This document shows, one piece after another, positions 1 through 26,029 of a DNA stretch of 26,029 nucleotides. The notes below the pieces were generated by a model. That model made no database searches and was not told the DNA's origin. It saw nothing but the letters and a program-made list of their open reading frames with translations. Source of the DNA: a virus. The DNA lies in IMG/VR virus record IMGVR_UViG_3300037087_000069, positions 1 through 26,029 of that record, one strand, 5' to 3'. How positions within the stretch are numbered: position 1 is the stretch's first letter; every line of letters begins with the position of its first letter. The position numbers and the translations under genes are program-made.

Positions 1-140
1 TACATCTCCTTGAAATTATTATTTTTATCCCATATCCATACTTGAGTCGGAGCAAAACCAGCAATATTGTTGACTCCCGCCGCAAGCTCGCGCCCATAGA
101 GTCCTGATCCGTATGTCCCACGCCCGTAAAGTGCTCCCAT
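1..140 (-). CDS. Gly/Tyr-rich tail protein, N-terminal part only
   Basis: This gene starts with ATG at 140 and runs off the low-coordinate end of the window, leaving about 46 residues. The start overlaps the TAA stop of the Dit-like gene by one base (TAATG), which supports the start and translational coupling. The N-terminus contains spaced YG units (LYGRGTYGSGLYGRE), a pattern I associate with phage tail-tip and receptor-binding proteins. The following residues, including AGFAPTQVWIWDKNN, look like an ordinary folded domain. Its place just after Dit, where tail-tip, Tal and baseplate-hub proteins usually lie, agrees with a distal tail role. The exact function cannot be stated because most of the protein is missing. 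Confidence 0.6.
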   Translation of the reverse strand, partial: MGALYGRGTYGSGLYGRELAAGVNNIAGFAPTQVWIWDKNNNFKEM

Positions 141-940
141 TACGCATAAACCTTTTTAAAAGACACAATCACGGTCGAAGCCGCACCAGAATAAAGAAAA
201 TTGTTATTCATGGACTGCAACCTCAGGAATGCTGATCCTGGCATGATGTAGCTTCGAGCGTCGTTGCCATTAAGCGTAATCGTTCCCATGGCGGAATCGA
301 CTATGAGCACCGATCCAGCAACAAACTGCGGGTTATTGTATTCGAAGTACATTCCGCCATCATCGAGATTCGTGATTTTGATCGATGGACAATCCGCCGT
401 TGCGGTAATCGTGATTATTGGAAGAACGATATCATCTGATCCGGTGCAATCTGTAACGAATGAACCATCCGCGGACATGACATTCGAATCGTCCGTGAAA
501 TTCGTATCTTCCCAATATGGAAATTCGCATTCAAACGAAATCTTAATCGTTTTACAGAATCCTCCGCCCGGGTCAGTGTTGTAATATTTCCATTCGGGAG
601 TCTGCTGACCATGTCTTACTTCGATAGTCCTGCTCACCACGTCGTTATGTATCGATAGCAATCCGCCTTTTTTCCGAGCGATATTGATAGCTCGAAGCTG
701 AGCTTCAAAATCTGTCTTATCTTCCGATTGAAGCTGCCCTTCTACGGTAATTTTACGGGCAGGAGCTCCTCCGTCTCCGATATCACGCCCTCCGTTCGCA
801 TAAAGCCTATCTGTCACCGATGAGCGAGAAGCAAGGGCTTCTTCTGAGATAAAAAAAGTGTTATTGAAACTGTATACATTACCGTTGTCATCCGTGAGGA
901 TTAAATAATTATTCGTGCTCTTGTAATCGACTATTTTCAT
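140..940 (-). CDS. Distal tail protein (Dit-like)
   Basis: The 266-residue product is a likely siphovirus distal tail protein, the hexameric hub joining the tail tube to the tip. The N-terminal half carries the usual Dit pattern: a short strand-rich start, then a segment with GGRDIGDGGAPARKITVEG at about residues 50-68, where family members change the local frame and form the belt. The C-terminal half is beta-rich (PIITITATADCPSIKITNL, then TITLNGNDARSYIMPG), like the galectin-type domain of long Dit proteins. ATG at 940 overlaps the tape-measure stop by 4 bases (ATGA). Its place directly after the tape measure is the standard one for Dit. The family call rests on position and overall pattern, because there is no diagnostic catalytic motif. 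Confidence 0.75.
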   Translation of the reverse strand: MKIVDYKSTNNYLILTDDNGNVYSFNNTFFISEEALASRSSVTDRLYANGGRDIGDGGAPARKITVEGQLQSEDKTDFEAQLRAINIARKKGGLLSIHNDVVSRTIEVRHGQQTPEWKYYNTDPGGGFCKTIKISFECEFPYWEDTNFTDDSNVMSADGSFVTDCTGSDDIVLPIITITATADCPSIKITNLDDGGMYFEYNNPQFVAGSVLIVDSAMGTITLNGNDARSYIMPGSAFLRLQSMNNNFLYSGAASTVIVSFKKVYA

Positions 941-3876
941 CTTGCCCTCTTTGCCGCCTGAACCTTTTTCACCATGTCCCGATTGTATCGCTCATAATCG
1001 AGATCGGAATAGATCCCGCCAAACTGATTGTTGATATTGATATCTCCTCCGCCCTGTCCACCGCTACCATTGAGCTTGTCCCACAATTGCGCTTGCTGGT
1101 CAGGTGTTATCATCATTTCACCATGCATGAGCGTTGCACTTCCACCGGTCGGCCCTGTATAAATTCCGCCCGTGTCGAACGTAGGCGCCTTCGGTTCCGA
1201 TGCGGCAACAGCTCCGATCTGTAATCCTGCTGCTACGGCAGCAATACCGGCAGCTATTGGACCCAAAACCCAACCAATAACCGGGATTGCATAGGCCGAA
1301 GAATAGGCGTTTATAATAGCCAGCGCTCCCCCAGCAATCGCGCTCAATAGCTGCATTTGCCATGCCGCATGCTGCCCTTCATAATCGAGCTTCGCTTTTT
1401 TCTTCGCGTAGTCTTCTTCAATTTGTGCTTTTTTGAGAGCCTTCTGCTTGTCTGCAATTACCTCTTTATCGTTGCCCTTCATCGCCGTATCGAGTTCTTT
1501 TTGAGCTGCTTCCACTGCCGTATCGTCTGCTACGCCTGCGGCTTTCTCTTCGGCAATCATCTGAGCATCGAGATCATCCATGCGCTGCTTATATAATGCG
1601 GCAAATAATCCCGACAAACTTGATGCTATATTCGATACCCCGCCCAGGATAACGGATTCGGTTCCCTCAATAGCAGCCTTTATATCATCCGCTGATTTTT
1701 TCGCATTCTCTGCATGGATATTCTCCGCCCTATCATCGCGTAATGCATCATAGTACTCGTTGATAGCATCGATTTCTTTTTGCTTCGCATCCGCCGATGC
1801 TTTAGAGGAGGCAACCTTGGCAATCGCCGCTTTCCTTTCAATATCGATTACACGCTCCTCGGATGCACCGAGCTTTTCAATTTTTTCCTGATAATCGGTA
1901 GCTGCTTGCAATGCCGCCTCATTCGCCGATTTTTGCGCTGCTGTAAGCGGAGCGAGCGCATTAGTTTTCTTTACTATCGCGCCCGTCGATTCTTCGGTTT
2001 TCTTATTCTCTTCATCTGCGAGCATCAAAAGAGTTGAAGCTGTTGAAACCTTATCTCCGAGAGCTTTGTTGATTTTGTTTATGTCAGATAGTTCTATGTC
2101 TCCGCGATTGACCATAACTGCAAGTAGATTTATTTGTTTTTGCTCATCCTGCCCTACAAGTACATTTTTATTTTTTAGTTCTATATTCAGTTTTTTATAA
2201 GATTCGCTTTGCGCTGAAATGGTCGAATCGGCTTTCCCTGTATTTTTAATAAATCTCTGTTGCGTCTCATCATTCTCTGCCAGATATTTATTATTCCTAT
2301 TTATTTCAACATTAGTATCACTAATGAGCTTTTCATATTTATCATAAGCTGCAATCACATCTTTTAATTGTTTGGCCTGATCCAGCTTTAATTTTTCGAG
2401 TTGTATATCAAGATTCTCTCTCTCGGTTGCATTCAGCTTTTTATTACTATCAGTGAGCTCTTCTTTTATTTTTTTCATATCTGCGAGCGTCTTAGCGAGA
2501 GCGGATGAGCTTTCATCGAGTTGCTTCGTAACCTTGGCCTCGGTATCTACCGAATTATAGATCGCAGATCCTATCGCTACGATAGCCCCGAGCCCGGCGA
2601 CAACACCAACAAGAGGAAGAGCCGTGGCCGTAATGAGTCCGGCAAGTACCCCGAACGCTGCGGATAACCCGAGCACTGTTGGAATTCCTATAGCAATAAT
2701 TCCGATGAACTGCTTCACCGGACCAGGCAATGCGGTGAAGCCCTGAATCAATAAAGTAGCGAAATTGACAATGCCTTTTAATGCCGGAGCGAGTTCTTTA
2801 ACGACCTCTATTCCCGCAACCTGGAAAGCATTTTGCATGGTCTTCGTTCGATCTTCGAGGGTATCATCTACGATCGCGGCCTGTCTGGATGCTTCGCTCG
2901 TTCCAGTAATGCTCGCCGTATAATCTTCGAGAGCCTTCTGCCCTTGACCCATGAGCGTTACCATAGCCGGACCAGCTCGATTTCCGAAAATAGTCATTAT
3001 ATCCGTAGTGGACAGCCCGGCCTTCCCGAGTTCTCCAATAATTTCAGCCAGTGTATGCGTTTGCGGATTAACTTTACTGAGATCGATTCCGTATTCAACG
3101 AGCTTCTTTGATAATGCGCTTGTAGTATCCCCGATATCCCCGAGCACGAGACGGAGAGAAGTTCCTACCATCTCGCCTTCCATGCCCGCGGATGATAGCT
3201 TCTTTATTACAGCCGTCACTTCCTCAATTTTGATTCCCATACCTGAAGCCACCGGCCCGACCATTCGCATAGTAGCGGATATATCTTCAAGGGGAAGCTT
3301 TGCGGCAGCAAAAACGTTCGCCAATCTATCGGCTTGGTCAACCCCGAGATTAAACTGCTGCAATGTTGTTTTGAGCATTTTCGAGGTTTCGGTGAGATCG
3401 GTTCCCGAAGCCTTGGCGAGTTCTTGGGAAGTATCGAGAAGTTTTATCGAGGTAGCAGCGTCATATCCAGCCTTCGAGAAGATGAAGAGAGCATCAGCCG
3501 CCTGCTTTGCGGAGAATTCCGAAGATGACCCGGTTTTTAATGCTGCCTCTTCGAGCTTCGCAAAATCGGAAGCGCCCCCCGTCATTACCGCCCGGTTGCG
3601 TTGCATGGATGCTTCGAACTGAGAAAATGATTCTATAGATTTCTTGATTCCTTCTTCGATGAGAGCGAATGCGGCAACCCCTTCGAGAGATAGACCTTGC
3701 ATAGCCTTAGCGCCCTTATCAGCCGATCCCTCGAAGTTATTCTTTATTTTCTCACCGGTCTTCTGAGAAGCTGAAGCCATTTTGTCGAATTCGGCATTAA
3801 CGGATTGTATATCACCCGTGAGCTTATCCATTTTAATTCTTATTTCAGAATATATGCTACCGGCATCAATAGGCAT
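937..3876 (-). CDS. Tail tape measure protein (TP901-type)
   Basis: At 979 residues this is the longest gene here. It encodes the protein that sets tail length and is ejected with the DNA. Residues of about 70-350 match the TP901 core: alpha-helical, with SEFSAKQAADALFIFSKAGYD, SGTDLTETSKMLKTTLQQF, and EMVGTSLRLVLGDIG. Two hydrophobic stretches, near residues 385-445 and 875-925, are rich in Gly/Ala/Ile and could act during membrane passage. Between them lies a long Lys/Glu/Gln-rich coiled-coil region. The C-terminus has GGIYTGPTGGSATLMHGEM, common at the end of such proteins. ATG at 3876 has AAAGGA seven bases upstream and overlaps the HNH gene by 11 bases. At about 0.15 nm per residue, the predicted tail is near 147 nm. 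Confidence 0.95.
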   Translation of the reverse strand: MPIDAGSIYSEIRIKMDKLTGDIQSVNAEFDKMASASQKTGEKIKNNFEGSADKGAKAMQGLSLEGVAAFALIEEGIKKSIESFSQFEASMQRNRAVMTGGASDFAKLEEAALKTGSSSEFSAKQAADALFIFSKAGYDAATSIKLLDTSQELAKASGTDLTETSKMLKTTLQQFNLGVDQADRLANVFAAAKLPLEDISATMRMVGPVASGMGIKIEEVTAVIKKLSSAGMEGEMVGTSLRLVLGDIGDTTSALSKKLVEYGIDLSKVNPQTHTLAEIIGELGKAGLSTTDIMTIFGNRAGPAMVTLMGQGQKALEDYTASITGTSEASRQAAIVDDTLEDRTKTMQNAFQVAGIEVVKELAPALKGIVNFATLLIQGFTALPGPVKQFIGIIAIGIPTVLGLSAAFGVLAGLITATALPLVGVVAGLGAIVAIGSAIYNSVDTEAKVTKQLDESSSALAKTLADMKKIKEELTDSNKKLNATERENLDIQLEKLKLDQAKQLKDVIAAYDKYEKLISDTNVEINRNNKYLAENDETQQRFIKNTGKADSTISAQSESYKKLNIELKNKNVLVGQDEQKQINLLAVMVNRGDIELSDINKINKALGDKVSTASTLLMLADEENKKTEESTGAIVKKTNALAPLTAAQKSANEAALQAATDYQEKIEKLGASEERVIDIERKAAIAKVASSKASADAKQKEIDAINEYYDALRDDRAENIHAENAKKSADDIKAAIEGTESVILGGVSNIASSLSGLFAALYKQRMDDLDAQMIAEEKAAGVADDTAVEAAQKELDTAMKGNDKEVIADKQKALKKAQIEEDYAKKKAKLDYEGQHAAWQMQLLSAIAGGALAIINAYSSAYAIPVIGWVLGPIAAGIAAVAAGLQIGAVAASEPKAPTFDTGGIYTGPTGGSATLMHGEMMITPDQQAQLWDKLNGSGGQGGGDININNQFGGIYSDLDYERYNRDMVKKVQAAKRAR

Positions 3877-4573
3877 ATTTGCATCCTTTTATCAAATTAT
3901 CTATTGCCCATAATGGCTGCAAGTTAGACCAATTAAAACATAAACGTCTTTCTTCTTCTTTCGTTAAATCAAATGAAGCACACGGTCTTATATGGTCGAT
4001 ATGCCATCCCTTAACTGCATAATTACTCCAATCCATTCCAGGTTCAAATAAAGATTCAAGATGCTTTTTCAATTCGTCTATATTGCATCCCAACAATTCA
4101 ATTGTTTTTTCGCGCTTACAGACGCTTTGGCTTTTTAATGCATTTCTTATTTTCGATCTCATATTTCCTATTATTTTAATTTCAGGAACTTTTTCACGTC
4201 TTGTTTTTATATATCGATTTGAATAATCCGATATTTCTTTTTTATGTTCAGACCTCCATTTTTTAATGCATGCTATTACCTTTTCATGATTTCTTTTTCT
4301 TGATTCTCTCGCATATTTATTCACTTTTTCCCTATTTATCTCAGCCCATTCTCTTCTTAGCTGCAAATTATGTTCTCTATTTTCTTTTCTATATTTTTTA
4401 GCATGCTCTCTTGCTTGTTTCCTTATTTCGTCAGCATGATTTTTCCTATATTCGTGTTTTGCTTCAATGCATTTTGCATGATGCTTATAATAATACTTAA
4501 GAGCACTCCTTTTTATTTCATCTCTATGCTCTGCCCTATATTTTTTATAATATTCCGAATTATCAACCGGCAT
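3866..4573 (-). CDS. HNH homing-type endonuclease with basic N-terminal repeats
   Basis: A probable free-standing selfish endonuclease. The C-terminal domain holds an HNH core, WHIDHIRPCASFDL followed by FNWSNLQPLWAIDNLIKG, with the DH pair, the LQPL segment and a distal Asn. The first 130 residues or so are about seven imperfect repeats of 15-20 residues with the pattern YR-x2-(N/E)H-x-(D/E)-(E/K)I plus basic residues, probably a DNA-binding arm. I use ATG at 4573 (235 residues) because AAGGAG lies 10 bases upstream at 4584-4589; the longer frame from 4618 has no such site. The gene overlaps its upstream neighbour by 11 bases. It is very AT-rich: 15 G/C in 60 at 4201-4260, against 35 in 60 at 12001-12060 in the capsid gene. 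This points to recent insertion between the chaperone and tape-measure genes. Confidence 0.85.
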   Translation of the reverse strand: MPVDNSEYYKKYRAEHRDEIKRSALKYYYKHHAKCIEAKHEYRKNHADEIRKQAREHAKKYRKENREHNLQLRREWAEINREKVNKYARESRKRNHEKVIACIKKWRSEHKKEISDYSNRYIKTRREKVPEIKIIGNMRSKIRNALKSQSVCKREKTIELLGCNIDELKKHLESLFEPGMDWSNYAVKGWHIDHIRPCASFDLTKEEERRLCFNWSNLQPLWAIDNLIKGCKYAY

Positions 4574-5240
4574 TCTCTCTGAGCTCCTTTTTCTTATTAT
4601 CGAGCAAATACCAAGCACGCATATTGATATCGTCGATCATGAACTCGGTGAAATTTCCGGACAAATGATCGGCTGGATTATCATGCCCGCGCTCTGCGAG
4701 ATAGGCAGCTTCGATGAGCATGTCATCGCTTATAAGCTGGATATCACTTTCATTTATTCCAAGTGAGTACCCCACAATGAAGGATATGAAATCGGAAGGG
4801 AGAATCAGATCATACCAGATTCTGAGGCTATCGAGCTCCTCTTCGAAGCTCGCTTTTTTCGGGCCCCGTTCGCATTCCTTGATAAGCTTTTCGAGTTCCT
4901 TGATTTGTGTTTCGATCTCGCTTTTTTTCTCTTTCGTGGTGAGCGCGGCAAACATATCATCATAAGTAGGACATACCATCGCTTTTTTGGCAATCTCTTT
5001 ATGCCGTTCGGAAAAAGCGATGATTTCCTTCCGGGAAAACGCCCCCGCCTGTTCACGCGCCTTATCCTCCCACGATCGTATCAAGGATATATTCCCGCAT
5101 GATCGGATCTGCGCTGCCGTGAGTTTGCGAAGTTGTATCGGTATCTGGCGCCCGAATAGGGGCGCCATGATTACCGGATACTTAGCCATTTCTATCTGTT
5201 GAGCGACCGTGAAAAGCCGCTTTTTCAGTTTCTTAAACAT
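4563..5240 (-). CDS. Putative tail assembly chaperone
   Basis: A 225-residue mostly helical protein placed between the tail tube gene and, after the inserted HNH gene, the tape measure. This is where siphoviruses encode the chaperone (gpG-like) that coats the tape measure before tube assembly. Visible features are an N-terminal region with MAPLFGRQIPIQLRKLT, a charged coiled-coil-like segment near residues 105-130 (KSEIETQIKELEKLIKECER), and a helical C-terminus. ATG at 5240 lies inside the last codons of the tail tube gene (8-base overlap, TAATG). The end has an A-rich AAGAAAAAGGAG run. It might resemble a frameshift site, but it also serves as the ribosome site of the next gene. The function is inferred from position. 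Confidence 0.55.
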   Translation of the reverse strand: MFKKLKKRLFTVAQQIEMAKYPVIMAPLFGRQIPIQLRKLTAAQIRSCGNISLIRSWEDKAREQAGAFSRKEIIAFSERHKEIAKKAMVCPTYDDMFAALTTKEKKSEIETQIKELEKLIKECERGPKKASFEEELDSLRIWYDLILPSDFISFIVGYSLGINESDIQLISDDMLIEAAYLAERGHDNPADHLSGNFTEFMIDDINMRAWYLLDNKKKELRENAG

Positions 5241-6192
5241 TATCGATATCGAGCGCGTTGTATGCAGCTATCGTGAGCCGTCTACGAAGGATTGCTCCAC
5301 CCCTGACGCCCTTCGAATTGGTATAGTTGGTTCCTGCGACGTTGTATTCTTTCGGGAGGAACTTCTTTTCTTTCGTTCCTGCTCCGACGTTGCCCGAGCA
5401 GGTCAAATAGATGCACTGTTCCCACTCGATCATCTGGCGTTCTTTGTTCGGTCCTTCGTCGTAGACTGGATTGAATGTCTCGATTTCGAAGTACTTTTTG
5501 ATCGTGTTCGCGTCCGGATCGTGATAGATTCCGTTTGCATCGATCGTGCCGCCTTCAATGAGCCGCATCATGGCAAAATCTTCCTGAGTTTCGACAAGCT
5601 TCCCGGTAAAGCCTTTTTTGTATCCTTCGATGATTACATCGATTTCAGCTCCCGTTGCAGGCGCTGCCGTTATTGTCTCGTCTGCTTTTTCCGTCGGAGT
5701 CTCAGCAAACGAGGTCGAGGTATCGGTCGTTATGATCTGCTGTCCAAGTCCCTGTCCGATCTCTCCAAGTTCCGCGCATTCTCCGTATACCTGGATGTAA
5801 TCGGGATCATCTGTTCCATTGTAGATCATGAGCAGCCGAAGCGTTACCGCTTCTTTCGAAGCTATCATGTCCGTCGGTGAAGCAGTATTGATTGCCGCGA
5901 AAAGCTCATCTACTGTAACTGCTGTATGGTCAACAGCTCCGCTCAGGTTAACAGTAAGCGATTCTACCGGGCCTGAATCGAACTTGATGAATAACGGTAA
6001 CGCTGCAATCGGAGCGACGGAATGCGAAAAATCGAATGGGCCTGTACCGCCAACGATTCTGCCGTTCCCTGTTCCGACGGCATAATCGCCGTCCTTCCCC
6101 ATGTCCACTTTGATTCGAGTCATGTCACCGTTAAGCGCACGAATACGCACGCGGGAAAGACCCATCACAAATTTAGCACTTCCTCTTAACAT
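5233..6192 (-). CDS. Major tail tube protein (putative)
   Basis: The 319-residue product is the best candidate for the tail tube subunit. It starts with MLRGSAKFVMGLSRVRI, followed by a Gly/Asp/Thr-rich, beta-prone sequence without membrane segments. A middle section (AETPTEKADETITAAPATG) looks like a linker. The part with EIDVIIEGYKKGFTGKLVETQEDFAMMRL resembles the beta-sandwich subunit fold of siphovirus tube proteins. ATG at 6192 has an AGGGGG site eight bases upstream. It sits downstream of the tail terminator-like gene and upstream of the chaperone, exactly the expected place. No catalytic residues or diagnostic motif are visible, so the call rests on gene order, length and composition. 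A decorated tube protein with an extra domain is possible because it is longer than the minimal forms. Confidence 0.65.
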   Translation of the reverse strand: MLRGSAKFVMGLSRVRIRALNGDMTRIKVDMGKDGDYAVGTGNGRIVGGTGPFDFSHSVAPIAALPLFIKFDSGPVESLTVNLSGAVDHTAVTVDELFAAINTASPTDMIASKEAVTLRLLMIYNGTDDPDYIQVYGECAELGEIGQGLGQQIITTDTSTSFAETPTEKADETITAAPATGAEIDVIIEGYKKGFTGKLVETQEDFAMMRLIEGGTIDANGIYHDPDANTIKKYFEIETFNPVYDEGPNKERQMIEWEQCIYLTCSGNVGAGTKEKKFLPKEYNVAGTNYTNSKGVRGGAILRRRLTIAAYNALDIDNV

Positions 6193-6204
6193 ACTATGTA
6201 CCCC

Positions 6205-6564
6205 CTAAAATAATACTGACGGCAGAAGGAATACACGTTCCATTGCTATCGTGCCGTCGTCGTTACCGATTATTAAAACCGGGAATTCATCGATTCCCTT
6301 ATCGAGTTGATTATAAGCTCCATTATGCGAAGTCCCTGCCCATTCGGAAAGCAGGGTACTGAGATCATCCCGGACAAAATCGTCAAGGGCCTGCTGTTGA
6401 TCCGGTTTCATATGGACAGTCACGCGGATATTATGCCCATTCCCACTCATGGCTACTTCTTGTTTCACCACGATATACGGAGGAGCCGGAGTATCGATCG
6501 TTCCGAATGGTATGACAGATTTGATTTTCCCTGTCTTCAGTCGTGTAATAATAGCCGCTATCAT
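6205..6564 (-). CDS. Tail terminator / tail completion protein (putative)
   Basis: A 119-residue protein, of a size and layout typical of siphovirus tail terminators, which cap the growing tube and join it to the head. It begins with a helix (MIAAIITRLKTGKIKSVIP), then a strand with APPYIVVKQEV, a His/Arg/Val-rich strand, and a helix with QQALDDFVRDDLSTLL. The beta-alpha-beta pattern with 'PPYIVV' is common in such proteins. ATG at 6564 follows directly after the TAG stop of the upstream gene, with GGGGAG six bases upstream. The next gene is the tail tube gene, which supports the call. No motif proves the function. Confidence 0.6.
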   Translation of the reverse strand: MIAAIITRLKTGKIKSVIPFGTIDTPAPPYIVVKQEVAMSGNGHNIRVTVHMKPDQQQALDDFVRDDLSTLLSEWAGTSHNGAYNQLDKGIDEFPVLIIGNDDGTIAMERVFLLPSVLF

Positions 6565-6942
6565 CTATGACTCCCCGTAAATCTTCTTTACGTCTTCGAA
6601 AAACCGCCCTGCGTAGCGTTGCACGATCGGTCTGATAGATTCATGAGCCCTATTGTTCGCAAGTTCAAGATATGTGCCATATTGCACGCCATGAGCCATA
6701 AACCATCCCAGTATCGCCTCTTCCTCGTTCAAATCCTCCCGGAAGCCCCGGGCGAACATTCGCGCCGCTGCCTGTGCTGTCTGGTTATTCCAGTACGTGC
6801 CTTTACTATTCGGGCTTGCAGGCTGTTGGCTTAGGAAATATTCAATCGCCATTGCAGCATAATGCAGGCAAAGAGCGTACACTGCCGCCGCTTTGCGAGC
6901 GTATATGTCTTTAATATTAGCCTTTACGCCTGTTACGTCCAT
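6565..6942 (-). CDS. HK97 gp10-like neck / head-tail joining protein
   Basis: The product of about 125 residues resembles HK97 gp10-type neck proteins that sit between portal adaptor and tail. The most telling part is VQYGTYLELANNRAHESIRP near the end, matching the common 'Y-x2-(Y/F)-LE-x-(G/A)N-x2-(H/K)' segment, followed by a C-terminal helix. A long helix with AAVYALCLHYAAMAIEYFL is near the N-terminus. I use ATG at 6942 rather than an upstream frame start at 6990, because AGGTGGAG lies about six bases before it and the longer N-terminus (Arg-rich) is only an overlap artefact. With this start the gene overlaps its upstream neighbour by 26 bases. Position between connector genes and the tail terminator fits. 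Confidence 0.65.
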   Translation of the reverse strand: MDVTGVKANIKDIYARKAAAVYALCLHYAAMAIEYFLSQQPASPNSKGTYWNNQTAQAAARMFARGFREDLNEEEAILGWFMAHGVQYGTYLELANNRAHESIRPIVQRYAGRFFEDVKKIYGES

Positions 6943-7129
6943 GCATCTCCACCTCGAGCGCAAGCCGAGCGATCGTTCGAATCGCTTCATCTATCGTCAA
7001 TCGTTCTTTATCGAACGATGGATTAATTATTATAGCATCCTGAGAAAATGAATCTTCCTCGCCCATTTGTATTTTCATCGGTTCCCCGTGAAGAAACGTC
7101 ATAGCAAGCGGTTTTTCGTTGTCGCTCAT
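6917..7129 (-). CDS. Small conserved-position structural-region protein, unknown
   Basis: A 70-residue protein without a family I recognise. ATG at 7129 overlaps the stop of the preceding gene by four bases (ATGA), so it is probably translationally coupled. The sequence is soluble-looking, with an acidic middle (MGEEDSFSQDAIIINPSF) and a helical, basic C-terminus ending MHGRNRRKG. It lies between the head-closure-like gene and the gp10-like neck gene, so a small accessory role in head-tail joining is possible. Nothing in the sequence shows this directly. Confidence 0.6.
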   Translation of the reverse strand: MSDNEKPLAMTFLHGEPMKIQMGEEDSFSQDAIIINPSFDKERLTIDEAIRTIARLALEVEMHGRNRRKG

Positions 7130-7518
7130 GTTACAGGCACCTCTTCAACTATATTTTTCAGTGGGGCACGAAATCCTACGAGCCCCTTATTCTGCCGTAC
7201 CTCATCAATGATCCCAATCTCATATGATTGACCATTCACCGTGAACAAATCACCGCGTTTGATATCGCCTTTCCAGTCGCAGAAAATATATCGATTGAGC
7301 TTTTCCGTGATCCCGCCAGGACCGGCCCCGTCTGCGGCTTGCGATTCATAGGATATCCGAACTTTTTGCGATATCGGTACTGGATGTCCGAACGGATTAG
7401 GTACCATTTTCCCGAATCCGTTGTCTTTCACTGGCTTGCGATATATCACAATCGTTGTCGGATCAGCGTCAATATTGAGGTTCCATCCCATCCGTGATTG
7501 CTCAAGAAGAGCGTTCAT
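7126..7518 (-). CDS. Head closure / head-tail joining protein (putative)
   Basis: A 130-residue protein with the size and position of siphovirus head-closure (stopper) proteins. It contains a beta-rich core: TTIVIYRKPVKDNGFGKMVP, then VRISYESQA, and RGDLFTVNGQSYEIGIIDEV, a strand-turn-strand block often seen in head-tail joining families as 'GD-x-(F/I)-x(3)-G-x2-Y-x-(V/I)'. It starts with ATG at 7518, overlapping the stop of the adaptor-like gene by four bases, and its own stop overlaps the next start. The neighbours are an adaptor-like gene upstream and neck/tail genes downstream. The general class is likely; the exact role is inferred. Confidence 0.6.
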   Translation of the reverse strand: MNALLEQSRMGWNLNIDADPTTIVIYRKPVKDNGFGKMVPNPFGHPVPISQKVRISYESQAADGAGPGGITEKLNRYIFCDWKGDIKRGDLFTVNGQSYEIGIIDEVRQNKGLVGFRAPLKNIVEEVPVT

Positions 7519-8030
7519 AGATTCCCGCCTCCGATATCGTCATGGTGCCGATCAAAATGGCCGCGCTTCACACGACCGTAAAGCCCCGTGCTCTGCTTTA
7601 CATTCTCTGCGCCCTGAAGTTTATAGACCTCGGCAAGATCTTTATAATAATCGTAAAGCTCTTTAAGGCTTGTATACGTCTGGCTTTCCCGCCCGGATGA
7701 AATGCTTGCAAGTCTGATCTGCTGTCCGAGCTTCGACATGATGAGCCGAATTGTACGATATACTGCCGTATCGACCCCGCTTGCAGTTATCAGGGCAGCG
7801 ATTGCGTCATCAGCGACAAGGAGGTCAACCTGTTTATAGTCACCTGGCACAGCCCCGCTTTCCACTTCCGTTGATAGGTACTTTTCATCCGAGATCGTGT
7901 AATAGATGTACTGCTTCTTCGGAGCACTCGGAAGATGAGTCGAATCGGATACCTCTTCAATATGAATAACGCCTGCAGGATCGTTGATCTTTATTCTAAC
8001 ATCTTTGATATCATCGAAACTTACAGGCAT
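7515..8030 (-). CDS. Head-tail adaptor/connector protein (putative)
   Basis: A 171-residue protein placed first in the connector series. It begins with a strand-rich part (MPVSFDDIKDVRIKINDPAG) and ends with helices. The segment AVYRTIRLIMSKLGQQIRLA, then SLKELYDYYKDLAEVYK resembles the helical core of portal-bound adaptor proteins such as HK97 gp6-like families, where residues near 'SL-x2-L' follow a helical repeat. The end (GRVKRGHFDRHHDD) is basic and could meet DNA or portal. ATG at 8030 is nine bases downstream of the methyltransferase stop with AGGGAGG before it. It belongs to the virion assembly series, although it is separated from the capsid gene by an accessory insertion. Confidence 0.55.
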   Translation of the reverse strand: MPVSFDDIKDVRIKINDPAGVIHIEEVSDSTHLPSAPKKQYIYYTISDEKYLSTEVESGAVPGDYKQVDLLVADDAIAALITASGVDTAVYRTIRLIMSKLGQQIRLASISSGRESQTYTSLKELYDYYKDLAEVYKLQGAENVKQSTGLYGRVKRGHFDRHHDDIGGGNL

Positions 8031-8039
8031 ATTTCCTCC

Positions 8040-8639
8040 CTACCACGTTTTCCCGACAGTATCCGAGAATTCCTCGACCTTGTGAAACCATGCGTGATCT
8101 TCCCCGAGTTCGATCTTCTTTCCGAATATTTCATCGACAGCGCCTTTGACATCCCCATTCTTATTCGCATAATCGTGACCGCAGATTAACCCTCCTATTT
8201 TTACTTTCGGAGTCCAGGCGATAATATCGGATAGGCAACCTTCGTATGAGTGATCAGCATCGATGAAAACGATATCCAGGCTTCGATCTGCGAACTGTTC
8301 AACAGCTGAGAGGCTTGATCCTGAAATAATGTGCACTCTATCTCCGAACGGCTTTACCGCCTCACAAGCAGCTTCATATGCGGCATGAAAGTCCTGCTCC
8401 GTTTTAGCTGCAATTTCAGCACCACTCTTACCGTAACTCGATTCAGGAGTGGGAGGAGTCCAGGTATCTACGCCATACCATTCGAGTTGAGGAAGAACGC
8501 CGAGAAGATGGAATGCGTTGATGCCCTTCCATACACCCACCTCGACCATTTTGATTTTATCTAGTTTGTGGATACGCTGATATATTTCGTGCCACCGTTT
8601 ACGCTTTGCCGTTAAATGTACTTTATGTTTTGTTCTCAT
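8040..8639 (-). CDS. Class I SAM-dependent methyltransferase
   Basis: A 199-residue methyltransferase of the class I Rossmann type, closest by pattern to the Methyltransf_24 group. Motif I is VEVGVWKGINAF at about residues 32-43, with the acidic residue at the end of strand 2 in WYGVDTW (54-60). Residues 125-134 read FIDADHSYEG and 149-157 GGLICGHDY, two hallmarks of this group. Such enzymes often methylate sugars or small hydroxylated compounds. ATG at 8639 overlaps the glycosyltransferase stop by four bases and follows AAGGTGAG. Its company, a glycosyltransferase, a methyltransferase relative and a sugar-dehydrogenase-like gene, suggests that its substrate is a sugar or glycan. That substrate is inferred. 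Confidence 0.85.
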   Translation of the reverse strand: MRTKHKVHLTAKRKRWHEIYQRIHKLDKIKMVEVGVWKGINAFHLLGVLPQLEWYGVDTWTPPTPESSYGKSGAEIAAKTEQDFHAAYEAACEAVKPFGDRVHIISGSSLSAVEQFADRSLDIVFIDADHSYEGCLSDIIAWTPKVKIGGLICGHDYANKNGDVKGAVDEIFGKKIELGEDHAWFHKVEEFSDTVGKTW

Positions 8640-9460
8640 GCTCTCACCTTGCCAAAAATTATTTCTTGTTTCTTTCTCGCTTCGAAAATGTAATCCTGCC
8701 CTTTGTGTTCTTCCAGAGCATCCTCCGGGAATTGCTGAGCCCCGGCCTCAGCCGCGAGCTGTCGCCAAATCTGTACTGCCTTTCGTACTTTTGTATCGAG
8801 TAACGCTATCGGAGTAGGGAGAAAAACATTCTTTCTCGTCTGGCTTTTAATATGCAAAACCCTCGGACCTTCCCCGTGATCCGGGAATATCCATCGATCT
8901 CTACACCAGTTCCACTCATGACAATCGAACCGCTTTATATGTGCCTCATGGCAATCTTTATTCTCAAGAAGATAGCCGAGCGAAGCTTGATTCATACCAG
9001 CGTATTTTTCCCGGAAAACCGAATGAAGCTTTTCGTCGGTATACATTTTATTGTCTATTTCAAGCCACTTCTTCATAAATCCTCGGGCTGCGTCCGTATT
9101 GCGAGCGAATACAGTACCACCATTAAATGGGAGCCGCTCTCTCGCATCATTGAGATAGGTTATTCCGATATCGAAATCCGTATCATCGAATGCGCCGTCA
9201 AAACTGCGAAGAATTACCATATCGCAGTCGAGGAAAATGATATCATCATTCGCGGATTCGAGTACTTCAATCCATTTGTTAAGCTTCAAGTTGTTCGAAG
9301 CAAAGCACGTCTTCCGGTTGATTGTTCTCGGAGGATCATGGCGAATAAGGCGGAATTCTATATTCGGGCAGAACTTCTTTGCGGAATATTCGAGGACTTT
9401 GGCCATTTTTTCATACCGTGTATCACCGTCGTAGTTGAAAATGTCCGATACGATAATCAT
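8636..9460 (-). CDS. Glycosyltransferase, nucleotide-sugar-dependent (DxD type)
   Basis: The 274-residue product looks like a GT-A fold glycosyltransferase. It begins with a strand (MIIVSDIFNYDGD) and has a DCD metal/nucleotide-binding motif in IIFLDCDMVILRSFD at about residues 75-87. There is a downstream PFNGGTVFARNT segment typical of acceptor or sugar sites, and HIKSQTRK near residue 200, in the position where GT8-like enzymes have an H-x2-(G/S)-x2-K motif. Transfer of a sugar from a nucleotide-sugar donor is therefore likely. Donor and acceptor are unknown. ATG at 9460 overlaps the stop of the preceding small gene by four bases. The surrounding genes suggest a small glycan-modification group inside the virion structural operon. 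Confidence 0.8.
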   Translation of the reverse strand: MIIVSDIFNYDGDTRYEKMAKVLEYSAKKFCPNIEFRLIRHDPPRTINRKTCFASNNLKLNKWIEVLESANDDIIFLDCDMVILRSFDGAFDDTDFDIGITYLNDARERLPFNGGTVFARNTDAARGFMKKWLEIDNKMYTDEKLHSVFREKYAGMNQASLGYLLENKDCHEAHIKRFDCHEWNWCRDRWIFPDHGEGPRVLHIKSQTRKNVFLPTPIALLDTKVRKAVQIWRQLAAEAGAQQFPEDALEEHKGQDYIFEARKKQEIIFGKVRA

Positions 9461-9711
9461 TCTGCTTTGTATCCTTTCCCCAGTCTATCGCGTAACCGCT
9501 TCTCATGCTCGGGATTTGCAGACCACCAATCTTTAAAAATCTGTTTGTTATATTCGAGAAGCTTCAGACTCATACGCTTTGCCATCTTCTCGGCTTCGGA
9601 TAATTTTAGACGTATTCGTATATCGTGCTCCGAATCACCCTGATGAAGATCGTTGATCTCGCGCAATACTTCGCAGATTGTACGCTCTTGAGATGCATTT
9701 CTCATGCTCAT
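9457..9711 (-). CDS. Small charged protein of the glycan-modification group
   Basis: An 84-residue, highly charged and mainly helical protein that I do not recognise. It contains no Cys pairs, signal sequence or membrane segment. Visible features include CEVLREINDLHQGDSEHDI in the first half and NKQIFKDWWSANPEHEKRLR in the second, which suggests a soluble helical fold. ATG at 9711 directly follows the TAA of the upstream gene, with GGAG about nine bases upstream; a second ATG two codons later could also serve. Its stop overlaps the glycosyltransferase start. Sandwiched between two modification enzymes, it could be an accessory subunit, but nothing shows that. Confidence 0.6.
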   Translation of the reverse strand: MSMRNASQERTICEVLREINDLHQGDSEHDIRIRLKLSEAEKMAKRMSLKLLEYNKQIFKDWWSANPEHEKRLRDRLGKGYKAE

Positions 9712-10398
9712 TTAATAGTACTCCGCATGGTACTTCGGATCGTCCGGAACCCTGAGAATTGTACCTCCGAGATATCGCCACACTGAACACATGGACTGCA
9801 TTGGCCTTTCTACGAATTCGAATATCCCCGCATTCTTATTGAGCGCCATGCAATCTTTTTGATATCGTCTGCATGATTCCGGCCTTGTCTCATACCAGTA
9901 ATAATCGAGCATCATTACAATCGTTCGTCCTGGAATGAGTTTGTCTCCGAAGATGTCCCACATGTGATCCGTCATGGTCTTGTATGTGCAAATATCATCA
10001 ACAATAAGCGCGATTCTCCGATCATCCGTATAAAACTGTTCTCTGAATGATCCCTTATGAGGTATGGGCTGTTTCCGGAACATGGATAGATTCATCATCA
10101 TGACCGAAAGCAAATCTTGATCGAGTTCGAAATCGATATCGTGATAATCTTTCGCTCGCTTCTGGAACGTTTTGTCCGCTATCCATCGATCATACGAATG
10201 TATATCAACATCCTCACCGCTATTTTCGATTCCTGCGAGAAGAAAACCTATCGTCGAACCGAGCCATGATCCGATATCTACAATAGCCTCTCCGCTACGA
10301 GCAAACTGTGAATACTTGACTAGCTCCTGCCAGACCGCAAGACCCCCTATCCCGAGGGACGGAATCTTCTTAACCTGTTCTATTCTGTCGTTAAGCAT
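9712..10398 (-). CDS. SAM methyltransferase-fold protein
   Basis: A 228-residue protein with a class I methyltransferase layout. Residues 39-49 are IVDIGSWLGST, matching motif I (D-x-G-x-x-x-G). It is followed by VDIHSYDRW at 64-72, with the strand-2 acidic position, and LIVDDICTYKT at 131-141, where family members have 'FIDGDH-Y'. A helical stretch and IVMMLDYYWYE (160-170) follow, similar to 'GG-x-(I/L)-x3-DY'. The usual H of 'DGDH-Y' is replaced, so activity is not certain. TylF-like sugar O-methyltransferases and cephalosporin hydroxylases share this general layout. ATG at 10398 overlaps the dehydrogenase-like gene by eight bases and has AAGGA eight bases upstream. Confidence 0.7.
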   Translation of the reverse strand: MLNDRIEQVKKIPSLGIGGLAVWQELVKYSQFARSGEAIVDIGSWLGSTIGFLLAGIENSGEDVDIHSYDRWIADKTFQKRAKDYHDIDFELDQDLLSVMMMNLSMFRKQPIPHKGSFREQFYTDDRRIALIVDDICTYKTMTDHMWDIFGDKLIPGRTIVMMLDYYWYETRPESCRRYQKDCMALNKNAGIFEFVERPMQSMCSVWRYLGGTILRVPDDPKYHAEYY

Positions 10399-11149
10399 GT
10401 TTGATGTCCTTCTTGTGCATGTCGTTCACGATGTAAACCGAAGTCATGAATGGAGTATTGGTCCCGAGCTGTTTTGCGAACGCGTTAAAAATCGGGATAT
10501 CTTTGTCCAAACACTTCGATTGATAAAATGGATGCTCATCATATACGAATGTGTGAGAGCGCCCTACCCGCGGATCCGCGATGAACATTTCTCGGAGTTC
10601 GTTATAGTCTACCCCAATCCGAAGCGCTATCCTGTAAAACTCATTGCAGAATGTGACTTTCGTTGCAAGGAAGCAATTCTCCATGAGCTTACAAAGTTCA
10701 GCCGTTTCGAATGTTGTCTGGAATATTTTTAACTCACCGGTACTGATTTCCTTGAATGCTTCGGCTATCTTTCCGGTATCGCCCCTATCTCCTCCGAGAA
10801 TAATGAAGTCGTAATTGTATCCGTTCGCGTGTATCGTTTCTCCTGTGTATTCAGGCATAAAGACGACAGCTCGGTTATATGTAAGAGCGATTTCTGAGCA
10901 TGTCCCGGGAGGAACCGTAGAACGAACGCAATATATTCGAGCCTTCACCGAAAGAATAGCGTCAACCACGATTGATGTTTTGCATTCACCATTTTCCTCG
11001 CATGGAGTCGGAACGCAGATAAATGCTATGTCATAGATTTCGTTCAAATCGCATAGAATCCCTTGCGGCGGATCGTGGATGTCAGCTTCCAGGAAAAGTT
11101 TTTTCATGTTCTTGCCTACGATACCGTTGCCTACGATCAACAGTTTCAT
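10391..11149 (-). CDS. Short UDP-glucose/GDP-mannose dehydrogenase-like protein
   Basis: The 252-residue product resembles the first two thirds of nucleotide-sugar dehydrogenases. It has a Rossmann NAD site (LLIVGNGIVGKNM, residues 3-15), FICVPTPCEENGECKT (43-58), RSTVPPGTC (76-84) and MPEYTGE (98-104). The catalytic lysine block ELCKLMENCFLATKVTF (151-167) and a catalytic-cysteine block SKCLDKD (211-217) are present, matching 'G-x-C-L-P-K-D'. Normal enzymes exceed 400 residues and have a C-terminal UDP-binding domain, which is absent, so substrate binding must differ. I prefer ATG at 11149 to the TTG at 11152 because AAGGAGG then lies five bases upstream. A hairpin terminator lies just before the ribosome site. 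The product may supply a modified sugar to the following transferase; that is inferred. Confidence 0.8.
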   Translation of the reverse strand: MKLLIVGNGIVGKNMKKLFLEADIHDPPQGILCDLNEIYDIAFICVPTPCEENGECKTSIVVDAILSVKARIYCVRSTVPPGTCSEIALTYNRAVVFMPEYTGETIHANGYNYDFIILGGDRGDTGKIAEAFKEISTGELKIFQTTFETAELCKLMENCFLATKVTFCNEFYRIALRIGVDYNELREMFIADPRVGRSHTFVYDEHPFYQSKCLDKDIPIFNAFAKQLGTNTPFMTSVYIVNDMHKKDIKHA

Positions 11150-11318
11150 CAATCCCTCCTTTTTAAAAAAGCGGCATCTCTACCGCTTATGATTTCATAG
11201 CTGTCATGATCATTTTGTAATACATTCGGGATAATCGCTGCGCTGATAATGTTCTCACCGGCGTTGTGGTTATCCCGACAAATATTTCCATAAGTATTTT
11301 TTTGGGAAGAGGCGGAAT
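11150..11318 (-). other. Non-coding stretch with inverted repeat between two operon segments
   Basis: The 169 bases between the Lys-rich gene and the dehydrogenase-like gene contain no convincing gene. On the minus strand there is a perfect 9-base inverted repeat, TCGGGATAA at 11270-11278 and TTATCCCGA at 11226-11234, enclosing 35 bases. This is followed about 40 bases later by a compact hairpin with a T-run (separate entry). The combination could be a folded leader, a small RNA or a processing site. Confidence 0.5.
11165..11188 (-). terminator. Intrinsic terminator before the glycan-modification genes
   Basis: Read on the minus strand, AAGCGGTA-GAGA-TGCCGCTT forms an 8-pair stem (one G-T pair) capped by a GNRA-type GAGA loop, followed by six T. 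It lies 16-40 bases upstream of the dehydrogenase-like start. It would reduce read-through from the capsid genes into the accessory group, or act as an attenuator. Confidence 0.7.
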
Positions 11319-11483
11319 TTAAGCACCTCTCCGAATGACTACCGACTTTCCCGCATTCTGCGTTCCGTCCGCAGGGTTGTCTCCGCCTTTTTTCTTTTTT
11401 GCGTTGACAGACTTCTTCGCTTTTCCTTTATTCGCTTTCAACCGTTTATCTGCCGCTGTTCCGCGTGAAGGTTTTCCACCCAT
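11319..11483 (-). CDS. Lysine-rich 54-residue protein
   Basis: A short gene not obvious in size-limited gene lists. ATG at 11483 is preceded by AAAGGAG with nine bases of spacing, a strong ribosome site, and the frame runs to TAA at 11319-11321. The product starts MGGKPSRGTAADKRLKANKG and is very basic, with about a dozen Lys, including a run of four Lys near residue 30, and many Gly/Ala. It has no hydrophobic core, so it is probably disordered and could bind DNA or the inner capsid. It directly follows the major capsid gene after a hairpin. I do not recognise a family. Confidence rests on the ribosome site and on a protein composition unlike shadow frames. Confidence 0.6.
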   Translation of the reverse strand: MGGKPSRGTAADKRLKANKGKAKKSVNAKKKKGGDNPADGTQNAGKSVVIRRGA

Positions 11484-11498
11484 TTTACATGCTCCTTT

Positions 11499-11534
11499 AA
11501 ATCAAAATAGTGCGGGAGCCTAAACCCCCGCACT
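11499..11534 (-). terminator. Hairpin after the major capsid gene
   Basis: On the minus strand AGTGCGGG (11527-11534) pairs perfectly with CCCGCACT (11509-11516) around a 10-base loop. ATTTTGATTT follows. The T-tract is broken by A and G, so termination may be partial. This would lower expression of downstream genes relative to the capsid gene, or stabilise the capsid mRNA 3' end. Confidence 0.55.
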
Positions 11535-11549
11535 TCATCGCTACTTTTT

Positions 11550-11567
11550 ATCTGCTGCTACGCAGAT
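11550..11567 (-). repeat. Small perfect hairpin just after the capsid stop
   Basis: ATCTGC at 11562-11567 and GCAGAT at 11550-11555 (minus-strand reading) make a 6-pair stem with a 6-base loop, GTAGCA. It lies six bases after the capsid stop codon and upstream of the stronger hairpin at 11509-11534, so the two may work together as a 3'-end structure. Confidence 0.4.
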
Positions 11568-11572
11568 TTGTT

Positions 11573-12853
11573 TTAGGTCTCTTCGTCGAATGTCGGAAGC
11601 TCTACTTCAACGATGAAGCCCGTATGAGCCGCACCGCCAGCCGCTTCTCCAAACCATTCTGTCTGATACTCGGTCTGAGCGCAGTACCAGGCTCTTTTTT
11701 CCCTGGAAAGCGTCATCACATCGCCACGTCCGACTTCCTGAGTCAATCCGCGTTTGTTGAGTACGAAGTTCGGAGCCGTTGTCCCTCTTGCCGGGATAAA
11801 GAGATAGGCTTTCCCCGCAGGAACGCCAGGATATTCGAGATCTTCAGTTCCCACGAAGATCGAATCGCCCTTGTACTGCCATATTTCATCGATTCCGAGC
11901 GGTTCGAGACTGATGGACGATGCATAGGCCACCGCGCCATTTTCGAGCTTGCCGCCAACGACCCTTGAAAGGTCTTTCAGTACGTTGTTCTCTCTGACGA
12001 GCAGGCACATTCTGCTTGCGTCGATTTCCTGCAACGTCTGCGGATCGAGCAGAGCCGCAAGCTTGCGTTCTGCGTTTCTCAGTGTGTTGTAGAGGTTGAG
12101 ATCATAGGTTGCGTATCCGATCGAAGCAGCTACCCTCTGATTGAGCGGCCATCCGCCTGCTGCGGAAAGCGCAATAGCTGTCCCGATACCGTTGCGGCTG
12201 TTTCGAAGAGCTGTATATGCTCTGGCAACCGCGATATTCACTTTCTGAAGTGAGAAGATATCGAGATTGTAGAGCTCGTCTTCGAGCGTTCTTTCCCAAC
12301 CGAGTGCAAAGATATGCATTACGATTGTGTCAGTTCCTCCGGTCTTCTGCTGGATGAGCGGGATCGTATCGCCCGTTCCCTTGATCTCTTTGAATGCTCC
12401 TGCATACGGAAGGAATTCATCGAGTCGAATCGAGCGTCCGAAGTTCGTATTCGTGATTTCCTGTGCTATCTCGCTCGTGAAATCCATGTTCTCGATTCTT
12501 CGGCGCGTGATGTCGATCCTGATCCGATCGATCATCGTGTAATAGTCGTCCGGGAACTGAGCAACGTTCATCGCACCGCGTCCGAAGTTCTGAGCTTTCA
12601 GCCCGCTCATGGCGTCTTCGATCTCGTTCCAGAGTTGATGATATTCTGCGGTATCGACCCATGCGGCATTTTTCGGAACTACGATCGATTCTAGCGGCTG
12701 GCCTTTCAAATTCCGAACTGACCCCATGCTCGAATCTCTCGAAAAAACATCGAGTTCGTTTGCTTTCCCTGCATAGCATCCCGAGAGGATTCCGCGTCCG
12801 CTATTCACGAATCTCTTCGTGAGTTCTTCTTTCGTTAAAATCAATGGACTCAT
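11573..12853 (-). CDS. Major capsid protein (putative, HK97-type position)
   Basis: A 426-residue protein that fits the shell subunit. It follows the protease and decoration-like genes and precedes the connectors. There is an N-terminal helical part of about 100 residues, then ENMDFTSEIAQEITNTNFGR and a region rich in beta strands and Gly (GDTIPLIQQKTGGTDTIVMH), comparable to the E-loop area. Next comes the helix block ALRNSRNGIGTAIALSAAGG, and a beta-rich C-terminal part ends GGAAHTGFIVEVELPTF. The codon composition is GC-richer than the accessory genes, consistent with high expression. ATG at 12853 follows AGAGGAG closely. No specific capsid sequence family is claimed. The call rests on gene order, length and fold-like pattern. 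Confidence 0.75.
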   Translation of the reverse strand: MSPLILTKEELTKRFVNSGRGILSGCYAGKANELDVFSRDSSMGSVRNLKGQPLESIVVPKNAAWVDTAEYHQLWNEIEDAMSGLKAQNFGRGAMNVAQFPDDYYTMIDRIRIDITRRRIENMDFTSEIAQEITNTNFGRSIRLDEFLPYAGAFKEIKGTGDTIPLIQQKTGGTDTIVMHIFALGWERTLEDELYNLDIFSLQKVNIAVARAYTALRNSRNGIGTAIALSAAGGWPLNQRVAASIGYATYDLNLYNTLRNAERKLAALLDPQTLQEIDASRMCLLVRENNVLKDLSRVVGGKLENGAVAYASSISLEPLGIDEIWQYKGDSIFVGTEDLEYPGVPAGKAYLFIPARGTTAPNFVLNKRGLTQEVGRGDVMTLSREKRAWYCAQTEYQTEWFGEAAGGAAHTGFIVEVELPTFDEET

Positions 12854-12867
12854 TTATTTCTCCTCTC

Positions 12868-13281
12868 TTATGTATCTGCGTAGAATTCTTCCCGTACCCA
12901 GAACCGGCGCTTGATAAAGCGGAACGATCCGCCTGCGTCCATGATCTTGATAACGGTTCCTACTCCGTAAAGGTTGTTTGCGGATGTATCCTGGTACTTT
13001 TTGGTGACCGGGTTGAACCATACCTCTGCATGAGGAACGGCGAACGTTGATCCTGCTGCTACCTGTTCGGTGTCCACGATCTCGCCATCCGTTATATCCA
13101 GAGTTCCATCAGCAGCATTTGCGATATCCTGATCTGCGATACCGAAATACGGACCTGCTATCCTGGCATCCCCTGCCTTGAGAGCTGCGCCGCCGTTTGT
13201 ATAATCGATATGGTCTACGACCTCGAAATGTACAAAGTTTTTGGCGTTCGCCCTTGTATCTTCGTTAATGGGTATAGGCAT
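12868..13281 (-). CDS. Capsid decoration / head stabilisation-like protein
   Basis: The 137-residue protein resembles the DUF2190 type of phage head proteins, thought to decorate or stabilise capsids. It starts MPIPINEDTRANAKNFVHF and contains LKAGDARIAGPYFGIADQDI, then AAGSTFAVPHAEVWFNPVTK, close to the family arrangement 'G-D-x-(V)-x-G-x(3)-G-I-A', 'G-x-F-x-(L/V)-P' and a Trp-containing strand. The end is basic (FIKRRFWVREEF). ATG at 13281 follows AAGGAGGACAC, an almost ideal site. It lies between the protease and the capsid gene, the usual place for a decoration or scaffold gene. Good support for the class, moderate for the exact function. Confidence 0.65.
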   Translation of the reverse strand: MPIPINEDTRANAKNFVHFEVVDHIDYTNGGAALKAGDARIAGPYFGIADQDIANAADGTLDITDGEIVDTEQVAAGSTFAVPHAEVWFNPVTKKYQDTSANNLYGVGTVIKIMDAGGSFRFIKRRFWVREEFYADT

Positions 13282-13290
13282 GTGTCCTCC

Positions 13291-14682
13291 TTACACCACT
13301 TCGACCCGGCGGCCTGAGCCTGTCGGTTTCGCGCCGGTATTCGATTTGTCGATCACATTGATCTGGCTCATGATATCGGCGTTCTCGGATGCGAACTTCT
13401 GCACGATCGGATCGGTTTTCACCATCTCTTCGATCTTTGCATCGAGTTCTTTCGAATCTACGGAGGCCATCTCTTTGCCTGCGTATGTCCTGAGGAAGTT
13501 CACCTTATCGTTGATCTTCTCGGGACCGAACCTTTTATCAAGCTTCGCGTTCCTAACAGCGGCCTCGTCCGCTTTCTCGCGAGCTTGCATGGCCGTAATC
13601 GTCGCTACCGGATCGGTGATTCCCATCTCCGTAAGCTTGTTGACGACAACCAGAGCTTTTTCCTGCTCCGGTGTGACAAGAAGGTTTTTGAGGTTGAGCG
13701 TTTCCGCGATCTGTACGAGCGAAATCTGGCCGTTTTCTGCCATTGTCTTGAGGGTATCGAGTATTTCCAATTTCTTCCCTCCTGGAAGTTGATTCTTTCC
13801 GCTAACTGCGGATTTATTTTCTACAAGCTTCATGAGTTCACCCGCGACAGAGGAGAGCCGTGAAAACTTCAACTGCCCTGCACGTGTGGCGAGATTCCTG
13901 ATTGCTGTTACATAGACGATTCCATTCTTTCCGCAAGGGAAAGCCGGTTGCCCCTTCTCGGTTCCGAGGTAGAGCGGCTTATCTGTCGCGGAAAGCTCGA
14001 GCTTTTCTGATTTATTGAAAGCTCCTTTCGAAATAAAAGTCTTTACCTGGGAGGTAATGCTTTCTGTGATTTCACGATCGGACGTATTGAGGTATTCGAC
14101 TGCGGAGCGCATATCCTGGGCGATGTTCGCGAGATTGAGCCCGGAAAACATGGCCTTGATTTCTGCAATCTTGTCTGCTTTATTACTGGTTCCGTCATCG
14201 CTTCCGATCATTTCATCCGCGAATCCTGCTTCCATGATTTCGGATCCGTAGAAGTAAGACTCGGCATTCATGAGATTGAGGAGCTCTCCGGTTGATTTCC
14301 CGCTCTTCGCGTTATATGCTGAGGCGAGAACGTTATTAAGCGCTTTAAGATTGACGGCCTCTTTCTCCATGACCCGGTAATCTCCATACGTCCCGGAAAT
14401 TGCATTATGAATCATGAAGATGCTATTCGGCATGGCTTTTACAACATCAAACGCTGATGCGATATAAGCGGATGCGCTCGCAACGTAGCCATTGATGAGT
14501 ACCGACTTCTTGCCTGGATATTTTTTGATTGCGTTGTAGATTTGCAAAGCGGGTGCAAGGTATCCGCCTATGGAGGAAAGATCAACGTCTATTTCGTCTC
14601 CGCCTGCATCGTTCAATTGCTGATTGACTTGTTCCGGCTGGATGTCTATTCCGACTATTCCTGAAAGGCTTATCGTTTTCAT
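13291..14682 (-). CDS. ClpP-like prohead protease with long C-terminal extension
   Basis: A 463-residue capsid maturation protease. The first 160 residues or so match the ClpP/S14-type phage protease: IGGYLAPALQIYNAIKKYPG, then the nucleophile block NGYVASASAYIASAFD with Ser69 in the catalytic position, the His block NSIFMIHNAISGTYGD (His92), and YFYGSEIMEAGFADEM, where the third catalytic residue is expected. The remaining 300 or so residues are helical and charged. They probably combine a linker and a scaffolding domain, since no separate scaffold gene is seen. I choose ATG at 14682 over the frame start at 14727. A sigma70 promoter at 14732-14758 predicts an RNA start near 14725, after the first ATG, and AGGA lies upstream of 14682. 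Confidence 0.85.
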   Translation of the reverse strand: MKTISLSGIVGIDIQPEQVNQQLNDAGGDEIDVDLSSIGGYLAPALQIYNAIKKYPGKKSVLINGYVASASAYIASAFDVVKAMPNSIFMIHNAISGTYGDYRVMEKEAVNLKALNNVLASAYNAKSGKSTGELLNLMNAESYFYGSEIMEAGFADEMIGSDDGTSNKADKIAEIKAMFSGLNLANIAQDMRSAVEYLNTSDREITESITSQVKTFISKGAFNKSEKLELSATDKPLYLGTEKGQPAFPCGKNGIVYVTAIRNLATRAGQLKFSRLSSVAGELMKLVENKSAVSGKNQLPGGKKLEILDTLKTMAENGQISLVQIAETLNLKNLLVTPEQEKALVVVNKLTEMGITDPVATITAMQAREKADEAAVRNAKLDKRFGPEKINDKVNFLRTYAGKEMASVDSKELDAKIEEMVKTDPIVQKFASENADIMSQINVIDKSNTGAKPTGSGRRVEVV

Positions 14683-14731
14683 TCGAAGCTGTTCCTCCCG
14701 TTTACAGAGTGGCAGCTCCGATATCAAAGAT

Positions 14732-14758
14732 ATTATAACATGCCATACAATTTGTCAA
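14732..14758 (-). promoter_or_regulatory. Sigma70-type promoter for the head operon
   Basis: On the minus strand TTGACA (14753-14758) and TATAAT (14732-14737) are both perfect consensus boxes, separated by 15 bases. The -10 box has an extended TGT immediately before it (TGTTATAAT), which compensates for the short spacer. It lies directly after the terminator at 14771-14820 and before the protease gene. It would start transcription near 14725, giving a leader of about 40 bases to the ATG at 14682. Confidence 0.8.
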
Positions 14759-14770
14759 ACATTTGTACAT

Positions 14771-14820
14771 AAAAAAAGCTCCTCTGCGCACTGCCATGCA
14801 CTCGGGAGCTCGGAACCATC
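14771..14820 (-). terminator. Intrinsic terminator after the portal/minor-head operon
   Basis: On the minus strand AGCTCC (14815-14820) pairs with GGAGCT (14777-14782), with a partially pairable 32-base interior, and is followed by a run of seven T (14771-14777). It lies 11 bases after the stop at 14831 and just before the promoter at 14732-14758. It therefore separates the packaging transcription unit from the capsid unit. Confidence 0.7.
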
Positions 14821-14830
14821 ATATTTAAAT

Positions 14831-15292
14831 CTACGGATAAATAATCATCGGCTTGCTCATCGCCTTTTCGAGCTCTACCCGAATAAGTCGCTCTGCTCCA
14901 TTACCCCAAATCGAATGAGCCCCACTGTCTCCAAAATATGAGAGTCCGAGAATCATGATAGCATAATACTCGCATCCTTCGTGACAAAGTGTGATGAGGT
15001 CTTCGAATCGAGTCATTCGATTGTCGACCCAAAATTCGTCTCTCGGCGTGAAAGGCCATCGTCCCCAATTGCTGCCCATGATCACATCCTGATATTCGGT
15101 CTTCTGCTTCGCTATCCATCCGAAATCGGCTATGTAGCACTTCATCATCGGTAATCCGAGTGCAGTTAAATCCATCGTCGCTATACGGCGGAGTCGAGGC
15201 CAATCGTCGTATGCGAGCGGTTCAATCGATGCTTCCCATTTAATCGAGCTCCGGACGATATTGAGTAATTGAGGGAGAGTATATTCACGCAT
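14831..15292 (-). CDS. Protein of unknown function, last gene of the portal operon
   Basis: A 153-residue soluble protein. I use ATG at 15292 because AGGAGG lies seven bases upstream. The longer frame from 15331 would overlap the minor head gene and has no such site. The second half begins MMKCYIADFGW and later reads LITLCHEGCEYYAIMILGL, then GAHSIWGNGAERLIRVELEKA and MSKPMIIYP. This faintly resembles small nucleoside-deoxyribosyltransferase-like proteins (DUF4406/DUF1937 type), which share a 'YIA' start, a G-x-E-x2-(A) helix and a closing strand 'kP-v-i'. The similarity is weak, and the first half has no match. A role in nucleotide or DNA metabolism is only a guess. The terminator at 14771-14820 follows. 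Confidence 0.7.
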   Translation of the reverse strand: MREYTLPQLLNIVRSSIKWEASIEPLAYDDWPRLRRIATMDLTALGLPMMKCYIADFGWIAKQKTEYQDVIMGSNWGRWPFTPRDEFWVDNRMTRFEDLITLCHEGCEYYAIMILGLSYFGDSGAHSIWGNGAERLIRVELEKAMSKPMIIYP

Positions 15293-15303
15293 GATCGATC
15301 CTC

Positions 15304-16266
15304 CTATTGATCGTAATATTGAGCTTTCCACGTATCGAGATAATCAACATCTTCGCCATTCGCCCACGATACGAGATCATCAACAAAATCCTGTCGTTCC
15401 ATGAGAACTGCCACAATTTGACAAAGGCACGAAGGATGAGGATAGTCCGGAATCTCGTCTTCCTGGTAAGGGCTGCCTGCTTCCAAATCTGGACAATCGC
15501 AATTCCAGTCCTCACTCGTATTACGTACCCAGTTGTACCCTGTCACGCTCGGGGTCATTCGCCCGGCAGATACCGCGCTATCCTGGATAGCCATATACAT
15601 TTCACTTCGGACGAGCCGCAAGGCGTTATAATCGACATCCCGTCCTATTCGCGTTCTCCAACCGGGCTCATCTTTGACGAGATCGCCGTATCGTTTCGCA
15701 AGGGCTTCCCTGCCTTCGGATACGTAGACCTCGATATCTCGAGCTATGTCGATAGCGTCTCTGCCCATTGCGGTTCCGACGGAAATGACACGTTTGATGG
15801 AGTTCTGGAATCCATTCGAAATATTCCAGATTCGCTCCGAGAAGGCGTATCCATCGGTGTAAACCCTGTTGACCATGGACTCTACCATTGAGCGCGATAC
15901 TCCCGCGAACATGGACACAATCCCGCTCTTCGTAATCTTGCCACCCGCATATTTCATTACATCGATGAGATATTTCTCGTTTATCCCGGCGATTATGTCC
16001 GCACCCTCTTCCACGGATAGCGATAATTGGGCCCGTAGTTCACTTCGAATGTCGGAAGCCGCCGATTCGAGTTCTGCCTTGATTCTCGACCATGAAGCGG
16101 AAGTGAGTACCGATAATTCCCGCTCTGTCGCGTCCTGGACGATCCTTGCGACCTTTCCTGCGGCTTCCTCGTAAATATCATGTATCTTCTTAACGGTCGC
16201 ACGGGTAAGCTTTGAGAAGCTTTTACGGGCTTTCCCGTATGCCCGGATAAACTGAGCTTCGGTCAT
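15304..16266 (-). CDS. Minor head / head morphogenesis protein (SPP1 gp7-like)
   Basis: A 320-residue protein of the minor head family, in which SPP1 gp7 and Mu gpF bind the portal and help DNA exit and head assembly. The N-terminal 200 residues are helical. The diagnostic C-terminal part reads RLVRSEMYMAIQDSAVSAG, then GYNWVRNTSEDWNCDCPDLE, and IPDYPHPSCLCQIVAV near residues 210-300. The Cys/His residues in 'CDCPDLEAG' and 'PHP-x-CLC' match the family's metal-binding-like motif 'D-x-R-x(2)-C-x(7-)-G-x(n)-PPHP-x-C-R-C'. ATG at 16266 overlaps the preceding small gene's stop (ATGA). It sits right after the portal and a small protein, as expected. Confidence 0.9.
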   Translation of the reverse strand: MTEAQFIRAYGKARKSFSKLTRATVKKIHDIYEEAAGKVARIVQDATERELSVLTSASWSRIKAELESAASDIRSELRAQLSLSVEEGADIIAGINEKYLIDVMKYAGGKITKSGIVSMFAGVSRSMVESMVNRVYTDGYAFSERIWNISNGFQNSIKRVISVGTAMGRDAIDIARDIEVYVSEGREALAKRYGDLVKDEPGWRTRIGRDVDYNALRLVRSEMYMAIQDSAVSAGRMTPSVTGYNWVRNTSEDWNCDCPDLEAGSPYQEDEIPDYPHPSCLCQIVAVLMERQDFVDDLVSWANGEDVDYLDTWKAQYYDQ

Positions 16267-16496
16267 ATAATCTCATATCCGAAATGAATATGCAGATCAT
16301 GCGGTGTATTCTTAATTATTGCCTTGATTGCCTTTTTTATATCGCCATGTCTCCACGGATTAACCTTCCTGAAAAGTACCACGTATTCGCCCTTCTCTTT
16401 TCCTTCGATAATCGAATATCCCTGGTAGAAGAAGCTTCTTAGAATGCGCTCTATACCAGCGCAATTGCGGATGATTGTATCCTCAGGCTCTTTCAT
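16263..16496 (-). CDS. Small protein between portal and minor head gene, unknown
   Basis: The predicted 77-residue protein starts at ATG 16496, which has GGGGAG six bases upstream. The frame also contains an ATG at 16517 overlapping the portal stop (ATGA) but with no ribosome site, so the downstream one is preferred. Visible pattern: ILRSFFYQGYSIIEGKEKGEY, then VVLFRKVNPWRHGDIKKAIK, then HDLHIHFGYEII. It looks like a small alpha/beta fold with a basic helix, with no motif I recognise. Its stop overlaps the minor head start by four bases, so it belongs to the same translational block. A role in head assembly is possible but not shown. Confidence 0.65.
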   Translation of the reverse strand: MKEPEDTIIRNCAGIERILRSFFYQGYSIIEGKEKGEYVVLFRKVNPWRHGDIKKAIKAIIKNTPHDLHIHFGYEII

Positions 16497-16513
16497 GACC
16501 GTCTCCCCGCATC

Positions 16514-18121
16514 TCATGGCTTCGGCATCGGTATTACAGGTTCAGGAACAACTTCAGGTGTTTTATCCCCTGTCGGTACCGGGTCCTCTTCTGGAAGCCC
16601 CGTTTCGGTATCCTGCCCATCCTCATTATCCCAATCATTCAGGTCCATTATATCCGAATATGTCATTCCAGAGAAAGCTTTGTGCTTTGCCATATCTGAA
16701 AGACCTTTGTCAAATTCTTCCTGCGTATCCGGTGTAAGTTCAGGATAGAACCGCTGGTAGAAATTGTACATAATCTCTTTCGAAATTCCGGCAGATGTAA
16801 CGAGCGATGACATCGCAGAGGCGAAACTACCGAGAATCTGCGCTTTGATGCGCTCCGGAATAAGATCAAGGGCATTCCACTCAATTTCTACGGGTATATC
16901 CGGAATAATGGCAAGTTTGGCCATTGCCCGGATTCTTGCCGTGGCCTGAAAAAGCTTTTTATATGGCTCTATCTTCTGGTCTTGCTTGTCGCCGATGAAT
17001 TGAACGACGAGATCGACTTGGTTATCTGCGCTGGCAAGATTGCCCTCTACTTTGGTTCCCCACATGAGTTCAGGTATTCCTGAGCCCTGCACGAGCTTCC
17101 AATAGATTTGAGATAGCTTTTTCTCATATGCGTCATGGGCTCCTTGCGGCCAAAGATATTCCGTCTTTTCCTTGTCGTACAGGTTGAGAATGAAATCATT
17201 CATCGCGACATCGAGTTCGGTGATATCGGCGAACCCGTTGTTCTTGAGCCACATTTCAGGATCGGACACGCTCTGAATCTGTTTTGGCTTGAACCGGATG
17301 AGGAACTGAGACGATGCGAGATCGGTATCGTGATAGTTTTTTAGATCGGTAAGAATGCGCTCATAATCTGAATGTCCGCGCACTTCGTTTCCGTCCCGGT
17401 TATTTGCGAACGGAATAGGCAGAATCCCGAGAACGTTATTGAAAGTCATCGTCTTGAGATACCCGGGAAGCGCGGTATTCCCTCCAAGCCATTCGACGAC
17501 AAGCTTTTCTTTCGTAAACGAGCGTCTTCTCCGCACGATCGCAACCGTGAGATAATCAACAGTAACGACGAGTTCCTCGTCAACTATGAGCTTTACGACT
17601 TCCCCGGTTTCGAGATCGCGCACAATATCGGAAATGGAGTCGTCCGGGATAAACTCCCAAACGTCCTTATTAAGCTTAGAAGACCAGAAAGGCCATATCC
17701 AGCATGTCGCGTCTCTATGGCTCTGTAAATGGATCATGCGGAAATCTGCGGAATGATCCTCAACGATCCGGGTATATTCAGCCTGCAAATTCTCGTCTTT
17801 GACTTTCGGTATCGGCATACCCATGAGCATGAGAGGAACCATGATCGGCGTGAATGCGAGCGATCCGGCGAGTTTGAGCCCCGGTGCAGCGTTATGCCAT
17901 AGCCCACGGGTAAGAGCGATATTACAGGCAAATCCGTCAGTCCAATCCACGGTCTGCGGTCGGCGTGTCGGATAGAGAATAGGGTTGACGACCTTTTGCT
18001 GTATGTCATTTCGCTCCCATACTGGATCGTAGAACATCATCTGCCATTGATAGGTGTTCATGGCGGACCCGTTCTTATTTCGCGGTATGTCTTCGAACAC
18101 GTTATTCTGTGAAAAGCTCAT
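16514..18121 (-). CDS. Portal protein
   Basis: The 535-residue product is the portal, the dodecameric ring through which DNA is packaged. It lies right after the large terminase (4-base ATGA overlap) and before the minor head gene. It has the expected layout: a short N-terminal part (MSFSQNNVFEDIPRNKNGSA), a wing-like beta-rich part (VWEFIPDDSISDIVRDLETGEV), and a central core with LPIPFANNRDGNEVRGHSDY and LKNYHDTDLASSQFLIRF. Long helices follow, including EKKLSQIYWKLVQGSGIPE and MWGTKVEGNLASADNQVD, a segment typical of portal crown/clip regions. The C-terminus is acidic and proline-rich (EEDPVPTGDKTPEVVPEP), probably disordered. I do not assign a sequence subfamily. Length and position make the call secure. 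Confidence 0.88.
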   Translation of the reverse strand: MSFSQNNVFEDIPRNKNGSAMNTYQWQMMFYDPVWERNDIQQKVVNPILYPTRRPQTVDWTDGFACNIALTRGLWHNAAPGLKLAGSLAFTPIMVPLMLMGMPIPKVKDENLQAEYTRIVEDHSADFRMIHLQSHRDATCWIWPFWSSKLNKDVWEFIPDDSISDIVRDLETGEVVKLIVDEELVVTVDYLTVAIVRRRRSFTKEKLVVEWLGGNTALPGYLKTMTFNNVLGILPIPFANNRDGNEVRGHSDYERILTDLKNYHDTDLASSQFLIRFKPKQIQSVSDPEMWLKNNGFADITELDVAMNDFILNLYDKEKTEYLWPQGAHDAYEKKLSQIYWKLVQGSGIPELMWGTKVEGNLASADNQVDLVVQFIGDKQDQKIEPYKKLFQATARIRAMAKLAIIPDIPVEIEWNALDLIPERIKAQILGSFASAMSSLVTSAGISKEIMYNFYQRFYPELTPDTQEEFDKGLSDMAKHKAFSGMTYSDIMDLNDWDNEDGQDTETGLPEEDPVPTGDKTPEVVPEPVIPMPKP

Positions 18122-19434
18122 CTCTGCCTCCTCTTCGCCATTCCATCGCGGATAGACTTATCGAATAGTATATCATTTCCAGCATAACACAACAACAAAG
18201 CATCAGCCTTATCTGGAGATTTCCCACCATTGCGTTTTTTATAAACATCCTTCGGCTCTATTTTTTTCCTGCTATATTTGTCATATCCATATCTTCGACC
18301 TGATAATTGGGACATCAATTCCGGATCATCGGGAATATCAGCCTCATCCATAGGGAATTCGAACCACATCTCATCAGCCTTGGTTTCATATAAATCTTGA
18401 TTCGAAGCTCTTTCACCGAATCCTACCTCAATAACCTTTGCACCTTTCTTCCTCAATACGTCGATAACGCCAGGGTTATATCCTGAATCAATCTTTATCG
18501 CATACGAAGGATCCCTATCGGCCATATCCCAAACCGCGTCAGCGACTTCGTTTGTATCATATCCATGAACTTCTTTATGTCTCACCGTCTTCATGCCCTT
18601 GCGTCTATAAATATCTGTATTGTCTTTGCCGAATCTGGCAACATCCACACCCAATTCAGTCGCCCCTATCGCTTCTACATTCCGCGCCATGGCCCCGCGT
18701 ATACTTGCTCTATCCCAAACGCAATTGTCAGCCTGATTTTGAGGCTCCCCGCCCCATGTATGCTCTGCCAGGGCAGGATCTCGCTTATAGTCTTCTTCCA
18801 TTTCCCTTTGAAGTTCGTCAGTCCACCATGGATTGTCTATCCTTCCTGCTTCGCATTTGATAACTACGCTATCATCGCGCTGATGTTTCACGAATCTCTC
18901 ATAGACAGGATCAGCTTCTTTGACCCTGTTAAAATTGACCCATAACTCGCTGCCCGGCTTCCTGAGAGTAGGAATAAGAACATTCCACGATTCATCAGTA
19001 AGCCTTGCTGCTTCTTCACACCAAAAAACATCGAAATCCTCATACCCTTTTATAGCCTCGGATGCGCGAAGATCATGCATTCCCCTGAAGGTGAAATACG
19101 ATCCGCACGGAGAATAGATATGCTCTTTCTGGATTATCCATCCCGGATAGCGTAGGCGTTCTATGGTGTTTTTGATTATCTTATGGACTGATTCTTCGAT
19201 TGAAAGCTGTACTTCTCGAGTACAAAGTATCTTAATTTTCTCCCTGTGCGCACGCTGCACAAGCAAGGATGCAAATCCCCATGTTTTAGCGCCTGCACCA
19301 CGGCCCCCGTAAACAACTTTGATCCTGCGCGGCTCTCGAAGGATTTCGAGCTTAGGGCTTACCCTTTCAAGTTCTTCCTGTTCAAGCAAATAGATATCAC
19401 GCTCGAGTTCTTCCCGGCTACGCTTTGCGGCCAT
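18118..19434 (-). CDS. terL: Terminase large subunit
   Basis: A 438-residue DNA packaging motor with both domains visible. The ATPase has an unusual Walker A-like segment GGRGAGAKT (residues 43-51), Walker B DVFWCEEA (135-142) and a coupling-motif-like NFNR (167-170). The conserved neighbourhood ILCTREVQLSIEESVHKII places it in the PBSX-type Terminase_3 group. The nuclease domain has the RuvC-like acidic set: LGVDVARFGKD (Asp264), IKIDSGYN (Asp316) and PDKADALLL (Asp411). ATG at 19434 follows AAGGA and overlaps the IbrB-like gene by 17 bases. It cuts concatemers and pumps DNA through the portal encoded next. The Walker A has an extra Ala before the Lys compared with the common GGRGSGKS form. 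Confidence 0.95.
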   Translation of the reverse strand: MAAKRSREELERDIYLLEQEELERVSPKLEILREPRRIKVVYGGRGAGAKTWGFASLLVQRAHREKIKILCTREVQLSIEESVHKIIKNTIERLRYPGWIIQKEHIYSPCGSYFTFRGMHDLRASEAIKGYEDFDVFWCEEAARLTDESWNVLIPTLRKPGSELWVNFNRVKEADPVYERFVKHQRDDSVVIKCEAGRIDNPWWTDELQREMEEDYKRDPALAEHTWGGEPQNQADNCVWDRASIRGAMARNVEAIGATELGVDVARFGKDNTDIYRRKGMKTVRHKEVHGYDTNEVADAVWDMADRDPSYAIKIDSGYNPGVIDVLRKKGAKVIEVGFGERASNQDLYETKADEMWFEFPMDEADIPDDPELMSQLSGRRYGYDKYSRKKIEPKDVYKKRNGGKSPDKADALLLCYAGNDILFDKSIRDGMAKRRQR

Positions 19435-20068
19435 ATTTTTTCCTTAGAAGGATCTGATTTCTCGATTCCCACGACTTTGAATACTCAGTATTCTCGAATA
19501 ATTTCGAAAAGCCTGTAATATGTTTTAAGCGAAGGAGCTCTTCAGGTTCCATTCCGAGCTGATTACATATCTCTTTATCATCCCATCCGCCGTCAAGCAT
19601 TTCGAATACTATATTCGCCATCCCTTTTACTGAATGTTTCCCACGGGCCCGGTTATGCCTGATAGTCGAAGCCATCCTGTCATTGATATCTTTATCAATT
19701 ATAACAATTGGCAGCATCCCTTTATTCCTATCGTAAATATCCTTATTGTTCTTACATACAAAATATCGGTGAAAGCCGTCAACGATTATATACTTGTCAA
19801 TCTCCTTATCGTAGATTGTTACGATTGGCTGAGTGTATCCGTCGTTAAGAATCGAAACATAAAGAAGCTTCATCTCGATCTTGGCTACTGAATTAGGATT
19901 ATAATCATTAGCTTGTATTTTATCGACAGGCACCCATAATACACGGTCAATAGGTTGGCTTTTAAGTTCAGATAATTCTTTGTGTATCCAATCACGTATG
20001 GTGTTGAGAAACTCGATCTTATCATCCTTCTCGTTATATTCCTTTTTTAAATCAACTAGATAATTCAT
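19418..20068 (-). CDS. ibrB: IbrB-like ParB/sulfiredoxin-fold protein
   Basis: A 216-residue ParB-type protein that I recognise as IbrB-like. It has VPVDKIQANDYNPNSVA (47-62), ILNDGYTQPIVT (73-84), DKYIIVDGFHRYFV (91-104), the DGFHR nucleotide-site motif, TIRHNRARGKH (135-145), and a helical end with NQLGMEPEELLRLKHITGF. E. coli IbrB works with IbrA to control immunoglobulin-binding protein genes. Related ParB-fold proteins have CTP-hydrolysing, nuclease or DNA-binding roles. An IbrA-like gene lies two genes upstream. I use ATG at 20068, one base past the methyltransferase stop, with GGAA upstream. ATGs at 20077 or 20104 are also possible. Function in phage is unknown; DNA modification or regulation is plausible. 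Confidence 0.85.
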   Translation of the reverse strand: MNYLVDLKKEYNEKDDKIEFLNTIRDWIHKELSELKSQPIDRVLWVPVDKIQANDYNPNSVAKIEMKLLYVSILNDGYTQPIVTIYDKEIDKYIIVDGFHRYFVCKNNKDIYDRNKGMLPIVIIDKDINDRMASTIRHNRARGKHSVKGMANIVFEMLDGGWDDKEICNQLGMEPEELLRLKHITGFSKLFENTEYSKSWESRNQILLRKKYGRKA

Positions 20069-20069
20069 A

Positions 20070-20690
20070 TCATACATTCCGTATGAAGTCGACCAAAATT
20101 GCAAGTCTTTTTTTATTCAATTCAGTGCCTACAAATCTTTTATTATTTAGATATGCATATTTACCGACCAAGCCTCTACCCATACATAAATCTCCAATAC
20201 AAGTATAAGAATGATTCTTACAAATCCATTCTATTATTTTCTCTTCATCTAAATTTTGCAATTCAGGATAATATAAACTGTTATTGCAAGATTGAATTAT
20301 CCAGCATTTATTTTTAACATTATTATAATATTTGGATTCATAGATAACTACATTTGTAAATCTTTTTTCGCACTCATTTATAAAAATATTTTTATTGCTC
20401 TTAAATACCTCTAAAAATAAATATTTAGGTTTTATTTCATCTATTCTTTTAAAAAGAGATTTATAAAATATATCAAATGAATTATAATTTTGTTGATCTG
20501 CTTTTGTATAAAAAGTAGTAAGATTACCTTTGCTGCATGGAGGATCACAAAAAATAGTATCCGCCTCTTTCATGAATTCAGGTAATTCTAATATCAAATC
20601 ACATACTTTAAGGCTTGATTTATTAGGCAGTTCAATAACTCCATTCATATTATATTTTTTATATATTCCCCCATATTCCCATTTATTCAT
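20070..20690 (-). CDS. Putative DNA amino-methyltransferase, very AT-rich
   Basis: A 206-residue protein with DNA N6-adenine/N4-cytosine methyltransferase features. Residues 43-52 contain ADTIFCDPPC, a variant of catalytic motif IV (usually DPPY/NPPY). Residues 165-185 contain IGDLCMGRGLVG, a motif I-like SAM site, followed by FVGTELNKKRL. The order IV then I is that of beta-class enzymes. Having C in place of Y in DPPC is unusual, so activity is not certain. The start is ATG at 20690, with AAGGAG seven bases upstream. The gene has extreme base composition (12 G/C in 60 at 20281-20340, against 26 in 60 at 21001-21060 in its neighbour), a strong sign of recent transfer. It sits between the IbrA- and IbrB-like genes. 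Confidence 0.75.
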   Translation of the reverse strand: MNKWEYGGIYKKYNMNGVIELPNKSSLKVCDLILELPEFMKEADTIFCDPPCSKGNLTTFYTKADQQNYNSFDIFYKSLFKRIDEIKPKYLFLEVFKSNKNIFINECEKRFTNVVIYESKYYNNVKNKCWIIQSCNNSLYYPELQNLDEEKIIEWICKNHSYTCIGDLCMGRGLVGKYAYLNNKRFVGTELNKKRLAILVDFIRNV

Positions 20691-20691
20691 A

Positions 20692-21822
20692 TTAAATCTC
20701 CTTTTTTCCAAAATGCCCTCTACCTGCTTTTTTGACTATATCATAATTAACCGGATCGCGTTCTCGATTGCCTAATGTTGTAAACTCAAAATCATTTAAA
20801 ATAAGAGTATTAACGCAAGCCCTGTTCATTAATTCATAACAGCTCAACCCGTCGTATTTCTTATCAACTTGGTCAAACTTTTTCTTGTATATTACTTTAT
20901 CAGTATTTATAGAAATCAATTTATCAAGTAAGTAATCTCGGTACTCTTTCCAATCTTTAAACATATAAGGGAGATCGTAACTATAAAAATCTTTAGCCCC
21001 AAAATGAGCAGCTGTATTGATTCCGTCTAATCTCGCGGATATTTTTTCCCATGTAGCCGGTTCTATTTCTTGCAATAAAAATAGAGAATGCACGGATGTT
21101 TCATGGTGTAGATTGGATACCCTCATTTTCTGTGCTGAAATACCGTATCGATAATATTCGTCGTACACTTTATTGTAATCGCATTTATGATCGAATATAT
21201 ATTTCCATATATCGGAATAACTCCAATCGTAAAGCGGATAAAAAGTATAATGCTCGAGTCTTTTATTCAGCGTCTTGCCGTATGTAACGTGCTTATACTT
21301 CGCGTAATGAGTAAGCGCCAAAAATCTGGTAGGGCTTTCCTCTGCTCGTACACCCGCGATATATGCCGTCTTTGTCGAATTGAATAAGACCTTGATTATA
21401 GCGGCGAATAGATCGTGGAATCTGTCAGTTCCGAATACATTCTCAGTGATCGCCAATTCTGATTTCGGCCTCATCCAGTTTTTCTCATCTTCCGGATTCC
21501 AGCACATAAGCCATTTATTAGAATGTGAAGTAGCATTGAGTATCTTTATTGGCATTTGGAACCATAGAGGATTGATTCCCTTTTTATGCATTACTCGATC
21601 TACATAGTCTATAGTACTTTGCCATTCGGCTTCCTGGTCTATGAAGATCACATTTAATGGTAACCTTTTTCTCCTCTTTGCTACCTCAAGGCATAGATTC
21701 AAAATCACCGTCGAATCCTTGCCGCCCGAAAAGGATACTATGATATTGGGAAATTCGTCGAAGAGATATTCAATCCGTTCTATAGCCTTATCATAGACAT
21801 TGGCCGATCCGTAGATCTTCAT
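20692..21822 (-). CDS. ibrA: IbrA-like PP-loop (PAPS reductase-family) protein
   Basis: A 376-residue PP-loop ATPase-type protein. The motif FSGGKDSTV is at residues 31-39, with VYDKAIERIEYLFDEFPNI before it and LPLNVIFIDQEAEWQSTI after it. Later segments (WMRPKSELAITENVFG, IAGVRAEESPTRFLAL, PLYDWSYSDIWKYIF) match the DUF3440/IbrA type of the phosphoadenosine-phosphosulfate reductase superfamily. These proteins activate substrates with ATP. DndC, used in DNA phosphorothioation, is a distant relative. There is a short AGGG site before ATG 21822, and the start overlaps the upstream methyltransferase stop (ATGA). Enzyme function in phage is not known. Association with methyltransferases and ParB-like genes suggests a nucleic acid substrate or regulatory role. 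Confidence 0.88.
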   Translation of the reverse strand: MKIYGSANVYDKAIERIEYLFDEFPNIIVSFSGGKDSTVILNLCLEVAKRRKRLPLNVIFIDQEAEWQSTIDYVDRVMHKKGINPLWFQMPIKILNATSHSNKWLMCWNPEDEKNWMRPKSELAITENVFGTDRFHDLFAAIIKVLFNSTKTAYIAGVRAEESPTRFLALTHYAKYKHVTYGKTLNKRLEHYTFYPLYDWSYSDIWKYIFDHKCDYNKVYDEYYRYGISAQKMRVSNLHHETSVHSLFLLQEIEPATWEKISARLDGINTAAHFGAKDFYSYDLPYMFKDWKEYRDYLLDKLISINTDKVIYKKKFDQVDKKYDGLSCYELMNRACVNTLILNDFEFTTLGNRERDPVNYDIVKKAGRGHFGKKEI

Positions 21823-22610
21823 TTTTGCCCTGAGATTATGATGAAATTATGATAGTCAATTCTATCGCCCGGCAGATATTCATGATTGCAGATTGAATGC
21901 TTGAGTTGTATACAGGCGAGATCATATGTCTTTGGCTTATAATCCGGCTGATAGAACATGATAAAGTATCGGCCCCCGTCCTTAACGTAATCGAGTATAT
22001 CTATGACTGAGCGCTCCTCTATATAGCTCGCAGCCCCGAATAAAGATATTACAAGATCAAACTTCGCGTTAAAGTAAAATGATTCGAAGCATGAATGCTG
22101 GACCTCGGAATGAGGATGTTTCGCCTTTAACAATGCGAGCATATTCAATGATGAATCTATGCCGAGGTAATTGCTCGTTTTGCAGTTATCGAGAAATAGA
22201 CCGGTACCGCACCCTATATCAAGCACCGATTCACCCTCTTTATGTCCAATCATGGACATTATTTCAGCATTCTCTTTCACGCTATTTTCATCGGTGAAGA
22301 AAGAATCGTATTTCTCGGCTATAGCATCATACGGACTTGATTTCTTCAGCTTTGCCCTATTTATCAGAATGGTTGTTTCAATCGGATCCCCCATGGTCCA
22401 ATAGCAATAATCATTCACATCCAAATATCGATAGGTACGCTTCCCAAAAGATCTTGAATACCCTTTGGCCCGTATGTAGAGTACTACGTCGATAAAATCT
22501 TGATCTGATTTCCAGTTCTTCCGGAGAGAATAATCATGCGGCATTTGCGGCATTGTCTTTGCGAATATCCATACCTGCTCTATGAGCTGTTGCGCTACTT
22601 TGTTGAACAT
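21819..22610 (-). CDS. Two-domain SAM-dependent methyltransferase
   Basis: The 263-residue product has two parts. Residues 1-90 form a separate domain with QVWIFAKTMPQMPHDYSLR, RTYRYLDVNDYCYWTMGDPIE and TTILINRAK. I recall similar stretches, with a Trp-start, 'TMP-x2-PH-Y', 'Y-x-Y-L-x(4)-Y-x-YW' and 'T-x2-NR', in phage and bacterial proteins of unknown role. Residues 120-263 are a class I methyltransferase: motif I VLDIGCGTGLFLDN (129-142), YLGIDSSLNM (147-156) and FDLVISLFGAASY. ATG at 22610 overlaps the stop of the ParB-like gene (TAATG) and has no strong ribosome site, so coupling is likely. The substrate is unknown. DNA, RNA or a small molecule are possible, and the genetic company favours nucleic acid. 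Confidence 0.8.
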   Translation of the reverse strand: MFNKVAQQLIEQVWIFAKTMPQMPHDYSLRKNWKSDQDFIDVVLYIRAKGYSRSFGKRTYRYLDVNDYCYWTMGDPIETTILINRAKLKKSSPYDAIAEKYDSFFTDENSVKENAEIMSMIGHKEGESVLDIGCGTGLFLDNCKTSNYLGIDSSLNMLALLKAKHPHSEVQHSCFESFYFNAKFDLVISLFGAASYIEERSVIDILDYVKDGGRYFIMFYQPDYKPKTYDLACIQLKHSICNHEYLPGDRIDYHNFIIISGQK

Positions 22611-23206
22611 TATGCACTCACTTCGAATTGATGAGCGCATTCGGGACAGACAACCGCTATTTTGCGCGTACTCTTAACTATTTTTGTAGATAGCTTTTTC
22701 TTGCCCTTGTCGATATCGTCCTGACTGACATCCTTATTCGATTGCTCTGGATTCTCATTCGGATCGAATAACACCCTCTTTACATCTTCGTCTACCAGCC
22801 TGAGTTGATCGTTTATTTCGTCATCGATTCCGTCAAGCCATTTTGAGAGCTCGTCTTCATTCCATTCTCCATACTGCGAAGATATCGAAAGAAGAATCTC
22901 TTTGGCTTTCTCCTCTGATTCGGCGTCGATATATACAACGGGAATCTTAGGAATCAGATACCCGTCTTCCTGAAGAGATAAAAGCGCGGCCCGGCGCTGA
23001 GTACCATCAAGAATCTTATTCTTTTTCCCGGTACTCCATATAAAGATAGGAGCGCAGAATCCGGCCTGAAGAATCCTACTTTTTAATTTCTTGAGATTGG
23101 TTTTTGTTAGTTTCTTGAGATTCCCCTGAAGCACTGATAACTGGCTTATCGGCAACTCCGCCGCAGCCTTGCAGGTTATCCTTATCGTTTTGGTTCTCTT
23201 TGCCAT
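22610..23206 (-). CDS. ParB-like nuclease-fold protein with C-terminal CxxC
   Basis: A 198-residue ParB-domain protein. Visible are ELPISQLSVLQGN near the start, the ILQAGFCAPIFIW segment and KILDGTQRRAAL, the ParB 'DG-x-(Q/H)RR' motif. These are followed by LSISSQYGEWNEDELSKWL, common in phage ParB-like proteins associated with methyltransferases. The C-terminal 40 residues contain a single CPEC pair (AVVCPECAHQFEVSA), an incomplete zinc-ribbon. ATG at 23206 has a strong AAGGAG site eight bases upstream. It lies inside the preceding gene, giving a 131-base out-of-frame overlap. It is the first gene of the island between the terminase genes, ahead of the methyltransferase and the IbrA-like protein. 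Confidence 0.85.
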   Translation of the reverse strand: MAKRTKTIRITCKAAAELPISQLSVLQGNLKKLTKTNLKKLKSRILQAGFCAPIFIWSTGKKNKILDGTQRRAALLSLQEDGYLIPKIPVVYIDAESEEKAKEILLSISSQYGEWNEDELSKWLDGIDDEINDQLRLVDEDVKRVLFDPNENPEQSNKDVSQDDIDKGKKKLSTKIVKSTRKIAVVCPECAHQFEVSA

Positions 23207-23624
23207 TCGCCCTACTCCTTCTACGTTCTATTAGTTCATTAATATATTTCTCTCGTTCCTTGTAAGACATACCCTGTACAGGGTCGATACCGCCCGTATG
23301 CTCGATCGGTTGAGCCGCTTTGCCAAATCCTCTTTCAACCAGCCATGAAAGTACGTCTATACGCCCCCTGGTTATATCGGCCAAGATCGCCTTTGCAACA
23401 CCCGATATGAGTACAGGGATATCTGGATTTGCAGCCATTTTGACTATTTCTTTTCTCGTTCTATCGAAAAAGTAAGCGGCTATCAATTTAATGTCTACTG
23501 TCGATAATCCGGTATCGATTATATATGCTCTTAACTTTGAAGGCTTCTTCCCGTGCTTGTCCGGCTGCTTATCTACAGAGAATCTTGTATTCTGTCCGTA
23601 CTTTGAAATATTAGGATTTGACAT
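23076..23624 (-). CDS. Terminase small subunit-like protein
   Basis: A 182-residue protein whose central part resembles phage small-terminase-type or DUF5681-like proteins. Features are a polar start (MSNPNISKYGQNTRFSVDK), a helical region STVDIKLIAAYFFDRTRKEI, and DVLSWLVERGFGKAAQPIEH, matching the usual '(L)-x2-(R/V)-x-(x)-GK-x2-Q-x-IE' ending. The C-terminal 50 residues are Gln/Asn/Ser-rich and probably disordered; this tail overlaps the ParB-like gene in another frame. ATG at 23624 lies just after a possible promoter, with no strong ribosome site. A role in recognising phage DNA for packaging is likely from its place ahead of terL, although the island separates them. Confidence 0.6.
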   Translation of the reverse strand: MSNPNISKYGQNTRFSVDKQPDKHGKKPSKLRAYIIDTGLSTVDIKLIAAYFFDRTRKEIVKMAANPDIPVLISGVAKAILADITRGRIDVLSWLVERGFGKAAQPIEHTGGIDPVQGMSYKEREKYINELIERRRSRANGKENQNDKDNLQGCGGVADKPVISASGESQETNKNQSQEIKK

Positions 23625-23630
23625 ACCCGT

Positions 23631-23659
23631 ATCTTAACCGAAATCAAATTATTTTTCAA
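23631..23659 (-). promoter_or_regulatory. Possible sigma70-type promoter before the small-terminase-like gene
   Basis: On the minus strand TTGAAA (23654-23659) and TAAGAT (23631-23636) are separated by 17 bases. They match five of six and four of six consensus positions. RNA would start near 23624-23625, at or next to the ATG, giving an almost leaderless message. This agrees with the absence of a clear ribosome site there. A T-run (23662-23668) lies just upstream, but I see no strong stem for a terminator. Confidence 0.4.
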
Positions 23660-23677
23660 CTAAAAAAAGGCCGAATT

Positions 23678-23899
23678 TCATCTCGCATCCATCAATTCAT
23701 TGAGCATAGCGATATCATTCTCGGCGTCCTGTCGCCTATCATATGTGAATGGTCTCGAATTTAGGCGACTGTCTCCGCTCCATTTAATCAGCAAATGGCT
23801 ATGTTCACTGGTATCGGTTCCCCAGTAAAGCAGTGTCGAGTCAACCCGGATCGTGCTCGTTTCTCTATCGTGAAGCTTTATATATTTACTTCCGTGCAT
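23678..23899 (-). CDS. Small 73-residue protein, unknown
   Basis: The 73-residue product reads MHGSKYIKLHDRETSTIRVDS, followed by LLYWGTDTSEHSHLLIKW, and ends AENDIAMLNELMDAR. ATG at 23899 lies in the last codons of the preceding small gene, with AGAGG and GGA upstream, and a longer frame from 24007 lacks support. The pattern is beta strands with His and Trp, then a C-terminal helix. I recognise no domain or metal site. It is the last gene before the promoter-like sequence and the small-terminase-like gene. Its function cannot be inferred from the sequence. Confidence 0.6.
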   Translation of the reverse strand: MHGSKYIKLHDRETSTIRVDSTLLYWGTDTSEHSHLLIKWSGDSRLNSRPFTYDRRQDAENDIAMLNELMDAR

Positions 23900-24032
23900 T
23901 CTGTTCCATCCTCTTCGCCGTCTTCTGTACCTGCCGGATGAGAGCTCGATCTTTCCGCCATGCAGGGCCGTCCTTGCTCTGGTCGAGCCTGGCTGTGAGG
24001 GTATCAAAGACTTCTTTCTGTTTTTCGGTCAT
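23886..24032 (-). CDS. 48-residue helical protein
   Basis: A short gene that simple length filters miss. ATG at 24032 overlaps the TGA of the upstream gene by four bases (ATGA), has GAGG six bases upstream, and its frame ends TAA at 23886-23888. The product begins MTEKQKEVFDTLTARLDQSK and ends KTAKRMEQNARK. It is charged, entirely helical in appearance and includes DGPAWRKDRALIRQ in the middle. It overlaps the next gene's start by 14 bases. The regular coupling on both sides and the natural amino acid composition support a true gene. The function is unknown. Confidence 0.55.
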   Translation of the reverse strand: MTEKQKEVFDTLTARLDQSKDGPAWRKDRALIRQVQKTAKRMEQNARK

Positions 24033-24217
24033 TTCCAGCCTCGGTTTGTAGTATCGCATATTTTAGCCAAAATCTCAAGCTTTTCAATTTTACGCATATC
24101 GTTCATTCCGCCTCGGATAATGGCAGTCATCGCCTCTACCTGACCGAATGCAGTTTCCGCGCACTTCCTGCAATTGTCGGCCTTCTTGAATGTTTTACAC
24201 GCTTTACACTGTAGCAT
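24029..24217 (-). CDS. 62-residue protein with a CxxC-x8-CxxC zinc site
   Basis: The product begins MLQCKACKTFKKADNCRKCA: cysteines 4, 7, 16 and 19 form a compact CxxC-x8-CxxC arrangement, most likely binding a zinc ion as a small ribbon or knuckle. The rest (AMTAIIRGGMNDMRKIEKLE) is helical and ends with NRGWK. ATG at 24217 has AAGGAG seven bases upstream and overlaps its upstream neighbour by 14 bases. Such small zinc proteins in phages often bind nucleic acid or regulate transcription. This one is not recognised, and the role is inferred only from the Cys pattern. Confidence 0.65.
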   Translation of the reverse strand: MLQCKACKTFKKADNCRKCAETAFGQVEAMTAIIRGGMNDMRKIEKLEILAKICDTTNRGWK

Positions 24218-24401
24218 TTTTCAACTCCTTCACGCTTTTAATCGTACACCCTTTGACGAGCTTATCCTTGCATTTCGTACAGTACACCTGCTCTTTATGG
24301 CTGAGCAGGTTGACCGCGGAGAATTTCGCGTTGCTCCCCTGGCACTCATCGCAGATATCGATCTGCTCGATCTTCATTCCGTTCTTAACATTTCGCTTCA
24401 T
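24204..24401 (-). CDS. 65-residue zinc-ribbon-like protein
   Basis: I use ATG at 24401 (65 residues), since AAAAGGAG lies 10 bases upstream; the frame also opens further out, at 24446, but that start overlaps the HNH gene without a site. The protein has one CxxC in DICDECQGSNAKF and a second in VYCTKCKDKLVKG, separated by 22-23 residues, a typical zinc-ribbon arrangement. The N-terminus is basic (MKRNVKNGMKIEQ), and the C-terminus is charged. It lies after the HNH nuclease gene and overlaps the next zinc-site gene by 14 bases. A role in nucleic acid binding is likely by analogy, but no family is assigned. Confidence 0.65.
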   Translation of the reverse strand: MKRNVKNGMKIEQIDICDECQGSNAKFSAVNLLSHKEQVYCTKCKDKLVKGCTIKSVKELKNATV

Positions 24402-24417
24402 CTCACTTCTTCTCCTT

Positions 24418-24720
24418 TTAAAATAATGTCGGTTGTGCTTCTTCAAGCTTACGCTTGCGTGTCTCGTTTCTATGTTCCCTATCGTATCGATTATGATGCA
24501 ACTGGCACCATGCGCGAAGTCTTTTATCTTCTACCTTCCAATTCTCTGGATCACGGTCCATATGCGCTATAATCAAAACTACCTTACTCCCTGTAATGGG
24601 ATGTGCTTTCCCATTCTCTGCATGGCATCCGGGCCATTCACACTGATTGTGAGCTCTCTTTAATATGCGCTCGCGCCTTTCTCTCCAATCCGGCGGGTAG
24701 ATTCTATAATCGCATGGCAT
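24418..24720 (-). CDS. HNH endonuclease of the terminase region
   Basis: A 100-residue HNH nuclease. CEWPGCHAENGKAH (residues 27-40) supplies the first metal-binding Cys pair, VLIIAHMDRDPENW (48-61) the catalytic AH and Asn60, and LRAWCQLHHNRYD (68-80) the second Cys with His75/His76. This is the common phage HNH layout in which the domain fills nearly the whole protein. HNH proteins near terminase genes are widespread in cos-type long-tailed phages and can help the terminase cut DNA. That would be the leading role here. ATG at 24720 has GGGGGA eight bases upstream and overlaps the RusA-like gene by 17 bases. Confidence 0.9.
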   Translation of the reverse strand: MPCDYRIYPPDWRERRERILKRAHNQCEWPGCHAENGKAHPITGSKVVLIIAHMDRDPENWKVEDKRLRAWCQLHHNRYDREHRNETRKRKLEEAQPTLF

Positions 24721-25117
24721 CCCATATTTCCCCCTGCTTTATTACTTGGCCTATCACTTCGATTCTAACCTCGAAGGATGGAGTATTGTATTCGGGAATG
24801 ATGTCTTCCTCATTCCAAAGAAAATATCCCTTCACCCGCTTATCGTTTTTCAATATTCCGGCCTTCTCTAAACTATCCAAGATAGTTTTTTCAAGCGCGT
24901 CTATATCAAGCCTATTCCCGACGTGCAGCACTACCCGGACGATGACCTTATTCTCAATAGGGCAGATTTCCGTTCTCTGCCCTCGAAACGTTAAAATCAT
25001 TGCATCCTTAAAGGCCCTGAACTTCGGAGCAAGAAAAGATCGTCCGCTTTTCATGTGCATGAACTTGGCATTAATGCTTACTACGGGCCCGATATAAGAA
25101 AGCCGGATCTCTATCAA
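24704..25117 (-). CDS. rusA: RusA-like Holliday junction resolvase, TTG start
   Basis: The 137-residue product is a RusA-type resolvase. The active-site set is complete and correctly spaced: DIDALEK (residues 71-77: Asp71, Asp73, Lys77) and KNDKRVKG, with Asp92. E. coli RusA has Asp70, Asp72, Lys76 and Asp91. The N-terminus has VSINAKFMHMKSGRSFLAP, matching the RusA start. The only start that gives this length is TTG at 25117. It overlaps the upstream TGA stop by three bases and has AAGG six bases upstream. A longer frame to 25309 reads Arg-rich shadow sequence of the preceding gene. The enzyme would resolve branched DNA before packaging. Confidence 0.9.
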   Translation of the reverse strand: MIEIRLSYIGPVVSINAKFMHMKSGRSFLAPKFRAFKDAMILTFRGQRTEICPIENKVIVRVVLHVGNRLDIDALEKTILDSLEKAGILKNDKRVKGYFLWNEEDIIPEYNTPSFEVRIEVIGQVIKQGEIWDAMRL

Positions 25118-25527
25118 AGCTCGCCTTCTCCCTCTTCTTCCGGCTCTTCGCCAAAATCGAGTCCTTCCTGCGTTATCTCGAGATCGAGCTGACAGTTGTC
25201 GAATCTGAGCTTTACAGCGTCGAGCTCCTTGTCCTTGTCGTATGCCTGCCTTAGAACCAGCCTGAGCTTGTTCCCTTTCTTGAGCCTGCGCCATTTCGAC
25301 CCGAGACATTCGAATACGTCGTCGATTTCGACGTTATCCTTTTTATTCGGAAGCTCGACTTGACGCTTGATATGCGCCTTTACGTTTTCCTCGCGGAAAT
25401 AGATCAGCTTCTTTTCGATTTCCACGTCTTCGGCTATCTCGAAAAAATAGACGAGCCGATTGCCGTTGTGGTTTCGCTCCACATGAGTATCGAATAATTC
25501 GAATACCCCTGTAAATGTCCTTGCCGT
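25114..25527 (-). CDS. Unknown protein with acidic tail; likely non-standard ACG start
   Basis: A protein of about 137 residues of unknown function. The first canonical start in frame is GTG at 25482 (122 residues), but it has no ribosome site. The coding pattern continues upstream in frame: ARTFTGVFELFDTHVERN. It begins at ACG 25525-25527, five bases after a perfect AAGGAGG at 25533-25539. I therefore propose initiation at ACG, or an ATG altered by mutation or assembly error. The sequence has RLVYFFEIAEDVEIEKKLIY, RQVELPNKKDNVEIDDVF, and a Glu/Gly-rich end, FGEEPEEEGEGEL. No family is recognised. Its stop overlaps the RusA TTG start. Confidence 0.7.
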   Translation of the reverse strand, partial: TARTFTGVFELFDTHVERNHNGNRLVYFFEIAEDVEIEKKLIYFREENVKAHIKRQVELPNKKDNVEIDDVFECLGSKWRRLKKGNKLRLVLRQAYDKDKELDAVKLRFDNCQLDLEITQEGLDFGEEPEEEGEGEL

Positions 25528-25532
25528 ATAAT

Positions 25533-25539
25533 CCTCCTT
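25533..25539 (-). promoter_or_regulatory. Strong ribosome binding site ahead of an ACG codon
   Basis: AAGGAGG in minus-strand reading lies at 25533-25539, immediately after the methyltransferase stop at 25542-25544. Five bases later is ACG (25525-25527) in frame with the acidic-tail protein. No ATG, GTG or TTG lies at a suitable distance in this frame, so this site decides the unusual start. Confidence 0.75.
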
Positions 25540-26029
25540 ATTTATTTTTGAATCCTTTCATACAAGATTTGAAATGCCGACGCCATCTGGAAAGGGACTT
25601 GTGCGTTACCGAGTGCTTCAACTCGCTCCACCCGATTGGGAATTGCATCAACCATTCCACCGGCTCGGGCAAGACTTTCCATCCCAAGACGGATTGGTAT
25701 TTCTTGATATTCTCGGTCGCTCGCTTTCCCATTCGTTTTTTCGTAGCTCCACCCTCCGCCCATCCGTGCTTCCCCATGCTGACTCTTATCCGCGGCCAGG
25801 CAAAACCACCTTTCCCCTTCGGTGAGGCCGGAGGGATCAGGAAACACGTCTGCGATAGCATTATAACCGATCTCGGCCAAATCCCCGAATACTCGAGCAG
25901 CTCCCCTTGAAAGGATCGCTGCGACGTTTTCCACGAATGCGAATTGAGGTCGTACTTCGCGAATGATTCGTAGCATCTCCTTCCAGAGTCCGGAACGCTC
26001 CCCAGTAATCCCTGCGCCTTTTCCAGCAA
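25538..26029 (-). CDS. Overlapping +1-frame ORF resembling phage methyltransferase-associated proteins
   Basis: This second frame, +1 relative to the methyltransferase, is open for at least 163 residues and continues past the window edge. The TTG at 26029 need not be a start. It is not random: ESFAKYDLNSHSWKTSQRSF, then LLEYSGIWPRSVIML, LIPPASPKGKGGFAWPRI, and PEPVEWLMQFPIGWSEL, match in order a pattern I know from phage proteins, '(S)-x-W-(R/K)TSQ', 'SG-x-WPRSG', 'LPP-x(n)-WP', and 'EWLMG(F/W)P-x-GWT'. It covers the same bases as the enzyme's ENV and motif X regions. It may be a real overprinted gene or a product of frameshifting. I give it as a candidate, with a strong need for homology testing. 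Confidence 0.55.
   Translation of the reverse strand: MLEKAQGLLGSVPDSGRRCYESFAKYDLNSHSWKTSQRSFQGELLEYSGIWPRSVIMLSQTCFLIPPASPKGKGGFAWPRIRVSMGKHGWAEGGATKKRMGKRATENIKKYQSVLGWKVLPEPVEWLMQFPIGWSELKHSVTHKSLSRWRRHFKSCMKGFKNK
25542..26029 (-). CDS. dcm: Cytosine-5 DNA methyltransferase, C-terminal part
   Basis: The frame (complete codons from 26027) is the C-terminal part of a cytosine-5 DNA methyltransferase; its 5' portion lies beyond the window edge. It reads AGKGAGITGERSGLWKEM, then IIREVRPQFAFVENVAAI with catalytic motif VI ENV. The FGDLAEIGYNA motif follows, and the end has RVEALGNAQVPFQMASAFQI, motif X. A shorter frame start at ATG 25976 is internal to the enzyme and is not the true start. 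Between motif VI and motif X the usual PH-R-R segment (motif VIII) is not clear, where the text reads GLTEGERWFCLAADKSQ. The enzyme probably protects phage DNA from restriction. A second reading frame overlaps it completely (separate entry). Stop TAA at 25542-25544. Confidence 0.9.
   Translation of the reverse strand, partial: AGKGAGITGERSGLWKEMLRIIREVRPQFAFVENVAAILSRGAARVFGDLAEIGYNAIADVFPDPSGLTEGERWFCLAADKSQHGEARMGGGWSYEKTNGKASDREYQEIPIRLGMESLARAGGMVDAIPNRVERVEALGNAQVPFQMASAFQILYERIQK

Follow-up and report, generated by a model that had tools for sequence, protein, structure and literature searches.

Judged from its sequence, a five-gene island in a viral DNA is probably one version of a modular phage DNA-hypermodification cassette built around the protein pair IbrA-IbrB. 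The window, that is, the whole stretch of 26,029 nucleotides analysed, carries the island as five open reading frames on the minus strand at positions 19418-23206, exactly where a first-pass annotation had placed them. Neighbouring genes in the island overlap or abut, and the whole block lies directly upstream of the gene for the large terminase subunit (TerL).

The island and its surroundings

The genes and flanking genes, with the profile, motif or alignment behind each assignment, are:

18118-19434, minus strand: TerL, terminase large subunit, flanking (PF04466, 1e-29; TIGR01547 above cutoff)
19418-20104, minus strand, likely start 20077: IbrB, ParB/Srx-fold protein (phrog_2159, 2e-78)
20070-20711, minus strand, likely start 20690: MT2, permuted N6/N4-type methyltransferase (family alignment A7)
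20692-21822, minus strand: IbrA, PP-loop ATPase with DUF3440 region (PF01507, PF11922; phrog_2302)
21819-22640, minus strand, likely start 22610: MT1, cl4 domain fused to a class I SAM methyltransferase (Pfam Methyltransf_25/11)
22341-22598, minus strand: cl4 domain, about 100 amino acids, N-terminus of MT1 (cluster 4, alignments A4 and A6)
22610-23206, minus strand: ParB1, ParB-like protein with C-terminal CPxC knuckle (phrog_498, 1e-17; phrog_620, 1e-13)
23076-23624, minus strand: putative small terminase subunit, flanking (position; GFGKAAQPIEHTG-type motif; phrog_15125, 7e-14)

The true starts of MT1, MT2 and IbrB appear to lie inside the longest open reading frames, making these genes probably shorter than listed. 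The island had been described as lying between the two terminase subunits; on the TerL side this is borne out, while the gene at 23076-23624, whose best PHROG is of unknown function, is probably the small subunit. Scans of the window for tRNA and Rfam families gave no matches, and no ParA-like gene was found among the window proteins scanned (a subset of the open reading frames).

The families of the island were found together again in dozens of independent loci, so its gene set is not a product of chance. The first-pass annotation knew of no described system with this set, a view that no longer holds as contig L003 has all five families and L014, L044 and L063 have four. Its proposal of an associated gene set adjoining the packaging genes stands, as does its reading of a phage DNA-modifying system, which remains the best interpretation that sequence comparison suggests; its timing of modification immediately before packaging had gene position as its only basis and gained no support.

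The IbrA-IbrB core and its exchangeable partners

What is conserved in these loci is the IbrA-IbrB pair, adjacent in almost every one. Of 80 cellular loci retrieved by IbrB alone, 79 also contain IbrA, nearly always next to it, and 216 and 218 INPHARED phage records were matched by IbrA and IbrB respectively, with near-identical genus counts for both among the matches listed (90/55/21/12/7/6/5/4/3). The pair also occurs in gut bacteria, Asgard archaeal assemblies and E. coli K-12, and IbrA in about 600 plasmid records. The window families fit the definition of the pair (PAPS_reduct plus DUF3440 beside a ParB-like IbrB), though MT2 separates them. The usual phage companions are ParB1, the cl4 domain and TerL. 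Of 70 non-redundant genome loci, 32 have a SNF2-type helicase (PF00176+PF00271) close to IbrA; the adjacency counts of this survey are lower bounds, since part of the overlapping IbrB genes escaped the simple gene caller.

ParB1 and the cl4 domain have distinct conserved features of their own. Across 34 distinct relatives, ParB1 keeps N29, G68, R71 and the two cysteines of its knuckle without exception. The cl4 domain carries the motif string FAKTMP..PHxY...YWTMGxP...INRA and is a separate gene of about 100 codons in many relatives; it had no match in Pfam or PHROGs, none in INPHARED by tblastn, and its sequence search in the PDB returned nothing. It does match a stand-alone viral protein in structure (A0A516LRX9, TMt 0.83). 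The Foldseek matches of MT1 in the PDB are dominated by the methyltransferase domain and so supply no named relative for the cl4 fold. Phlyer gp3, LiSara gp3 and 055SW001 gp82, considered as members, do not align with it and were rejected. IbrB has the near-invariant motifs DGFHR and RHNRARGxH in the alignment of its relatives, and its sequence matches weakly to structures of Noc, ParB and the serine kinase SerK.

The remaining genes around the core are variable: methyltransferases, glycosyltransferases, GNATs, a dioxygenase-fold protein and an AdoMet decarboxylase (GNAT and AdoMet_dc families identified by Pfam). The dioxygenase-like protein resembles AspH and proline hydroxylases in fold (E 3e-4 to 1e-3), and as a query it retrieved 49 new loci, all with IbrA and 45 with IbrB, three of the four exceptions ending at a contig edge. 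The AdoMet decarboxylase directly precedes a DPPW methyltransferase in L036 and L037. Close relatives differ in these genes. L020 and L042 share flanks of 90-94% identity on both sides (contigs about 92%) and IbrA at 97.7%, yet have MT8 and a glycosyltransferase, respectively, between cl4 and GNAT, a single swap with breakpoints at gene borders. Similarly, L008 carries GT6-MT12 where L009-L013 carry GT24-GNAT25 (IbrA 98%), and L032 and L034 have Ox13 where L033 has MT8 (IbrA 94-97%). Across a 68-row IbrA tree the tailoring set changed at least 23 times. Modifying and tailoring enzymes are thus co-localised and differ between close relatives, as expected of a phage DNA-hypermodification cassette, and the swapping pattern fits such a cassette under arms-race selection. 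The cultured Microbacterium phage Rasputia also speaks for this reading: the series GT-GT-GT-GNAT-MTase-IbrA stands at one end of its genome, and the other end holds the terminase and three ParB genes.

MT2 itself appears to be an exchangeable part of recent arrival, most relatives having IbrA and IbrB adjacent. The AT richness noted earlier for the DNA methyltransferase-like gene between the two is confirmed: MT2 is the AT-richest of the 30 window genes (GC 25.5%, GC3 19%, z = -3.5). Its permuted N6/N4-type assignment comes from the family alignment; the match of MT2 by itself is weak (Pfam N6_N4_Mtase 0.007), but one relative, in L003, scores above the Pfam cutoff. In that alignment motif IV, DPP[C/W/Y] (20535-20546 in the window), precedes motif I, D-x-C-x-G-x-G (20172-20195). 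The fourth residue of motif IV is cysteine in the window and L143 and tryptophan or tyrosine in other relatives, so that DPPC stands in place of the usual DPPW/Y. In MT1 the methyltransferase domain is recognised by Pfam (Methyltransf_25, 2e-9). The AF2 model of MT1 has a pLDDT of 91, with TylM1/DesVI amino-sugar N-methyltransferases among its fold neighbours (Foldseek, PDB); MT1 gave no match in the single-protein scan or in INPHARED by tblastn.

It could be argued that the island is a loose collection of morons, in which orphan DNA methyltransferases and ParB genes lie next to TerL but share no pathway. ParB1-like genes do occur without IbrA and IbrB (L147, L148), and gene order around the core varies between loci. 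However, IbrA and IbrB are nearly obligate partners, the dioxygenase-like gene came with IbrA in all 49 new loci, and relatives of MT2 adjoin IbrB in all four matches, directly or one ParB gene apart. Homologues are thus not independent single genes throughout, and a chance assembly of morons seems very unlikely.

Chemistry of IbrA and the target of the cassette

IbrA is recognised as PAPS_reduct (9e-23) and DUF3440 (5e-11) by Pfam and as phrog_2302 (1e-89) by PHROGs, where the family is labelled PAPS reductase. Papers on phages likewise annotate such genes as PAPS reductases or auxiliary metabolic genes (PMC10434257, PMC11318856). A true role in sulfur assimilation was rejected, and we give it next to no probability, as the catalytic ECGxH motif of CysH is present in 0 of 134 IbrA proteins and the protein has an obligate ParB-fold partner.

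DndC-like phosphorothioation or another sulfur transfer, to which the first-pass annotation had alluded, fares little better and is highly improbable. IbrA is distantly related to DndC (PADLOC 3e-11) and BrxP (PADLOC 1e-14), the Dnd, Ssp and BREX-4 systems also use a PAPS reductase-like PP-loop enzyme, and DndB is ParB-related. The SGGKDS PP-loop (about 21712-21729) is kept in 133 of 134 IbrA proteins, but no cysteine is conserved across them: the best cysteine column reaches 69/134 (27/34 among close relatives), whereas DndC works with a cysteine dyad as well as an Fe-S centre (PMC10853773). On this cysteine conservation the sulfur reading was rejected. No sulfur-carrier gene was recognised among the labelled neighbours, and no desulfurase-, DndD- or DndE-like genes or SspB/C partners among the neighbouring families examined.

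A PP-loop without sulfur-handling cysteines, as seen in IbrA, is a feature of TilS-type enzymes, necessary for that assignment and not specific to it. Adenylation without sulfur is, in our estimation, an evenly balanced proposition for IbrA, and a lysidine-like amine substitution in particular is doubtful. In the hypermodification model that we favour, the IbrA-IbrB core would install a handle on a DNA base: IbrB, with its ParB/Srx fold, would bind DNA plus a nucleotide, and IbrA would use ATP to activate a base carbonyl for replacement by a nitrogen nucleophile, in the manner of TilS acting on tRNA. ParB1 and the cl4 domain would be constant accessories, probably substrate-binding, and the handle would be capped by tailoring enzymes encoded in the exchangeable genes. 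In the window phage these would be the TylM1-like methyltransferase fused to cl4 and the DNA-methylase-like enzyme with the altered DPPC; in relatives, glycosyltransferases, GNATs, the 2OG-oxygenase-fold protein, or the AdoMet decarboxylase plus a methyltransferase. Swapping the tailoring enzymes would change the decoration and ease evasion of host restriction, and we infer an anti-restriction benefit. Against the model, IbrA-IbrB is found without recognised tailoring enzymes in many bacterial loci, in E. coli K-12 ybdNM and in some phages, so the pair must do something alone.

That the target is DNA is quite likely, given the neighbouring TerL, the N6/N4 DNA-methylase-like partner, the ParB folds and the SNF2-type helicase near IbrA. 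A non-DNA substrate (tRNA, nucleotide, protein or glycan) for IbrA and the tailoring enzymes, with the proximity of TerL incidental, has a fairly low probability: tRNA is a frequent substrate of PP-loop enzymes, and glycan pathways often include glycosyltransferases and GNATs. These two kinds of enzyme, like the amino-sugar N-methyltransferases that are among the closest folds to the MT1 methyltransferase domain, could also modify glycans or small molecules. The constancy of the ParB-fold partners, the DPPW DNA-methylase-like partners, the bacterial SNF2 helicase and the frequent adjacency of TerL nevertheless favour DNA.

A regulatory role must also be weighed. IbrA and IbrB are named in annotations and papers as co-activators of prophage gene expression (PMC4490671, PMC5874904), and ParB-type proteins bind DNA; they could therefore control late genes, with the methyltransferases regulatory or unrelated. 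We regard this as rather improbable. An invariant PP-loop catalytic motif (133/134) would be unexpected in a regulator, as would swapped glycosyltransferase, acetyltransferase and oxygenase partners, and an altered promoter state could be a secondary effect of DNA modification.

Known relatives and implications

The E. coli co-activators of the eib genes, IbrA/IbrB, and YbdN/YbdM of K-12 belong to the same two families in the same order as in the window (YbdN 335 bits against the IbrA profile, YbdM 217 bits against that of IbrB). The ybdNM locus has no adjoining ParB1, cl4 domain, methyltransferase or terminase, whereas the window pair is split by a methyltransferase. It counts against a DNA-modifying core that we are aware of no unexplained modification of E. 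coli K-12 DNA, although ybdNM is under CitR repression there (PMC9068703).

Mycobacterium phage Phlyer, Arthrobacter phage LiSara and Bacillus phage 055SW001 have blocks of ParB, IbrA and IbrB as in the window. LiSara and 055SW001 also carry an annotated methyltransferase there, and TerL is adjacent in Phlyer, but the blocks have no recognisable cl4 domain and fewer tailoring genes. Serratia phage eta, considered as a reportedly hypermodified ParB phage, was set aside: its DNA is unmodified and the paper contains no PAPS or IbrA term. The abstract of Iyer et al. 2013 reportedly predicts base oxidation, glycosylation, SAM-derivative and lysidine-like modifications in phages. As in the model favoured here, the CmoX/CmoY cytosine hypermodification of phages starts with a base-installed handle and continues with ATP-dependent tailoring. 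A ParB-domain gene frequently lies close by, and CmoX carries an SPPC motif in its active site (PMC12783734). The window differs in its core enzymes, in having the DPPC of MT2 in a permuted N6/N4-type fold, and in that no CmoA was identified. A CmoA/CmoX-type pathway, prompted by DPPC, was rejected for MT1, which has amino-sugar methyltransferases of the TylM1 kind among its fold neighbours; for MT2 it stays a candidate.

Phage hypermodification as such is already known; what the sequences add is a testable role for IbrA/IbrB, including YbdN/YbdM of E. coli K-12. Tentatively, and at less than even probability, IbrA-IbrB may be an unrecognised DNA-base-modifying pair, using ATP activation and probably amine substitution to provide a universal handle for swappable phage decorations, in which case E. 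coli IbrA/IbrB and K-12 YbdN/YbdM would be DNA-modifying enzymes and not regulators or sulfur-assimilation genes. If so, genes now annotated 'PAPS reductase' and 'ParB partition' would form a DNA-modifying core in more than 200 phage records, and many auxiliary-metabolic-gene annotations would need correcting. New modified bases would be predicted in named culturable phages, the effect of IbrA/IbrB on expression would gain a chemical explanation, and the cassettes would be a source of swappable DNA-decorating enzymes.

Organisation and recurrence of the island

Nearly all genes of the window (26,029 bases, a viral IMG/VR record) lie on the minus strand. They include RusA and HNH genes, a five-gene island, TerL, and head morphogenesis, head protease and tail genes; a small terminase is probably also encoded.

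19418-23206, minus strand: ParB1 (ParB-like, with a CPxC knuckle), MT1 (class I SAM methyltransferase), IbrA (PP-loop ATPase with a DUF3440 region), MT2 (permuted N6/N4-type methyltransferase) and IbrB (ParB/Srx-fold), in this order, neighbouring genes overlapping or abutting

IbrB also overlaps TerL by 17 bases. The first-pass annotation was right in its observation of this island, and its family assignments were confirmed by database comparison. MT1 carries a single methyltransferase domain and a separate N-terminal domain of ~100 amino acids, cl4, for which no match was found in Pfam or PHROGs as tested. At 23076-23206 the probable small-terminase ORF and ParB1 share 131 bases, an overlap that takes in the conserved beginning of the ParB domain.

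Scanning viral contigs with IbrA yielded 49 loci, and gene clustering of these revealed a recurrent plan of ParB1, cl4, one to three transferases, IbrA, IbrB and TerL. The idea that the set is unique to this phage is unsupported, as locus L003 has all five families (ParB1, cl4-MT1, the N6/N4-type enzyme MT8, IbrA and IbrB, then TerL), although its N6/N4-type methyltransferase precedes IbrA whereas that of the window follows it. All families except this methyltransferase occur in L014 and L063 (Flavobacterium sedimenticola), and L044, which also lacks it, has ParB1, cl4-MT1, IbrA, and IbrB (found by direct search). MT2 as sole query returned four close relatives, all adjoining IbrB or one ParB gene away from it. 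Downstream of the closest is a short diverged PP-loop protein (L143:887-1648, 253 aa), possibly a second activating enzyme. In L026, L032, L034, L036, L047, L152, L156 and L161-L164, an amidoligase and gamma-glutamyl cyclotransferase pair adjoins the cassette, usually on the opposite strand.

IbrA and IbrB as the core

IbrA and IbrB are the core of the cassette. IbrA has matches in 216 of 50,697 phage records and IbrB in 218, with genus counts agreeing for the nine commonest entries. A scan of cellular genomes with IbrB only gave more than 500 matches; IbrA was in the locus for 79 of the 80 best, almost always directly beside IbrB. The cellular carriers include gut Firmicutes, Bacteroidota, Alphaproteobacteria and Asgard archaeal assemblies (pairs at L089, L095 and L139 are in Heimdall- and Lokiarchaeota assemblies), and IbrA matched 608 plasmid records.

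The pair is often found without tailoring genes. Of 70 non-redundant cellular loci, 32 have a SNF2-type helicase of ~417 aa (Pfam PF00176 and PF00271) near IbrA, mostly directly upstream, and this helicase also neighbours IbrA-IbrB in phages of Streptococcus, Fusobacterium and Flavobacterium. The helicase-linked pairs may form a second, tailoring-free class of system. The loci with a helicase upstream of or beside IbrA are among L054, L055, L058 and L068-L137. In Fusobacterium phage phiFN37, another ParB gene and a queuine tRNA-ribosyltransferase-like gene (L055:9745-10918) lie a few genes after IbrA-IbrB; in other phages, genes of the latter type are associated with 7-deazaguanine modification of DNA.

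Exchangeable tailoring genes

Next to cl4, fused or as the following gene, is a class I methyltransferase in the window, L003, L014, L044 and L063, a GNAT in L023, a GNAT fused to cl4 in L031 (Pfam), and glycosyltransferases in other loci. The final slot before IbrA is occupied by a methyltransferase (either N6/N4-like or a second permuted one), a GNAT or a dioxygenase-like protein. L020 and L042 differ in one cassette gene: where one has a methyltransferase the other has a glycosyltransferase, and the breakpoints coincide with the gene borders; the remaining region has 90-94% DNA identity and IbrA is 97.7% identical. Two further groups have different neighbours despite IbrA identities of 94-98%. 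Across a 68-protein IbrA tree, at least 23 changes of tailoring set are counted. The tree has several poorly supported branches and includes loci fetched via the dioxygenase-like protein, so the count describes these loci rather than the whole population. MT2 is by far the AT-richest window gene (GC 25.5%, z -3.5), a composition that a recently inserted exchangeable gene would be expected to have.

As an independent test, the dioxygenase-like protein was used as sole query and retrieved 58 loci, nine of them on contigs from the earlier scans. The 49 new loci all contained IbrA, and 45 contained IbrB; three of the other four end at a contig edge. Its model (pLDDT 90) best matched aspartyl/asparaginyl hydroxylase and proline hydroxylases in the PDB, which are Fe(II)/2-oxoglutarate oxygenases, and the invariant H-x-D...H residues agree. 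This is a fold-level assignment, because no significant sequence match was found in Pfam or PDB.

Predicted chemistry and target

The PP-loop SGGKDS is present in 133 of 134 IbrA proteins, among which there is no conserved cysteine or CysH motif. This argues for ATP-dependent substrate activation and against sulfur transfer, leaving the earlier suggestion of sulfur chemistry unsupported. TilS is a PP-loop enzyme that activates a base so that an amine replaces oxygen, and IbrA would activate its substrate with ATP in a similar way. The MT1 methyltransferase is near TylM1/DesVI, amino-sugar methylating enzymes, in fold. That a GNAT, an N-methyltransferase and glycosyltransferases replace one another would be consistent with their capping an amine or hydroxyl on the installed group. 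An AdoMet decarboxylase gene directly precedes a DPPW N6/N4-like methyltransferase and then IbrA (L036:4990-6004, L037:1355-2361), a combination that would fit aminopropyl instead of methyl transfer. IbrB keeps DGFHR and RHNRARGxH, and weakly matches Noc, ParB and free serine kinase; ParB-fold proteins bind various NTPs (PMC12704722).

The best reading of the gene neighbourhoods compared is that the island is a DNA modification island, as first proposed. DNA as the probable target is argued for by the constant ParB-fold partners, the DNA-methylase-like exchangeable partners, the bacterial SNF2 translocase partner and TerL as the usual phage neighbour. Weighing against this reading is the frequent occurrence of the pair without tailoring genes.

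Iyer et al. (2013) reportedly predicted phage base modifications of lysidine-like and SAM-derivative types, and part of the present reading may already be in that work. In full-text literature searches, phage IbrA/IbrB appeared solely under the labels of 'co-activators', putative virulence factors or PAPS-reductase AMGs, and no paper in the collection searched tied the pair to base modification; a 2025 ParB-fold survey does not mention it under the names searched. In a 2025 carboxymethylcytosine paper, ParB-domain genes adjoin a different phage hypermodification enzyme. Phage IbrA has been classed among the auxiliary metabolic genes for sulfur (PMC10434257, PMC11318856), and phrog_2302 and phrog_424 label it PAPS reductase although the cysteine motif of CysH is missing from the family.

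E. coli K-12 ybdN/ybdM is the same pair as IbrA/IbrB (335 and 217 bits; L150:4748-6570), is under CitR repression, and could serve as a model of the core enzymes in a laboratory strain.

Follow-up and report, generated by a model that had tools for sequence, protein, structure and literature searches.

Two overlapping reading frames that share the DNA at the end of a phage contig very probably encode the two polypeptides of a C5-cytosine DNA methyltransferase of the M.EcoHK31I type. The window analyzed here corresponds to an entire IMG/VR virus record (26,029 bases), and the gene runs off its end, leaving the 5′ ends of both frames outside view. Frame A encodes the C-terminal portion of a C5-cytosine methyltransferase, and frame B, shifted +1, resembles a phage protein family of its own. 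In this family of loci both frames code and both are under selection, methyltransferase motifs are partitioned between them, the start codon of B is conserved, and A and B occur naturally fused. The first-pass annotation had proposed that the overlap was a recurrent, conserved arrangement rather than chance. This was borne out, as in hundreds of phages and prophages the methyltransferase DNA also encodes a B homologue, with no B stops and with purifying selection on frame B.

Both frames lie on the minus strand and run uninterrupted from 26029, frame A to its stop at 25542 and frame B to 25538, 4 bases beyond the stop of A (Table 1). Codons of frame B begin at the second codon position of A. 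The open frames and the peptides first read from them were present where they had been placed; RVERVEALGN (A) and EWLMQFPIGWSELKHS (B), for example, derive from the same bases at about 25610-25665. That B reads as a known type of phage protein was supported by a database search, which returned a match to PHROG 1008 (4.5e-7) and homologues at the same frame offset. A profile of relatives built without the window matched window B at 3.3e-27, and the B_IX profile matched window B, not window A. Frame A is a fragment: TIGR00675, the model of canonical single-chain C5 methyltransferases, aligned only over positions 76-136, with 25.8 bits where the cut-off is 100.65. Motifs VI and X are present in window A, motifs I-V would lie past the record end, and motif VIII is degenerate. 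Relatives of A likewise covered TIGR00675 positions about 4-163 only, and in the window motifs I-X do not stand together in one frame.

Table 1. Features of the two overlapping frames at the end of the window.
Feature	Coordinates	Strand	Evidence
Frame A: C-terminal part of C5-cytosine DNA methyltransferase	25542..26029	minus	PF00145 9.3e-7, PHROG 363 4.2e-24
Frame A stop codon	25542-25544	minus	
Frame B: PHROG 1008-like partner protein, +1 relative to A, 163 codons visible	25538..26029	minus	PHROG 1008 4.5e-7
Motif VI of A (FVENV, 25923-25937) over SWKTS of B (25922-25936)	25923..25937	minus	sequence, ORF translations, alignment
B_mid, first conserved block of B (SGRRCYESFAKYDLNSHSWKTSQ...WPRS), over motifs VI-VIII of A	25820..25987	minus	profile match B 15-70, independent profile agrees
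Place of motif VIII in A; usual GAPHxRxR absent here	25794..25856	minus	alignment and profile alignment
Motif-IX-like block of B (KVLPEPVEWLMQFPIGWSELKH)	25613..25678	minus	profile match B 118-139, independent profile agrees
Motif X region of A (GMVDAIPNRVERVEALGNAQVP...), over the motif-IX block of B	25545..25661	minus	profile match A 123-161, independent profile agrees

Taken by itself, the window fragment is only mildly unusual. Synonymous reshuffling of A produced a mean of 2.8 stops in B, with zero in 1.5% of shuffles, and the case rests on related loci. Missing residues raise the possibility that the window copy is inactive or contains sequence errors close to the end of the contig. The GAPHxRxR of motif VIII is absent from A and a near-invariant glycine of B_mid is absent from B, both over the same bases, and the gene runs off the contig. 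Against decay or misassembly, neither frame is interrupted before its normal end, and motifs VI and X as well as the motif-IX block of B are intact. We treat a decaying or misassembled copy of a functional family as possible but doubtful; intact copies are common.

The arrangement recurred widely. A tblastn search of phage genomes with B returned 14 records, and in those examined a methyltransferase occupies the same position at an identical frame offset. From an IMG/VR scan with frame A, 80 loci of more than 600 were taken, and nearly all carried frame B across the whole gene. In those that do, B begins MSWLFSQALVEEYS, four bases after the A start, and ends GGxLNPTWVEWLMGWPLGWTDLKPL. Species genomes scanned with B alone yielded 80 loci, and A was present in an overlapping frame in 80/80. 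Host lineages of the loci included Pseudomonadota, Verrucomicrobiota, Spirochaetota, Nitrospirota, and candidate phyla. Searching IMG/VR with exact peptide patterns from window B alone gave no relatives, because this B is too divergent for such patterns. Public annotation gives one frame only at some loci (L381, L380, L004): A in an E. coli prophage and an Acinetobacter plasmid, and B alone in the virus Rctr197k. In the E. coli PCP07014 prophage (L382), stops at one place (664-671) end both frames of the nested gene, which RefSeq lists as a pseudogene; A and B were therefore lost together.

Distribution of the conserved motifs defined the gene layouts. The nested layout of the window was found at 248/337 related loci, where frame A carries motifs I-VIII and X without IX, and frame B carries the motif-IX-like LNPxWVEWLMGxPxGWT. 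Both IX and X were in B at 27/337 loci (phiBT1, Euratis, and DarthPhader types). At 46/337 loci both were in A, and nearly all of these still had a long frame with B_mid plus LPTPTA in +1. Single-chain layouts accounted for very few of the 337. Where a block like motif IX of B is carried in A (L211), it lies within the C-terminal coverage of PF00145 (to position 318). The block GGHGPTLxDEVxxLLP was seen in frame A at some loci and in frame B at others (L209 and L211 versus L218, L220, and others), and from this placement it looks as if repeat modules of the recognition region had been frame-switched. Another locus (L296, 1456-2130) looks like a deletion fusion: A jumps from motif VI to B_mid without a change of frame, and IX and X occupy a third one.

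Natural fusions, a classical sign of two proteins working together, joined the two frames. One locus (L201) has motifs I-VIII, B_mid (TYDPDTHTWRTPQ...KWGSMRDGEL), a variable region or target-recognition domain (TRD), IX, and X all in one frame. In an alignment of 29 rows with this fusion, the split A proteins end where the split B proteins begin. A second locus (L326) runs from motifs I-VIII into B_mid without leaving the frame. AlphaFold modeled the L201 fusion with a pTM of 0.72, and Foldseek gave M.HhaI as its best solved match (1.6e-12) across the whole chain. The rmsd was large at about 22 A; this poor superposition means that only the fold class is supported, with the placement of the small domain unproven.

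Could B be a separate product, such as an inhibitor, an anti-restriction protein, or a regulator, that merely shares methyltransferase DNA? A Pfam search with B alone returned no recognized domain, B had no sequence match to solved target-recognition domains, and the AlphaFold model of B alone was poor (pLDDT 57.8, pTM 0.26). However, motif IX is absent from A and present in B, the fusions unite A and B in the motif order of canonical C5 methyltransferases, other architectures place IX and X now in A and now in B, and the genome scan never found B without A. C5 methyltransferases have their target-recognition domain between motifs VIII and X, and selection across this stretch fell on B. The nonsynonymous/synonymous ratio there was 1.31 for A (no detectable constraint) and 0.87 and 0.45 for B (constrained), while both frames were constrained outside it. 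Thus this stretch of A behaves as a linker and that of B as a selected protein. We consider an independent product improbable. Of the products suggested by the first-pass annotation, a partner fits best and an inhibitor found no support.

The third suggestion was an alternative C-terminus made by frameshifting. Programmed frameshifting would join the N-terminus of A to the C-terminus of B in one chain, and the A and B segments do give canonical motif order, as in the natural fusions. Set against this, the B start codon is universally conserved beside the A start in the main group, four nucleotides after it, and B_mid overlaps motifs VI-VIII of A, such that a single pass cannot hold both. Because of this strictly conserved start and the overlap of the first block, we judge frameshifting very unlikely.

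The least probable reading, an unselected shadow that chance and composition keep open over the conserved methyltransferase motifs, was refuted by the constraint tests that follow. In its favor, B_mid arises from motifs VI-VIII read in +1 (SWKTS is FVENV one base later) and EWLMxxPxGW from the motif X region (EWLMGWPIGWTDL from the GRVVDGVASRVDRLKALGN region). As the B blocks are +1 readings of A motifs, part of the similarity among B proteins must mirror conservation of A. Such a shadow was expected to show frequent stops and no selection. Instead, 0 stops were found in B across 88 genes, compared to 4.7 per gene expected from synonymous reshuffling of A (other frame, 16.6).

Codon choice in A was frozen where B depends on it. 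The second residue of A, Asn, is encoded by AAT, which creates the ATG of B, in 132/132 distinct genes, compared to AAT for 39% of Asn codons elsewhere in the same genes. This AAT was kept even in genes where the start codon of A itself sits elsewhere. The invariant glycine of the GY just before motif VIII, where B also needs glycine, was GGG in 70/71 diverse genes, and the glycine of A over the MGWP of B was GGG in 63/67, compared to 17% of glycine codons in neighboring genes; sequence relatedness limits the independence of the AAT and GGG counts. Mean entropy at four-fold sites was 1.29 bits against a background of 1.96. Both the GGG and four-fold-site tests used genes below 78% DNA identity.

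Substitution patterns agreed. Across 23 non-overlapping pairs, the rate of A-synonymous, B-nonsynonymous changes relative to A-synonymous, B-synonymous changes was 0.31, compared to 0.78 for a sham +1 frame in flanking genes. Ratios for nonsense changes in B were 0.26-0.33 against 1.0-1.1 for the same sham frame. At 80-90% identity, differences by A codon position were distributed 0.35/0.22/0.43, compared to 0.22/0.20/0.58 in flanking genes. Finally, the B region of the L201 fusion, in frame and free of overlap, retains its residues.

Ordinary methyltransferases lacked these features. Loci with IX and X in A had been considered as a shadow-only negative control and were dropped, since a long +1 ORF and the frozen GGG glycine also occur in them; ordinary C5 methyltransferases of the same genomes therefore replaced them. 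In 14 canonical full-length enzymes, +1 stops were as expected (17.3 versus 17.1) and the longest +1 frames spanned 30-133 codons. The B_mid profile gave no convincing match to these 14. The overlap is not due to chance, and frame B is under purifying selection.

This family most resembles a known bacterial system. M.EcoHK31I and its isoschizomer M.EaeI are two-polypeptide C5 methyltransferases for YGGCCR. In 1995 Lee, Kam and Shaw reportedly described the smaller M.EcoHK31I gene as nested, in a different frame, within the larger. Nesting of the small-chain gene in another frame was also found here, with B over A (+1) in the window and its relatives. The beta chain of M.EcoHK31I has 176 residues and is shorter than B of our main group, which starts at the A start and spans all of A; our genes also differ in belonging to phages and prophages. 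The larger M.EcoHK31I polypeptide carries motifs I-VIII and X, and the smaller only IX (PMC3404938), the same partition as in the window family when compared by description. The target-recognition region apparently lies on B here, whereas the predicted TRD of M.EcoHK31I was placed on its larger chain, not the smaller (PMC3404938). A prophage orphan methyltransferase predicted to share M.EaeI specificity (PMC4722110) offers a lead only.

Other comparisons were less close. M.AquI is split into a first chain with motifs I-VIII and a second with IX and X (PMC3404938), a layout shared by the phiBT1, Euratis, and DarthPhader relatives. The window differs in having motif X on the first chain (A) and a long overlap. 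PHROG 1008 ("DNA methyltransferase", 329 aa) is matched by B and its relatives, and its name is silent on any overlap with a catalytic gene. In Paenibacillus phage Lily, depositors labeled gp63 as "g62 internal gene", a DNA methyltransferase. The Lily B is more distant, its record holds no selection test or mechanism, and the searched passages of PMC6070908 likewise give neither for gp62/gp63. The HNH endonuclease hidden in another frame of a ShiLan phage DNA methylase gene (PMC11855218) is a homing insertion rather than a second methyltransferase subunit, and is unrelated. Thus, the two-polypeptide architecture is already known and B is not an unknown protein, given PHROG 1008 and the Lily internal gene. 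In the open-access literature searched on overlapping or nested phage cytosine methyltransferase genes, no paper describes the family as dual-coded, and its spread and frame-swapping variants appear undescribed there.

We propose a model for the two-subunit enzyme in which both chains would be translated from one mRNA with one ribosome-binding region. The two start codons lie four bases apart in relatives (ATGAATGAG), while the start of the window gene is outside view. Frame A would yield the catalytic subunit, which carries motifs I-VIII for AdoMet binding and catalysis as well as motif X. Frame B would be produced as its partner and would bring motif IX and the region that recognizes DNA. 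Binding of the A and B chains would then assemble a single active enzyme that methylates cytosine within a specific sequence. Its purpose would most likely be to protect phage DNA from host restriction.

The layouts also suggest a history. The second subunit of this large phage family could have been overprinted in the +1 frame of motifs VI-VIII and taken over target recognition, after which IX and X moved between frames. Four layouts would result: nested, split, B without IX, and single-chain fusions that undo the overlap. We consider this scenario about as likely as not.

Two further regions of the window, both on the minus strand, carry genes of possible modification pathways. Positions 19418-23206 encode a ParB-N-like protein, a weak N6/N4 DNA methylase match, a PAPS-reductase/DUF3440 protein, an AdoMet methyltransferase, and a weak GmrSD_N match. 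This cluster looks like a second DNA-modification or defense-related module. Among structural genes at 8040-11152 are a methyltransferase, a nucleotide-sugar transferase, and a UDP-glucose/GDP-mannose dehydrogenase-like gene, a possible sugar-modification cassette.

Most annotations that we saw give one of the two proteins, and an apparent orphan methyltransferase may thus be half an enzyme. Cloned with a recoded frame B, such a half would appear to lack activity. The arrangement also bears on the prediction of phage DNA modification and of evasion of host restriction. To our knowledge, cellular and phage genomes rarely contain genes of 230-330 codons that are dual-coding over almost their full length and selected in both frames. 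With hundreds of homologues and controls, the origin and relaxation of overlapping genes become testable. If the proposed history is true, the four-layout family would be a natural series for the formation and dissolution of long dual-coding genes.
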